This document shows positions 1-56,077 of a DNA stretch of 56,077 bases, piece by piece (within the stretch, counting starts at the first letter, position 1; each line of letters opens with the position of its first letter). The notes under the pieces were generated by a model. The model saw nothing but the letters and a program-made list of their open reading frames with translations. It was not told where the DNA came from and searched no databases. The translations under genes were made by a program, and so were the position numbers. Source of the stretch: Desulfuromonas sp. (GTDB taxonomy: Bacteria > Desulfobacterota > Desulfuromonadia > Desulfuromonadales > UBA2294); the NCBI GenBank assembly GCA_002869615.1, contig PKUH01000069.1, positions 1-56,077 of the forward strand, read 5' to 3'.

Positions 1-8
1 GTAAAAAA

Positions 9-27
9 CCCCGCCCAGAGGACGGGG
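9..27 (-). repeat. IS right-end subterminal palindrome
   Basis: A 7-8 bp stem with a short loop, the near copy of the palindrome at 631-649. It lies downstream of tnpA and is the likely TnpA recognition hairpin for the right end. Confidence 0.6.
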
Positions 28-37
28 CTTTAAAGGC

Positions 38-83
38 GCCCCCAGAGGGGGCGGTGCCGGTGACCCCCAAAGAGGGTCACCGG
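38..83. repeat. Two further hairpins downstream of tnpA
   Basis: GCCCCC/GGGGGC at 38-52 and a perfect 10-bp stem CCGGTGACCC/GGGTCACCGG at 57-83 lie between the tnpA stop codon and the end palindrome. They may act as a transcription barrier that insulates the transposase gene. Neither has a T tract, so a terminator call is not secure. Confidence 0.5.
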
Positions 84-108
84 AGCGTTGTTCCCACGTC
101 CACAACAA

Positions 109-543
109 TTAGAATTTGAGTTGCTGTTGTTCCACTTTCTTCTCATGCTGCTCTTGATACCGCACGTAGCGTCTGATCATCTCTGCATCCAAACCAACCG
201 TATCCACACAATAACCAGGCGCCCAAAAATGATTGCCCCAGTAGCGTCTCTTTCGCAAATTGGGATGATTCTTCAATATGCGTATCGCTGAACGTTCTTT
301 TAGGCGCCCCATCAATTCCGAAACGGAGACTTTCGGCGGAACCATGATGATCAGGTGAACATGGTCCTTCTGAATATTCAGCTCAACAATCTCGCAGTGG
401 CTTTGCTCACTGAATATCCGAATACACGCTCGAACTTCCTGGGCCAATTCCCCTTCCAATATGCGAAAACGATACTTTGGCACCCAAACTATATGATACT
501 GGCAGTGCCATATGGCATGTGTTAACTTCCGAAAACGGCTCAT
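109..543 (-). CDS. tnpA: IS200-type Y1 transposase (TnpA)
   Basis: A 144-aa protein of normal length for IS200 TnpA. It opens with the family pattern MSRFRKLTHAIWHCQYHIVW, carries the metal-binding HUH motif as HVH (about residues 62-64), and has the C-terminal helix with the catalytic tyrosine (RRYVRYQEQ region, about 125-133). The enzyme nicks and joins single-stranded DNA at the end palindromes. It appears intact. Upstream (550-600) an imperfect stem pairing CAGGT with ACCTG could sequester the start region, as known for IS200 leaders; that role is inferred. Confidence 0.92.
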   Translation of the reverse strand: MSRFRKLTHAIWHCQYHIVWVPKYRFRILEGELAQEVRACIRIFSEQSHCEIVELNIQKDHVHLIIMVPPKVSVSELMGRLKERSAIRILKNHPNLRKRRYWGNHFWAPGYCVDTVGLDAEMIRRYVRYQEQHEKKVEQQQLKF

Positions 544-630
544 GGCTTTCCTTTCTGTTCAGGTCGTTGCGGGAACAACACCTGAATATGGATTGCCATG
601 AGCCCTTTTGGCAAAGCCAAAGGTCTCTGA

Positions 631-649
631 CCCCGTCCAGAGGACGGGG
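631..649 (-). repeat. IS left-end subterminal palindrome
   Basis: Palindrome upstream of tnpA matching the one at 9-27 with one change. The ATPase reading frame stops matching its family at about 655, immediately outside this hairpin, which places the insertion junction there. Confidence 0.65.
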
Positions 650-655
650 GTTTCT

Positions 656-976
656 ACTTCGTACTAAACTCAGTGTATTTGTGGCTTTTAAATATTTTAC
701 ACTTTCCCAGTTTTCGTTAAATCTAATACTGACTTTTGATTCCCCAGTAATATCCTCTTTGGATGCCTTGTCTGATATATATGCTTTTAATTCCTTAATT
801 GCCTCTTCTTGATCAATAGCCGAGTTAGTCCTTTCAATTAGTTGCAGCAAAGATGCAATAGTGGACTTTCCAGACCCATTAGTACCAAAAAGCAAAGTTG
901 TTTTTTTCAGTTCCACATCAGACGAAAAATCCGAGAAAGAAGCGATATTCTTAATAGCTAGCTTGGAAATCCTCAT
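656..976 (-). pseudogene. AAA ATPase, 5' fragment cut by IS200 insertion
   Basis: The first ~107 codons of an ABC/SMC-like AAA ATPase. It starts MRISKLAIKNIASF, a typical RecF/AAA_13-style opening, and has a clean Walker A, FGTNGSGKST, at about residues 30-39. Homologous sequence stops at the IS junction near 655; beyond it the frame runs into IS sequence and is an artefact. The rest of the gene, if it survives, lies before base 1. Such ATPases are common in anti-phage modules (RloC/PrrC-like, OLD-like), but the fragment is too short to say which. Base composition is AT-rich like the two genes to its right. Confidence 0.75.
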
Positions 977-1025
977 ACTTTCCCTACCTCAAACATTATA
1001 AATAGTAATAAAAATACAACGTCAT

Positions 1026-1346
1026 CTAGATAACAACTTCAACATCAATATCATCTACACAGGTTTGGGATTTTGAATGATTATCCGCGGTGTGCCATTC
1101 ACCATCTCGAACGGTTATATTCTCCAAACCTCCAATAGGAATGCATCGCCAATTCTGAGGTGCACCTGGAACAATCACTCCACTACTACTCTCACCTCCA
1201 AACTGGTAAAACAGTGCTTGCTCTCTTCCATTCTTCTTACCAATGGCATGCGGACACATTTCACGAAGACAACCATTGTATGTAGCTACAACTTGTTGTT
1301 TGTTAATTATGGCATTTCTGATTAAAGTGTATTTTTCACTGTTCAT
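1026..1346 (-). CDS. Small WYL-like hypothetical protein
   Basis: A 106-aa protein. The pattern VVATYNGCLREMCPHAIG, followed by a GREQALFYQFGG segment and a terminal IPIGGLENITV strand, resembles the core of a WYL domain (a ligand- or nucleotide-binding SH3-like fold common in regulators of defence loci) without the HTH part. This is a fold-level resemblance. It lies between the disrupted ATPase and the nucleotidyltransferase fusion, on the same strand and with the same low GC, so it probably belongs to the same acquired module. Confidence 0.6.
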   Translation of the reverse strand: MNSEKYTLIRNAIINKQQVVATYNGCLREMCPHAIGKKNGREQALFYQFGGESSSGVIVPGAPQNWRCIPIGGLENITVRDGEWHTADNHSKSQTCVDDIDVEVVI

Positions 1347-1402
1347 GATACCCCTCCAATTCTAATTATTATTGACAACTTTATTACTCAAATAACTACT
1401 CC

Positions 1403-2389
1403 CTACAGATTTCTAACTACAACAGCATTCACACTAGGACTATGTTCATTATATGAATAATCCACTTCCCACCTTCGATCATCTAGCTCAACATCTTTTT
1501 CAACATAAATACAAAAAATTAGAGCTTTCACTCTAGGATGTTGCTGGTAAAAACTACACAAACCCTCTAGGGTTTTTACAATTCCTCTTTTATCACCATC
1601 ATTTTTAATATATTTCATCTCTATAATGATCTGACTCTCAAAAAGACTAAAATCGGAATGCTTTTCTTGCCCATCATAGATAATAGCGACCTCCTCCCTA
1701 GCTAGGTTTGGAAGCCATGGTTTAACAGTCATCCAAAACAAATTCTGAAAATCATATTCGCTATTCAAATTACTGGTCCACCCTCGTCTTGCCTGGCCAT
1801 GACCTGATACAGATTGTGCTGCGGGCACTAAATCTTTCAATATTGAAACAATAAAATCTCGTGCTTCTTCAAAGTCCTTTCCAATAAATGGCTTAGTTGG
1901 CAATCCATCTCTATTTGCCATTTCAAAACATTTACGAAGAGCATGAATTTGGTTTGAGTCAATACTTGAATTTGGCAACGTTGTAGGTTTGTGGTCCACT
2001 CGGCTATCTAATTCAAGCGCTGTCATACTTTTTAAAAAATCAGACTTCCCAATATCTCTATCAAACAGCATAACTGCATTTAGCATTTGAATAATTGATT
2101 CGTTACTTTCAGCACCGATGAAACTTTCGTTCGTTACACTTACCGCCTTACCGTCCTCCAGAATAAAAATATCAAGGGCTGGACAAAACTTCATTGAGAA
2201 ATCCCTTAGCATGTAGGGCTTTATGCGCTTATTTGTAGTTATCAAAATATCGATATCAGAGCGAGTGCTTCCGGATTCAAATCTTCTTGAACCGAAAAGA
2301 TAAACTGATTCAATGTTGTCGAACTTCCCGGTTAACACACTGATAATAGATTCAAGATCGATGTTTTCAATATCAGACGCAAATTCCAT
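1403..2389 (-). CDS. Nucleotidyltransferase fused to PD-(D/E)XK nuclease-like domain
   Basis: The N-terminal ~110 residues form a minimal nucleotidyltransferase: YLFGSRRFESGSTRSDIDIL gives the GS...DxD signature (GS at 33-34, D45, D47), with a third acid in PALDIF. The C-terminal part (about 200-328) resembles the DpnII/MboI-type REase family linked to defence genes: SEYDFQNLFW, then D246 in HSDFSLF and E257/K259 in IIIEMKY (the D...ExK triad), then the LCSFYQQHPRVKALIFCIY strand pair. The ATG at 2389 has GGGGTG seven bases upstream; an ATG at 2404 lacks a ribosome site. Low GC. Probably an abortive-infection or restriction effector; the function is inferred. Confidence 0.75.
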   Translation of the reverse strand: MEFASDIENIDLESIISVLTGKFDNIESVYLFGSRRFESGSTRSDIDILITTNKRIKPYMLRDFSMKFCPALDIFILEDGKAVSVTNESFIGAESNESIIQMLNAVMLFDRDIGKSDFLKSMTALELDSRVDHKPTTLPNSSIDSNQIHALRKCFEMANRDGLPTKPFIGKDFEEARDFIVSILKDLVPAAQSVSGHGQARRGWTSNLNSEYDFQNLFWMTVKPWLPNLAREEVAIIYDGQEKHSDFSLFESQIIIEMKYIKNDGDKRGIVKTLEGLCSFYQQHPRVKALIFCIYVEKDVELDDRRWEVDYSYNEHSPSVNAVVVRNL

Positions 2390-2406
2390 ATTCACACACC
2401 CCATAT

Positions 2407-2430
2407 GAATTCTAATGACGAATAGAATTC
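2407..2430. repeat. 8-bp inverted repeat at a GC boundary
   Basis: GAATTCTA and TAGAATTC flank an 8-nt spacer. The repeat spans the stop codon of the DUF2779 gene and the start region of the AT-rich nucleotidyltransferase gene. It marks the abrupt change in base composition and could be an operator or the edge of an acquired segment. Confidence 0.5.
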
Positions 2431-3899
2431 GTGATTTTCACTCTCAAAACTTCATCCAATATTCTCACCATCGCCAGCGTGTCCATCTCGCAATACGCCA
2501 ACATCGCCGCCCGCAACCGACCCAGCTCCGCCCCCGGCTCCAACGCACACATATCATGATACGCCTGCATCGCCGCCATGCCATCGGCAATCTCCATCCC
2601 GGCATAGGAGAGCTCAGGCACCATCGCCGGCAGCACCTCCTTGATCGAATAGGAACCGCGCATCTGCCAGCGGTAAACATCCCGCCGACGGAACGGCACC
2701 ATCAGGTCGCGCACGTTCTCCAGCCGCGCCTCGATCTCCACTGCCAGGTCGGGATAGAGCAGCGCCAGCTCGCGCAGCACCCCCTTCTCGAAGGTCTGGT
2801 TGTAGGTGAGGATGCAAGCATCGGCCGGAATCACGGCGAGCAGCTGCTCGACCAGCTCGCGGCGTGGATCGACGTTCGGCTCGGCCAGGTACTCGAAGTG
2901 TTGAGGCTCGGCGCCGGCTTCGGTTTGCACGTGGATCGAATACTGGAATGGCACCTGCTGGTACGGCCGGGTGCCGTCGTACAGCGGCACCGCCGAATTG
3001 AAGGTTTCGAAATCGAGGTGGTAAAGCGGATACCAGAGGGTGTCGAGAAAGGCCGCCACCGCATCCGGGTCGACCGAATCTTCCTGATTCAAGGTCGCCG
3101 CGACCTGCTGGCGCTGCGCCTTGTTGAGTTCGGCAAGCGGGATATCCTCGAAGCGGATAACACCCCGCTCATAGTAATCAAACTTCTTGATGCCACGCCC
3201 CTTGAGATCGAAGATCGAGTTCTCGGGGATATGCTGCCAGCAATACGGGATAAAGTCACATTCATAGGGATCGCTGCAGTGCGGGCCGATATCGATCTGC
3301 GGCTCATCACCGAGCAAGGCGGTACGCAGCTCGTCGATCAGCTCCGGCAGGCCGGCCTGACGCATGACCGTCTCTTCCAGCACATCCTCACCGGCAAACA
3401 GTTGCTTGACGTCGATCTCCCCCAGGCGCACGTACTGGTTGTTGATATACACCAGGTACGCTCCGGAGATCAGCAGCCCCGACTGGCCGAGCACGTAAAA
3501 CTGGATCGCCACATCATTGAGGTTGACCTCCTTAACCGAGGTCGACATTTTCACTTCATGAATCTGCCAGGCGTCGCCGTCGCGCACCAGGATATCGACC
3601 TTGACGAAGATGCCGTCGTAGACGAACGAGGCCTCGTAGATGACATCGACGCCGGCCTCGATCAGCGCCTGTGTCTGTGCCACCTGCTCGGCCACCGACA
3701 ACCCCTCATACGGCACCTCGGTGCCGCCGGGAAACAGCGATTGCGCCAGAATGCCAACCTTCGTTCCCTCACGAAACTTCGCCTCCCGCGCCGGATCCTC
3801 CGGGATGTCGAAATCGGGCGAATTCTTCTGGAGGTACAGCGCCTTTGGGCACTGGATACCCTTGAGGATGAGTGATTTACTGAGGCCTGCTCGACTCAT
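2412..3899 (-). CDS. DUF2779 protein: Cas4-like nuclease plus DEDD exonuclease domain
   Basis: A 495-aa protein of the DUF2779 family. The first half looks like a Cas4/RecB nuclease: FVKVDILV (D102) and IHEVKMS (E115, K117) form the D...ExK core, and C17 with C208, C214 and C220 could bind an Fe-S cluster as in Cas4. The second half looks like a DEDD 3'-5' exonuclease: LDFETF (D296, E298), TYNQTFEKG, D398 in RDLMVP and YCEMDT (D473). Both domain assignments come from motif reading. GC-rich, unlike the genes downstream, so it may be native and the neighbours inserted beside it. The 3' end overlaps the inverted repeat at 2407-2430. Confidence 0.8.
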   Translation of the reverse strand: MSRAGLSKSLILKGIQCPKALYLQKNSPDFDIPEDPAREAKFREGTKVGILAQSLFPGGTEVPYEGLSVAEQVAQTQALIEAGVDVIYEASFVYDGIFVKVDILVRDGDAWQIHEVKMSTSVKEVNLNDVAIQFYVLGQSGLLISGAYLVYINNQYVRLGEIDVKQLFAGEDVLEETVMRQAGLPELIDELRTALLGDEPQIDIGPHCSDPYECDFIPYCWQHIPENSIFDLKGRGIKKFDYYERGVIRFEDIPLAELNKAQRQQVAATLNQEDSVDPDAVAAFLDTLWYPLYHLDFETFNSAVPLYDGTRPYQQVPFQYSIHVQTEAGAEPQHFEYLAEPNVDPRRELVEQLLAVIPADACILTYNQTFEKGVLRELALLYPDLAVEIEARLENVRDLMVPFRRRDVYRWQMRGSYSIKEVLPAMVPELSYAGMEIADGMAAMQAYHDMCALEPGAELGRLRAAMLAYCEMDTLAMVRILDEVLRVKITNSIRH

Positions 3900-3933
3900 T
3901 TATCCAACCTTAATAGCTCAATTCAAAACAAAA

Positions 3934-3970
3934 AAACCGCCCATCGGCATTTAGCCGATCGGGCGGTTTG
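3934..3970 (-). terminator. Strong intrinsic terminator
   Basis: A 14-bp stem (AACCGCCC-ATCGGC paired with its complement, one bulge) with a short AT loop is followed on the minus strand by a run of eight Ts. It ends transcription of the nitrilase-fold gene before the DUF2779 gene. The A-rich opposite flank may also allow some termination on the plus strand. Confidence 0.85.
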
Positions 3971-4122
3971 GTTATCGATTAATTATTGCGGGTAAAACGA
4001 TTGAATCGCATGGCATCCCCCTCCAAAATACAAGTCACACCATACGGTTATGATTCGAGACTGTCAAGAAACACCTGCTACGGCGAGCTGCAATCGCAAC
4101 AGCGACCGCAGGTGGTTCCCGG

Positions 4123-5292
4123 CTATCGTTTGCAGATGGTCAGCGACTGTGGGTCCGGATCCTCGATCATATTCTCACTGTGGATGCGCTTCCAACCATC
4201 GTCGTCAGGTTCAAAAATGGCGTGAACCTTGATCGGGGTCCGGGTCGTACGCGGGTCGATTTCATGGAAGAACGGAAGGCTGAAATAGTGCAGCCGGGTC
4301 GCTGCACCGAAGCGTAATCGCCCCAGGGGCCGGCCGTCGAAATCGTCGGTCGAGTATTCCGACATGCGGACTTGCTTCAGCTTGTGGTTCTTGTGAATCA
4401 ACACCGACGAATGACCGAAGCGGGTGCCGGCCGGCTCATCGGGACTGACGGTCTCCGTCGAGGTGTTGCAAAAGACGGTCACGGTATCGTTGACGCCCGG
4501 CGCCCGCGCCAGGTACTCGCCGTAAAATCCGCTGGCAACATCACCGAAGGCCCGGTGCTCCGGTTTCGGGTTACATTCGATGACGACCAGCAGATCGAGC
4601 TTCTGGCGAGTTTCGAAGAAGAGCTGGTTGGCTTTTTCGATGATGACGTTGATATTCGACTGATAGATATCTCGGTAAATGTAATCGATGCAGATCAGGG
4701 CCATGAAGTTGAAGCAACTCGGTTGGCAGCGGAAAAACGGGAAGATTTTGCCACTGTAAAGATAATGATCGCTGTCGAGATTCTCCTCACCGACAAACGG
4801 ATGGCTTTTCGCCTCGAAGAAGACCCGCTGGCGGCCATCGTGCTCCTTGACCACGGTTATGCAGGCGTTGACCGGCAGGTTCTCCAAATCGCCGCTGTCG
4901 AGATCCTCGATGACCGAGTTCAGGACTTCACTGTTGTCATCGGCAAAGTCTTCGAGCAGCGCCTTGTAGCAGGCCAGGTCGACCGGGCCGAGACCGAGGA
5001 CCGCAACCGTATCGGGACGCAGCTGATCAAGGAGATGCAGGGCTTCTGTCAGGTGCTCATGCGGCAGGATCGCTTCCGGGAAAAAGATGAAATTGGCTTT
5101 CTTGAGACTCCCCTTCCCGCCGATCGCCAATTCGATCACCGAGCGGACGTTCTGCCAGTTCTGATCCTTATCGGCCAACCGATAGAGCAGCTTGTGCCGT
5201 TCGAGATAATTCGGCAGCTGGCAGGACAGGACATGCAGATGCTGCCGCCGCGGAAAATCGAGGTTAAGTGTTTTTTCAACAATTTGCAACAT
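4123..5292 (-). CDS. Carbon-nitrogen hydrolase (nitrilase)-fold protein
   Basis: A 389-aa protein. Three motifs fit the nitrilase catalytic triad in order: a glutamate in IFFPEAILP (E73), a lysine region around VVKEHDGRQRVFFEAKSHPF, and a cysteine in FMALICIDYIYRD, which matches the usual alpha-beta elbow. The spacing is longer than in amidase-type nitrilases, so this is a divergent branch. It is monocistronic, with its own terminator at 3934-3970 and about 290 bp of upstream non-coding DNA (5293-5583) in which I see no other gene. The substrate cannot be read. Nitrilase domains also occur in some reverse-transcriptase defence proteins, but no RT is present here. Confidence 0.6.
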   Translation of the reverse strand: MLQIVEKTLNLDFPRRQHLHVLSCQLPNYLERHKLLYRLADKDQNWQNVRSVIELAIGGKGSLKKANFIFFPEAILPHEHLTEALHLLDQLRPDTVAVLGLGPVDLACYKALLEDFADDNSEVLNSVIEDLDSGDLENLPVNACITVVKEHDGRQRVFFEAKSHPFVGEENLDSDHYLYSGKIFPFFRCQPSCFNFMALICIDYIYRDIYQSNINVIIEKANQLFFETRQKLDLLVVIECNPKPEHRAFGDVASGFYGEYLARAPGVNDTVTVFCNTSTETVSPDEPAGTRFGHSSVLIHKNHKLKQVRMSEYSTDDFDGRPLGRLRFGAATRLHYFSLPFFHEIDPRTTRTPIKVHAIFEPDDDGWKRIHSENMIEDPDPQSLTICKR

Positions 5293-5583
5293 GAGCCGCC
5301 TTTATCCGTGCCTGATCAACTGTTTTCATTCCTGTGCATTGCTATACGCCAATACTACACCCCGCTATTGCGCATGTAAAGACCTCCTATCATTTACGGT
5401 AATTTATATCATTTTTCGTTTCTGCTTTAATTTACTGCTGTGCCGGCTGTACTCCGGCAACAAACTGAAAGATCACAGGAACAATTGATCCGACCAGATC
5501 GTCACTTGCGAACCCGCTCCAACTGTTATAAAGGATATTGATCTAAACAGATCGAAAACCCGTCAACCCAAGAGAGGAGAAAA

Positions 5584-6270
5584 ATGATGAACAAACTGAC
5601 CTGGTACGGACACGCGACCCTCGGCCTTGAGACCGGCGGTCACCAGCTGGTGATCGACCCCTTCTTCAGCGGCAACCCGGCCGCCTCGACCACGGCAGAC
5701 AAGGTCTCTCCCGACTTCATCCTGGTCAGCCACGGTCACGACGACCACGTCGGCGACACCATCGACATTGCCAAATGGACCGGCGCGCTGGTTATCAGCA
5801 ACCACGAGATCGCCACCTGGCTCGGCCAGCAGGGGCTGGAGAACGTCCACGGCCAGCACCTCGGAGGTGGCTTCCAGCATCCCTTCGGCTATCTCAAGCT
5901 GACCCTCGCTCTGCACGGCTCAATGCTGCCGGATGGTTCTTACGGCGGCAATCCCTGCGGCTTCCTGTTGAGCACCAACGACGGCAAGAAGTTCTATACG
6001 GCGCAGGACACCGGGCTGTTCGGTGATATGCAGCTGATCGGCGATGAAGGGCTCGATGTGGCGGCTATTCCGATCGGCGACAACTACACCATGGGACCCG
6101 ATGATGCGCTGAAGGCGGTGAAGATGCTGCGGCCGAAGGTCGTCATCCCGATCCATTACAATACCTTCGACCTGCTCAACCAGGACGCCCAGGGCTGGAA
6201 AGACCGGGTCGAGGCGGAGACAGATACCAGGGTGGAGGTCCTGAACCCGGGCGAAAGTTTCGAATTCTAG
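5584..6270 (+). CDS. UlaG-like/UPF0173 metal-dependent hydrolase
   Basis: A 228-aa metallo-beta-lactamase-fold enzyme. LTWYGHATLGLE begins the fold, VSHGHDDHVGD is the HxHxDH metal site (about 50-60), and later metal ligands lie in YTAQDTGLFGDM and PKVVIPIHYNTF. Length and motifs match the UPF0173/UlaG (lactonase-like) branch. Cytoplasmic, no signal peptide; the natural substrate of UPF0173 members is unknown. The ribosome site GAGAGGAG sits directly before the first ATG. Single-gene unit; the next gene is convergent. Confidence 0.9.
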   Translation: MMNKLTWYGHATLGLETGGHQLVIDPFFSGNPAASTTADKVSPDFILVSHGHDDHVGDTIDIAKWTGALVISNHEIATWLGQQGLENVHGQHLGGGFQHPFGYLKLTLALHGSMLPDGSYGGNPCGFLLSTNDGKKFYTAQDTGLFGDMQLIGDEGLDVAAIPIGDNYTMGPDDALKAVKMLRPKVVIPIHYNTFDLLNQDAQGWKDRVEAETDTRVEVLNPGESFEF

Positions 6271-6341
6271 ATCGATTGGAGAGGGAAAATACGGTCGGGG
6301 TCGGGACAGGTTTGCCGGCGGGCCGATAAACCATCCTTTCG

Positions 6342-8189
6342 TTACCGATAACCCTCGGCCTGCAAGGAAAACAGGTAGGCGTACTGGCCACCGAGCTGCA
6401 TCAATTCGGCGTGGCTCCCCTGCTCGACGATCCGGCCCTTGCTGATAACGATGATCTCATCGGCCATGCGGACGGTAGAGAAGCGGTGCGAGATCAGCAC
6501 CGCCATCTTGCCGCGGCTCAGATCACGCACATGCTCGAACACGGTCGCCTCGGCGGCGGCGTCCATGGTCGCGGTCGGCTCGTCGAGGACCAGCAGGTCA
6601 GCTCCGGAGCGCATAAAGGCGCGGGCCAGGGCGATCTTCTGCCACTGCCCGCCGGAGAGCTCGCGCCCCCCTTTGAACCACTTGCCGAGCTGGGTGTCGT
6701 ACTGCTGCGGCAGCTTGTCGATGAACTCCTTCGCCATCCCCTTCTCCGCCGCCTCCTGCCAGCGCTCCCGGTCTTCGAAATGGTTGATGTCGCCGGCGCC
6801 GATATTTTCACCAACCAGGAACTGGTAGCGGCCGAAATCCTGGAAGATGACGCCGATCCGCGCCCGCAGGGCAGCGGCGTCCCACTGCTGAAGATCGAGG
6901 CCGTCGAGCAGGATGAGCCCGGAATCGGGTTGATAGAGCCGGGTCAGCAGCTTGATCAGGGTGGTTTTGCCGGAGCCGTTCTCGCCGACCAGCGCCAGGC
7001 TGGTCCCCGGCTTAAGATGCAGGCTGATCTCGCGCAGGGCCGGTTCGTCGTTGTCGGGATAAGTGAAGCTGACGCGCTCGAAGCGCACGCCGTCGCCCGG
7101 CTCCGGGCCCTTTTGCAGCGACCCCGGACTTGCCGGCACCGGCTGCTCGAGGTACTCGTAGAGGTTGGAGAGGTAAAGGTTGTCTTCGTACATGCCGCTG
7201 ATCGCCGACAGGCTGGCCGAGACCGCCGATTGCCCCTGTTTGAACAGCAGCAGGTACATGGTCATCTGCCCGAGGCTGATGCTGCCGCCGATCGCCGCCA
7301 GGGCGATCCAGCCGTAGGCGCCGTAGAAGGCGACGGTGCCGAGCAGCCCGAGGACGAAGCCCCAGCTGTCGCGACGCAGGGTCAGCCGTCGATCTTCGGC
7401 GAACAGCCGGGCGAAGATGGCCCGGTAGCGCTCGAGCAGCTTCGGCCCGAGACGGAACAGCTTGACCTCCTTGGCGTAATCCTCGCGCGCCAGCACCGTC
7501 TCGAGGTACATCTGCATCCGCGTTTCCGGCGAGCGCCAGCGGAACAGGCGGAACTTGTCGCCGGAGAATTTCGCTTCGGCGAGGAACTCCGGGATACCGC
7601 CGCCGATCAGGATCAGCACGGTCCAGGGGGAGAACTGCACCAGCAGCACACCGTAGCTGAGCAGCGAGATGCCATTCTGTACCAGGCCGAAGGTCCGGGT
7701 GACCAGGCTCAAGGGTCGGGTCGACGCCTCGCGCCGGGCCCGGGTCAGCTTGTCGTAGAACTCCGAGTCCTCGAAGTGGGCCAGCTTCAGGGTCAGCGCC
7801 TTCTCGAGGATCATCAGGTTGATGCGCTGGCCCATCAGCGCCCGCAGCAGGGCCTGGCAGGTGGCGATACCGCGCTGGGCCCCGGCGATCAGCGCCACCA
7901 CCCCGGCCTCGGCCGCGACGAACAACAGCACGTAGGTGGTGTCGGCGCTGCCGGTCTGTTGCTGCTGCCCGATAGCGGCAACGACGCCGTCGACGATCAT
8001 CTGACCGATCCAGGCGACGGCCGCCGGCAGCACTCCGGCGACCAGGGTGAGCACGGCGAAGACCAGCGCCAGGCGGCGGCTGGTCGACCAGACCAGCTCG
8101 AGGGCGCGCCGGCTGTAGCGGAAAACATCGAAAAAATGTTTCGGGGGCGGGTTAGCGTCAGTCGCCAGCGGCGGGTATTTCAACAGCAT
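6342..8189 (-). CDS. ABC exporter, fused permease and ATPase
   Basis: A 615-aa half-transporter. Roughly residues 30-350 carry the six-helix transmembrane domain (segments near LVFAVLTLVAGVLPAAVAWI, TYVLLFVAAEAGVVALIAGA and WTVLILIGGGI). The C-terminal ATPase has Walker A GENGSGKTT, Q-loop FQDF, signature LSGGQWQKIALARA, Walker B LLVLDEPTATMD and the switch His in LISHRFSTV. It would act as a homodimer in the inner membrane, exporting a lipid, peptide or drug; the substrate is not evident. Probably monocistronic, with no partner gene beside it. Confidence 0.9.
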   Translation of the reverse strand: MLLKYPPLATDANPPPKHFFDVFRYSRRALELVWSTSRRLALVFAVLTLVAGVLPAAVAWIGQMIVDGVVAAIGQQQQTGSADTTYVLLFVAAEAGVVALIAGAQRGIATCQALLRALMGQRINLMILEKALTLKLAHFEDSEFYDKLTRARREASTRPLSLVTRTFGLVQNGISLLSYGVLLVQFSPWTVLILIGGGIPEFLAEAKFSGDKFRLFRWRSPETRMQMYLETVLAREDYAKEVKLFRLGPKLLERYRAIFARLFAEDRRLTLRRDSWGFVLGLLGTVAFYGAYGWIALAAIGGSISLGQMTMYLLLFKQGQSAVSASLSAISGMYEDNLYLSNLYEYLEQPVPASPGSLQKGPEPGDGVRFERVSFTYPDNDEPALREISLHLKPGTSLALVGENGSGKTTLIKLLTRLYQPDSGLILLDGLDLQQWDAAALRARIGVIFQDFGRYQFLVGENIGAGDINHFEDRERWQEAAEKGMAKEFIDKLPQQYDTQLGKWFKGGRELSGGQWQKIALARAFMRSGADLLVLDEPTATMDAAAEATVFEHVRDLSRGKMAVLISHRFSTVRMADEIIVISKGRIVEQGSHAELMQLGGQYAYLFSLQAEGYR

Positions 8190-8303
8190 TCCTCCGGATC
8201 AAACAAAACTCGGGTCGGATCGTTTTATGTTTATTCGGGCAGAGCTGCCGGCAGTCGGCCGGAAACGACCCTGGCTTGAACTCATGCAACGGCGCAGCAG
8301 ACC

Positions 8304-9422
8304 TTATTCCCCGGTCTGCGCCTCCGCCCCCTCCTCTCCTGTATCGTCTGCCGTCACGTTGAACTCGCGCATGAAGATCTGCCAGAAGGCGATGAACAGG
8401 GCGGCGAGCAGCGGACCGACGACGAAGCCGTTGATGCCGAACAGGGCGAAACCGCCGAGGGTCGAGAGCAGCACCAGGTAGTCAGGGAGCTTGGTGTCGC
8501 GTCCGACCAGCAGCGGCCGCAAGACGTTGTCGGCAAGGCCGATGACGCCGACACCGACACCGACCAGCACCAACCCCTTGATCCAGCTGCCGACGGCAAA
8601 CAGGTAGAGCGCCACCGGCGCCCAGACCAGGCCGGCGCCGACCATCGGGATCAACGACAATACGGTCATCACCACCCCCCACAGAAGCGGCGCCGGAAGT
8701 CCGAGGAAAAAGAACGTGATGCCGCCCAGGGAGCCCTGCACCGCGGCGACGACCAGATTGCCCTTGACGGTGGCACGGGTCACCTCGGCGAACTTGGCGA
8801 ACAGCAGTTCCTCGCGGGCATCGCCCAATGGCAGGGCGCGTCCGAGCAGGCGCACCAGGGCGGCACCGTCGCGCAGCATGAAAAAGGCGACGTAGAGCAT
8901 CAGGCCGAAGCTGACGAACCACTGCGCCGTATTCTGGCCGAACTCGACGGCGTTGCTGGCGAGGAAGCGGCTGGTGGCGACGGCCCCCGAGGAGAGCGCC
9001 GATTTGAGGGTGGCGAAGTCGATATTGAAGCGGTCGAGCAGCTGCTGCACCAGCGGAAAGCCCTGCCGCACCCGCTCGACCGCCTGGCCGAGGTCAATCT
9101 CGCCGGACTGCAGGCGTTGATAGAGGCTGGCCCCCTGCTGGACGATCGAGGTGGTGATAAACAGCGCCGGAAGCACCGCGATGGTCAGGCACGCGGCCAG
9201 GGTGACCAGGGCCGCCAGGTTGCGCCGTTCGCCCCAGCGCTGCAGCAACCAGCGCTGCAACGGACTGAACAGCAGGCCGATGACGCAGGCCCAGAAGATC
9301 GCCCCGAAGAACGGAGCCAACAGGTAGAGGAAGGCAACGCTCACCATTGCCATGGCGATCAGGAACGAGCGGCGCTCCATACGGTCGATATCGCTGCCAA
9401 TATCTTTCGGTTTGTCGTTCAT
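8304..9422 (-). CDS. AI-2E family transporter (PerM-like permease)
   Basis: A 372-aa membrane protein with the AI-2E/PerM layout: two N-terminal helices (FLYLLAPFFGAIFWACVIGLL and LAALVTLAACLTIAVLPALF), a soluble amphipathic stretch (YQRLQSGEIDLGQAVERVRQ), then about five C-terminal helices including FFFLGLPAPLLWGVVMTVLS and GLVLVGVGVGVIGLADNVLR. Members move small molecules or ions; some export AI-2, others act as Na/H antiporters. The substrate cannot be told here. The ATG is preceded by AAAGGAT. Monocistronic. Confidence 0.88.
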   Translation of the reverse strand: MNDKPKDIGSDIDRMERRSFLIAMAMVSVAFLYLLAPFFGAIFWACVIGLLFSPLQRWLLQRWGERRNLAALVTLAACLTIAVLPALFITTSIVQQGASLYQRLQSGEIDLGQAVERVRQGFPLVQQLLDRFNIDFATLKSALSSGAVATSRFLASNAVEFGQNTAQWFVSFGLMLYVAFFMLRDGAALVRLLGRALPLGDAREELLFAKFAEVTRATVKGNLVVAAVQGSLGGITFFFLGLPAPLLWGVVMTVLSLIPMVGAGLVWAPVALYLFAVGSWIKGLVLVGVGVGVIGLADNVLRPLLVGRDTKLPDYLVLLSTLGGFALFGINGFVVGPLLAALFIAFWQIFMREFNVTADDTGEEGAEAQTGE

Positions 9423-9510
9423 CGAATCGAATTATCCTTTCAGGCTTTTCCGGGGTCGACACCTGCAACCCCGAATAACGCCTACAATACTACAGCATTA
9501 CCGCCCGAAA

Positions 9511-9551
9511 ACAAAAAAAGACAGGCTGCATATCAAGATAAGCAGCCTGTC
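9511..9551 (-). terminator. Intrinsic terminator after the alcohol dehydrogenase gene
   Basis: A perfect 10-bp stem (GACAGGCTGC with GCAGCCTGTC) around a 12-nt loop, followed on the minus strand by seven Ts. It lies 40 bp past the dehydrogenase stop codon. Confidence 0.85.
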
Positions 9552-9591
9552 CCCTTTTGAAGCTGTCCGTTGCACCTTTTTTCCGTACGTT

Positions 9592-10593
9592 CTATTTCGT
9601 CAGCACGACCCGGTAGCGCGCCTTGCCGCTGCGCAGCCGTTCGATCGCCTCGTTGACCTGGTCGAACCGGTAGGTTTCAACCACCGGCCTGATCTGGTTC
9701 CGGGCGGCGAATTCAAGCATTTTGGCGATGGTGACCGGGCTGCCGACCGGTGAGCCGGAGATCGAACGCTGCGCCGGAATCAGGGAGAACACGCCGACGT
9801 CGAGCGGGTCGAGAGTGGCGCCGACGAAATGCAGCCGGCCGCGCGGCTTCAAGGTCGAAAGATAGGTATTCCAGTCGAGCTTGACGTTGACCGTCGAGAT
9901 AATCAGATCGAGCTGCCCGGCGATGGCGGCGACCGCATCCTTATCGCGGGAATCGACAACATGGTCGGCGCCCATTTCCTTCGCCTCTTTCTGTTTCGCC
10001 TGACTCGAGGTAAAAGCGGTCACTTCGCAACCCCAGGCGCTGGCGAAAAGGATCGCCATGTGGCCGAGGCCGCCGATACCGATAACGCCGACCTTGTCGG
10101 TCGCCTGTACGTCAAACTGCAGCAGCGGATTGAACACGGTGACGCCACCGCAGAACAGCGGACCGGCGCTTTCGAGATCGATCCCGTCCGGCAGCGGCAC
10201 GACGCTCGCCGCCTGGGCGCGGATCTTGTCGGCGAAGCCGCCGTGATGGCCGATAATCGTCCCCTGCGCATCGGAACACATGTTGTGATCGCCGCTCATG
10301 CAGGTCGAACAGGTCATGCAATAGCCGGCATGCCAGCCGAGACCGGCCTTCTGGCCGGGCTGCAAGGCGGTGACGGCACTGCCGGTCGCCGCCACCGTGC
10401 CGACGACCTCATGGCCGGGAATCAGGGGATATTGGCTCATCCCCCACTCGTTGTCGAGCATGCTTAAATCGCTGTGGCAGATACCACAGTATTCGACATC
10501 GATCTCGACCTCGTGCGGGCCGATGTCACCGGGATCGTATTCAAACGGTTGCAATTCTCCGCCTGCTTCCGAAGCTGCATATGCCTTGATCAT
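9592..10593 (-). CDS. Zinc-dependent NAD(P) alcohol dehydrogenase (cinnamyl-ADH/YahK type)
   Basis: A 333-aa medium-chain dehydrogenase. The catalytic zinc site is CGICHSD with GHE in IPGHEVVG; the structural zinc site is the four-cysteine CMTCSTCMSGDHNMC. The Rossmann motif is GVIGIGGLGH. The lack of an acid right after the motif and the YahK-type layout suggest NADPH use for aldehyde reduction (inference). The start at 10593 follows AGGAG by eight bases; an in-frame ATG at 10620 has only a weak GAGAAAG. Monocistronic, with a terminator at 9511-9551. Confidence 0.92.
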   Translation of the reverse strand: MIKAYAASEAGGELQPFEYDPGDIGPHEVEIDVEYCGICHSDLSMLDNEWGMSQYPLIPGHEVVGTVAATGSAVTALQPGQKAGLGWHAGYCMTCSTCMSGDHNMCSDAQGTIIGHHGGFADKIRAQAASVVPLPDGIDLESAGPLFCGGVTVFNPLLQFDVQATDKVGVIGIGGLGHMAILFASAWGCEVTAFTSSQAKQKEAKEMGADHVVDSRDKDAVAAIAGQLDLIISTVNVKLDWNTYLSTLKPRGRLHFVGATLDPLDVGVFSLIPAQRSISGSPVGSPVTIAKMLEFAARNQIRPVVETYRFDQVNEAIERLRSGKARYRVVLTK

Positions 10594-10777
10594 GGTCGAA
10601 TCTCCTATTTGTTTTGTCATTTCTTTCTCAAGTATAGGTTCTGCAGCTCCGAGTGCAACTTTTCATGCTTGACAAAAACATGGTTGACGGCTTTTCATAG
10701 GATGCATCGAATCGACAACGACGGCAATCTGCTACAATGGAGAACCGGGCAGAAGCCCGAGAGGAGGAGAATAGATC

Positions 10778-10966
10778 ATGAGCAACCTGATCCCGGATGG
10801 AGACGACCTGCGCAAGGCGGTCAAATGGGTCTCCGCCAAGCTCGAGGAGAATGCCGATCAGCCGCTGCAGCCACTGGTGCAGCAGGCAATCTTCACCTAC
10901 GACCTTTCACCGAAAGATGGCGAGTTTCTGGTCAGTTTTTTCCGGCAAAGCCGCCAGGAGCCCTGA
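10778..10966 (+). CDS. Small conserved hypothetical protein
   Basis: A 62-aa, soluble, mostly helical protein (SNLIPDGDDLRKAVKWVSAK start, then PLVQQAIFTYDLSPKDGEF). It has a strong ribosome site, GAGAGGAGGAGAA, just before the ATG. I do not recognise a function; similar short proteins occur in desulfuromonad genomes (recollection, not checked). It converges on hrpB, with six bases between the two stop codons. Confidence 0.75.
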   Translation: MSNLIPDGDDLRKAVKWVSAKLEENADQPLQPLVQQAIFTYDLSPKDGEFLVSFFRQSRQEP

Positions 10967-10972
10967 ACCTGT

Positions 10973-13444
10973 TCACTTCTTCCGCCGCCTGGTCCGTCGC
11001 GTCGGCTCGGCGCTCCACGGATCCTCCGGCCAGGGGTGCTTCGGATAGCGCCCTTTCATCTCTTTTCTCACCTCCGGGTAGCCGTTCTCCCAGAAACTCT
11101 TCAGGTCACTGGTCACTTGCAGCGGCCGACCGGCCGGTGACAGCATGTGGATCCGGACCGGCACCTTGCCGCCGGCGATGCACGGTGATTCGGCCAGGCC
11201 GAACAGTTCCTGCAGCTTGACCGCCAGTACCGGCTGCTCGCCGGAGTAATCGATGCGCACGTTCGAGCCGCCCGGCACCTGGAGCCGCTCCGGCGCCAGC
11301 GCCGCAAGCTGTTGCCGCTGCGCCCAGTCTAGACGCGCCAGCAGCGCCTGGGCAAGATCGACCTGTTTCAGCTGGGCCACGGTCCGGACGCTGTCGAGAT
11401 AAGGACCGAGCCACTGTTCCAGGCCACTGAGCAGGGCCTCGTCGCCGAAGTCAAGCAGATCATCATCGAGCTGCCGGGCGAAGAAAAGGAGCCGGTCGCG
11501 CAACCGTTCAGTCTCTTTGTTCCAGGGCAGAACCGCCAGACCCTTTCTGGCGATCCAGCCGAGCAGAGCCTTTTTGACATCCTCCGGTTCGGCCGGGGCC
11601 GGTCGGGATTGCAGAACGATGGCACCATGCCGCCGGAGTTCGCGGGCGACGACCCGCTGCTGCACCTCGTCCCATTCGACCTCTTTCTGCCAGGCGATGT
11701 CGGCACCGAACAGCTCTTCGAAGACGGCCGGATCAAGGCCGACGGCCGCCGCGATACGCACCTCGGAGCGTGAACGGCCATGCAGATCAACCGCGACGAG
11801 AAAGTCCTGCCCACGCAGGGGCGAGGAAGCATCGAGCCGGGCCGCCATGCCGTTGGCGAGCAGGTACTGATCCTGGCTGCCGGCGCGCCGGCGGGCGATA
11901 TGATCGGGCCAGGCGAGCGCCAGCAGCCTGGCGACCAGTCGGCTGTCCACAGCTGCCGGCTGCGGACCGCAACCTGACCACTTCCGCCAGAATCGCGATG
12001 CCCGGTTGACAGCGGCCGGGGCTTTGTTGCCGCCGACTTGCTGCAGATCTTTCAACGGGTCGCCCAGTTTTCCACGCCCGAGCCCTTCATCCAGGAGCGC
12101 CGCCAGGTCGGCCCCGAGCGCCGGGCAATCTGCTCTTTGCGCCGCGACCAGCAGGCGGGCCAGGCGCGGATGCGTCGGCAACACTGCGACCTGGCGCCCG
12201 AGGTCGGTCAGCTGCTGCTTCCCATCGAGGGCGCCGAGCTGCCGCAGCAGCAATCGGGCGGCCTTCAGATGCCCGGTCGGTGGCGGGTCGATCCAGGTCA
12301 GGCTGTCAGGGTCAGTCACCCCCCAGCTGGCGAGGTCGAGGGCGAGCGGCGCCAGGTCGGCAACGGCAATTTCCGGCGGCGCCTGCGGCAACAGCGCCCC
12401 GTCCGTCCCTTCCGACCAGAGCCGGCAGCAATAGCCGGGACCGAGACGGCCGGCGCGGCCGCTCCGTTGCCGGGCGCTCGCCTGCGAAATCCTTACTGTT
12501 TCGAGCATGGTCAGGCCCCGCGCGGCATCGAAACGGGGCCGTTTTTCGAGGCCGCTGTCGACCACCGCCCTGACCCCTTCGATGGTCAGACTGGTCTCGG
12601 CGACGTTGGTCGCGACCACCACCTTGCGTCTGTCTCCAGGCTCGATCGCCCGTCGCTGATCGGCCAGCGCCAGCCCGCCGTAGAGCGGGCAGGGATCGAT
12701 ATCCTGATACATGTGGCGCAAGTGTTCAACGACGCGGTCAATTTCATAGGCACCCGGCATAAAGACCAGAACGTCGCCGTCCGTTTTTTCAAGCATCTGC
12801 CCGGTCGCGGCGACGACAGCAGCGACAATCGCCCGGGGTTCAATATCCTGTTGCGCAAAGACGGTTTCGACCGGAAACATCCGTCCGGCGCTCCGGATCA
12901 CCGGCGCCCCGCCGAGTTTCGTTGCCAGCGCGTCACTTTCCAGGGTCGCCGACATGATGATAATCTTCAGATCGGGACGCAGCCCCTGCTGCGCATCGAG
13001 ACAGAGCGCCAGGGCGAGGTCGCTGTGCAGGTTGCGTTCATGAAATTCATCGAAGATGACAATACCGACCCCGGCCAGCTCCGGATCGGACTGCAGGCGG
13101 CGGGTCAGGACACCCTCGGTCACCACCTCGATCCGGGTCGCGGAGGAGAATTTACGCTCATAGCGGATGGTGTAGCCGACCGTCGCCCCGACCTTTTCTC
13201 CCCGTTGCCGGGCCATGAAGTCAGCCGCCCCGACCGCCGCGATGCGCCGCGGTTCAAGCATCAGGATTCTCTGGTCATTCAATTCGGGAAATTCAAGCAG
13301 GGCCGGCGGCACCCGGGTTGTTTTACCGGCACCCGGCGGCGCTTCGAGGATAACGACCGGATGATCTTTCAGAGCGGTCAAAAGTTGTGGCAGGGAGGCA
13401 TCGACCGGGAATTGACCGGTCGGTGCCGTGGCGGAATTCGTCAT
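10973..13444 (-). CDS. hrpB: ATP-dependent helicase HrpB
   Basis: An 823-aa DEAH-type helicase of the usual HrpB length. Motif I PPGAGKTTRVP (about 36-46), motif II DEFHER, motif III SATLESDAL, motif V-like ATNVAETSLTIEGV and motif VI QRSGRAGRLGPGYC are all intact. The HrpB-specific C-terminal region ends WPEDPWSAEPTRRTRRRKK, a typical PRYPKHPWPEDP tail. A nucleoside-triphosphate-driven RNA helicase whose role in bacteria is poorly defined; loss is usually mild. The 5' end faces the MITE-like element at 13571. Confidence 0.95.
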   Translation of the reverse strand: MTNSATAPTGQFPVDASLPQLLTALKDHPVVILEAPPGAGKTTRVPPALLEFPELNDQRILMLEPRRIAAVGAADFMARQRGEKVGATVGYTIRYERKFSSATRIEVVTEGVLTRRLQSDPELAGVGIVIFDEFHERNLHSDLALALCLDAQQGLRPDLKIIIMSATLESDALATKLGGAPVIRSAGRMFPVETVFAQQDIEPRAIVAAVVAATGQMLEKTDGDVLVFMPGAYEIDRVVEHLRHMYQDIDPCPLYGGLALADQRRAIEPGDRRKVVVATNVAETSLTIEGVRAVVDSGLEKRPRFDAARGLTMLETVRISQASARQRSGRAGRLGPGYCCRLWSEGTDGALLPQAPPEIAVADLAPLALDLASWGVTDPDSLTWIDPPPTGHLKAARLLLRQLGALDGKQQLTDLGRQVAVLPTHPRLARLLVAAQRADCPALGADLAALLDEGLGRGKLGDPLKDLQQVGGNKAPAAVNRASRFWRKWSGCGPQPAAVDSRLVARLLALAWPDHIARRRAGSQDQYLLANGMAARLDASSPLRGQDFLVAVDLHGRSRSEVRIAAAVGLDPAVFEELFGADIAWQKEVEWDEVQQRVVARELRRHGAIVLQSRPAPAEPEDVKKALLGWIARKGLAVLPWNKETERLRDRLLFFARQLDDDLLDFGDEALLSGLEQWLGPYLDSVRTVAQLKQVDLAQALLARLDWAQRQQLAALAPERLQVPGGSNVRIDYSGEQPVLAVKLQELFGLAESPCIAGGKVPVRIHMLSPAGRPLQVTSDLKSFWENGYPEVRKEMKGRYPKHPWPEDPWSAEPTRRTRRRKK

Positions 13445-13570
13445 GCTGCATCAGATACCGCAATGAACCAGGAATGGCAAGAACAAGTTTGCCGGTATCG
13501 TCCGGCAGGCTCCTTACTTATTCACGTTTGTCCAGGAAAAGTTTTCTCAGGGGAAACTTCCCTCAACTGC

Positions 13571-13898
13571 GGGTAGTGTCCCCATCAACTTTTAGACTCC
13601 GTTTGGGAGACCATTAATGATTTTGACTCACCCCCGGAGCTCTTGAGGTCGCTTCCGCCAGCGCGATCACTGAACCGCAGCCCGACCGCAACCGCCACGG
13701 AGAGAGACAGTGTTTGCCTCAAGGCAAACTCCCTGGCAGCAAAGTTGAACAAAAACAAACCCAGTTGCACAAAAAGCCCCCGGCACGGGAGCCGTTTTCT
13801 GCATACTCTTTTATGGCTCAATAAAAGAGTATGGCGGAGTGTGCGGCCGCGACCGCGCGGTTCTTCTTGTCTTCTGTCTTCAGGGGGGGACACTGCCC
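13571..13898. repeat. MITE-like element with 13-bp terminal inverted repeats
   Basis: A 328-bp non-coding stretch bounded by GGGTAGTGTCCCC at 13571-13583 and the complement of GGGCAGTGTCCCC at 13886-13898 (12 of 13 identical). Inside is a perfect 13-bp stem-loop at 13802-13833 (CATACTCTTTTAT, loop GGCTCA). No transposase domain is encoded; the only longer frame has low-complexity composition and I reject it as a gene. The layout is that of a miniature inverted-repeat element mobilised in trans. Confidence 0.55.
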
Positions 13899-13909
13899 TC
13901 AAAAAGTGT

Positions 13910-13939
13910 TGTCATTCCCGATTCCAATCGGGAATGACA
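13910..13939. repeat. REP-like perfect palindrome
   Basis: A 14-bp perfect stem, TGTCATTCCCGATT and its complement, around a two-base loop. The GTCATTCCCG core is a commonly dispersed intergenic palindrome in proteobacteria. No T tract, so not a simple terminator. Confidence 0.65.
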
Positions 13940-13940
13940 G

Positions 13941-13992
13941 GATAACCTCCAGCTATCATCTTGACTCATCCTTCCTGCGATGATAGGTTATC
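13941..13992 (+). promoter_or_regulatory. Inverted repeat upstream of lexA
   Basis: GATAACC and CTATCATC (13941-13960, separated by five bases) are mirrored by GATGATAG and GGTTATC (13979-13992), whose end overlaps the LexA box. This may form a leader hairpin or a second, degenerate operator half-site in the lexA promoter. Confidence 0.4.
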
Positions 13993-14003
13993 AAATGACA
14001 ACC
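13986..14003 (+). promoter_or_regulatory. LexA operator (SOS box)
   Basis: GGTTATCAAATGACAACC matches the Geobacter LexA motif GGTTN2CN4GN3ACC at every fixed position. It lies 14 bases before the lexA start codon, so LexA would repress its own operon and RecA-driven self-cleavage would release it. Confidence 0.9.
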
Positions 14004-14017
14004 AATGGAGATCATAT

Positions 14018-14620
14018 ATGGAACCGGTCACCCGCCGCCAACAGCAGGTCCTTGATTACGTCAGCGACCATTTACAACAGCAGGGCTATCCGCCGACCCT
14101 GCGGGAGATTGCCGCACACCTCAATGTGAGCGGCACGCTCGGCGTGCTCAAGCATCTGCAGGCCCTCGAGAAAAAAGGCTTCATCGAAAAAGAGGCCGGC
14201 AGTTCGCGCGGCATCCGGATCGTCGGACAGAAGGGAAATGGCCTGGCTTTGCCGATTGCCGGCCGGATTGCCGCCGGCGCCCTGCAACCGGCGGTCGAGG
14301 AGATCGACGGTTATTTCACGGTCGACCGGACCGGCGGACGCAGCGGTGATTTCCTGTTGCAGGTCAAAGGGGATTCGATGATCGAGGCCGGCATCCTCAA
14401 CGGCGACCTGGTACAGATCCGACCGCAGCAGACAGCCTCCGACGGCGACATCATTGCCGTCCTGGTCGATGACGAGGCGACGCTGAAGCGCTTCTATCGC
14501 GGCAATGGCCACATCCGCCTGCAGCCGGAAAACACGACGATGCAGCCGATCATCGTGACACCGGGAGATGGCGAGACCCGCATCGTCGGCAAGTTGGTCG
14601 GGCTGTTCAGACAGTTTTAA
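14018..14620 (+). CDS. lexA: LexA repressor
   Basis: A 200-aa LexA. The N-terminal winged helix covers about 1-65 (VLDYVSDHLQQQGYPPTLRE, then IAAHLNVSG). The self-cleavage site is A86-G87 in AGRIAAGALQ, and the serine protease dyad is S120 (KGDSMIEAG) and K157 (EATLKRFY). The ATG at 14018 follows TGGAG by six bases and sits just after the operator; upstream in-frame starts would place the operator inside the gene. It heads an SOS operon with a DUF6504-like gene and dinB, so translesion synthesis is controlled by this LexA copy. Desulfuromonads often carry two lexA genes; this is probably the one tied to dinB. Confidence 0.96.
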   Translation: MEPVTRRQQQVLDYVSDHLQQQGYPPTLREIAAHLNVSGTLGVLKHLQALEKKGFIEKEAGSSRGIRIVGQKGNGLALPIAGRIAAGALQPAVEEIDGYFTVDRTGGRSGDFLLQVKGDSMIEAGILNGDLVQIRPQQTASDGDIIAVLVDDEATLKRFYRGNGHIRLQPENTTMQPIIVTPGDGETRIVGKLVGLFRQF

Positions 14621-14628
14621 ATGCGATT

Positions 14629-14793
14629 GGACACGAAGAAAGCCAAAATCGATTTTAACTGAGAGCCGGAGAGACGCAAAGAAAACCAAGAGTTTGAGGC
14701 CTTTTAACCTTAACCCAAAAGCGTTTTTGAATTTCTCTCCACCTCTGCGTCTCTCCGTTAAAAAGATTCAACGTATTTGTTCTTCTTCGTGTC
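14629..14793. repeat. Long imperfect palindrome between lexA and the next gene
   Basis: Outer arms GGACACGAAGAA (14629) and TTCTTCGTGTC (to 14793), and inner arms GGAGAGACGCA (14668-14678) and TGCGTCTCTCC (14746-14756), fold into a stem of about 165 nt. The wording (CTTCGTGTC, TGCGTCTCTCC) is that of a dispersed intergenic repeat often seen in environmental genomes. It lies inside the lexA operon and could reduce read-through to dinB. Confidence 0.6.
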
Positions 14794-14838
14794 GTTGTGT
14801 CTTCGTGGCCCAGATTGACGTTTTACAGGTTTTTCAAT

Positions 14839-15090
14839 ATGAACAACATCAACGCCCCGGTCCGGGTCGGGGCCGTCTTCGGCCCCGGCAATCAGATCAA
14901 ACCGGTCTGGTTCGACTGGAAACAGAAAAAGTATACCGTTCGCGAGATCACCTACCGCTGGCAGGAGAGTACGGGCGATACCACCTCGTTGCACTTCGCG
15001 GTCAGCGACGGGACCGACCTGTACGAACTGGTCTACAACACCGCTAACCAGCTCTGGCTGCTCGCCGCTCTCGAGGTCGGTCACGGATGA
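14839..15090 (+). CDS. DUF6504-like small protein of the SOS operon
   Basis: An 83-aa protein. The pattern IKPVWFDWKQKKYTVREITYRW, followed by SDGTDLYELVYNTANQLWLL, resembles DUF6504, a small beta-rich family usually found beside imuB/dinB-type polymerases. Its stop codon overlaps the dinB start (ATGA at 15087-15090), indicating translational coupling. It probably assists or regulates translesion synthesis, an inference from position. ATG 14839 has only a weak ribosome site (ACAGG); no better start exists. Confidence 0.7.
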   Translation: MNNINAPVRVGAVFGPGNQIKPVWFDWKQKKYTVREITYRWQESTGDTTSLHFAVSDGTDLYELVYNTANQLWLLAALEVGHG

Positions 15091-16313
15091 AGTACCGGAC
15101 GATCCTCCATTGTGACATGAACGCCTTTTTCGCCGCCGTCGAACAGCAGTCGAACCCGGCATTGCGCGGCAAGCCGATCGGCATTATCGGTTCCGGCGCC
15201 CGCACCATCATCACGACCTGCTCCTACGAGGCCCGCGCCTTCGGTGTCAAAACCGGGATGACCATCTACGAGGCGAAGCAGCGCTGCCCGCAGATTAAGC
15301 TGGTGGTCGGCAACAACCGCAAATACACCGACACCTCGACCGGCATCAACGAGATATTTCGCGACTACACACCGCTGGTCGAGGTCTTCTCGGTCGACGA
15401 GTCGTTCCTCGACCTGAGTGGCAGCCTCAAGATCTTCGGCTCGGTCGAACGGATTGCCATGCAGATCAAGGCCCGCATTCTGCACCGCTATGGCATCACC
15501 TGTTCGGTCGGCATCGCCCCGAACAAACTACTGGCCAAACTCGCCTCGGAGATGCAGAAACCGGACGGGCTGACCGTTATTCCGCCCGATCAGGTCGCTG
15601 CAATTCTGGAGAGGATGCCGGTCGGCGAACTCTGCGGCATCGGCAAACGAACGCAGAAGCACCTCTTCACCCTCGGCATCGCGACCTGCGGCGAACTCGG
15701 CCGCTTTCCGCGCCACGTGCTGAAGAAACGGTTCGGTATCAACGGTGAAAAGATGCACGACATGGGCCGCGGCATCGACAATTCACCGGTCATCCCCTCG
15801 TCGGAGAAGGACGAGGTCAAGTCGGTCGGCCACAGCATGACCCTGCCGCACGATATCGACAGCCGCGACGAGGTCTGCCGCTACCTGTTGCGCCTGTCGG
15901 AGATGGTCGGCCGCCGCGCCCGCCGCTATGGGGTCACCGGCCGGACCATCACCCTGACGGTGCGCGACAACGACTTCGAAACCCAGAGCATCCGCGCAAC
16001 CGGCGAAGGGTATACCAACCGGAGCGACGAAATCTATCACGCCGTGCTGAACATCCTCGAGAAATTCCCGCTCGACAAGCCGATCCGCCTGCTCGGCGTC
16101 CGCCTGAGCAGCCTGCGTCATCACGTACGCCAGTACACCCTCTTCCCGGACGAGCACCGCAAGGAGATGATCGCCGAGGCGATGGACGCGGTCAACGACC
16201 GCTACGGCAATTTCACCATAGCGCATGGCAGCGTGCTGAAAAGCGAGCGCGGCGCGCGGGTCATCTCACCGGCCTGGCGCCCGGAGGGGATTCGGCATGT
16301 CAACGTGGAGTAA
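15087..16313 (+). CDS. dinB: DNA polymerase IV (Y-family, DinB)
   Basis: A 408-aa Y-family polymerase. Palm motifs are CDMNAFFAAVEQ (first Asp) and VFSVDESFLDLSG (DE pair). The thumb HhH region is ELCGIGKRTQKHLFTLGI, and the little-finger domain fills the last third, with SVGHSMTLPHDI. The usual C-terminal beta-clamp motif appears as QYTLFPDE. It performs error-prone bypass of damaged bases. Co-transcribed with lexA and therefore SOS-induced. Confidence 0.95.
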   Translation: MKYRTILHCDMNAFFAAVEQQSNPALRGKPIGIIGSGARTIITTCSYEARAFGVKTGMTIYEAKQRCPQIKLVVGNNRKYTDTSTGINEIFRDYTPLVEVFSVDESFLDLSGSLKIFGSVERIAMQIKARILHRYGITCSVGIAPNKLLAKLASEMQKPDGLTVIPPDQVAAILERMPVGELCGIGKRTQKHLFTLGIATCGELGRFPRHVLKKRFGINGEKMHDMGRGIDNSPVIPSSEKDEVKSVGHSMTLPHDIDSRDEVCRYLLRLSEMVGRRARRYGVTGRTITLTVRDNDFETQSIRATGEGYTNRSDEIYHAVLNILEKFPLDKPIRLLGVRLSSLRHHVRQYTLFPDEHRKEMIAEAMDAVNDRYGNFTIAHGSVLKSERGARVISPAWRPEGIRHVNVE

Positions 16314-16353
16314 AAAAAACAGGTTGACTGACAAACTTACCAGCATTATCATT

Positions 16354-16395
16354 ATGACTAAATAATTACGTCATATGATTCATTTTTTTAGTCAT
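16354..16395 (+). promoter_or_regulatory. Putative autoregulatory operator
   Basis: ATGACTAA (16354-16361) and TTAGTCAT (16388-16395) form an inverted repeat, with another GTCAT at 16370-16374 and the palindrome TCATATGA at 16371-16378 between them. It lies directly before the winged-helix gene, where an antitoxin-type regulator would be expected to bind. Confidence 0.5.
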
Positions 16396-16404
16396 GGTGA
16401 TATT

Positions 16405-16734
16405 ATGCTCGAGCCACTATTTGGAACAGCAAACCGGGAAAAAGCTTTAATCTTCCTTGAAGCCCGGACAGAAGGATATCCACGAGAAATTGCCGAACTA
16501 TTTGGCACCGATTTACGCGCCATCCAAAACCAGCTGGAGAAACTGGAACAGGGCGGCGTGGTCTACAGCCGAATGGTCGGCCGCACCCGCCTCTACAGCT
16601 TTAATCCACGCTACCCTCTTCTGAATGAGTTAAAAGCCCTTCTGGAAAAAGCTCTGGAGTTTTATCCAGAAGCTGAAAAGGATCGCCTCTTCCCCGAAAG
16701 AAGCCGCCCAAGACGTAAAGGCAAACCATTGTGA
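16405..16734 (+). CDS. Winged-helix regulator, likely antitoxin-type partner
   Basis: A 109-aa ArsR/MarR-like winged helix. GTANREKALIFLEARTEGYP starts helix 1, IAELFGTDLRAIQNQLEKLE is the helix-turn-helix, and GGVVYSRMVGRTRLYSFNPR is the wing. A basic C-terminus ends SRPRRKGKPL. I chose ATG 16405 because the operator-like repeat covers the region around an upstream ATG at 16375. It overlaps the next gene by four bases (GTGA), so the two are translated together. Winged-helix plus nucleotidyltransferase pairs of this form are predicted toxin-antitoxin modules. Confidence 0.75.
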   Translation: MLEPLFGTANREKALIFLEARTEGYPREIAELFGTDLRAIQNQLEKLEQGGVVYSRMVGRTRLYSFNPRYPLLNELKALLEKALEFYPEAEKDRLFPERSRPRRKGKPL

Positions 16735-17270
16735 CGGCTATCAGGGAAATGAGTATAGGGGAGTTAGCTGCTTACATCAGTTCACACCTTGAAGCAAATG
16801 GCATCATTGTCACTTTGACCGGCGGAGCGTGCGTTTCGATCCACACCAACGGCAAATTCGTTTCATACGACCTTGACTTCATCGAACAGATGGCAGCAGG
16901 AAGACGCAAATTGAAACGGGTGCTGGCAAAAATCGGATTCAGTGAACACAACCGTTATTTCCGCCATCCGGAAACCGAATTCTTCCTGGAGTTCCCGTCC
17001 GGGCCGCTTGCCGTTGGCAGTGAACCCCCTGCTGCGATCATCCAACGCACCTACGACACCGGCACCCTCAACATTCTCTCAGCAACTGACTGCATCAAGG
17101 ACCGGCTGGCTGCTTACTTCCACTGGGATGACCGACAATGCCTGGAACAAGCCCTGGATGTTGCAAACAACAATAATATTGACTTGGAAGAGATCAGGCG
17201 TTGGGCAAAAATTGAAGGCCAGAAAGAGAAACTGAGTGATTTCCTGATTAAAATTAGATTGAAAGAATGA
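16731..17270 (+). CDS. Nucleotidyltransferase-fold protein, likely toxin-type partner
   Basis: A 179-aa protein with a divergent nucleotidyltransferase core: TLTGGACVSIHT (GG motif), YDLDFIEQ (DxD) and a third acid in EFFLEFPSG. The tail LSATDCIKDRLAAYFHWDD, then RQCLEQALDVA, is characteristic of a family paired with winged-helix regulators. The GTG at 16731 overlaps the previous stop; an ATG at 16749 is the alternative. By analogy with MenT/AbiEii-like enzymes it may modify tRNA or proteins, but activity is inferred. Confidence 0.7.
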   Translation: MTAIREMSIGELAAYISSHLEANGIIVTLTGGACVSIHTNGKFVSYDLDFIEQMAAGRRKLKRVLAKIGFSEHNRYFRHPETEFFLEFPSGPLAVGSEPPAAIIQRTYDTGTLNILSATDCIKDRLAAYFHWDDRQCLEQALDVANNNNIDLEEIRRWAKIEGQKEKLSDFLIKIRLKE

Positions 17271-17292
17271 TCTAAATGGAGGTCAGAATAAA

Positions 17293-17400
17293 ATGCTGCC
17301 AAAAATCCTGATGATAATCTTCATCGCCTTTCTTGTCGTCCTGGCATTGGTGACGATCATCCTGGTTGCCTGGCCATTCATCGCCTACCTCGCTGCTTGA
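17293..17400 (+). CDS. 35-aa single-pass membrane peptide
   Basis: A very short frame with a good ribosome site (GGAGG, about ten bases upstream of ATG 17293). The peptide is MLPKILM followed by about 24 hydrophobic residues ending FIAYLAA, a single transmembrane helix with one charge near the N-terminus. It begins 22 bases after the nucleotidyltransferase stop and is probably co-transcribed. Such peptides can be membrane toxins or small subunits; nothing in the sequence decides which. Confidence 0.55.
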   Translation: MLPKILMIIFIAFLVVLALVTIILVAWPFIAYLAA

Positions 17401-17411
17401 AACGTCAAGCG

Positions 17412-17999
17412 TCAAACCACTCCCTGCTTCGCATTGCGAAAAGCAACCGTAAACCCGTAAATAACAAAACCGAGAGACACGAGCTGTTGGGTTGCCAACA
17501 GTGGCTTGTGCTGCAGGAACATCAGTGACGACATGCTGACGTTCATCAACATAAAAAATAGCCAGCCATTAAGATTTTTCTTGGCCAACAGGATACTGCC
17601 GACCAGGAACCCGGCCATCACGCCGATTTCAAGCACCTGCGAGAGGGTCGCAACCCCGCCGTAATCGTAAAGACTGTAACCGACACCCAGCACCAGAAAC
17701 GCGTATGTACAAAATGTAGCGAACCTATCAAAAGCCCGGTTGGGGATTTCCGGATTGCGATAAACATTGTAGAGACCAAATAGCATCGCCGGCACGCCAC
17801 CGGCTTCAATGGATGCGGCGATCCAGTCGTGCTTACCGACGAGGATGATCACCCAGGCGGGCACGCCGAGGATGTAAACGACCCAACCGATGATCCGCAG
17901 ATTTCTCTTGGTTGACTCAACCCGGCCTTCAGCGGTGGCAAAGAATATTTTATTAAGGAGGTAGAGGCCACCGCCCCAGATTTGCAGTAACAGATCCAT
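17412..17999 (-). CDS. Multi-pass membrane protein, possibly PnuC-related
   Basis: A 195-aa protein with about six hydrophobic segments: IIGWVVYILGVPAWVIILVG, EAGGVPAMLFGLYNVY, FCTYAFLVLGVGYSLYD, VLEIGVMAGFLVGSILLA, GWLFFMLMNVSMSSLMFL and LVSLGFVIYGFTVAF. The first third (QIWGGGLYLLNKIFF, GRVESTKRN) and the even spacing recall PnuC-type vitamin permeases, a weak resemblance. Convergent with the preceding plus-strand genes and separated from its neighbours. Confidence 0.6.
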   Translation of the reverse strand: MDLLLQIWGGGLYLLNKIFFATAEGRVESTKRNLRIIGWVVYILGVPAWVIILVGKHDWIAASIEAGGVPAMLFGLYNVYRNPEIPNRAFDRFATFCTYAFLVLGVGYSLYDYGGVATLSQVLEIGVMAGFLVGSILLAKKNLNGWLFFMLMNVSMSSLMFLQHKPLLATQQLVSLGFVIYGFTVAFRNAKQGVV

Positions 18000-18150
18000 G
18001 AACCTTATTATAAATCCTTAGGTAATCTGAGAATGAGTTGCGAGAGGATATATAGGAAACTGTAATTTATTTCGAGTGTTTTTCTTAAATGTCGTGATTT
18101 ATAAAAACGGTCCCTCAGATATAAGTCTATTAATCAGTACCGTTTTCGAT

Positions 18151-19740
18151 TTACTTAGCTTTTACCGGAAAGGTGATTATTGCCTGCGTAAATTTATTGA
18201 CTTGGCTATCAATAGAAATCGTTGCGCCATGATTTTCCAGAATATCGTGCGAAACACTCAAGCCAAGTCCCGTTCCAACGCCTGCTTCCTTGGTTGTGAA
18301 AAACGGGTTGAAGATCTTGTCCAAATCCTCTTTTGGGATTCCACAGCCTGAGTCTTTGATTCTTAACTGAACGCTTCCACCATTTTGATTGCTGGTTGAT
18401 TTTGCATCAATGACCAAAAACTTTTCGTTAGATGGTTCGGGGAACTTGTTATTCAAGGCATTACGTGCGTTGCTCAGCAGATTTAAGACAACTTGCTCAA
18501 GTTTCATTTTGTTACCAGAGATTTCTGGCAGGTCTTCTGGTATTTCAACCTCAGTGTGAATCCCATCTTTTTTGAAAAACTGTGCGTTTAAATTGAGTGG
18601 TTCGACAATAATGTCCATTAAGTTAAAAGAAGTAACCTCATCTCTATCTTTGCGAGCAAAATTCAGCAGGTTATGAACGATATTTGCAATTCTGTTTCCT
18701 TCCTTCATGATTCTTTCAAGGATTTGGTTTGATCTGTCATTTTCATCGTTTCTATTGATTAACAACTGAGCATAGTTAATGATACCGTTGATAGGATTAT
18801 TGATTTCATGAGCAACCCCGGCGGCAACTTCCCCCAAAGCGGCAAGTTGACTTGAGCGGAGTTGAGTTTCTTGAAACTTCTTTTTCTCTGTTATGTCTTG
18901 AAAAAAACCATAAAGTCTCTGATTCTCCAGATCAGGTATACCGATAGCACGAACATTCCGAGAGTTGCCTTTTGCTGTAATTATCTCAAGTTCAAGATCA
19001 TAGGATTCATTCTCTTCGATAGCTCTTTGAATCGCCTTTTCGATAACTGGCCTTGATGATTCAGAATAAAAATTAATACCGTCGGCAAGGTTCATTTTGT
19101 CATCCGGACTGAGTTCATGGATTCGATAAACTTCATTGGTCATATGACCTTCTCCGGTTTCGATATTAATCTCCCATCCACCGACTCTGCCTAGTCTGCT
19201 TGTTTCTTCTTGTAACTTATAGCTCTGCAAAAGCTCCTTTTCTGCTTGCTGAAGAGATCGGATTGGTAAACTGATCAGGGCCATAATCCCCAATCCCAAG
19301 GCCAATCCGACTGCGCAAAATATTCCGAGATTCAGAAGGAATTGCTTCAGGGAACGAATGATCTCTATTCTGCCAACTTCGACTCCTGAATCCATGATCA
19401 AGTGAGACCTCATTATCAGGGGTGGCGACAAAGTATCTTTACTTTCCGCAATTATCTTCCCCTGAAGATCCACAACCTGGCGGATTTCTTTTTCCCCGCT
19501 GCCAGGGCGTCTTGACAATATCCCCTCCAGACGTAGAGTCTCATACTCCCATAGGTCAGGGTTGCTATTGATGATCTCGGTGACTAAACGGCTATTTATC
19601 TCCGCCTCAGTGACTAAGGAACCTTGAAGGTATTGATAAGAAAACATCCCATAAGTCAAAGGGGGAATACACGCTATAGCCAGTGAGAAAGCAAGACTTA
19701 ATCGCTTGATTATATTTATTGTAGAAGATCTATTTTTCAT
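18151..19740 (-). CDS. PAS sensor histidine kinase
   Basis: A 529-aa membrane kinase. One N-terminal helix ([20 protein letters not shown]), a periplasmic part of about 120 residues, and a second helix ([20 protein letters not shown]) are followed by a PAS domain ([15 protein letters not shown]), HisKA with phospho-His in [13 protein letters not shown], and HATPase ([30 protein letters not shown]). It overlaps the upstream PstS-like gene by about 11 bases, so the two form one operon. No response regulator is adjacent. The binding protein may present ligand to this kinase (inference). Confidence 0.92.
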
Positions 19741-20584
19741 TTAGAAACGACGGCTGACTCATCGTCAGCGGAAGACTTCCATAACTGGTTATTATCTCTT
19801 TCGCTTGATCCGAAACGATGAAAGCAAGAAAATTTAGAGCCAGGGGAGAGGGTTTTTCCGTGGTCACCAGATACAATGTTTTGCTTAAAGGATAAGAACC
19901 ATCAGCCAAGGCGTCTATAGTGGGGGTCAAATTGTTAAATACCAAAACATTAAGATTCAGTCGTTCGGTCAAAATTTGACAAAGGGAGGCAAATCCTAAT
20001 GCCCCTGGAGTGGTCGTAAGGGCCAAAGCATTATCTTGGTCGTTAATCGCAAGAATTAGACCCTCCTTCTTATGTGCAGCAGCAACGGCGGCTCCCATCT
20101 CAGGAGACAGCCCTATGATCATTTTTGTGTCCGATTCACTTTTTGGACGGAGTATTAAGCGGAGACGGGAACCGTCCGGCCACGACTTAATTTCTCCGCG
20201 ATAAATCTTCTCTAACTCATTAATGGATAAGAATTTCTTGTCAACCTGAGGATCGGCAGCTAAAACAAAGGGGGTTTTTAAAAAAGCCACGTCCTGTAAG
20301 GACTGCGCTTTTTCATTCTCTTTCAAAGGGCGACTGCTGATTGCAATGTCGAGGGCTCCAGCCATGAGGGCCTTAATGCCGCCACTGCTTCCCAAACTGG
20401 GGGGAACGACAAAAACTACCTCAGGATGATTCTTCCTGTAGGCATCTCCCAGGATGCGTATCATTTCCAGTCCAAAGCCGGTTCCTCCTATTTTTACGGT
20501 CGCGGCAGATACCGCAGAGGCAGTGACTAAAATCAAAATAAGCACCCACAGAACCGGTAATAACAGTTTATACCTTTGGTCCAT
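19730..20584 (-). CDS. PstS-like periplasmic phosphate-family binding protein
   Basis: A 284-aa secreted protein. The signal peptide LLLPVLWVLILILVTASAVS ends AAT; the mature part begins VKIGGTGFGLEMI. PBP-like core: PPSLGSSGGIKALMAGALDI then AISSRPLKENE, the oxyanion-binding pattern of the PstS family. ATG 20584 follows GGAGAGGG; an earlier in-frame ATG at 20638 would add 18 residues without a ribosome site. No ABC permease genes are near, so it is likelier a sensor partner of the downstream kinase than part of a transporter. Confidence 0.82.
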   Translation of the reverse strand: MDQRYKLLLPVLWVLILILVTASAVSAATVKIGGTGFGLEMIRILGDAYRKNHPEVVFVVPPSLGSSGGIKALMAGALDIAISSRPLKENEKAQSLQDVAFLKTPFVLAADPQVDKKFLSINELEKIYRGEIKSWPDGSRLRLILRPKSESDTKMIIGLSPEMGAAVAAAHKKEGLILAINDQDNALALTTTPGALGFASLCQILTERLNLNVLVFNNLTPTIDALADGSYPLSKTLYLVTTEKPSPLALNFLAFIVSDQAKEIITSYGSLPLTMSQPSFLNEK

Positions 20585-20823
20585 ATAGCCCTCTCCGTAA
20601 GCCTTCCCATTTATAGACAGATCAAAAAAAGAAGCCATCTGCAGTCATATCAGTTGGCCTGTGGTCAACGTCCATGATTCCACTCAGAATCTAAGATATC
20701 ACCCTTTATGAAGAAAAACCAATATATGCTCTAACTCAAGATAGGTCAACGGTCGATACTTCTTGAATATCCTGCTGCATTGTTGTCGGACCTGGAATAG
20801 GTGGAAAACGTCAAGTTCCCAGA

Positions 20824-20872
20824 ATCCCTGACATTTAAGAAATTGCCACCCGAAGTTGATCCAGGTGACCAT
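20824..20872 (-). repeat. Cassette-type repeat, copy A' (partial)
   Basis: Plus strand CCTGACATTTAAGAAATT, then GATCCAGGTGACCAT, matches the middle and end of copy D (GCAATTTAAGAAATTC ... GGTGACTTAT). It lies just beyond copy A and suggests a deleted cassette. Confidence 0.5.
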
Positions 20873-20880
20873 CATTTTGT

Positions 20881-20948
20881 CGTCCTAAATGTCTCTATCA
20901 ATAAGAAGCCGTTTTTCTTCTCAGCAGTCGTGACTTATAGGAAATTTA
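20881..20948 (-). repeat. Cassette-type repeat, copy A
   Basis: Plus strand CGTCCTAAATGTCTCTATCA ... TCGTGACTTATAGGAAA. Closest to copy E. It begins at the stop codon of the 99-aa gene. Confidence 0.75.
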
Positions 20949-21245
20949 AACTCTCCACCAAACGTCATCGCCATCGATGTTTATCATCATCTCAGAATAA
21001 ACTTTATTCTCAGCAACATCTTTCAGCGACAACCCTAAAACAGCAATTTCCTCGGCAGCCACTTCAGAATCTTTAGAAGAAAATTCACCCTTCTTGATAA
21101 ACTGATTGAGTCTTACGAACAGGGGTCTATATTGCTCAAAAGAACCGAGTGCAGACAGTTCTCCAATGAACCACGGCTGATCTACACCCGACATATTAAT
21201 GTCAGCAATCTTTTCATCGCCTTTATATAATTCCCACCTTTTCAT
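20946..21245 (-). CDS. Conserved hypothetical protein of the cassette region
   Basis: A 99-aa acidic soluble protein. The pattern MKRWELYKGDEKIADI, then GVDQPWFIGEL, FEQYRPLFVRL and a final MINIDGDDVWWRV, recalls an uncharacterised family of small proteins (W-x-L-Y start, D-x-PW, IDGD end) seen in scattered bacteria; function unknown. Its stop codon abuts repeat copy A. The weak ribosome site (AAGACGG) and low GC fit an acquired gene. An immunity-type role is possible from context only. Confidence 0.65.
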   Translation of the reverse strand: MKRWELYKGDEKIADINMSGVDQPWFIGELSALGSFEQYRPLFVRLNQFIKKGEFSSKDSEVAAEEIAVLGLSLKDVAENKVYSEMMINIDGDDVWWRV

Positions 21246-21308
21246 ACCGTCTTATTTGTCTCGCAATTCAGTAGGGTCGAAATCAGCCTGTCAGTAGTTG
21301 TTAAAAAA

Positions 21309-21336
21309 AGCCCCAGGTCGCAAATCCCCCGGGGCT
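21309..21336 (-). terminator. Intrinsic terminator after the PilY1-like gene
   Basis: AGCCCCGGG pairs with CCTGGGGCT (one mismatch), followed on the minus strand by seven Ts. It separates the PilY1-like gene from the 99-aa gene. Confidence 0.75.
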
Positions 21337-21354
21337 AATCTTTATCAGTTTTAT

Positions 21355-22992
21355 CTATTTATAAATGGGCAAGAATACATGCCAAAATGAATTGATTAGT
21401 TCGCCGCCGTGTTCAGCGTAAAAGAATCTAAATGGCAGATAATTTCCATTCACATCCATTCTATTTTCATCGGCCCATTCTTCCTGTAAATCAGGCAAAC
21501 CATTTCCGTTCAAATCGCCAAAGGATCCATACTTGGCTGCAAGCATTAAGGGACTCATAGGGAGCTCAGTTGGGCTATTAAATGTAGACTGTGACCCCCG
21601 GTATGCCAAAACAAAAGTTTGAACAATTTGACGATATTCAAAATCCGGGCGTAAATCCCCGGTGAATGCCTCATAGGCCAAACCCGCAATATTAAATGTC
21701 CCTTCTGACTGAGGTTCGGATGGACAAATACCAGAGACAGAGGCAAGGTCTGTTACAGTCTCCATACGACATCGGTAATTTCCAACTGCGACCATTTGCT
21801 GAGTTCCCGTAACACCTTCCGCATCTCCCACAAGTCTTGTCAGACCAGCGACATCTGGATTGTAGGGTGCGTTCATTCCAAAACTCATCGGCTGATCAAC
21901 ATAGGTCGGGTTGAAGTATGAGCCGGGAACAGAATTTAAATCTTTACTGGGGTACTCGTCTGAAACGATAATAATACTTGTATGTTGAAGAGAGGAGGTA
22001 AACGGGTCAACCCACGGTTTACGTGAATCGCAGCCATAAACTGGAAATTTCCCTTCGGAAACAAGACCTTCACCACAATATACCGACTGCCCTGCCTCAT
22101 TTCCTTTCAGATAACGCAGAGCCTCATAATACATTTCCGCCAAAGGACTCCAACCTTTATGGTCAAAATTGTTGATGAAATTGATGATACCCTTTTGCGG
22201 CGTGAAGGTTCCAGACTTACTGGAAAATTCTTTTACAATCGGACCAATCGGCACACGGAGAATTCCACCCTCTGTTGCTTGGGAAGCGGAATAGCTCATT
22301 AAACCAAAGTTACCTTCGCTGTTCAGTTGCAGCAGCCCGTCAGGTTTGAAGTGATCTCCGTAAATACGGCAATTATTTTCAAGCATGGAGCTAACACACA
22401 CTTCAACTTCAAACTCAAAATGATCCGAAATCACGTTGCCCGAAGCTGTTGTCACGAAAAGTGTTGTTCCAGCATTATGAAACACATATGAAGGGTCAGC
22501 GTAGACGAGTGGGACAAGTCTACTCAAATCCGCTCCGGTATATCTGACTCTCCAAGGTCGGCTTGATATATCAGCGCGTTGAAGGCGGGTCTGCTTGCTT
22601 GTGTCTTTGCTCCGTTTGCCGCCGGTGAATGTTTTTCGCACCAAGTCGGCATTGGACATAGTGGCCCAATTCAGAAAATTTCCACTCCAGAAATCGCCAG
22701 CCATCGTTTCAACCTGGGGAACGTAATGATTACTCGTCGCGCCTACAGGAGCGAACCCGGCGTTTTTCTGGTACTCGTAATACTTATTGGGGTCAAAATA
22801 ACCGTAATAATCCCTGCTGTTATTATAGTAGGGCTCATTAACATACCCGTGAGTATATGCAGTCCATTCATTACTGAACAGAATCAGGGCATTGGCGTTC
22901 CCTTTAAAAGGTACAACCTCGGCAAAGACAGCCCCCTGCAACCCACACAAAAAAACCAGAAGTATAAAGATTACTTGAATCAACCTGAACAT
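21355..22992 (-). CDS. PilY1-like protein lacking the C-terminal propeller
   Basis: A 545-aa secreted protein with signal peptide LIQVIFILLVFLCGLQGAVF-AE. The body matches the N-terminal half of desulfuromonad PilY1 (type IV pilus tip/biogenesis factor): NEWTAYTHGYVNEPYYNN, GNFLNWATMSNADLVRK, SPLAEMYYEALRYLKG, and near the end MLAAKYGSFGDLNGNGLPDL with an EF-hand-like loop. PilY1 proteins usually run to 1000 residues or more with a C-terminal beta-propeller; here the frame ends 50 residues after the AAKYG motif and is followed at once by a terminator. It is therefore a truncated or recombined copy. Strong ribosome site AGGAGGGG. Preceded by copy 1 of the 190-nt repeat. Confidence 0.78.
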   Translation of the reverse strand: MFRLIQVIFILLVFLCGLQGAVFAEVVPFKGNANALILFSNEWTAYTHGYVNEPYYNNSRDYYGYFDPNKYYEYQKNAGFAPVGATSNHYVPQVETMAGDFWSGNFLNWATMSNADLVRKTFTGGKRSKDTSKQTRLQRADISSRPWRVRYTGADLSRLVPLVYADPSYVFHNAGTTLFVTTASGNVISDHFEFEVEVCVSSMLENNCRIYGDHFKPDGLLQLNSEGNFGLMSYSASQATEGGILRVPIGPIVKEFSSKSGTFTPQKGIINFINNFDHKGWSPLAEMYYEALRYLKGNEAGQSVYCGEGLVSEGKFPVYGCDSRKPWVDPFTSSLQHTSIIIVSDEYPSKDLNSVPGSYFNPTYVDQPMSFGMNAPYNPDVAGLTRLVGDAEGVTGTQQMVAVGNYRCRMETVTDLASVSGICPSEPQSEGTFNIAGLAYEAFTGDLRPDFEYRQIVQTFVLAYRGSQSTFNSPTELPMSPLMLAAKYGSFGDLNGNGLPDLQEEWADENRMDVNGNYLPFRFFYAEHGGELINSFWHVFLPIYK

Positions 22993-23145
22993 TTTGTCCC
23001 CTCCTAGAATGAGTTAATCTGTCCACAACAAACGCTAGAACCCTATGTGCCCTAATACTATCAAGTGTTTCTTGCTTTTTTCTTACATTTACTACATTAT
23101 TTTATTTAGTTTAATCTTTTCTATCGCTTCTAAGGCTGGCCCTAA

Positions 23146-23336
23146 ACAAGAAACCACCCTGCGCACAGAGTGGCTTCAATCAATCCAACAGCCCCCTCCG
23201 AGTACCATATTCCTACAAACCTACATAAATAATAAAACTTAATGTACTTGAAATATATCGAACGGTCAAACAGAGGACTTTCTTATTAATCCTCCTATTT
23301 CTAATGAAGTGCTAAATTGCCCTCAAATCTGACTAT
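23146..23336 (-). repeat. 190-nt leader repeat R2, copy 1 (promoter and terminator)
   Basis: About 80 percent identical by eye to copies 2 and 3. On the minus strand it holds TTGACC (23269-23264), a 17-base spacer and TACATT (23246-23241), then about 70 nt later a hairpin AGCCACTCTG/CAGGGTGGTT (23175-23152) with a T-rich tail. It lies upstream of the PilY1-like gene. With the region 22993-23145 it makes about 400 bp with no other gene that I can support. Confidence 0.7.
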
Positions 23337-23337
23337 T

Positions 23338-23400
23338 CCTATAAACACTGCAATCTAAGAATTGCCAGAGCCATCTTGTAATGTGTGACTTATGAGAAAT
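23338..23400 (-). repeat. Cassette-type repeat, copy B
   Basis: Plus strand CCTATAAACACTGCAATCTA ... TGTGACTTATGAGAAAT. It directly touches the stop codon of the 56-aa gene. Confidence 0.75.
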
Positions 23401-23571
23401 TTATATCGGCTTGTCACCACCGATAATAATAATGATCACAAATACAATTATCAGAACAAGGAAGGTTAAAAAAGCAATTAGAAGCCTCTTCAGCGGAGTG
23501 TATTTTTCAGCAGCGGTTAATGCCACAAATACCAAAGCAGGAATGCCTAAAAAGATCAAATAGCCGATCAT
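23401..23571 (-). CDS. 56-aa two-helix membrane protein (cassette gene)
   Basis: A short frame starting MIGYLIFLGIPALVFVALTA, then a polar turn (AEKYTPLKR), then a second hydrophobic stretch (LIAFLTFLVLIIVFVIIII) and GGDKPI. It predicts a two-pass inner-membrane hairpin. It sits exactly between repeat copies C and B: 19 bases from C to its ATG, none from its stop codon to B. That is the same spacing as the larger cassette genes and the main support for it being real. Function unknown. Confidence 0.6.
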   Translation of the reverse strand: MIGYLIFLGIPALVFVALTAAEKYTPLKRLLIAFLTFLVLIIVFVIIIIIGGDKPI

Positions 23572-23590
23572 ATTTGCCCTACTGATTTCA

Positions 23591-23651
23591 TCCTAAATAC
23601 CCCGCAATTTAATAACAGCAAAACCATTCTGGCACTCGTGCCTTTTGAGAC
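23591..23651 (-). repeat. Cassette-type repeat, copy C
   Basis: Plus strand TCCTAAATACCCCGCAATTT ... TCGTGCCTTTTGAGA. It lies seven bases past the inferred original stop of the disrupted paralogue at 23659. Confidence 0.7.
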
Positions 23652-23658
23652 TGCAAAA

Positions 23659-24423
23659 TTATTCTTTTCTATTTTTTAAGCGATCATGAATTATGCTATT
23701 AACTCTACTTTTAGCAAACTCACCTCTGTATCGATCAGCTGCTCCAATTAAACCTGCACTTTTGAACAAAACCTTATCATCGAAACCATAGACGAAATCA
23801 TCTCAAATTACATCGCCACCTTCAAAAGGCATTCCTCCTCTAGGTAGGATTACAGCCATTTGAGGTGAATATCCTCTATATCTTTCTGAAAATGCAATTA
23901 ATTCATTTGAGACCATGTCAGTTATTTCTATTCTATCGGCCCAGATAAAAGGCTTTTGCCAAAACCATAATGAAACAGGTTCGAGCTTAACTTGGTATTT
24001 TGGTTTGGGGATTGAAACAGCTTTGTTAAAAACGTCAGGAGTGTCACCTTTCCCGTAACGATAGAGGTAAATCTTTCCATCAGGCCCGTTCATTGCGAGA
24101 GTATCGAGATGTTCACCATCTAGTAGGTGATCAATCATCCATAATCTATATTTTTCATCATATCCGGGCCAAACGTTGTCCTCCCAATAAACACTGCCGG
24201 GGGCATCAACAGTCCGAACAATCTGCTGTAGAGGTTGGCGAGTAAGTTCGTAGTATTTCAGCAGAGATAACTGAATGATGATGTCATAAGTGGGAAAGAG
24301 CAGGACGATAGCGACTGTCAGCCAAGTCAACCAACGACGTTTGAATATCTTTTTTATCGTCACGACAATAACTATCGAAACGACAATGTAGACAACAAAC
24401 ATGACAAGATAGGCTATGCCCAT
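23659..24423 (-). pseudogene. Membrane protein paralogue with in-frame TGA
   Basis: A paralogue of the gene at 25804-26565. The first ~135 residues are nearly identical (two helices: AYLVMFVVYIVVSIVIVV and WLTVAIVLLFPTYDIIIQ), then similarity falls. The frame is interrupted by TGA at 23801-23803 after FEGGDVI, but the same frame continues as DDFVYGFDDKVLFKSAG to a TAA at 23661-23659, aligning with DRFVYDLDNKTLFKTK in the intact copy. Total length including the stop is 254 codons against 253. I read this as a nonsense mutation; the shortened 206-aa protein could still be made. ATG 24423 follows AGGAGG. Confidence 0.75.
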
Positions 24424-24441
24424 CAATACCTCCTACTAAAC

Positions 24442-24631
24442 AATAAAAAACCACCCTGTTTTCAGAGTGGTTTCAATCAATCCAACAGCCCCCTCCGGCT
24501 ACAGATTCTTACAAACCTACATAAATAATAAAATTCAATTTACTTTAAATATGTCGAACGGTCAAATAGAGGACTTTCTTATTTATCCTACTATTTCTAA
24601 TGAAGAGCTGAATCGCCATCAATTCGACCAT
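24442..24631 (-). repeat. 190-nt leader repeat R2, copy 2 (promoter and terminator)
   Basis: Minus strand TTGACC (24565-24560), 17 bases, TAAATT (24542-24537); then a small hairpin around GCCGGAGGGGGC, then a perfect 10-bp terminator stem AACCACTCTG/CAGGGTGGTT (24472-24449) with six Ts. The ribosome site of the next gene follows within 20 bases, so the unit is either an attenuator or a small-RNA gene. Confidence 0.75.
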
Positions 24632-24694
24632 TCCTAAATACCCTGCAATTTAAGAAATTCGACCTCATCCTGGCAATGGTGACTTATAAGAAAA
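24632..24694 (-). repeat. Cassette-type repeat, copy D
   Basis: Plus strand TTCCTAAATACCCTGCAATT ... AATGGTGACTTATAAGAAAA. Twelve bases past the stop codon of the 100-aa gene. Confidence 0.75.
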
Positions 24695-24706
24695 TAATGC
24701 TTCGGA

Positions 24707-25009
24707 TTAACACTGCGATTTGATTTTTTCAATTTCGCTTGATGGAATATTCACCCAGTCCACTTTCCCGGCGAGAGATAGCTCCACACCAAGACCAGAT
24801 CGTACGATAGTAACTATGTGATTGTACCAATCAGAGCACGTCCACTCTCTCAATGGAGTAGACTTAAATCCTAAATACTTTTCGTCCCAATACACACCAG
24901 CCGCTTCTCTATAGACATATTGGTAGGTAGTATTACCTTTTCCAACTAGCCCTAAAATCAGCTCTCCGGTATTAAGAAGTTCTACTCTGTCAATTGTTTC
25001 ATGATTCAT
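24707..25009 (-). CDS. Hypothetical protein of the cassette region
   Basis: A 100-aa protein: MNHETIDRVELLNTGELILG, then TYQYVYREAAGVYWDEKYLG and a C-terminal GLGVELSLAGKVDWVNIP. No recognised family name; mostly beta-strand with a short terminal helix. I set the start at 25009 because an in-frame ATG at 25045 would lie inside repeat copy E; with 25009 the gap from repeat to start is 17 bases, the same as for the neighbouring SUFU gene. Low GC. Could be an immunity-type protein (context only). Confidence 0.65.
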   Translation of the reverse strand: MNHETIDRVELLNTGELILGLVGKGNTTYQYVYREAAGVYWDEKYLGFKSTPLREWTCSDWYNHIVTIVRSGLGVELSLAGKVDWVNIPSSEIEKIKSQC

Positions 25010-25026
25010 TGAGTTGGGATTTATCG

Positions 25027-25088
25027 TCCTAAATATCTCTATCAATAAGAAGTCGATCTGCTTTCTGCAATTCGTGACTTATGAGAAA
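25027..25088 (-). repeat. Cassette-type repeat, copy E
   Basis: Plus strand GTCCTAAATATCTCTATCAA ... TTCGTGACTTATGAGAAA. Two bases past the SUFU gene stop codon and 17 bases from the next start. Confidence 0.8.
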
Positions 25089-25090
25089 CA

Positions 25091-25723
25091 TCAACCTGAA
25101 ACCATACCTTCTCTTCGTGGGTCAGTAATTGGATAAATGCCTTTCTCTAGAAGTAATTCACAAAGCTCAAATGACCCATGATCTTTTGCGTATCCATACT
25201 CTCCTTCTGTGATCCCACAAACTTGTAGAAAATCGAATTCACCAGATACCAAATCGATACTTTCTGGATATTCAGTAGGCTTCCCAATTATTAAATGGGT
25301 GATGTTGGGGGCTATTGGTTGTGGAATTCTTGCTCCATAATCAAGTAGAGGCTTGTCACCAAACTTACCAACAGAAAGCAAAATATTATAGGCAATTAGA
25401 GACTGCACAAGCGGTATTGCCCAAGACTCATCACATTCTGTTTCTAGTAAAATCTCAGTGCCTAGTCCAGAGTATTCTTCCCTTGTTTCAGACTCCCAAG
25501 GATTTGACATGCCAGAGGAAACATAAATCCACGTTTGTCTGTTTCCATTCGGTGGGGACTTAAAAACACCGCTATGAAGCCAACGTGGGTCTACTTCTTC
25601 ACACCCAAATTGATTTTGAAAAAGTTCAAATTGTAGAGTGTAAATACCTTCTCCGATATCTCCGAAAAGATTGACGTAAACATCATTTTCTCTTTGTTCC
25701 CACGCTTGGTCTAAAAGGCTCAT
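25091..25723 (-). CDS. SUFU (suppressor of fused) domain protein
   Basis: A 210-aa single-domain protein. The pattern TWIYVSSGMSNPWESET, followed by EEYSGLGTEILLET, is the SUFU hallmark, with NDVYVNLFGDIGEGIYTLQF at the start and FDFLQVCGITEGEYGYAKDH near the end. Bacterial SUFU proteins are mainly known or predicted as immunity proteins of polymorphic toxin systems (established for the family), neutralising a toxin by direct binding. No toxin gene is present in this window, so it may be an orphan immunity gene. It lies between repeat copies F and E with tight spacing. Confidence 0.82.
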   Translation of the reverse strand: MSLLDQAWEQRENDVYVNLFGDIGEGIYTLQFELFQNQFGCEEVDPRWLHSGVFKSPPNGNRQTWIYVSSGMSNPWESETREEYSGLGTEILLETECDESWAIPLVQSLIAYNILLSVGKFGDKPLLDYGARIPQPIAPNITHLIIGKPTEYPESIDLVSGEFDFLQVCGITEGEYGYAKDHGSFELCELLLEKGIYPITDPRREGMVSG

Positions 25724-25740
25724 ACCCTACCTTTAATCTA

Positions 25741-25800
25741 TCCTAAATATGCCGCAATCCAATGAACGCAAAACGTTCTAATAATGGTGATTTACGAGAA
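25741..25800 (-). repeat. Cassette-type repeat, copy F
   Basis: Plus strand TCCTAAATATGCCGCAATCC ... ATGGTGATTTACGAGAA. Three bases past the stop codon of the intact paralogue and 17 bases from the SUFU gene start. Confidence 0.75.
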
Positions 25801-25803
25801 TAG

Positions 25804-26565
25804 TTACTTTCGTCTATCAATGTAACGATTAATCCTCAACTTCACCCCATCCCTAGAGAAATAGCTGCGCTTTAATTCAGGTGCAATATCAATGTTTTTT
25901 GTCTTGAACAATGTCTTGTTATCTAAATCATACACAAACCGATCACCTGAAAAGCCTCCACCTTCAAATGGTTCGCCACCAACTGCCTTAATCACTAATA
26001 TTCGTGGCGAATACCCCATATATCTCTCCGAGAATGCAATCAATTCATTTGTGTGCATATCGGATATTTCTATTCTGTCTGCCCAAACAAAAGGTTTCTG
26101 CCAAAACCATAACGAAACGGGATCAAGACTTACGTGGTAATTGAGTTTAGGAAGCGCACTTGACTCATTAAAAATTTCAGGAATATCGCCTTTCCCATAA
26201 CGATATAGATATATCTTCCCATCCGGCCCATTCATGGCGAGAGTGTCGAGATGTTCGCCATCGAGCAGATGATCAATCATCCACAACCGATAGTTTTCAG
26301 AATATCCTGGCCAAACGTTATCCTCCCAATAAAGACTGCCGGGAGCATCGACCGTGCGGCTAATCTGCTGTAGGGGTTGTCGAGTAAGCTCGTAGTATTT
26401 CAGCAGAGACAACTGGATGATGATGTCATAAGTTGGAAAGAGCAGGACGATAGCTACTGTCAGCCAAGTTAACCAACGACGTTTGAATATCTTTTTAACC
26501 GCAACGATAATAACTATGGAAACGAAAATGTAGACAACAAACATGACAAGATAGGCTATGCCCAT
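25804..26565 (-). CDS. Two-helix membrane-anchored protein (intact paralogue)
   Basis: A 253-aa protein with two N-terminal transmembrane helices (AYLVMFVVYIFVSIVIIVAV; WLTVAIVLLFPTYDIIIQ) and a soluble domain of about 190 residues containing DNVWPGYSENYRLWMIDHLL and DGKIYLYRYGKGDIP. No recognised family. Near identity with the copy at 23659 in the first ~135 residues and divergence afterwards suggests that the C-terminal part is exchanged or selected for change, as in polymorphic systems. ATG 26565 follows AGGAGG by five bases. Copy 3 of the 190-nt repeat lies just upstream. Confidence 0.75.
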   Translation of the reverse strand: MGIAYLVMFVVYIFVSIVIIVAVKKIFKRRWLTWLTVAIVLLFPTYDIIIQLSLLKYYELTRQPLQQISRTVDAPGSLYWEDNVWPGYSENYRLWMIDHLLDGEHLDTLAMNGPDGKIYLYRYGKGDIPEIFNESSALPKLNYHVSLDPVSLWFWQKPFVWADRIEISDMHTNELIAFSERYMGYSPRILVIKAVGGEPFEGGGFSGDRFVYDLDNKTLFKTKNIDIAPELKRSYFSRDGVKLRINRYIDRRK

Positions 26566-26580
26566 CAATACCTCCTACTA

Positions 26581-26760
26581 AACAATAAAAAACCACCCTG
26601 CATACGGAGTGGCTTCAATCAATCCAACAGCCCCCTCCGGCTACAGATTCTTATAAACCTACATAAACAATAGAAATCACTGTACAGAAAATATATTAAT
26701 CGGTCAAACAGAGGTCTTTCTTATTTATCCTCCTATTTATAATCAGGAGTTCAAAACTCT
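26581..26760 (-). repeat. 190-nt leader repeat R2, copy 3 (promoter and terminator)
   Basis: Minus strand TTGACC (26707-26702), 17 bases, TACAGT (26684-26679), then a terminator stem AGCCACTC/GGGTGGTT (about 26614-26591) followed by six Ts. Same order and spacing as copies 1 and 2. Confidence 0.72.
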
Positions 26761-26774
26761 CGGTTTTCGGTGTT

Positions 26775-26829
26775 TCCTACAAACCCTGACAAATAAAAAA
26801 TGGATTCTCGATCAAGTCGGGGACAACAA
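26775..26829 (-). repeat. Cassette-type repeat, copy G (degenerate)
   Basis: Plus strand TCCTACAAACCCTGACAAAT, then AAAAATGGATTCTCG. It resembles the first half of copies B and D and directly abuts the rsgA stop codon. If real, the array begins right behind the housekeeping gene. Confidence 0.5.
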
Positions 26830-27894
26830 CTAATCCCCCTTTCCTTTCTTCTTCACCGACATCGCCGTTTTGACCATTTTGCCAAACGCTTTATCCTTCC
26901 GCCGTTTTTCGACTAGCGTTTCACTCATCCGTTTCTGCTCAGCCTGCAGTTTGAGATAGTTTTCGACCCGGCGCGGATCGAGTTCTTCGTTTTCGAGCGC
27001 AGTTTCGATGGCACAGCCCTTCTCGCCTTCGTGCTGGCAATCACGGAATTTGCATAGCCGGGCGACCGCTTCGACCTCATCAAACACCTCGGCAATGCCT
27101 TCGACACATTCACTCAACTGCAGCTCACGCATCCCGGGGCTATCGAGAAGCAGGCCGCCATCGGGAAGAAAATGGAGTGAGCGCGACGTTGTCGTATGCC
27201 GGCCCCTGGCGTCGGCATCCCGGATCTCACCGGTTGCCTGGCGCTGTTCACCGCAAAGGGAATTGATGATCGTCGATTTACCGACGCCGGATGAACCGAC
27301 CAGGGCGACAGTTTGCCCGACACTACACCAGGTGCGCAGATTTTCCACCGAGTCATGATCGCGGGAATTGACCAGTTCGACAACGAGTCCGGGTCTCAGG
27401 GATTCAGCTTCCTGCCGGAAGGCATCAACCGAATCGATTAAATCAACTTTTGTTAAAACCAGCACCGGCTCAACACCGGCATCGAGAGCCAGCGCGAGAT
27501 AGCGCTCAAGTCTTGAAAGATTAAAGTCCCGGTTGCAAGAGGTCACAATAAACAGCGTATCGACATTGGCCGCCAGCAACTGAACCCTGGCGTCCCGACC
27601 GGACGCCATGCGCCGAAACAACGATTTTCTTTGCAGTAATGAAACAGGTTGATGCGTCTCCGACTCAATCAGCAACCAGTCACCAATTGTCGGCAGGTCC
27701 TCCGGCTCAAGATGCTTCCAGGTTCCCGGCAGAGAGACCTGATCGCGGCCATCTACTCCGATGATATCGATCAACTGTCCGTGGGTGGCGAATATACGGG
27801 CTGGTGAATAAAGTTCGAGTTCTTCGATGGAGAGCTGTTGCTGGAAAAAATGACTCCAGCCGAGTTCAGGTAATCCGTAAAGCGGTTCAGTCAT
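26830..27894 (-). CDS. rsgA: Ribosome small-subunit GTPase RsgA
   Basis: A 354-aa circularly permuted GTPase that helps mature the 30S subunit. An OB-fold N-terminus is followed by G4 (LTKVDL), then G1 (GSSGVGKSTIINSL), the RHTTTSRSL switch region and G3 (LLDSPGMREL). The C-terminal zinc knuckle is LCKFRDCQHEGEKGCAI. The lysine-rich tail VKTAMSVKKKGKGD is usual. The start overlaps the hypF stop (ATGA at 27894-27891), indicating coupling to hypF, an unusual partner for RsgA. Confidence 0.95.
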   Translation of the reverse strand: MTEPLYGLPELGWSHFFQQQLSIEELELYSPARIFATHGQLIDIIGVDGRDQVSLPGTWKHLEPEDLPTIGDWLLIESETHQPVSLLQRKSLFRRMASGRDARVQLLAANVDTLFIVTSCNRDFNLSRLERYLALALDAGVEPVLVLTKVDLIDSVDAFRQEAESLRPGLVVELVNSRDHDSVENLRTWCSVGQTVALVGSSGVGKSTIINSLCGEQRQATGEIRDADARGRHTTTSRSLHFLPDGGLLLDSPGMRELQLSECVEGIAEVFDEVEAVARLCKFRDCQHEGEKGCAIETALENEELDPRRVENYLKLQAEQKRMSETLVEKRRKDKAFGKMVKTAMSVKKKGKGD

Positions 27895-30167
27895 GAGTAT
27901 AATCCAACCTGGTGAGCGGCAATCACCGCCTGCCCCAGGGCCAGCCCGCCATCATTCGGCGGCACCCGGGAATGACTCAGTACGGTAAAGCCGTCATCCT
28001 GAAGTGACTGCACAACCTTCTCCGTCAGTAAAATGTTCTGGAACACGCCGCCGGAAAGTGCGACCGTTTCCAGGCCGGTGATATTCCAGATATGGCGCGT
28101 CGCCGAAAGCACGACATTGGTTATCGTATTATGAAAACGGCCGCCGATATCAGCGGTTGTTTCACCATTGAGCACATCATCAACGATCGCCGTGATCATT
28201 GCATCGTAGTCAAGGCAGAATCCGCCGGCGTCCTTGACCAGGTTGAAGGGGTAGCATCCGTCGGCCATCGGGTCGGAAACCTGTTCGAGCTCAAGAGCAG
28301 CCTGCCCTTCATAACTGACTTCGCCGCGCAAACCGACCAGTGCGGAAACGGCATCAAACAGACGACCACAACTCGAGGTCAATGGTGAGTTCAACCCTTT
28401 TTCAATCATCTGCTGAAACAGCTGCAATTCTTTTTTCGATATGGCCTTGACCAGCGGAAGATCGGGCAACTTGTCGCCATACACCCGGAACAGGTAACTC
28501 AAAGCCATCCGGTATGGTTCACGGACCGCTGAATCGCCGCCCGGCATTGCAATGTGGGAAAAATGACCCATCCGCTTGAAACTGCGATAACCGCCGACAA
28601 GAAACTCACCACCCCAGATCTTGCCGTCAATGCCAAGACCGAGACCGTCAAAAATGACGCCGATCGCGTCGCCATCAAAGCTATTTTCAGCAAGACAACT
28701 GGCGAGATGAGCATGGTGGTGCTGAACCGGCACCCGCTCGATTCCGGCTAGTTCCTCGGCGTATCGGGTCGAGTAAAAATCGGGATGGAGATCGTGGGCA
28801 ACCGCCACCGGTGTAACCTCGAGAATCTCTTCAAGATGACCGATCGAGCGGCAAAAAGATTCATAAACGTCAACGTTCTTCAGATCACCGATATGCTGGC
28901 CCAGATACGCCCTGTCGCCCCGGGTCAGACAAAACGTGTTTTTCAGTTCGGCGCCGGTCGCCAGAACCGGCGGCATCTTATCGCTTAAAGCCAGCGACCG
29001 CGGAACATACCCCCTGGAACGACGCAACATCATGGTCTTTCCCGAAACAATACGGACTATCGAGTCATCGGAGCGTGTCTGAATCCGCCGATTATGGGTC
29101 AGGAAACAATCGGCGATACCGGCAAGGCGGTTGCGGGCATCAATGTCTTCGAAAGCAATCGGTTCATCCGAAACATTGCCGCTGGTCATGACCAGGGCCC
29201 TGAACTGACCCTGAAGCAGCAGATAATGGAGTGGCGCATAAGGGAGCATCACCCCGAAATAATTGTTTCGGGGTGAAACACTTTCGCCAATGCCGCTGTT
29301 CTCTTTTTTCCGTAAAAGGACAATCGGCCGCTCGACACCGGCCAGCAGTTTCACTTCGTCCGGATCGGCAAGCGTATAGGTGAGAATCTCGTCGATAGAA
29401 CAGGACATCAACGCAAACGGTTTTTCATCGCGCTCTTTGCGTCTACGCAGCTCATCTATGGCCGCATTGTTTTCAGTATCGACGGCAAGATGGTACCCGC
29501 CAATCCCTTTAACGGCAACGATCTGTCCCTTTTTCAAGGCAGCGATTGCGGCGGCAACCGGATCTGCCGTTTCGATCTCACCGCCGGCAGCATCGAGCAG
29601 GCGCACCTGCGGACCGCACACCGGACAAGCATTCGGCTGAGCATGAAACCTCCGGGATTGCGGGTCATCGTATTCCTCCTGACAAGCCTGACACATCTTG
29701 AAATCGATCATGGTTGTCTGGGGACGATCATAAGGGATACCGGTGACAATGCTGTATCGGGGACCACAATTGGTGCAGTTGATGAAAGGGTAACGGTAGC
29801 GCCGGTCGGCAGAATCAAAAAGTTCGCTCAGGCAGTCGTCGCAAACAAAGGTGTCGGGAGATATTTGCGCTTCGGTGGAGCCGGGAGCATCGTCGCTCAC
29901 GAGAATGGCAAAGGACTGGTCTCCGGCCGCTGCAATGTCGGAAACGTCAAACCGCGAAATCGAAGCGAGCGGCGGGATATCGGACCGGACCGACCAGAGA
30001 AACCCGGCCAGCTTTTCAAAAGGGCCCTCCGCTTCGATGGTGACACCACGCCTGTTATTCAGAACAAACCCGGAAATCCCCCAATGTTGCGCCATCTTGT
30101 AAACAAAGGGCCGGAAACCGACCCCCTGGACGACACCTTCAATTTCGATCCGCTTGCGCAGAATCAT
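27891..30167 (-). CDS. hypF: Carbamoyltransferase HypF
   Basis: A 758-aa protein that makes the thiocarbamoyl group used for the cyanide ligands of [NiFe] hydrogenase. N-terminal acylphosphatase domain (GVVQGVGFRPFVYKMA), two zinc fingers (CDDCLSEL with CTNCGPRY; CQACQEEY with CPVCGP), a YrdC-like domain (AVKGIGGYHLAVD; KPFALM) and a Kae1-like carbamoyltransferase domain (VQHHHAHLASCLAEN; SGGVFQN). All expected parts are present at normal length. Other hyp genes are not nearby. Confidence 0.96.
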   Translation of the reverse strand: MILRKRIEIEGVVQGVGFRPFVYKMAQHWGISGFVLNNRRGVTIEAEGPFEKLAGFLWSVRSDIPPLASISRFDVSDIAAAGDQSFAILVSDDAPGSTEAQISPDTFVCDDCLSELFDSADRRYRYPFINCTNCGPRYSIVTGIPYDRPQTTMIDFKMCQACQEEYDDPQSRRFHAQPNACPVCGPQVRLLDAAGGEIETADPVAAAIAALKKGQIVAVKGIGGYHLAVDTENNAAIDELRRRKERDEKPFALMSCSIDEILTYTLADPDEVKLLAGVERPIVLLRKKENSGIGESVSPRNNYFGVMLPYAPLHYLLLQGQFRALVMTSGNVSDEPIAFEDIDARNRLAGIADCFLTHNRRIQTRSDDSIVRIVSGKTMMLRRSRGYVPRSLALSDKMPPVLATGAELKNTFCLTRGDRAYLGQHIGDLKNVDVYESFCRSIGHLEEILEVTPVAVAHDLHPDFYSTRYAEELAGIERVPVQHHHAHLASCLAENSFDGDAIGVIFDGLGLGIDGKIWGGEFLVGGYRSFKRMGHFSHIAMPGGDSAVREPYRMALSYLFRVYGDKLPDLPLVKAISKKELQLFQQMIEKGLNSPLTSSCGRLFDAVSALVGLRGEVSYEGQAALELEQVSDPMADGCYPFNLVKDAGGFCLDYDAMITAIVDDVLNGETTADIGGRFHNTITNVVLSATRHIWNITGLETVALSGGVFQNILLTEKVVQSLQDDGFTVLSHSRVPPNDGGLALGQAVIAAHQVGLYS

Positions 30168-30332
30168 ACATCTCTCCGAACAAAACAGGCTTTCAACGGT
30201 AACCAGAATTAATGAGGCATATTCTTACCATTGATCTTTAGCAGAATAAAGGATAAAGGGCACAGGATAGAGGTTCAAGCGGTTAATTTACCGGTGAAAT
30301 ATCGTGTTTTCAGCAGGTATTATGCCGGGAGA

Positions 30333-30419
30333 AAAAAACACCCCGTTCCGGAGGAGGGTGGAGGAACGGGGCAAAATCGACCCGGTCGGGGAACCGGGTC
30401 GGGCAATATGAGTTATGGC
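30333..30419 (-). ncRNA. Candidate sigma-54-dependent small RNA with C-rich loop
   Basis: From the start site predicted by the sigma-54 element, the transcript runs about 85 nt. It holds a 9-bp hairpin CGACCCGGT/ACCGGGTCG (30401-30378) and a terminator hairpin CCCCGTTCC/GGAACGGGG (30371-30341) followed by seven Ts. The terminator loop is UCCACCCUCCUCC, complementary to ribosome sites of the GGAGG type. It lies downstream of a histidine kinase/sigma-54 activator pair, past that operon's own terminator. The region 30168-30594 has no protein gene that I can support. Confidence 0.6.
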
Positions 30420-30429
30420 GCGATGATAG

Positions 30430-30446
30430 AGCAATCCCGGTGCCAA
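30430..30446 (-). promoter_or_regulatory. Sigma-54 (-24/-12) promoter
   Basis: Minus strand TTGGCACCGGGATTGCT matches TGGCAC-N5-TTGCW, with exactly ten bases between the GG and GC dinucleotides. A palindrome CGCCACCTGGCG about 130 bases upstream (near 30565) could be an activator site (weak). Confidence 0.75.
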
Positions 30447-30520
30447 CTTTGATAAAATAAGGCAACTTGCTGATTTTACGTACAAAAACAGTTCACAGCG
30501 CAAAGGGATGCTGGCGCAGG

Positions 30521-30551
30521 GCAAAACAAAAGCGGCCGATTTCAGCCGCTT
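30521..30551 (-). terminator. Terminator of the sigma-54 regulator operon
   Basis: AAGCGGC and GCCGCTT around an 8-nt loop, followed on the minus strand by TTGTTTT. It lies 44 bp after the regulator stop codon and upstream of the sigma-54 promoter, so the small RNA is not read-through from the operon. Confidence 0.75.
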
Positions 30552-30594
30552 CTACAAACATTCGCCACCTGGCGCTGACAATCATCCATGGCGA

Positions 30595-31974
30595 TTAATC
30601 CAATTCATACTTCTCGAGCTTGTAGCGTAATGTCCCACGCGGAACGTTGAGGATACGGGCTGTCTTGGCAACGTTTCCACCGGTTATCGCAATCGCCTTG
30701 GCAATCAGTTCCTTTTCGACCTCACCGATCATCTCTTCGAGCAAGATACCTTCAGGAGGTATGTCGAAACTGAACGGTGATTCCTTGCTCGGTTCGTCAC
30801 CCCATATTTCGTTAGGTAAAAATTCCGGCCGGATAACATCCTCACTCTGCATAATACAAATCCGCTCAACCATATTCCGCAATTCCCGGACATTGCCGGG
30901 CCATGAGTAGCGCAACAGAAGATCGAGGGCATCCCTGGAAACTTCATTGATTTTTTTATTGAATTCACGGTTGAACTTCTTGAGAAAATAATCGAGCAGA
31001 GGCGGGATATCTTCACGTCGATCTCGCAGAGGCGGGATGTGGATCGGGAAGACATTCAGACGGTAGTAAAGGTCTTCGCGAAAAGTCTTATCATCAATCG
31101 CGTCTTTCATATCACGATTGGTTGCCGCAATCACCCGGACATCGATATCGATATTCCGGGTTCCGCCGAGCCGGCGGATCTTCCGGTCTTCAAGAACCCG
31201 GAGCAGTTTGACCTGAAGGTTCAGATCCATTTCACCGATTTCATCAAGAAAGATCGTCCCGCCATTCGCTTCTTCAAACAGTCCGATCTTCCGGTTTTTG
31301 GCATCGGTAAAGGCACCCCGTTCATGACCGAACAGCTCCGATTCGAGCAGGTTGAACGGCAAGGAACCGCAATTGATTTCGATAAAGGGCTTATCTTTGC
31401 GCGGCGACATATTATGAACGGCCCTGGCGACCAGTTCCTTACCGGTGCCGCTCTCGCCGGTAATCAGAACGGTCGCCGATTCGTGTTTGGCAACCTCTCT
31501 GACCTGGCGATAGACCTGCAGCAGGGCCGGACTTGAACCAACCATCTCGGTATCACCGAGTAATGTCCGTTCCTTTGATTCACGCCGGAGATGCCGCAGC
31601 TCGCGGCGCAGGCTCTGGGTTTCAAGTGCCAGCTTGACAATCAGCCGAATGGCGTCGGCTTTGAACGGCTTCTTGATGTAGTCATAAGCACCCATCTTGA
31701 GTGCTTCGACCGCGCTCTCAACGGTGCCGTAACCGGTGATAATAATAACCAGCACATCGGGATCGACTTCACGCATTTCCCGGAGCACATCGAGGCCGCT
31801 CTTATCGCCGAGATTGAGGTCGAGCAAAACGAGGTCGACTTCCTCTTCAGCAACCTGGGCGATAGCTTGTTGTGGATTTTCGCTCGAATACGGGCGATAA
31901 CCGTCTTCGCTTAGAATCCGCTCAAGATTCTCACGAATGAAAGCCTCGTCATCAACAATCAGAATTTTTTCCAT
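30595..31974 (-). CDS. NtrC-family sigma-54 response regulator
   Basis: A 459-aa activator. Receiver domain 1-120 with phospho-Asp in LVLLDLNLGDKSG and the switch Lys in YIKKPF. AAA+ domain: Walker A GESGTGKE, sigma-54 contact loop GAFTDA (the common form is GAFTGA), Walker B GGTIFLDEIGEM and arginine-finger region FREDLYYRLNVFPI. A Fis-type HTH (GGNVAKTARILNVPRGTLRYKLEKYELD-like end) closes the protein. It follows its kinase gene by 162 bp in the same direction. Likely target: the sigma-54 promoter at 30430-30446. Confidence 0.95.
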   Translation of the reverse strand: MEKILIVDDEAFIRENLERILSEDGYRPYSSENPQQAIAQVAEEEVDLVLLDLNLGDKSGLDVLREMREVDPDVLVIIITGYGTVESAVEALKMGAYDYIKKPFKADAIRLIVKLALETQSLRRELRHLRRESKERTLLGDTEMVGSSPALLQVYRQVREVAKHESATVLITGESGTGKELVARAVHNMSPRKDKPFIEINCGSLPFNLLESELFGHERGAFTDAKNRKIGLFEEANGGTIFLDEIGEMDLNLQVKLLRVLEDRKIRRLGGTRNIDIDVRVIAATNRDMKDAIDDKTFREDLYYRLNVFPIHIPPLRDRREDIPPLLDYFLKKFNREFNKKINEVSRDALDLLLRYSWPGNVRELRNMVERICIMQSEDVIRPEFLPNEIWGDEPSKESPFSFDIPPEGILLEEMIGEVEKELIAKAIAITGGNVAKTARILNVPRGTLRYKLEKYELD

Positions 31975-32136
31975 ATCAATCCGTCCAAAACAGAATATAA
32001 GTGGCGGCCAATCGCCACAGCTAGCATAACATAACCCTCGGCCAGCCCTCCTTCAACAAAAAAAAAGGCTGATTTTAACCTATATTCATTACATTCTTTG
32101 TGGATATAATGTCAGAATACAACTAAATGGCTGGAA

Positions 32137-34638
32137 TCAGCCGTAATCTGCGACAGGAAAGAACAGTATGAAACGGGTGCCTTGACCCGGATGGCTTACA
32201 ACCTCAATCCGCCCACCATGATCAGAAATAATATTATGGGTAATGGCAAGCCCGAGACCGGACCCCTCCCCTTTGGATGTGTAGAATGGTTCAAAAATAT
32301 CTTTCATAGCCTCCGGCGGGATGCCCTTGCCGGTATCGGAAAAAACGACCCTGACTCCTTCCGGTATTTTCCCGGCAGTGATTTCAAGGGTTCCACCGTC
32401 AGGCATCGCTTCGATCGCGTTGGTAATAAGATTCAGGAACGCCTGCTTCAGCTTATCCTTGTCGAGCGGAAATACGGGGAGATTTTTATCGATCCCGAGG
32501 TCGAGCTCAACCTTTGCCTTTCGGCACTGACTACCGACAAGAAACAGGGTATCTTCAAGAACCGCTGTGACCGACCCCGGCTTCAACTCGGCTTTCGGCA
32601 GAGCCGCAAAATGGAGGAGCTCATTGACCAGGCCTTCGAGGCGCTCGATCTCCTGCAACGCCCTGACGATGATCGCCTGATCATTTTCCCGCCCGATCAT
32701 CCGATCATGCAATTCATCGAGCATCAGATTGACCCCGGTCAGAGGATTGCGAATTTCATGAGCAATCGAGGCCGACAATCGGCCAAGAGAAGCAAGACGG
32801 TCGACCCGCTCCATCCGCCGCCGCATTTCGACCCGTTCCGTCAGATCCTCAATGGTCAAAAGCCGGTCAATCGACTCGCCGCCGAGAGGCAGAATGGCCA
32901 GACGGAACGTCATCTCTTTTTCACCCCGCTTGACTTCGACATACTGACTCCAGGCATCGGTCCCGGCAATTTCGAGTCCTGAGTTGAAAGCCTCGACAAA
33001 TTCGGGCCACAATGCCAGGGCGACGTCCAGAGGATTGGTACTGACTTCCGTCGGAACATCGAGGATTCTCGCTGCCGGCCCGTTCAGTGAAGTCAGAATC
33101 CCGTTTGAATCGAGGGTCAGAATGCCGGTTTCGACGTGCTCGAAGATTGCTTCCTTGAAATTCCGCTCCTGTATGATTTCGCGGCGCGAACGCCGCAGAT
33201 CCTGCAGCGACGTTAAAAGACGGGCCCGGCGTTCATTCAACTCGCGCGCCATAACGTTGAAGGATTTGGCAAGCTCGCCAACCTCGTCGCGAGACGACAC
33301 AACAACTTCACCAACCTGCCGTCCACGCGCCATTTTCTTGGTCCCTTCGATCAGATTCTGCAAAGGGCCGACAACCCCCCGGGAAAGTTCCATGGCAACC
33401 AGGAGAACCAGGAAGACAACCATGCCGATCATCACCATCGAGCTCCGGACAAACCCGGAAATCTCACGCCGTATCAGTTCGGATGTCTCGGTTGCGGCCT
33501 TATGAAACTGATTCACCTCGGCACCGATGGTTATCCCGCCAAAAACACCACTCAGCCTGTAGCTTCCGCTGTCATAGTAAATCGGCGCATACGCCATGAT
33601 TTTCTCGGAGCCGCCAACATTGGTAACATCAACGACCCCCGAACGCCCTTTGATAACCGCCTCGGCGACGTTTGGATAATTTTCATGGATAAAATCGGCA
33701 TAAAAAAGGTTGAACGGAATCAGCCCTGAATCGATCTGCTCCCGGGTCGATTTTTCGGTATAAGGGGGAACCAGCCGCCCCTCTTTGTCGAGGCCGCGAA
33801 TATCCCAGTACTTGGGATGGGTCAGCATCCAACCTTCGTCGTCAAACATGAATGCATAGTTGCCGCTGTCGTAGGAGGGAAAAACAACGTAGCTTTGTTC
33901 GGTCGGGGTAATATGCTGGGTAAACTCCATAAGATGGCGATGGTCGAGTGAAAGGACGACCATCCCCTGCAGCTCACCCGAATCACTGTAAACCGGCAGT
34001 ACAAAGCGGACAACGCCTTCGTACTTTGCTCCTTCAATCGCCGACTCCGGGTTTTCGGCTCCGGCAAGTTGCTGCAGTTTATTAACGTGCCAGCCGGTCA
34101 GATGCGAAACATAGACCTCTCCGGGCGGCAGATTCCTGGCTTGTTCAAAATAATCTTCAAAAAGATAGGTTGTATTCTCCGGCTTCGAAACATCACGCAA
34201 ATCTTGCGAGATTTCTCCATCGACAATCCTGACGAGCTCCTGTCCTGACGCATCGATATATGTCAATTCACGGTAGAGAGGAACTTCTTCACGGGTTTCA
34301 ACGGGATTCTCATTGTCCCCTCCGAGGTACCAGACCATGCGCTTATGTGCGTCGTGGAATTTTCGGTAATCAGAATTATTAACCGGCAGAAGAGCCAGCG
34401 CGCCAAGATCACTTTCGACTTCCCGGAGAAAGCCGGTAACCTCGTCGGCGACCATCCGCGCCCTTAATTCAAGCGATTTTGCGGCCTGGGTATCAAGGGC
34501 CCGGGTCGCATTTTCGCGCAAAAGTTTTTCGATTGTACGGAGGCTCTGGTCGGAATTTAACGACAACAGGACAAGCGGAACCAGCGACAGGGCCCAGAAA
34601 GCGAGAAGAACCTTCATGCGGAGAGAGAGGCGAATCAT
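32137..34638 (-). CDS. Sensor histidine kinase (dCache-HAMP-PAS-HisKA)
   Basis: An 833-aa membrane kinase. N-terminal helix [16 protein letters not shown], a periplasmic sensor of about 350 residues with Cache-like features ([33 protein letters not shown]), a second helix ([16 protein letters not shown]), HAMP, a PAS-like region ([20 protein letters not shown]), HisKA ([17 protein letters not shown]) and HATPase ([28 protein letters not shown]). Cognate kinase of the downstream response regulator by position. The signal is unknown; the domain binds small organic ligands in related kinases. Confidence 0.93.
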
Positions 34639-34702
34639 GGGCGGAGTATATCAGGAAGAACGGTCGAGGAGAAAGGCGAATTACATCCGGAACAAAGGGG
34701 TC

Positions 34703-34939
34703 TCAACTGCGCTTGCGGCCGTCTACAAAAAGTTTCCGTGAATTGATTGCCAACGGCAGGAGGTTCCGGTGTTTTTCCAGGGCGGAATCGAGGGTCGGAC
34801 CGTCGTTAATGATCACATCGTCGTCAGCGAGAACTGTTTTGGCGACGTGCAGTCCGTCCGGTCTGCTATAGACCAGAACTTCGTATTCCTCTGCGCCGAC
34901 CGGAAGGATACACTTATGAACGAGTTCTTCTGTATTCAT
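34703..34939 (-). CDS. Small conserved hypothetical protein
   Basis: A 78-aa soluble protein: MNTEELVHKCILPVGAEEYE then VLVYSRPDGLHVAKTVLADD. Start at 34939 because GAGGTGGG lies just upstream; the earlier in-frame ATG at 34987 has none. No family recognised. It ends 64 bp before the kinase gene start and may lead that operon. The 240 bp upstream (to 35178) shows no other gene. Confidence 0.6.
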   Translation of the reverse strand: MNTEELVHKCILPVGAEEYEVLVYSRPDGLHVAKTVLADDDVIINDGPTLDSALEKHRNLLPLAINSRKLFVDGRKRS

Positions 34940-35178
34940 AGCCGCCCACCTCGAGTGATCGACCTGTGCCAAACGATGCTGCCGCACAGGAAATTTAACA
35001 ATAAATAAATCACGGACATTGTAGAAATAAGAGCAATTTCCCTGCCAATTGAAGCAGAAGGGGCGAAATGGGTAAAGACCTGAATAAATAATGGAAATTT
35101 CAGAGTGGCAAGAACAGTGTCAATGGCATAAAAGTCTTGAAATGACGGGAGCGGACAACGTCAATTAGCAAAATAACC

Positions 35179-36147
35179 TTATTTGCGGCGGCTGACCACG
35201 TAATCGGCAACCGTCTCCAGAGCATCACGCTCGATCGAAGACGGGAAAAGATGGAGTTTCGACTTGGCCGATGCGATCATTGATTCGGCTCGCTGTCGAG
35301 TGTAGCCGATGCCGTCATAGCGTTGAATCAGTTCAAGGACCGCGGCAAGGCTTTCATCGGAAAGTTGTTCTTCTGCGATAATCGATTCGACCCGGGAACG
35401 CTCTTCGCCGGTACAGCGCTTCAGCGCATGGATAAGCGGCAGGGTCATCTTGCCCTCTTCCAGGTCGTGCCCCTGGGCTTTACCGAACTCGGTTTCATCG
35501 GCAACATAATCGAGGGCATCATCCATCAACTGAAAAGCAATTCCGACTTCCATGCCGAACCCGGCCAGCGCCTCTTCCTGATCGGCCGTTGACGATCCGA
35601 GGATTGCACCGACGCGACAGGCTGCGGCGATCAGAATCGCGGTCTTGTTGCGAACAACATCAAGATACCGATCTTCATCCATCTCGAGATCGCAGGTATT
35701 GATCAGTTGTTGAACCTCACCTTCGGCCATTGATGTTGTCGCGTCGGAAAGGGTTTTCAGGATTTCGAGGCTGCCTTGTCGGACCATGATCGAAAACGAC
35801 TTGGCAAAAAGAAAATCACCAACCAGGACCGAGGCTTCGTTGCCCCAGACTGAATTGGCCGACTCCTGTCCGCGGCGCAGCACAGCACTATCGACGACAT
35901 CATCATGCAGCAAGGTCGCTGTGTGGATAAACTCAACAACGCTGGCCAATGCGACATGCCGGTCGCCAGTATAGCCGGCGAGGCGGGAACAGAGCAGCAG
36001 GAGCATTGGCCGCATCCTTTTCCCGCCGCTGCCAAGAACGTACTCTCCGACTTTTCGAATCAGTTCAACATCGGAAGCAAGATCTTCCTTGAACTGTTCT
36101 TCAACCCGGACGAGATCGTCCTTTAATAGTGTTAAGACTTGATCCAT
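35179..36147 (-). CDS. Trans-polyprenyl diphosphate synthase (octaprenyl type)
   Basis: A 322-aa all-helical prenyltransferase that extends farnesyl diphosphate with isopentenyl units, supplying the quinone side chain. First aspartate motif LLHDDVVDSAVLRRG (DDxxD), second FQLMDDALDY, plus GGKRMRPMLLLL near the N-terminus. Small residues before the first motif suggest a long (C40 or similar) product, as expected for menaquinone side chains in desulfuromonads (inference). Single-gene unit. Confidence 0.92.
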   Translation of the reverse strand: MDQVLTLLKDDLVRVEEQFKEDLASDVELIRKVGEYVLGSGGKRMRPMLLLLCSRLAGYTGDRHVALASVVEFIHTATLLHDDVVDSAVLRRGQESANSVWGNEASVLVGDFLFAKSFSIMVRQGSLEILKTLSDATTSMAEGEVQQLINTCDLEMDEDRYLDVVRNKTAILIAAACRVGAILGSSTADQEEALAGFGMEVGIAFQLMDDALDYVADETEFGKAQGHDLEEGKMTLPLIHALKRCTGEERSRVESIIAEEQLSDESLAAVLELIQRYDGIGYTRQRAESMIASAKSKLHLFPSSIERDALETVADYVVSRRK

Positions 36148-36233
36148 ATAAAAAACTCAAAATCCATTCAGTTCATCGAAGAGTTAAACTGCGCTCATCC
36201 TAAAGAATAGTCTGGAACCTTGTCAAAGTATTT

Positions 36234-37733
36234 TTATCGCTGCATGACCGGTAATTCGAGCCGAATCCGGGCACCGTCGCGATATGTTGTATCGAGAATC
36301 AGGTCTCCGCCATGATCCTCGGCCAGTTTACGGCAGAGAGAAAGACCAAGCCCGGTCCCCTCGTCCCGATCTTTGGTTGAATAGAACGGCTCGAAAATTT
36401 TTTCACTCTGATCCAAAGGAACCCCCGGTCCGCTATCGGAAACACTGATGACCGCACCACCCGGCTCTTGAACAAGCCGGATAACCAGCTTTCCTCTTCC
36501 CTGCATCGCCTGGCCTGCATTCAGCAACAGATTAATCAGAATTTGCCGGAGCTGATCGGCATCTCCTTCAACGATGAGTGGTACTTCCGGACGTTCATAA
36601 TCAATGACAATCTCCTTGAAGAGCCGTTGTGGAGAGAGCGAAACAATTGTTTCCCGGCAGAGACTGTCAAGATCAACCGGTTCCAGATGCCCCTGCCCGC
36701 TCCGGGCAAAGCTGAGTAATCCACCGGTAATCCGCCGACAACGCCTGCACTCATCTATAATTGCCCGCAAATCGTCTTTTCTCGGATCATCCGGGCTGCA
36801 ATCCTCAAGAAGCAGTTCGGCATAACCAAGGATAATTCCGATCGGATTGTCTATTTCATGCGATATTCCGGCTGCCAGTTGTCCAATCGCTGCCAGCCGT
36901 TCCGAACGAAGCAATTGGGCCTGAACCTGCTGCAGCTCGTCGTTGGCCTTTTGTAACGCGTTGTTCTTTTCGGTCAGGGCACTGCGACTGCTGTCGAGAT
37001 TTTCCGACATTTCGTTGAATGAGGCTGCCAGTGCCGAAAGTTCATCACTGCCGGAAACACTCATTCGTATCGCAAGTTCGCCCCGGCCGATTGCCCGCAC
37101 TGCCTGGTTCAGCTCCTGGACCGGTCGGGCCACCCGCCTGGCCACGACCGCGGCCAGAAAAAGTGATGCGCATAAGGCAAACAGCCCGATCCGGAAAAAT
37201 TGTTGGCGCATCTCGGTCTGTCGTTGATCAACCGAATCATAGGAGATGAGATACCGTACCGACAGAACCTGTTCTCCGGTTGGACCGAAAGCGGGAACAA
37301 TCAAATCGAGAAACCGGTCTCCATTATCAAATGATCGGGTAACGGCCGTTGTTCGCGGGACTCCAACCCGGCGCGCCAGATCTGGCATCTCGATCTTTTC
37401 GAGCGGCAGATCAATATAGTCGGGAAACTGTGGTGAAGAAAAAAGCTCCCGGCCGCTCGGTGAATAGAGTGAAAAACGGATCAGGTCACGGTTGAAACCG
37501 AGAAAATCATAAACGTATTCGAGGTTTTTCTCATCCTGTCCGGTGAAAGCGCCCCTGAATTGTTTCAATAGCTCAGGGGTCGCGAAACGGGCAAACGAGA
37601 TACTTCGCAAGCGCAGGTGTTCCTCCCACTGCCTGGACTGGCTCCTGACCAGAAAGAAAAAGGTTCCGAGCAGAACAGCAATGAGCAGTACGGCCGTATA
37701 AAAAAAAAGTTTTTTGCCGAGAGTCGCTTTCAT
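36234..37733 (-). CDS. HAMP sensor histidine kinase, divergent from the cbb3 operon
   Basis: A 499-aa kinase with two helices (FFYTAVLLIAVLLGTFFFLV; FRIGLFALCASLFLAAVVA) around a periplasmic domain of about 150 residues, HAMP (RRVARPVQELNQAVRAIG), a coiled coil, HisKA (GISHEIDNPIGIILGYAEL) and HATPase (NLLLNAGQAM, DSGPGVP, GTGLGLSLCRKLA). No response regulator adjoins. It shares a 230-bp divergent promoter region with ccoN, hinting at a role in respiratory control, though that is inference. Confidence 0.9.
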   Translation of the reverse strand: MKATLGKKLFFYTAVLLIAVLLGTFFFLVRSQSRQWEEHLRLRSISFARFATPELLKQFRGAFTGQDEKNLEYVYDFLGFNRDLIRFSLYSPSGRELFSSPQFPDYIDLPLEKIEMPDLARRVGVPRTTAVTRSFDNGDRFLDLIVPAFGPTGEQVLSVRYLISYDSVDQRQTEMRQQFFRIGLFALCASLFLAAVVARRVARPVQELNQAVRAIGRGELAIRMSVSGSDELSALAASFNEMSENLDSSRSALTEKNNALQKANDELQQVQAQLLRSERLAAIGQLAAGISHEIDNPIGIILGYAELLLEDCSPDDPRKDDLRAIIDECRRCRRITGGLLSFARSGQGHLEPVDLDSLCRETIVSLSPQRLFKEIVIDYERPEVPLIVEGDADQLRQILINLLLNAGQAMQGRGKLVIRLVQEPGGAVISVSDSGPGVPLDQSEKIFEPFYSTKDRDEGTGLGLSLCRKLAEDHGGDLILDTTYRDGARIRLELPVMQR

Positions 37734-37823
37734 AACATATTGAATATTCGATATTTAACGGCATCATAGACAAGTCGATGCGATTGGTCAACACAACTCC
37801 GGTTGCATCCGCTATCTAAATTA

Positions 37824-37852
37824 TTGACAAACACCCTGGATCAGATTATTTT
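37824..37852 (+). promoter_or_regulatory. Sigma-70 promoter upstream of the cbb3 operon (distal)
   Basis: TTGACA, 17-base spacer, TATTTT. About 110 bp before the ccoN start codon. Confidence 0.55.
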
Positions 37853-37891
37853 ATGACCGTTTTAGTGATATTTAAAATCAATCATCGGTGC

Positions 37892-37920
37892 TTGACCTTT
37901 AGATAGACCTTACCTAAGAT
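37892..37920 (+). promoter_or_regulatory. Sigma-70 promoter upstream of the cbb3 operon (proximal)
   Basis: TTGACC, 17-base spacer, TAAGAT, with the direct repeat GACCTTTAGATAGACCTTAC overlapping the spacer. The repeat could be a regulator site. No clean FNR box (TTGATN4ATCAA) is present. Confidence 0.5.
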
Positions 37921-37964
37921 TAGAAAATTATTTCCTTTACCGATGTTTAAAAAGGAGGAACTGC

Positions 37965-39380
37965 ATGGACAAACCGGAATACAACTACGCCATCGTCAGG
38001 AGCTTCGTTAACTGGAGTATACTGTGGGGGCTGGTCGCAATCCTGGTCGGGGTCATCGCCTCTTTCCAGATGATTTACCCGGATCTTAACTTCCCCCCCT
38101 ATCTCACCTTCGGCCGCTTGCGGCCGCTGCACACCAATGCCGGACTTTACGGCTGGGGAGTCGGCTCTATTTTTGCGATGTTCCTGTATATCACGCAGCG
38201 CCTCTGTAAAACCGGGCTGTGGAACGACAAACTGGCGACCTTTCAGCTCTGGTTGTTCAACGCGACGATTATTGCCGCTGCGATCACTCTCCTGATGGGC
38301 TACACCACCTCCAAGGAGTATCATGAGCTGGAATGGCCACTTGATGTCATGGTCGTCATTCTCTGGGTGGTCTTTGCCGTCAACATCATCATGACCATCA
38401 TGAAACGCCGCGAGGAGCAGATGTATATTTCGCTCTGGTATATCATGGCGTCGCTGATCGGTGTGGCAATCCTCTATCTGGTAAATTCCGCGGCAATTCC
38501 GGTATCCCTGTTCAAATCTTATTCTGCCTATGCCGGCACCAATGACGCCAACGTCCATTGGTGGTTCGGCCATAACGCCGTCGCCATGGCCTTTACCGCG
38601 CCGCCGCTGGCGATGTTCTACTATTTCCTGCCAAAATCGACCGGCGTACCGATATACAGCCACCGCCTGTCGATCATCGCTTTCTGGAGTCTGGTTTTCA
38701 TGTACCTCTGGACCGGAGCCCATCACCTGCTCTGGACTCCGGTTCCCGACTGGATTCAGACGCTGGCGATGGCGTTTTCGGTTATGCTGATTGCCCCGTC
38801 GTGGGGTTCGGTGATCAATGGCTACCTCTCCATGAACGGCCAGTGGCACCAGATGCGCGAAAACTATCTGGTCAAGTTTCTGATCCTCGGCATTACCTTC
38901 TACGGTCTGCAAACCCTGCAAGGGCCAATGCAGTCGATCCGGACTTTTTCCGCCTTTATCCACTACACCGACTGGGTTCCGGCCCACATCCACATGGGAA
39001 CCATGGGCTGGGTGTCGATGATCGCTTTTGCCGGCATCTACTTTTTGGTGCCCCGTATCTATGGTCGCGAACTTTATAGCATTCCACTGGCCAACCTCCA
39101 TTTCTGGCTGATCCTGATCGGTCAGCTGCTCTGGACGATCCCGCTCTGGGTCGCCGGTGTCCTCCAGGCCGGCATGTGGAATGCGATGAACGACGACGGC
39201 AGCCTGACTTATACGTTCATGGAGACCATGGTCGAAATGTACCCCTACTGGTGGGCCCGCAGTATCGGCGGCATTATCTTCATGATCGGTGTCATTATCT
39301 TCATCTACAATCTGTTCAAGACAGCAAAAAGCGGAGAAGTCTCCATGGCCGAACCTGCTACAGCTGAAGGGAGGGCCTGA
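37965..39380 (+). CDS. ccoN: cbb3-type cytochrome c oxidase subunit I
   Basis: A 471-aa, 12-helix catalytic subunit. The low-spin haem ligand is in PLHTNAGLYGWG; the Cu-B/haem ligands are in WWFGHNAVAMAF, WTGAHHLLWTPVPDW and VPAHIHMGTMGW. It reduces oxygen at the binuclear centre with high affinity and pumps protons; typical of microaerobic respiration. Ribosome site AAAGGAGGA. It leads a ten-gene operon (37.9-46.4 kb). Confidence 0.96.
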   Translation: MDKPEYNYAIVRSFVNWSILWGLVAILVGVIASFQMIYPDLNFPPYLTFGRLRPLHTNAGLYGWGVGSIFAMFLYITQRLCKTGLWNDKLATFQLWLFNATIIAAAITLLMGYTTSKEYHELEWPLDVMVVILWVVFAVNIIMTIMKRREEQMYISLWYIMASLIGVAILYLVNSAAIPVSLFKSYSAYAGTNDANVHWWFGHNAVAMAFTAPPLAMFYYFLPKSTGVPIYSHRLSIIAFWSLVFMYLWTGAHHLLWTPVPDWIQTLAMAFSVMLIAPSWGSVINGYLSMNGQWHQMRENYLVKFLILGITFYGLQTLQGPMQSIRTFSAFIHYTDWVPAHIHMGTMGWVSMIAFAGIYFLVPRIYGRELYSIPLANLHFWLILIGQLLWTIPLWVAGVLQAGMWNAMNDDGSLTYTFMETMVEMYPYWWARSIGGIIFMIGVIIFIYNLFKTAKSGEVSMAEPATAEGRA

Positions 39381-39382
39381 TC

Positions 39383-40261
39383 ATGTGGGAAAAGAAACCG
39401 GTAATATTTCTGATTCTGGCCACTGTCACAATCCTTATCGGCACGATCGTCACCATGGTCCTGCCCTTCGCCTGGGTCAACACCGAGCATGACCGGATTG
39501 AAACGGTCACTCCGTACAGCGCCCTCGAACAGGAAGGTCGCGATATCTATATCCGCGAAGGCTGCAACAACTGTCATTCGCAAACAGTACGACCGCTGGT
39601 TGCCGAGGTTATCCGTTACGGCGAATATTCAAAATCGGGTGAATTTGTCCACGACCGCCCCTTCCTCTGGGGCTCAAAACGGACCGGACCCGATCTGGCC
39701 CGTCTCGGCGGCAAATACCCGGATGCTTGGCATTACAAACACATGGAATCGCCCCGGTCAATGGTCCCGAAAACCAATATGCCGGATTACGGCTGGCTCA
39801 GCGAAAACATGGTCGATCCTGATATGATCCGGCGGAAGATGAATGCCCTCGACTTCCCGTATAGCGAGGAAGAGATAAAATCCCTGACAGGCAAAACCGA
39901 GATGGATGCGATTGTTGCCTACATGCAGAAACTCGGCACCGGCATTCCCTGGAGAAAAACCGCCCAGGTCGAAATCATCGGAGAACTGACCAACCCCTAT
40001 GCCGGAGCAGACCACAAAACCATGGAAGCCTGGGAAGATCTCTACCTGACCAATTGTGCCGCCTGCCATGGGCGACATCACGAAGGGGATATCGGACCGG
40101 AACTGGTCGGTGCTGCGTACGAGGATGCGGAGCTCTTCAGCTTGATCTACAACGGCATCCCGGAAGGCGGCATGCCCTCCTTTGCCAGCCTGGGGACCGA
40201 CAAGGTCTGGAAATTGACCAACTTCGTGAAATATTACATCTACGAAGAGGATCATTACTGA
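39383..40261 (+). CDS. ccoO: cbb3 oxidase subunit II fused to a second cytochrome c domain
   Basis: A 292-aa protein. The first ~190 residues are CcoO: a membrane anchor (VIFLILATVTILIGTIVTMV), haem site CNNCHSQ (61-65) and Met ligand in TNMPDYGW. An extra C-terminal class I cytochrome c domain follows, with CAACHG (225-229) and Met264 in GGMPSF. A normal CcoO carries one haem, so this is a CcoO-cytochrome c fusion. The downstream CcoP has only one haem, so the total haem count of the complex is kept. The stop overlaps the ccoQ start. Confidence 0.92.
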   Translation: MWEKKPVIFLILATVTILIGTIVTMVLPFAWVNTEHDRIETVTPYSALEQEGRDIYIREGCNNCHSQTVRPLVAEVIRYGEYSKSGEFVHDRPFLWGSKRTGPDLARLGGKYPDAWHYKHMESPRSMVPKTNMPDYGWLSENMVDPDMIRRKMNALDFPYSEEEIKSLTGKTEMDAIVAYMQKLGTGIPWRKTAQVEIIGELTNPYAGADHKTMEAWEDLYLTNCAACHGRHHEGDIGPELVGAAYEDAELFSLIYNGIPEGGMPSFASLGTDKVWKLTNFVKYYIYEEDHY

Positions 40262-40401
40262 TGGACCTCGGCTCTCTTCTCTATCTGGGAATTACCTTCG
40301 GAATGCTGGTGGTTTTCGCTGCGATTGTCTTTCGCACCTATCGGTCGAAAAATCGCAGGAAGTACGAAGATCCCAAGCACCGAATGCTCGACGACGAATA
40401 A
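40261..40401 (+). CDS. ccoQ: Small cbb3 subunit (CcoQ-like)
   Basis: A 46-aa single-helix protein (LLYLGITFGMLVVFAAIVF) with a basic stop-transfer (RTYRSKNRRKY) and the tail EDPKHRMLDDE. It starts within the TGATG overlap with ccoO. By position it is CcoQ, which stabilises the oxidase. The tail closely matches that of CcoS in this operon (GPKYRMLDDD), which is not expected for CcoQ. Confidence 0.8.
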   Translation: MDLGSLLYLGITFGMLVVFAAIVFRTYRSKNRRKYEDPKHRMLDDE

Positions 40402-40416
40402 TCAAGGGAGGGCGTC

Positions 40417-40914
40417 ATGCTCGAAAATCACGAACATAAACACGATACGCACGATTTTGATGGCATCACCGAAAACAGGGTCAATTCACCACCAACCTAT
40501 TTCAATGTGCTCTTTTATGGACTGATCATCTGGGGAGTCATCTTTTGCGGCTACTACCTTTTCAGCGGCTGGAGTTCCAATCAGGAATTCCAGCAGAAAA
40601 TGCAGGCGCACGAAGCCGCCTATGCGTCTTCAGATCCGGTGGCAAACGCGCCGAAAAACACCATTCCGCCGGCCTCCAGCGAAGCATCGGAAGCCGAGAA
40701 ATTATTTGCCGATCACTGTGCGGCATGCCATGGAGCAAAAGCCCAGGGCGGCTTCGGTAGCGATCTGACTACAGATGAATACGTCTACGGGAAAACCCGC
40801 GAAGCAATAAGCGAATCGATCAGTGCGGGACGGGGTGGCAAGATGCCCGGCTTTGCCGACTCTCTGTCCCAGGCACAGATTGACACACTGGTGACCTTCC
40901 TCCTGCAGCTCTGA
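40417..40914 (+). CDS. ccoP: cbb3 oxidase subunit III, monohaem form
   Basis: A 165-aa protein. A His-rich cytoplasmic start (ENHEHKHDTHDFDG), one helix (VLFYGLIIWGVIFCGYYLF), a linker, then one cytochrome c domain with CAACHG (101-105) and Met143 in GKMPGF. Usual CcoP has two haem domains and about 300 residues; this one has lost one, and a matching domain is found on CcoO instead. It passes electrons from soluble cytochromes to CcoO. Confidence 0.88.
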   Translation: MLENHEHKHDTHDFDGITENRVNSPPTYFNVLFYGLIIWGVIFCGYYLFSGWSSNQEFQQKMQAHEAAYASSDPVANAPKNTIPPASSEASEAEKLFADHCAACHGAKAQGGFGSDLTTDEYVYGKTREAISESISAGRGGKMPGFADSLSQAQIDTLVTFLLQL

Positions 40915-40925
40915 TTACCTGTTAT

Positions 40926-40955
40926 CAGGCGGGGTGAGATCTCTCGCCCCGCCTG
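40926..40955 (+). repeat. Intercistronic hairpin between ccoP and ccoG
   Basis: A perfect 9-bp GC stem, CAGGCGGGG with CCCCGCCTG, and a 12-nt loop, no T tract. It probably protects the upstream mRNA or sets the ratio of structural to assembly genes. Confidence 0.6.
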
Positions 40956-40966
40956 GAAAGCAGACC

Positions 40967-42241
40967 ATGCCACAATCACAAATGTCGGCTCAAAGTCTTT
41001 CCTGCATCGGCCCCCGACGCAGGTCTTTTCAATGGATCCTGAGCCTCTTGGTTGTCCTTCTCCCATGGTTTAAGATCGACGGAAAGTCACTTCTGCGGAT
41101 TGACATACCTGAGTTGAGTTTCTATTTTTTCGGCGCAGTCCTGCGCATCGAAGAACTCTATTTGCTGCTCATCGTCTGCCTTGTCCTGGTGCTCGGGTTC
41201 CTGTTGATCACCCTCGCCTTCGGCCGGGTCTGGTGCGGCTGGGCCTGTCCGCAGACGACATTGAACGATATTTCTGAATGGCTGGCCCGCAAACTGGGTC
41301 TGAATATCAGCAAAAACCGGTTGCAGGGCCCGGCCTGGCGTCGGGCAATAATTCATATCATCTATGTCGTTCTGGCGTTTGCAATTGCCGCCAATCTGCT
41401 CTGGTACTTTATTGAACCGCGCCAGTTTTTTTCTGCTCTGGTCAGCGGCAGCCTGCATAGTGCCGCCTGGGCGACCCTGATGATTATCTTTATCACGATC
41501 TATATCGACCTTGCATTCATCAGGCGATTGATGTGCAGTGAGTTCTGCCCCTATGGCCGTATCCAGACCGCGCTGGTCGACCCCGGGACATTGACCCTGC
41601 ATATCCCGGAATCAGAAAATGAACGGTGTATCGAGTGCGGTTCATGTGTGCGGGCCTGTCCGATGGAAATCGATATCCGCAACGGGTTCCAGGTGGAATG
41701 TATCAACTGCGGCCGTTGCCTTGATGCTTGCCGACAGGTCATGAAGCGACGTAAGGAACCTGGTCTGATCTGTTACAGCTTCGGAACTGAAAACAGAGGA
41801 GTGAAAGCCCTGCTCAATCCGCGCATGCTGCTGGTCACCATCTCGACCCTTTGCCTGCTGGTCATCCTGGGAATCGCCATGGCGAATCGGGCCGATGCGA
41901 CCCTGAAGTTATCTCACTCGCACCAGGTAGCGCCCCGACGCCTCGCCAATGGCACAACAGCGACATTCTTCAATGCCTGGATCAACAACCGTGAACAACA
42001 GGTGAATCGGTACCGGCTCCGGCCCGGTAACTGGTCTGAATCTTCAAGTTTAAGCGTAAGGGGGCAGACCGAAAACATCAAGGTCGAGGCCGGCGGTAAT
42101 CGTCGCATCGACTTTGTTCTGGTCAGTCCTCATATCAATGACAGCCAGGAAGTTGTATTTTATCTCGAAGACAGTCAGGGCAATATTGTTGCCAGTGCAT
42201 CCGCCCTGATCAAGGCAGATATCAATGAATCAAACAAGTAA
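40967..42241 (+). CDS. ccoG: Cytochrome c oxidase accessory protein CcoG
   Basis: A 424-aa membrane ferredoxin-like protein needed for copper delivery to cbb3 oxidase (Cu(II) reduction in characterised members). Several helices, a WCGWACPQTTL motif, then two 4Fe-4S sites, CIECGSCVRACP and CINCGRCLDACR, and a C-terminal Ig-like domain. ATG 40967 follows GGAAAG; a GTG at 40934 would sit inside the 40926-40955 hairpin. Confidence 0.93.
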   Translation: MPQSQMSAQSLSCIGPRRRSFQWILSLLVVLLPWFKIDGKSLLRIDIPELSFYFFGAVLRIEELYLLLIVCLVLVLGFLLITLAFGRVWCGWACPQTTLNDISEWLARKLGLNISKNRLQGPAWRRAIIHIIYVVLAFAIAANLLWYFIEPRQFFSALVSGSLHSAAWATLMIIFITIYIDLAFIRRLMCSEFCPYGRIQTALVDPGTLTLHIPESENERCIECGSCVRACPMEIDIRNGFQVECINCGRCLDACRQVMKRRKEPGLICYSFGTENRGVKALLNPRMLLVTISTLCLLVILGIAMANRADATLKLSHSHQVAPRRLANGTTATFFNAWINNREQQVNRYRLRPGNWSESSSLSVRGQTENIKVEAGGNRRIDFVLVSPHINDSQEVVFYLEDSQGNIVASASALIKADINESNK

Positions 42242-42686
42242 AAAGAACAAATCAATCATCCCGCTGTTGCTTGCCGGACTTATTGGCATCTTTATCGTTT
42301 TTCTGGGCTGGTCGGCCAGGCAGGCATCAACCGGCGGCACCGATATTACCGACCGGGATTACTACAGCAAGGTGTTGAAATACAATTCGACACTGGTTGA
42401 GAAGCGGGCCGCCAGCGTCATCGGCTGGAAACTCTCATCCCGACTCGTCGGCAGAATCCTTACCGTTAACCTCTCCGACAAAACCGGGCGCCCGATCGAC
42501 GGGGCAATCGGCCGTCTTGTCGTCAGCAACAAACTGGCAACGGCGCTCCCTCTTTCCGAAAAAAGTCCGGGTGCTTATATACTGGAACTGCCGGCGCACT
42601 ATTCAGGGGAATTCCCGGTTCGAATTGACTTTGAGCGCGCCGGTGCCCGAATCAGCCGCCAGCTACTGCTTAATATCGGGCAATAG
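42225..42686 (+). CDS. ccoH: FixH/CcoH-type assembly protein
   Basis: A 153-aa protein with one N-terminal helix (IIPLLLAGLIGIFIVFLGWS) and a periplasmic beta-sandwich; TDITDRDYYSKVLKYNSTL is the usual FixH segment. It overlaps ccoG by 17 bases. It assists assembly of the cbb3 complex. Confidence 0.88.
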   Translation: MNQTSKKNKSIIPLLLAGLIGIFIVFLGWSARQASTGGTDITDRDYYSKVLKYNSTLVEKRAASVIGWKLSSRLVGRILTVNLSDKTGRPIDGAIGRLVVSNKLATALPLSEKSPGAYILELPAHYSGEFPVRIDFERAGARISRQLLLNIGQ

Positions 42687-42701
42687 TACAACCGGAGTAA
42701 A

Positions 42702-45143
42702 ATGAACATTCCTGCAGCAAAATGCCACCATTGTGGCCTTCCGATCCCTGCCGCAGTCAATATCCGTGGTAATTATCAGGATCGAGAGGTCCGTTTCTGC
42801 TGTCAGGGCTGTTACGGTGCATTTCTGATTATAGCCGGTTCGGGCCTCGACAAATTTTACCAACAGCGCGACTGGCCGGAGCAAGGCGTGCCCGAAGGGG
42901 TTTATACGAGCGAATTCAGCGATAACTCACTTTCCCCCTATGTCATTCCGCTGAATGAAAATTTTTCCGAGATTTCCTTTCTGGTTGACGGAATCCGTTG
43001 CGCAACCTGCGTCTGGTTGCTTGAAAAGGTCGTTCAGGATGAGATGGGCATAGAGCAGATTCGGGTCAACTATGGTTCGCACCGGGCCCGGGTTATCTTC
43101 AATCACAAGCTGACCAATCCGGAAAAAATCTTTTCCGGAATCAGCCGTCTCGGCTACCTGCCGCGTCCTTTCACCCGCAATGCTATGCAGGAATCGGCTA
43201 TGCGGGAACAGAAGTCTCTGCTGATCCGCTTCGGAACTGCCGCCTTCCTGTCGATGCAGCTTATGGGTTACTCGCTGGCGCTCTATGCCGGTTATTTCCA
43301 GGGAATCGATCCCGGGATAAGGCAACTGATCCAGTATTTTGCTGCAGCGGTGACCATCCCGGTCGTATTCTATTCCGGCTGGCCATTCCTCTCCGGCGCC
43401 CTGCGCAGCCTGCTGAACCGCGCCCCCAGCATGGACCTGTTGATCGCCCTTGGTGTTTTAACGGCATTTAGCTACAGTCTCTACTCAATGGTTGCCGGTG
43501 GAGAAGTTTATTTTGACACAGCTGCCATGATTATCACCCTGATCCTGATGGGGCGCCTGCTTGAGAATTCTGCCCGTAATCGATCACTTTCGGGTATTGA
43601 TAAACTGCTCCAGCTTGCGCCTGATACCGCCCGGCTACTGAAGGACGGAAACGTCCTTACGGTACAGAGTAACGACCTCAAACCAGGTGATATAATTTCG
43701 ATTCTTCCGGGTGAAAGAGTTCCTGTCGATTCCGAAATCATTGAAGGATCGAGTGAATTTAACGAAGCCGTTATTAGCGGCGAAGCCCTTCCTGTTTTTC
43801 ACTCGAAAAATGAGAATATCGCATCGGGCAGTCTGAATCTGACCTCGACGGTCAATCTGAAGGTTGTCCGGATTGCAGCAGAATCCTTTGTTTCGCGGAT
43901 GAGCCGGATGGTTGAAGAAGCCCAGAACCGGAAAGCACCGGTCCAATCGCTGGCCGATCGTATCGCTACGTTTTTTGTTCCTTTTGTCATCTCTATTTCG
44001 GCCGGCACCTGGGCCTACTGGCACTTCATCCGGGGAGATTCGGAAAACGCAATCCTAAATGCCGTGGCAGTTCTTATCGTAGCCTGTCCCTGTGCTCTCG
44101 GGCTGGCGACTCCGACCGCTGTGCTGGTTGCAACAGGGCGGGCCGCAATGTCCGGCATACTATTCAGGGGCGGCGACATTCTTGAAGCGACAAGCCGGGT
44201 CGACACCATTGCATTTGACAAAACCGGCACTTTAACCAGCGGGGTCCCGGCCGTAACCGGTCTGTTTCCGGCAGACGGAATCACACCGACGCAGCTGTTG
44301 CGGGCGGCATCGATCATAGCAGCCGGTTCCAGCCATCCACTTTCCCGGGCGATAGTTACCTACGCCGCACAAAACAAGATCTCGACCGCTCCAGCCAGAA
44401 ATGTCCGGACAATTCCTGGACGCGGCCTTGTTGCACAACTCGACAACCACGAATACAGGCTTGGCAATCTGCTCTTCCTGAAAGAGAGTCAGATAAAAGT
44501 CAACCAGACTGACGATAATGAAACAACCGAAGTCCATCTTGCAGTTAACGGCGTATTCATGGGAAGTTTCCGTTTTTTTGATCCGCTTCGAAATGAAGCG
44601 GCAACGGTGGTCTCTTCTCTTCGCGACAACAATCTCAGGACCGTTCTATTGACCGGAGACCACAAAGAACCGGCCCGGATAGTCGCCGAACAACTTAAAA
44701 TTGACACTGTTTTGAGTGATCTGCGCCCGGAAGAAAAGGCGTCCTGGATCAAGGAACAACAGGCGACCGGGCATACCCTTATCATGTTTGGAGATGGGAT
44801 CAATGATGCACCGGCACTCGCCCAGGCCGATATCGGATGTGCCATGGCCGGAGGGACTGACATTGCGCTTGAAACTTCAGATATAGTTCTGACCCGTGCC
44901 GATCTTGGCCGCCTCAACAGTGCCATAAAAATTGCCCGCCAGTCATTGCGAACAATTCGCCAGAATCTTTTCTGGGCCTTTTCCTACAATCTCGTGGCAA
45001 TACCTCTGGCGGCATCGGGACTTTTGGCGCCGGTCTGGGCAGCAGCAGCAATGGCAACCAGTTCAATTATCGTTATTGGTAACTCCCTTCGCCTCGACCG
45101 TCAATTGAAAAAAAGAGTTGCCAACTCTTCATTACGTTATTAA
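42702..45143 (+). CDS. ccoI: Copper-exporting P1B-type ATPase CcoI
   Basis: An 813-aa heavy-metal ATPase. An N-terminal cysteine-rich zinc-ribbon-like part (KCHHCGLPIP, FCCQGCYGAF) is typical of FixI/CcoI, followed by an HMA domain (GIRCATCVWLLEKV), the CPC metal path (IVACPCALGLATP), the phosphorylation site DKTGTLTSG and hinge GDGINDAPAL. It supplies copper for the oxidase Cu-B centre on the periplasmic side. Confidence 0.95.
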   Translation: MNIPAAKCHHCGLPIPAAVNIRGNYQDREVRFCCQGCYGAFLIIAGSGLDKFYQQRDWPEQGVPEGVYTSEFSDNSLSPYVIPLNENFSEISFLVDGIRCATCVWLLEKVVQDEMGIEQIRVNYGSHRARVIFNHKLTNPEKIFSGISRLGYLPRPFTRNAMQESAMREQKSLLIRFGTAAFLSMQLMGYSLALYAGYFQGIDPGIRQLIQYFAAAVTIPVVFYSGWPFLSGALRSLLNRAPSMDLLIALGVLTAFSYSLYSMVAGGEVYFDTAAMIITLILMGRLLENSARNRSLSGIDKLLQLAPDTARLLKDGNVLTVQSNDLKPGDIISILPGERVPVDSEIIEGSSEFNEAVISGEALPVFHSKNENIASGSLNLTSTVNLKVVRIAAESFVSRMSRMVEEAQNRKAPVQSLADRIATFFVPFVISISAGTWAYWHFIRGDSENAILNAVAVLIVACPCALGLATPTAVLVATGRAAMSGILFRGGDILEATSRVDTIAFDKTGTLTSGVPAVTGLFPADGITPTQLLRAASIIAAGSSHPLSRAIVTYAAQNKISTAPARNVRTIPGRGLVAQLDNHEYRLGNLLFLKESQIKVNQTDDNETTEVHLAVNGVFMGSFRFFDPLRNEAATVVSSLRDNNLRTVLLTGDHKEPARIVAEQLKIDTVLSDLRPEEKASWIKEQQATGHTLIMFGDGINDAPALAQADIGCAMAGGTDIALETSDIVLTRADLGRLNSAIKIARQSLRTIRQNLFWAFSYNLVAIPLAASGLLAPVWAAAAMATSSIIVIGNSLRLDRQLKKRVANSSLRY

Positions 45144-45152
45144 GATTTACCA

Positions 45153-45326
45153 ATGACTCAATCAATCGTCATTCTGATTCTGTTGTCGCTTTTTGTCGGA
45201 ACCGGTGTTTGGCTTTTCTTCGTCTGGGCCGTCAAAAAAGGAGAATATGATGATGTCGAAGGGCCCAAGTATCGGATGCTCGACGATGATGAATCGACAA
45301 AACCCTCTAAGGAGAAAGAATCATAA
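45153..45326 (+). CDS. ccoS: cbb3 maturation protein CcoS
   Basis: A 57-aa protein with one helix (IVILILLSLFVGTGVWLFFV) and the conserved CcoS tail KKGEYDDVEGPKYRMLDDD, followed by a charged end. Needed for cofactor insertion into cbb3 oxidase in characterised systems. The last base of its stop is the first of the next start codon. Confidence 0.9.
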   Translation: MTQSIVILILLSLFVGTGVWLFFVWAVKKGEYDDVEGPKYRMLDDDESTKPSKEKES

Positions 45327-45742
45327 TGACGGGAATTCAGCGCGTAATTCTGGCTGTTATTGTTGCAACTGTACTTAACATCCTGACTGTAGATATTTCG
45401 GCAGCCGAAAGAGTATATACGACCGACGAAGACCAGCCGGTTTTTGCGAAACTGGTATTTGCTGCCGACGCGCTCAAAACAATGACCGAAATTCCTTTTC
45501 GGATCGAGTTCGGCGATGACCCCGGGCACAGACCAATTCTGCATTCGGCTGTCTGCTCACTCACCATGCCGGCCATGCCGATGCCGGCCAATCACCCTAA
45601 CCTCAAATGCAGTAAATCAACCTGCACGGGCACGGCTGTATTCACAATGGCTGGTGCCTGGCAGGCCACATTCGGATTGATCATGGAGAACGGAGCCAAC
45701 ACATCGATCTCCATCGGAATTGATATGGTCGAGATGAAATGA
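45326..45742 (+). CDS. Periplasmic YtkA-like protein, possible copper handler
   Basis: A 138-aa secreted protein (signal LAVIVATVLNILTVDISAAE). The body has FRIEFGDDPGHRP and the Met-rich SLTMPAMPMPANHPNLKC, plus CSKST and C-terminal GAWQATFGLIMENG, like YtkA domains. The Met/His cluster and two Cys suggest Cu(I) binding (inference). Coupled by overlapping codons to ccoS before it and the SafE-like gene after it, so an assembly role is likely. Confidence 0.65.
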   Translation: MTGIQRVILAVIVATVLNILTVDISAAERVYTTDEDQPVFAKLVFAADALKTMTEIPFRIEFGDDPGHRPILHSAVCSLTMPAMPMPANHPNLKCSKSTCTGTAVFTMAGAWQATFGLIMENGANTSISIGIDMVEMK

Positions 45743-46416
45743 GCGACCCGCTTTACAGTATGGCATTTACCACCGGGCTTCTTGGTTCGGGCCACTGTAT
45801 TGGTATGTGCGGAGGAATTATTGCAGCCCTTTCTCTCTCTCCGGAAGGCCTTCGCGGCGGATATCTTTTCCATATCCTCTACAACCTGGGCAGAATCATC
45901 ACCTACAGTCTGATCGGCTATGTCGTCGGATTGCTTGGCTCGGCGATTGCGTACACTGACAAGTTTATGGTTGCAACCAAATCCCTGCTTATCTCATCCG
46001 ATATTTTCATTATTATTCTCGGACTCGGTACTGCAGGTGCGTTCAGAAATCTTGACTTCATGAAGCTTGAGTTTCCCGCCCCGGCCGCAAAAATCACCAA
46101 TCTCGTATCTTTTATGAAAAAACTGCCGCCCGGCCTTTCCGCCCTGCCTCTCGGCCTGATCATGGGCTTTCTTCCCTGTGGCCTCCTTTATGCAGTGGCA
46201 ATCACCGCTGCCCAGAGTGCGAACCCGAAAAGCGGGGCAATCATGATGCTGATGTTCGGCATCGGGACGATCCCGGCGCTATTTCTGTTTGGTTCTGCGG
46301 CACATCTTCTCGGAACGAAGGTGCGAACATGGATGCTGCGTCTTGCCGGTGTTATGGTTGCGCTTATGGGCTGTTACAACCTCTATCGACATCTTCACCT
46401 GATGGGGATTGTTTAA
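45739..46416 (+). CDS. TauE/SafE-family (DsbD-like) membrane protein
   Basis: A 225-aa protein with about six helices. Signature GSGHCIGMCGGIIAAL near the N-terminus, then YNLGRIITYSLIGYVVGLLG and MGFLPCGLLYAVAITAA. The GHCxGMCGG pattern is usual in a small-membrane-protein branch found in cbb3 and cytochrome c assembly loci, probably moving reductant or copper. It overlaps the previous gene by four bases and ends the operon. Confidence 0.82.
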   Translation: MSDPLYSMAFTTGLLGSGHCIGMCGGIIAALSLSPEGLRGGYLFHILYNLGRIITYSLIGYVVGLLGSAIAYTDKFMVATKSLLISSDIFIIILGLGTAGAFRNLDFMKLEFPAPAAKITNLVSFMKKLPPGLSALPLGLIMGFLPCGLLYAVAITAAQSANPKSGAIMMLMFGIGTIPALFLFGSAAHLLGTKVRTWMLRLAGVMVALMGCYNLYRHLHLMGIV

Positions 46417-46419
46417 ACA

Positions 46420-46452
46420 AAAAAAGAGACCCGTCTGGCAAACGGGTCTTTA
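46420..46452 (+). terminator. Terminator of the cbb3 operon
   Basis: AGACCCGT and ACGGGTCT around a 7-nt loop, preceded by a run of As and followed by TTTAAAG. The A run on the left would also serve minus-strand termination. Confidence 0.75.
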
Positions 46453-46932
46453 AAGGAGGTAAAAGTGTTTTTGGCTGAAACCAGGGCCGCGGCGCAGGCA
46501 CATCGCCAGACTGTCCAATTTTGTCCCTGAAAAACGCTTCAGGCTTCCTTGTGTAAGGCTTGCTCACCACGCTTTTACCCGGGATCTCGCTTCTTACAAC
46601 GTTGACGACAGTGCTGTTGCCGCTGACCTTGATTTTCAAAGAACCACTTTGTTCTATTGATATTGCCAACACCATGCCAAATTATTAACAGTCTATTAAT
46701 GCAACAGCACCTGTGCGCAAGAGTTCAGTTATTTCAAAAGCTTCCGACTTTCTTCATTAATCATAAACAATTCCTATCCGGTCTCAAAACGACTTAAAGT
46801 GACCATTTACGCAGCATAACGGACATTTTTTGTCAATAGGACAGCGCCATGACTTGACGGAACATACGGATGTGCCATGAAAAAGAATATGCTAGGATGG
46901 ACGCTACAATGGCTTGTCTAAAGGAGAATAAA
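46453..46932. other. Intergenic stretch without a supported gene
   Basis: About 480 bp. A minus-strand frame (46364-46675) covers part of it but runs through the terminator and has no ribosome site, so I leave it out. The part before the nitroreductase gene is AT-rich; I see no clear promoter. Confidence 0.5.
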
Positions 46933-47463
46933 ATGTCGGATTTCATTCATTTATTACGCAACCGAAGGAGTATACGCCTCTTCAGTGATCATTCGATCCC
47001 CTCTGAGCAGATCGCTTTACTCGAAGAGGCGCTGCTCAGGGCACCGACCTCCCGCGGCCGCAATCCCTGGCAGTTCATCAAAGTAAGCGACAAGGATCTT
47101 CTACAAAAGCTTGCGCAGGCAAAAATGAAAGGATCAGGGTTCCTCGCCGGGGCTGCCCTGGCCTATGCCATCTGCGCCGATGAAACGGTTTCGGATGTAT
47201 GGATTGAGGATTGTTCAATTGCGGCCATCACCCTGCAATATAGTGCACATAGCCTCGGTCTCGGCAGTTGCTGGGCCCAGATAAGGCTTCGTGAACACAA
47301 GGAGAATGAGAGCGCAGAAACGTTTGTTCGAAACCTGCTGGGAATACCGGAGCAGGTTCGGGTTGCGTCAATTATCGGACTCGGGTATCCGAATGAGAAG
47401 AAAGACGGACACCCGGCTGAATCATTACCGAGCGGGAAGATCCATCAAAACCGTTTCAGTTAA
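46933..47463 (+). CDS. Nitroreductase-family FMN enzyme
   Basis: A 176-aa protein. LLRNRRSIRLFSDHSIP is the N-terminal FMN-phosphate site; APTSRGRNPWQFI and GLGSCWAQIRLREH are the other cofactor segments, and IIGLGYPNEKK the usual end. It reduces nitro, quinone or similar groups with NAD(P)H; the substrate is unknown. ATG 46933 follows AAGGAGAATA; upstream in-frame ATGs lack a ribosome site. Confidence 0.88.
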   Translation: MSDFIHLLRNRRSIRLFSDHSIPSEQIALLEEALLRAPTSRGRNPWQFIKVSDKDLLQKLAQAKMKGSGFLAGAALAYAICADETVSDVWIEDCSIAAITLQYSAHSLGLGSCWAQIRLREHKENESAETFVRNLLGIPEQVRVASIIGLGYPNEKKDGHPAESLPSGKIHQNRFS

Positions 47464-47504
47464 GACAGTGCCCTGATTCATTCTCGACTGGAAGGCAATT
47501 GGTT

Positions 47505-48422
47505 TCATGGCTCCGATCTCTTGCGAACCGGAACGAACGTTCTCTCGGCCGCTTTCCAGCGGTATCCTCCGGCATCCCAGATTTTTTCTATTGTTTCCCA
47601 ACTGAGATGTAACGCGGCCATTTCATCAACCGATTCGGATGCCGCTAGTGTTTCACTATCATCTATAACTGAATCGCCATTATCATCAGCCCAATGATAG
47701 GGACCGGCCTTCGTCAACTGGTCTCCGCTGACAGCATAAGCGATACTGCTATCGCGAGGATTAACGATAACTTCGCCGACAAACCGGTATTGGCGGGAAT
47801 CATCTACAGCGGCAGGGACATCAAGGAGATAGCTGATCGTATCCGGCTTCGAGTCCGGCTTGATAATCCACCGGACCGTGCCGTTGACATTGTCGAGGCT
47901 GGAAGGCGGTGGACTGGATTGCAACAATTTCCAGCCTTCAGGAAACTGTTCACGGAGAATCATCCCTTTGATGTCGCCGGTCGATTCAAGCCGGACCCGG
48001 ACAGGGAACTTTCCGTCAGGCACGGCGTAAGAAGGGAGAACTCGATTGGCGGAAAAAGCGTAATCAGCCGGTGATTCGTACATGAAATAATAATAGGCGC
48101 CGACAGATAAACATAAGAGGATGATCGTTAAAATGATTTTTACGAACAGCGGTCTTCTGCTTGTCGAAGCATCTGCATGATCAGGAATACCATTGCCGTT
48201 CAACAATATCTCCGCCAGGTCAACTTCCAACGCTTCAGCCAACAGCCGCGCGTTGTCACGACGGATAGTCGGATATCGATTATTCTCCCAACGCGAAACC
48301 GTATCGGTGGTTACCCCAACGACCTTGGCAACATATAATTGGGTCAGCTTGTTTTTTTCCCGAATCCGCCGGATCGCCGATCCGTCAATGCAAATTTGGG
48401 GTGTTAATTCCTGATCTCGCAT
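47505..48422 (-). CDS. Membrane-anchored XRE regulator with an extracytoplasmic EF-hand
   Basis: A 305-aa protein. Residues ~15-75 form an XRE HTH (IRRIREKNKLTQLYVAKVVG, TTDTVSRWENNRYP). One helix follows (IILTIILLCLSVGAYYYFM), then a periplasmic beta-sandwich like part (FPVRVRLESTGDIKGMILRE) and a canonical EF-hand loop DDNGDSVIDDSE. It would sense something outside, possibly Ca-dependent, and act directly on DNA at the membrane. ATG 48422 follows GAGGTACAA. Divergent from the cytochrome c3 gene, a possible target. Confidence 0.8.
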   Translation of the reverse strand: MRDQELTPQICIDGSAIRRIREKNKLTQLYVAKVVGVTTDTVSRWENNRYPTIRRDNARLLAEALEVDLAEILLNGNGIPDHADASTSRRPLFVKIILTIILLCLSVGAYYYFMYESPADYAFSANRVLPSYAVPDGKFPVRVRLESTGDIKGMILREQFPEGWKLLQSSPPPSSLDNVNGTVRWIIKPDSKPDTISYLLDVPAAVDDSRQYRFVGEVIVNPRDSSIAYAVSGDQLTKAGPYHWADDNGDSVIDDSETLAASESVDEMAALHLSWETIEKIWDAGGYRWKAAERTFVPVRKRSEP

Positions 48423-48672
48423 TTGTACCTCACTGTCGAAAACTCTACCAGAGAGAGCAATGGCGCGCAATCAGATTAATATCGGGTAGACATTGGCAAT
48501 CAAAAAAACTCGACATTAGAACTCTAACATACTGTAATTGCAATGATTGAGCCCGACATCGGGTTATACATAGAGTTATGTCTGATGACAATCAACGATC
48601 AATAAGATAAATTTGCGACACCAATAAAGGAAAGCAATATAAATCCCTAAAACCAGGAAGAGGAGGAAGAAA

Positions 48673-48987
48673 ATGAAAAAGTTTATCATCTTACTGACCA
48701 TGGTCGCATTTATTGGTGTTGCCGCCAACGTTGTTGCCAACAACGGACCGGAGGAAGTCAAGTTCGACACCAAAAAAGGAACGGTTACCTTCAACCATGC
48801 CAAGCACCAGAGCAGCGTCGCGGACTGTGCCAAGTGTCACCACAATGGTGTTGAAAACGGCTCGTGCCGGACCTGCCACGACGGCAGCAAGGCGCCTGAA
48901 TTTAAAAGCGCCGCACACAAAGCCTGCAAAAGCTGCCATAAAGATAATAACGGCCCGACCAAGTGCAACGGTTGTCACGCAAAATAA
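48673..48987 (+). CDS. Periplasmic tetrahaem cytochrome c3
   Basis: A 104-aa protein with signal peptide FIILLTMVAFIGVAANVVA. Four CxxCH sites at 52-56, 65-69, 85-89 and 98-102, with four further His (FNHAKH, the CHH, AAH) for bis-His ligation. It resembles the PpcA triheme family at the C-terminus (CKSCHKDNNGPTKCNGCH) but has the extra CRTCH, giving the classical c3 count. It shuttles electrons in the periplasm. Ribosome site GAGGAGGAAG. Own terminator downstream. Confidence 0.93.
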   Translation: MKKFIILLTMVAFIGVAANVVANNGPEEVKFDTKKGTVTFNHAKHQSSVADCAKCHHNGVENGSCRTCHDGSKAPEFKSAAHKACKSCHKDNNGPTKCNGCHAK

Positions 48988-49018
48988 AACCACACAAAAA
49001 ATTTAAGCAGCAAAAAAA

Positions 49019-49047
49019 AGAGATCCTGAAATTGGGTCTCTTTTTTT
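49019..49047 (+). terminator. Terminator of the cytochrome c3 gene
   Basis: AGAGATCC with GGGTCTCT (one G-T pair), a 7-nt loop and seven Ts. Confidence 0.85.
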
Positions 49048-49111
49048 GCCAAATCTCTATTTACCGGGAAATTTTTCCTTGCATTGAAAGCAGACTCCGT
49101 ATTATATTTTG

Positions 49112-49188
49112 AGTGAGCTTTGGCCTGGAAACAGTCCAAGGTTTTTGACCCCGTACGCACCCCCCCTCCGTGTACGGGGTCTTTTTAT
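49112..49188 (+). ncRNA. Candidate small RNA with C-rich terminator loop
   Basis: A promoter-like TTGCAT (49079) with a -10 at about 49100-49107 precedes two hairpins. The first pairs CTTTGG with CCAAGG, closed by a GAAA tetraloop (49118-49141). The second is a perfect 10-bp terminator, GACCCCGTAC/GTACGGGGTC (49147-49181), with five Ts and the loop GCACCCCCCCUCCGU. No gene ends just before it, because the cytochrome already has a terminator. The C-rich loop resembles that of the RNA at 30333-30419. Confidence 0.5.
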
Positions 49189-49280
49189 TTTCCTTTTTAT
49201 TTTCTTTTCCCCGAAGACATCAACCTTCGAATCTTGCTTCTTTCAGTGATGACTATGTTAAACTTGTATGCGAGGTCTGC

Positions 49281-51353
49281 ATGAGTCGTGACAAACATAC
49301 TATCCTTGGGCATGACGTGGGCTCCCTGCCGGAAGATGGGGGCGGTGATTACAATCGTCTGATCTTCGAACAAAGCCCCTACCTGCTGCAACATGCAAAG
49401 AACCCTGTTGACTGGCATCCCTGGTCGGATCAGGCACTTGCCTTGGCTGCAGAAAAGAATAAACCGATATTTCTTTCGATCGGCTATTCTACCTGCCACT
49501 GGTGCCATGTCATGGCAGATGAATCTTTTGCATCAGTTGAGGTCGCGACCATTCTCAATCGGGCTTTTATCGCAATCAAGGTTGATCGCGAAGAACGTCC
49601 CGATATCGATGCGACCTTTATGCAGGCATGTCAGGCAATGACCGGGAGCGGCGGCTGGCCCCTGACCCTGATTCTGACTCCTGATCTGCTTCCCTTTTTC
49701 GCCGCTACCTATCTGCCGAAAGATGATCAGAGAGGCATGATCGGACTGATTAACCTGCTGACGAAGATAGAGAACCATTGGCCGGATCAACAGACCAGGA
49801 TCAATGCAACCGGAGAACAGGTTCTCGATATCCTGAAAAAAAGTGAGCAGCCTCCAAATAGCAGACAGGATCCGGATTCAGGTATTTTCCGACTCGCTGC
49901 GCGCCAGTACCGCGACCAGTATGACGCCCTGTATGGCGGCTTTGGTGCCGCGCCGAAGTTTCCGGCACCACACAACCTGTCACTCCTGTTCCGACTCGCT
50001 CTGCTGCTCGAGACCCCCGATCTCGCCAAAATGGCGACAAACTCCCTCCGCCAGATCCGAAACGGCGGTATCTACGACCAGATTGGTGGCGGAATCCATC
50101 GTTATTCGGTAGATGAACGCTGGCTGGTGCCACATTTTGAAAAAATGCTTTATGACCAGACACTGTTGATCGGAAGCTGTATCGACGCATATCAGTACTC
50201 TGGCGACAACTTTTACAGGGAAATGGCACTCGATACGGCCGACTATATTCTGCACAACCTGAGTTCACCTGAAGGCGGATTTTATTGTGGAGAAGATGCT
50301 GATTCGGAAGGCTCGGAGGGGACATATTACCTCTGGGACGAAGGTGAAGTAAAAGCCCTGTTCTCACCTGACGAATACGTGGAAGTAAAAGCTCTTTTCG
50401 GTATCAGGGCTGACGGAAATTTCGAAGGTCAAAACATCTTTCACCTGCCTGAAGGGTTCGATGAGAAACGGGTCGATCTTGCCCGCAGCAAATTGACTCT
50501 GGCCAGAGAGCAAAGAGCAAGACCACACCTTGATGACAAGATCATCACTTCCTGGAACGGCCTTGCCATCTCGGCGCTCGCCCGGCTCGGAACGGTTACA
50601 GAGGCCCCTCGCCTGATTGATGCAGCCGAGCAATGTGCCCGCCTGATCAAGAAACAGCTGCTGACCGAAAATGGCCGATTGCTCCGACGCTGGCGGCATG
50701 GAGAAGCTGCCATCCCGGCTTTTCTCGAAGACTATGCCTGTTTAATAACAGGTCTTATCGACCTTTATCAGGCACGCTTCGATAATGGATTTCTGTCGTG
50801 GGCTTTGGCTCTGGCCGATAATATGATCACGCTTTTCAGTGATAAGGATGGAAAATTCTTTGATACCGGCCACGATCAGGTGGCAATCCTCGTCCGTGGG
50901 CGGAATATTCAGGACGGTGCGTTCCCCTCCGGCAATGGTATGGCCGCCCTCGCACTTGCCCGCCTCGGCCAGCTGAGTGGCCGCCAAAACTTGCTTGACC
51001 AGGCGACAAGGAACATCACAATAAACCGTGGATGGATCGAACAACACCCGAGCGCATTCGCCTATTACATCATGGCCCTCGCCGCTCTTTCGGGCCCTTC
51101 GGCCAATCTGGTTCTGGCTACAGAAGAGAGTATCCCGAATGACATGCTCAAAACAATACGGTCCGAATACAGGCCGTTTCTCGAGATCGTCCTGAAGCGT
51201 GAAAGTCAGCCGGAAATAACTGATCTGGCGCCAATCACCGCAGGCAAGCGGGCATCCGGGGAGAGGCCAAAGGCCTGGTTATGCAGTCAAAATGGTTGTC
51301 ATGAACCGGTCACGACCCCGGAAGAGCTGAAAGTACTTCTCGACAATAACTAA
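49281..51353 (+). CDS. YyaL/DUF255 thioredoxin-fold protein
   Basis: A 690-aa protein. The N-terminal thioredoxin-like domain has [15 protein letters not shown] (CxxC) and [20 protein letters not shown]; the rest is an alpha/alpha barrel like six-hairpin glycosidases ([41 protein letters not shown]). Length and motifs match the widespread YyaL/SPATA20 family, whose function is not known. The start at ATG 49281 follows GCGAGG; longer in-frame starts reach back into the terminator of the small RNA. Confidence 0.9.
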
Positions 51354-52135
51354 CGCAAAATACCACGCACATCGCCAAGTCCGATCATATCGGTAACAAT
51401 ACCGCGGGCCGGAAGCAGCTGTGCGTCGTAACCGATATAGATAACGCCATCTTTCGTATCAAAAACATCCTGATCGACAACAACCCGACAGATCAATAAA
51501 TCTTCCGGAAAAAAACTTGCCTTCGGCCTTGTCTCGGAAGGTATGAAATCGACAACGATATCGCTGGGCCCGCGGCGATTATAGGCCGGAATTTCATAAT
51601 GAGCACCAACTTCCTGAGGCCCGTAAGCCCCGGAAACCAGGTTATAATAAGCAGTAATAATATCGCTCGGTTCGCGTTCGCGATCAAGCGGCAGGATCGT
51701 TCTGGTGATCAGCTTATTGTTCTTGTAGTAGAGATAGGTGACTTCGCCCCGTTCATAATCAAACTCATAAACCTTGGCGCGCAGAACACCACCCTTCTCT
51801 TTTTGTGAAGTATGGCGCACCGAACGAAAACGACCATCCGGCATCAGCTTCATCATCGACACATATTGTTGTTTGCGGTAGCCGGTCAGGGGTGCAGCCA
51901 TACCAACCGTCTTCGCACTCAGCGAACCGATATAAATACCGGGCTGCAAACTTTTCTGCAATTTGAAGTTCGCAACAGCAACCTGGTCAAGCCAGAGAAA
52001 CCCGAGATCATAAACCAGTTCATTATCGAGCAGCGAAACGACTCTTTCGTGCAAAAGAGGCTCCGGACTTCGTTCAGACGCAAACGGAACAAGAGGCCAT
52101 GCACAGAAAAGGATCAGAACAATAATTGTACGCAT
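51350..52135 (-). CDS. DUF3108 secreted protein
   Basis: A 261-aa protein with signal peptide [59 protein letters not shown] and [16 protein letters not shown] match DUF3108, a beta-rich periplasmic or outer-membrane-linked family of unknown function. Start 52135 (GAGG six bases upstream); the alternative ATG 52147 overlaps the antiporter stop. Co-directional with the antiporter and probably co-transcribed. Its 3' end overlaps the convergent YyaL gene by four bases. Confidence 0.78.
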
Positions 52136-52146
52136 GCGGCACCTCA

Positions 52147-53088
52147 TCAGGAAAAAAGCGAGATAATAAACAATAGATACCCGCCCAGAAGCAATAAACC
52201 TTGCGGCCGCCCCAGACCTTTGTTGCGATAAACCAGAAAAACAAGGCCAAAGCTGAAGACCAGCATGATCGGGAGCTGAACATGAATCAATGAGGGTTCA
52301 ATTGTTAACGGCTTGATCATCGGACAGATACCAAGAACGAAAAAGATATTAAAAATGTTACTGCCGATAACATTGCCGATACTGATATCCATTTCCCCTT
52401 TCCAGGCGCTCATGATTGAAGCGGCCAACTCAGGCAAGCTGGTGCCAAGGGCAACAATTGATATGCCGATGACCAGTTCGGAGAGGCCGAATGTTCGGGC
52501 AAGCGAGACAGCTGAGTTAACCATCAATTCAGCTCCGACACCAAGACCGATGATTCCGACAACAATAAAAAAGCTGTCACGAACCCGATGTTTTCTTTCG
52601 TAATCAATCTGTGCCGCATCAATGACAGAATCTGCATCCAGGCTACGTGCCGTGACGGCACAGTATCCCAGGAAGACCAGGAGCAAAACAAACAGTAGAA
52701 GCCCATCGAGAAAACCGAGTTGCAGGTCCAGAGCAAGCAGGGTAAGCAGGACCGATGCCCCGAGCATGAACGGGAATTCCCGTCTGAGTGTTCGTCTGGC
52801 GACGGCTATCGGAGTCAGCAGAGCGGCAACACCCAGAATCAAACCGATATTGGCAATATTTGATCCGACGATATTGCCGGCAGCAATATCGGCAGACCCG
52901 CGGAAAGCGGCAAGCAGGGAAACCATCATTTCCGGCATGCTGGTTGCGAATGCCACAACCGTCATGCCGATAATCAAAGGCCGTATCCCGAATGACAGAG
53001 CCAGCCTTGAACTCCCAGACACAAGGTATTCTGCACCGTAATAGAGCAACAGTAATCCGGCAACAAAAAGTAACAAATCCAGAAACAT
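52147..53088 (-). CDS. Calcium/sodium antiporter (CaCA, YrbG type)
   Basis: A 313-aa protein with about ten helices in two inverted repeats, each with the alpha motif: AFATSMPEMMVSLLAAFRGS with GNIVGSNIANIGLILG, and ALGTSLPELAASIMSAWKGE with GNVIGSNIFNIFFVLG. Exchanges Ca for Na or H at the inner membrane. Start MFLDLLLF at 53088 gives the usual N-terminus; a TTG at 53148 would add 20 residues. Confidence 0.93.
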   Translation of the reverse strand: MFLDLLLFVAGLLLLYYGAEYLVSGSSRLALSFGIRPLIIGMTVVAFATSMPEMMVSLLAAFRGSADIAAGNIVGSNIANIGLILGVAALLTPIAVARRTLRREFPFMLGASVLLTLLALDLQLGFLDGLLLFVLLLVFLGYCAVTARSLDADSVIDAAQIDYERKHRVRDSFFIVVGIIGLGVGAELMVNSAVSLARTFGLSELVIGISIVALGTSLPELAASIMSAWKGEMDISIGNVIGSNIFNIFFVLGICPMIKPLTIEPSLIHVQLPIMLVFSFGLVFLVYRNKGLGRPQGLLLLGGYLLFIISLFS

Positions 53089-53141
53089 AGCTCGATTGTA
53101 AACCGTCAATGGCGATAAGTCGAGCCCAAGCAGCATTATTC

Positions 53142-53171
53142 TTGACAAATGACATAAGCGACGCTTAATAT
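53142..53171 (+). promoter_or_regulatory. Promoter of the ArsR-family gene
   Basis: TTGACA, 18-base spacer, TAATAT, ending three bases before the operator palindrome. Confidence 0.6.
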
Positions 53172-53173
53172 TT

Positions 53174-53195
53174 AATCCATATATTCATATTGATT
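53174..53195 (+). promoter_or_regulatory. Operator palindrome of the ArsR-family gene
   Basis: AATCCATAT, four bases, ATATTGATT: a 22-bp inverted repeat with one mismatch lying just past the -10 box. ArsR proteins typically repress their own promoter from such a site. Confidence 0.65.
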
Positions 53196-53218
53196 CCCAT
53201 ACAGGAGGGCTTGTGGCC

Positions 53219-53515
53219 ATGGAAAAATCCGATTTTGATAAAAATATGAATTTTGACAGGGAGGCGGAAATCCTCAAGGTCCTCGGACATCCGGTTCGAC
53301 TGAAGATCGTTGCCGGGTTGTTGTCGGAAAGCTGTAATGTCAAAAAAATATGGGAATGTCTCGAATTGCCGCAAGCTACGGTTTCGCAGCACCTTGCCTT
53401 GCTCAAGAACAAAGGTGTCATTGAAGGACGGCGGGATGGTGTCGAGGTTTTCTATAAGGTCGTCAACAAGGAAGCCGAATCGATTGTCGGCTCACTCTTC
53501 GGCCAGACCTGCTAG
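53219..53515 (+). CDS. ArsR-family repressor
   Basis: A 98-aa winged helix. VLGHPVRLKIVAGLL, CNVKKIWECLELPQATVSQH (HTH) and LLKNKGVIEGRRDGVEVFYKV (wing) follow the ArsR pattern. Two cysteines flank the first HTH helix and one ends the protein (GQTC), possibly a thiol or metal sensor; the classical ELCVCDL arsenic box is absent. ATG 53219 lies ten bases from GGAGG; GTG 53213 is the alternative. No target gene adjoins except itself. Confidence 0.88.
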   Translation: MEKSDFDKNMNFDREAEILKVLGHPVRLKIVAGLLSESCNVKKIWECLELPQATVSQHLALLKNKGVIEGRRDGVEVFYKVVNKEAESIVGSLFGQTC

Positions 53516-53539
53516 AACATATCTGCGAACCAGGTTACA

Positions 53540-53565
53540 AAGCCCCGCTAATGACGGGGCTTTTA
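53540..53565. terminator. Bidirectional terminator between arsR and bioC
   Basis: AAGCCCCG and CGGGGCTT around a 7-nt loop, followed by TTTT on the plus strand. It serves the ArsR gene and, being at the bioC stop codon, probably the bio operon. Confidence 0.75.
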
Positions 53566-54369
53566 TCTTTTTCTGGCGAGCCCGTAAAGAACTCCATAGC
53601 TGGCCGGCAGACCTTGCTCTGTTTTGTATTTTTCGATATAAAGTCGCTCCATTTCAGCCATGACCTTTCGCGGGAACAGTCCGGCCGGCCGGTTCTGTGA
53701 AGCATTCTGGGCGCCGATTTTTTTCAGCCCACGCATCAGACTCCTGAATGACGCATGAGAATCGGTCTCGATTTCAACATGACAATTATCAACAATCAAC
53801 CCCGACTGCCACAAGGCCGACTCAACTGCATCCAACGACGGAAATTGTTGAAAATGATCCGGCCAGTCTGAATTGCAATTATCCAGTGCCTCGGAAAATA
53901 CCTTTCCAAGTTCCTGCAGCGTCCCTTCACAAAACATCGCAAAGGCAATACAACCTCCCGGCTTGAGAATCCGGGCGCATTCACGGAAGACCATTGGAAG
54001 CTGATCAATCCACTGAAAGACTGATGAAGAAAGAAGCAGATCGAAACTCCCGTTTTTAAACGGCAAGTCACGGGCATCGGCATCAACGGCTCGGGAATTC
54101 GGCAAGGAACGATGGGCCGTCAGGGTCATGTCATGGGCAAGATCACTGACAACTACCGAGCCACCGGCCGCCTGTTGTCGGAATTGACGAACCGCCTCAC
54201 CGGTCCCGGTCCCGACATCAAGCACTGACCCCGTAAGAAAATCATCGTCAATCAATTCGATCAACCGCCTGGCCACCCGTTTTTGCACCCGTGCATACAG
54301 ATCATATTCTGATGCATGGCCGGAGAAATGTTGCCGAACCTGTTGCTGATTAATCGCCGGAAGCATCAT
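53563..54369 (-). CDS. bioC: Malonyl-ACP O-methyltransferase BioC
   Basis: A 268-aa SAM methyltransferase. Motif I is VLDVGTGTGEAVRQF; also VDADARDLPFKNGSFDLLLS and RILKPGGCIAFAMF. It methylates malonyl-ACP to start the pimelate moiety of biotin. The N-terminal INQQQVRQHFSGHASEYDLY is typical of BioC. Start ATG 54369 overlaps the bioH stop. Confidence 0.9.
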   Translation of the reverse strand: MMLPAINQQQVRQHFSGHASEYDLYARVQKRVARRLIELIDDDFLTGSVLDVGTGTGEAVRQFRQQAAGGSVVVSDLAHDMTLTAHRSLPNSRAVDADARDLPFKNGSFDLLLSSSVFQWIDQLPMVFRECARILKPGGCIAFAMFCEGTLQELGKVFSEALDNCNSDWPDHFQQFPSLDAVESALWQSGLIVDNCHVEIETDSHASFRSLMRGLKKIGAQNASQNRPAGLFPRKVMAEMERLYIEKYKTEQGLPASYGVLYGLARKR

Positions 54370-55172
54370 GACAAAAAACCGCTCCAGAGCTCGACCGAAT
54401 TTTCCGGGTGACTCAGAAACGGAGCATGGCCGACCTTCTCCCAGTGAAACTCGCATGCTTCCGGTATCGCTTCGGCCAGATAATGACCGGCTGCCGGATC
54501 GGTGATCAGATCGAGTCCACCATAATGAACGAGAACCGGCAAATTGAGTGCACCCAGCTGAGGTCGAAGGTCACATGCTCCGAGTATTTTCAATCCGCGG
54601 CGCGCGACTTCTCTTGGTGGCAACGATCCGTCCCGGACCGCAAAGCGGATGATCTCGCGATAACGCTCCGGCGATACCCCCTCGTCTGCAAACATCAATC
54701 GGAAAAATTCGCTCATGCTCTGCGTAAAATGGCGCTGCATCTGCCGATCCATCGCCCGGACCTGGGTTGCCGGCAGACCATGCGCCCAGTCTCCGTTTCG
54801 AACGAAAAGGGGCGTCGTTGCGACGAGGACAAGCTTGGTGATGCAAACCTGCCGGCGTAGCGACATCGTCAACGCAACCTGCCCGCCAAGCGACCAGCCG
54901 AGCAGGGAGATTGTCTTGATGCCGAGTTCCCTGAGCCAGCATTCGAGATCAGCTGCGAGATCGGAATGATCGAAATCGGTCTTGTTCAGAGACGATTCGC
55001 CATGCCCGGGTAAATCAGGTGCCAGGACATGAAAATTTTCAGCCAATCCGGACATGACTTCCTGGAAAACAGCCGAGGACATCGACCAACCGTGCAGTAA
55101 AACTACGACCGGCCCGGAGCCGGCCTCACGGTAAAAGATATTTCCTCCACCCGGCAGATGAGTAATAGCCAT
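54366..55172 (-). CDS. bioH: Pimeloyl-ACP methyl ester carboxylesterase BioH-like
   Basis: A 268-aa alpha/beta hydrolase. Oxyanion HGW in VVLLHGWSMSSAVF, nucleophile Ser in LLGWSLGGQVAL, Asp in YGGLDLITDP and His in KVGHAPFLSHP. Between bioF and bioC, so it should cleave pimeloyl-ACP methyl ester to end the synthesis of the pimelate chain. Its ATG shares one base with the bioF stop (TAATG). Confidence 0.88.
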   Translation of the reverse strand: MAITHLPGGGNIFYREAGSGPVVVLLHGWSMSSAVFQEVMSGLAENFHVLAPDLPGHGESSLNKTDFDHSDLAADLECWLRELGIKTISLLGWSLGGQVALTMSLRRQVCITKLVLVATTPLFVRNGDWAHGLPATQVRAMDRQMQRHFTQSMSEFFRLMFADEGVSPERYREIIRFAVRDGSLPPREVARRGLKILGACDLRPQLGALNLPVLVHYGGLDLITDPAAGHYLAEAIPEACEFHWEKVGHAPFLSHPENSVELWSGFLS

Positions 55173-56077
55173 TACGCAACCTTTGCCACGACGTCAATGA
55201 TCGTCTTTGCGGCAGATTCGAGTTCATCCGGGTCATGGGTTGCCATCACCGTACCGCGCAAGCGGCATTGGCCAGTCGGCACAGTCGGCGGCCTGATTCC
55301 CTGAATAAACAAGTCTTGATCGAGCAGATCTTTGGCGGCACGCATCGTCGGCTCGGGCTCACCGATTACCACTGGCACAATATGGGTCACGCTGCCGGCA
55401 AGATCACAGCCGGCGGCAACCAATGGCTGCTTGAACCGCTGGCAATTGCTGGCCAATTGCTGCCTTAGACCAGCCCCTTCCGGGCTCTCTATAATATCAA
55501 GAGCGGCCAATGCCGCCGCCGGAATGGCGGGAGGCAAACTGGTAGAAAAGATAAAAGATCGGCTTGTGTTGATTAATGTATCAATAATGACCCGCGACCC
55601 TGCGAGATAGGCACCGAAAATTCCGAGCCCCTTGCCAAGAGTGCCCATATGCAGATCAATCTGATTCAGGCAGCCACAAAGCTCGGCTGTCCCGCGGCCG
55701 GTCGCACCGAGCACACCGCTGCCGTGAGCATCATCAATCATCAGTAAAGTATCATATTTTTGCTTCAAACGAACCAGCTCCGCCAGCGGGGCGATATCGC
55801 CATCCATACTGAAGACGCCGTCGGTGACAATCACCCAGCGCCCTTTGCGTTTCGGCGCCTCAGCATTCATCAGGGACTCAAGTGAAGCGCTGTCGGCATG
55901 CGGATAGACAACCGTCCGCGCTCGCGAGAGTCGACAACCATCAATAATCGATGCGTGGTTCAGGGCATCGGAAAATAGAACATCGTCCGGCCCGAACAGG
56001 CCCTGGAGTATCCCGGTATTTGCAGCGTAACCGCTATTATAGAGAAGGGCTGCCTCGGTCGACTTGAATTCTGCCAA
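55172..56077 (-). CDS. bioF: 8-amino-7-oxononanoate synthase BioF (5' part missing at window edge)
   Basis: 301 residues of a PLP enzyme; the first ~85 lie beyond the window, so no start codon is visible. LLYNSGYAANTGILQGLF, SDALNHASIIDGCRLS, MIDDAHGSGVLG, the PLP lysine in GTLGKGLGIFGAYL and SFIFSTSLPPAI are classic BioF motifs. It condenses pimeloyl-ACP with alanine. First of the visible bioF-bioH-bioC genes, all with overlapping codons. Confidence 0.95.
   Translation of the reverse strand: MAEFKSTEAALLYNSGYAANTGILQGLFGPDDVLFSDALNHASIIDGCRLSRARTVVYPHADSASLESLMNAEAPKRKGRWVIVTDGVFSMDGDIAPLAELVRLKQKYDTLLMIDDAHGSGVLGATGRGTAELCGCLNQIDLHMGTLGKGLGIFGAYLAGSRVIIDTLINTSRSFIFSTSLPPAIPAAALAALDIIESPEGAGLRQQLASNCQRFKQPLVAAGCDLAGSVTHIVPVVIGEPEPTMRAAKDLLDQDLFIQGIRPPTVPTGQCRLRGTVMATHDPDELESAAKTIIDVVAKVA

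Follow-up and report, generated by a model that had tools for sequence, protein, structure and literature searches.

In Vibrio, the NtrC-type regulator LuxO drives the sigma-54-dependent Qrr small RNAs, which base-pair with mRNAs. In the Pseudomonadaceae, the CbrAB-CrcZ/CrcY system combines a kinase, an NtrC-type activator, and a sigma-54-dependent small RNA encoded beside the regulator gene, and CrcZ sequesters Crc/Hfq (PMC8871633). The window in the present study, which is the whole stretch of 56,077 nucleotides that was analyzed, carries a similar circuit, with a kinase gene being followed on the minus strand by a regulator gene, a sigma-54 box, a two-hairpin unit, and hypF. The first-pass annotation had likened this order to CbrAB-CrcZ and LuxO-Qrr, which is appropriate for the circuit, but not for kinship: CrcZ and Qrr resemble it as analogues and are not relatives. 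Unlike CrcZ, the window RNA has no A-rich repeats, is approximately 88 nt in length with two hairpins, and usually forms a transporter 3'UTR; unlike Qrr, it has neither an Rfam match to such families nor a quorum-sensing context. Membership in CrcZ/CrcY was rejected because its 89 nt contain no AAYAAYAA Hfq/Crc repeats, and membership in RsmZ was rejected on features, with one GGA in the same 89 nt.

Regarding the loop of the RNA, the nearest Rfam family is the atoC RNA (RF01733), which consists of a hairpin and a terminator hairpin whose loop carries CCCUCCU (Weinberg 2010, PMC2864571) and has a phylogenetic range like that of the window RNA. The two also differ by an inner stem in hairpin 2, and Rfam files the atoC family as cis-regulatory. 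The window copy gave no match to this family at E<=5, and the transporter-3'UTR copies scored 33-38 bits against a cut-off of 50. The atoC copies examined were located either behind amtB or close to an Rrf2-type regulator and had sigma-70-like promoters, with gene names being read by eye from the sequence. Considering these scores and the differing context, the window RNA belongs to a separate, possibly sister, family, which is apparently undescribed and has no Rfam entry. Rfam gave no match in the window at the gathering threshold, and anti-hemB (RF02837), which reached 28.6 bits against a gathering cut-off of 49.5 in a relaxed Rfam search, was rejected. The earlier remark that no such RNA had been described at this locus in desulfuromonads agrees with the open-licence literature searched, in which no description of the RNA was found. 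An atoC-like RNA is also present in the window's own genome (G000:C105:11275-11365, minus strand, L132), at 42 bits, below the Rfam cut-off, and downstream of an amtB-like gene. Since the atoC copies have sigma-70-like promoters and terminators, they look like small RNAs, and the cis-regulatory label in Rfam may be wrong.

A comparable use of C-rich loops was reported for sX13 of Xanthomonas, which has three loops with 4C/5C motifs and represses, through its C-rich loops, mRNAs that have G-rich motifs near the start codon (PMC3771888). Stable C-rich-loop hairpins are common to sX13 and the window RNA, whereas sX13 is without known two-component/sigma-54 control, and no homology between them was found. 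The cuckoo/CcsR RNAs of Alphaproteobacteria have stable hairpins with the loop motif CUCCUCCC and a linked DUF1127 gene. The window loop CCCUCCUCC is similar; the locus is one of a regulator and transporter, and no DUF1127 family was found among the neighbors scanned. In E. coli, SdhX, which comes from a succinate-metabolism operon and represses ackA (acetate kinase), belongs with CpxQ to the 3'UTR-derived small RNAs (PMC9438474). The window RNA is likewise the conserved 3' end of an mRNA in most relatives; unlike CpxQ and SdhX, it also occurs here directly behind the promoter of that mRNA, the coding sequence being gone.

The two-component pair and the sigma-54 promoter

Pfam bore out the domains of the kinase/sigma-54-activator pair that had been proposed from the sequence. 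The sensor histidine kinase (32137-34638, minus strand) has an extracellular dCache domain followed by HAMP, HisKA, and HATPase, with its dCache_1 match being 43.9 bits, under the cut-off of 45, and the regulator (30595-31974, minus strand) is an NtrC-type response regulator and sigma-54 activator with the architecture REC-AAA-HTH8. Kinase orthologues, which are 46-61% identical, keep the gene order across the taxonomic order; of 136 genomes from this order, 91 have a regulator orthologue, and the window's genome encodes RpoN and Hfq. The standard order in relatives is a second kinase, polyprenyl synthetase, a protein of approximately 94 aa, the dCache kinase, the regulator, the sigma-54 box, a transporter, the hairpins, and often hypF. 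The transporter is a DASS-family symporter/dicarboxylate transporter (TIGR00785; PF00939), and in most relatives the hairpins directly follow its stop codon, which makes them the 3'UTR of its mRNA. A 94-aa protein is also encoded in the window (34703-34987, minus strand) between the genes for polyprenyl synthetase and the dCache kinase; it had no match in Pfam or NCBIfam, and its place is kept in many genomes of the order.

We consider that, with a probability of about 0.72, the locus encodes a trans-acting small RNA that stems from a transporter 3'UTR, is activated by the regulator at a sigma-54 promoter, and pairs with Shine-Dalgarno sequences via its C-rich loop. The full -24/-12 element that had been reported on the minus strand is a perfect consensus box, TGGCACCGGGATTGCT, at 30430-30445, and is unique in the window: the pattern TGGCACN5TTGCW has this single match in 56 kb on both strands, against an expectation of 0.13, and shuffled sequences had at least one match in 12 of 100 cases. 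Its position directly upstream of the RNA is a feature of the class of small RNAs activated by two-component systems and sigma-54.

Regulator sequence and downstream region were usable for 84 loci, comprising 27 with the transporter, 12 with the RNA alone, seven of family f18 with the RNA but without a sigma-54 box, and 38 with neither. The box was present in all 12 RNA-alone loci, which belong to five families, and in none of the 38 regulator loci without RNA and transporter (Fisher 8e-12, relatedness ignored), and this comparison supports the initial proposal of a sigma-54 small RNA beside the kinase/activator pair. When any cargo was counted, the regulator tree, which came from a quick search and has strong support on few branches, gave nine independent pairs on its starred branches, and all nine agreed (p 0.004); for the RNA alone, the three independent tree pairs all agreed, which is too few for significance. 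The first-pass annotation would have counted against itself a lack of promoter conservation at loci with the pair, and this is partly the case, as 38 pair loci are without the promoter, but those loci are also without a hairpin or transporter to drive. These 38 loci mean that the pair must have other roles or targets. Loci in which the pair is kept with no promoter, RNA, or transporter nearby include L218, L220, L247, and L276.

A 16-bp palindrome, TGGCYRAAATYRGCCA, precedes the sigma-54 box by approximately 100-240 nt and tracks the cargo as the box does. Conservation with the promoter suggests that it is the enhancer (UAS), and thus the predicted activator site that is characteristic of the class; the window copy, CGGCTGAAATCGGCCG at 30533-30548, agrees at 14 of 16 positions. 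Of the RNA-alone loci, 8 of 11 matched at 13 or more of the 16 positions, as did 19 of 27 with the transporter; among loci without cargo the figure was 2 of 42, and in f18 none of seven. These counts are descriptive because, f18 apart, the motif was derived from the very loci counted. In two f18 genomes outside this derivation, G041 and G051, relocated transporter genes have a sigma-54 box and, 120 nt upstream, the palindrome at 14/16 positions. An AT-rich element, TTATAACGATATTTTAAA, and a GTATAC motif were rejected as enhancer candidates because, although they occur upstream of transporter promoters, they are not common to the RNA-alone loci. The palindrome could serve to find other targets of the kinase/regulator pair.

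The window palindrome CGGCTGAAATCGGCCG sits inside the hairpin AAGCGGCTGAAATCGGCCGCTTTTG, which had been interpreted as the terminator of the regulator operon and, hence, as evidence for a separate transcript. T-runs, however, follow the palindrome in some genomes only and are absent in several relatives, and the hairpin is better read, probably, as the predicted enhancer site of the activator, which may double as a terminator. The assignment of a separate transcript consequently does not rest on that hairpin alone. In line with the conservation of promoter and hairpins that had been proposed as a check, the box, the hairpins, and the likely enhancer palindrome are kept together in the 12 transporter-less loci of five families.

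Fold and conserved loop of the RNA

The small RNA (30331-30419, minus strand) has a predicted length of approximately 85-89 nt, with its start near 30419 being taken from the sigma-54 spacing and its end from the U-run. The 89-nt unit begins approximately 12 nt after the box and folds at -37.3 kcal/mol (z = -5.4; none of 200 shuffles was as good), in agreement with the ~85-nt unit of two hairpins ending in seven Ts that had been noticed at this distance. Hairpin 1, GACCCGGTTCCCCGACCGGGTC, at 30379-30400, has a C-rich loop, and all seven of its pairs covary among 43 homologues. Hairpin 2, GCCCCGTTCC-loop-GGAACGGGGT, at 30340-30372, is the stem of an intrinsic terminator followed by seven Ts, and seven of its ten pairs changed on both sides, while three were invariant. 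In the alignment of the 43 homologues, 14 of 17 pairs thus change on both sides, and the covariation score was 0.538 against 0.175 for shuffled alignments (0/500). A covariance model, R1, built from 11 homologues with the window sequences excluded, gave the window unit a score of 62.3 bits (genome-wide E 2.7e-14), and blastn with 141 nt against 58 relatives recovered hairpin 2 from many of the order's families. Since only three of approximately 290 genomes sampled elsewhere in the phylum reached E 1e-6 with the RNA model, the RNA family is essentially confined to the order.

The terminator loop of the window, UCCACCCUCCUCC, contains an octamer at 30350-30357 (minus strand; CCTCCTCC in the window, consensus CCUCCUCC) that is complementary to GGAGGAGG Shine-Dalgarno sequences, as had been stated from the sequence alone, and is the probable seed. 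It is the best-conserved unpaired part of the RNA, at 1.5-2.0 bits per column, where the 5' half of this loop has 0.07-0.37, although homologue selection with the model favors the loop motif to some extent. A conserved C-rich seed that is left unpaired and can pair with GGAGG is a feature of anti-Shine-Dalgarno small RNAs.

Hairpin 2 has the form of a textbook terminator, and the whole unit may simply be one that was left from a lost transporter operon and stops read-through into hypF, with the promoter being a relic. Six transporter loci (G072, G031, G100, G049, G009, and G126), in which the 3'UTR terminator is kept but lacks CCTCC in its loop and resembles an ordinary one, are consistent with this explanation, and indicate that some lineages can do without the seed. 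However, terminator function alone is an insufficient explanation for an octamer that is nearly invariant beside covarying stems. The distribution of the box, which accompanies every transporter-less hairpin locus and no locus without hairpins, also argues against a relic, as does the composition of loops in general: the fetched regions hold 131 strong terminators, and CCTCC was found in 49 of their loops, nearly all of which belong to the RNA family or look-alikes, and GGAGG in none. We therefore regard a leftover terminator as unlikely.

Less likely still is the assignment of the sigma-54 promoter to hypF (27891-30167, minus strand; Pfam), with the hairpins as an attenuator in its 5'UTR. Hydrogenase maturation genes of E. 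coli are known to be under sigma-54 control, and hypF starts approximately 170 nt 3' of the hairpins on the same strand and adjoins them in many loci. It does not do so in all: a peptidase gene follows the hairpins in f18, hypF is approximately 7 kb away in G012, and there is no hypF in the fetched region of G095, G124, G083, and G075. Moreover, hairpin 2 with its long U-run has no visible anti-terminator, and the RNA is linked to the upstream regulator and the transporter, not to hypF, which is probably outside the RNA unit. Titration of a protein in place of base pairing, as by CrcZ on Hfq/Crc or RsmZ on CsrA, would suit a gene order that is that of CbrAB-CrcZ, but is very improbable with the single GGA and zero AAYAAYAA repeats noted above, and with a conserved element that is a C-rich loop able to pair with Shine-Dalgarno sequences.

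Origin, proposed action, and related units

The preferred reading, a base-pairing small RNA under the control of the pair, includes a descent from the 3'UTR of the DASS transporter, the coding sequence of which would have been lost here while the RNA was kept. The transporter-bearing relatives show this 3'UTR position; the window does not, as its promoter and hairpins have no coding sequence between them. In G021, two tandem transporters each have their own box and hairpins. The box is directly upstream of the hairpins, with no transporter at this place, in G000 and G001 (the window's genus), G043, G007, G095, G124, G083, G075, G045, G053, G006, and G120. No DASS transporter was found anywhere in the genomes of G000, G001, and G043 (G001 and G043 being 87% and 79% complete, respectively), and in G095 one is present elsewhere in the genome. 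The G001 contig with the box and hairpins ends before the regulator, an orthologue of which is on another contig. The RNA-alone state required seven changes on the best tree, three of which are forced by well-supported branches, and the 12 loci are not independent. Change counts cannot tell direction; loss of the transporter, rather than its gain, is suggested by the more widespread occurrence of the transporter arrangement. We lean slightly towards the view that an RNA born in a 3'UTR was repeatedly freed by the loss of the coding sequence, with the enhancer, sigma-54 promoter, and RNA being kept, such that the sensor pair then controls the RNA alone.

Among the f18 loci, L058, L064, L120-L123, and L127 have the RNA after the same pair. 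In these loci its promoter is sigma-70-like (TTGCTG-N17-TATAGT), and one more hairpin, GTTGCT...AGCAAC, lies on the 5' side. The relocated transporter in G041 and G051, which has its own sigma-54 box and palindrome, ends in a plain terminator.

Regarding the mode of action, we infer that the RNA is expressed when an external ligand, such as a C4-dicarboxylate or a similar compound, is sensed by the dCache kinase and the adjacent NtrC-type regulator becomes phosphorylated; a dicarboxylate-like ligand is proposed because the transporter is usually encoded next to the pair. The regulator, bound to the palindrome approximately 100 nt upstream, would then activate sigma-54 polymerase at TGGCACCGGGATTGCT, giving the two-hairpin RNA of approximately 88 nt that ends at its own terminator. 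The terminator loop CCUCCUCC, aided by the C-rich loop of hairpin 1, would pair with G-rich Shine-Dalgarno sequences and block the translation of a set of mRNAs. The retention of the RNA without the transporter suggests a function for the RNA itself, probably that of covering the ribosome-binding sites of other mRNAs.

The target prediction against GGAGG-type sites that had been proposed gave candidates only. The pattern GGAGGAGG-N3-10-ATG occurs at 13 sites in the genome, against two for the reversed pattern, including those of acetate kinase and a DRTGG/AAA_26 (Pta-like) protein. The ackA gene has GGAGGAGG in 7 of 14 genomes with the RNA and in 2 of 15 without it, a difference that is confounded by lineage, the signal being weak in family f8 with or without the RNA, and the Pta-like gene was rejected as a conserved target because its match is not conserved; accordingly, no target is claimed.

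Small RNAs from 3'UTRs are usually studied with their mRNA, which makes selection for the RNA itself hard to judge. The repeated switch at this locus between the 3'UTR of a transporter mRNA and a free RNA under the same promoter is unusual. The one promoter is present with transporter and RNA in some lineages, with the RNA alone in others, and absent where both are gone, and the question of whether the RNA is the selected product thereby becomes testable. If the present reading is true, the locus offers a natural test of the idea that what selection keeps in an operon can be its 3'UTR RNA. It also provides an RNA family that is not in Rfam, a probable binding site for an uncharacterized kinase/regulator pair, and a likely additional post-transcriptional layer in the dicarboxylate metabolism of desulfuromonads.

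Two further observations concern C-rich loops elsewhere. In the window, a second two-hairpin unit (49118-49189, plus strand) with the loop CACCCCCCCUCC scored 31.8 bits with model R1; it is located between genes for a c7-type cytochrome and a thioredoxin-domain protein, has a sigma-70-like promoter, occupies the same place in G001 (L356), and is probably another C-rich-loop small RNA. In L063 (G016), tandem terminator hairpins with CCTCC loops, at approximately 8738 and 9162 of the reverse complement, share one intergenic region and recall the cuckoo/CcsR arrays.
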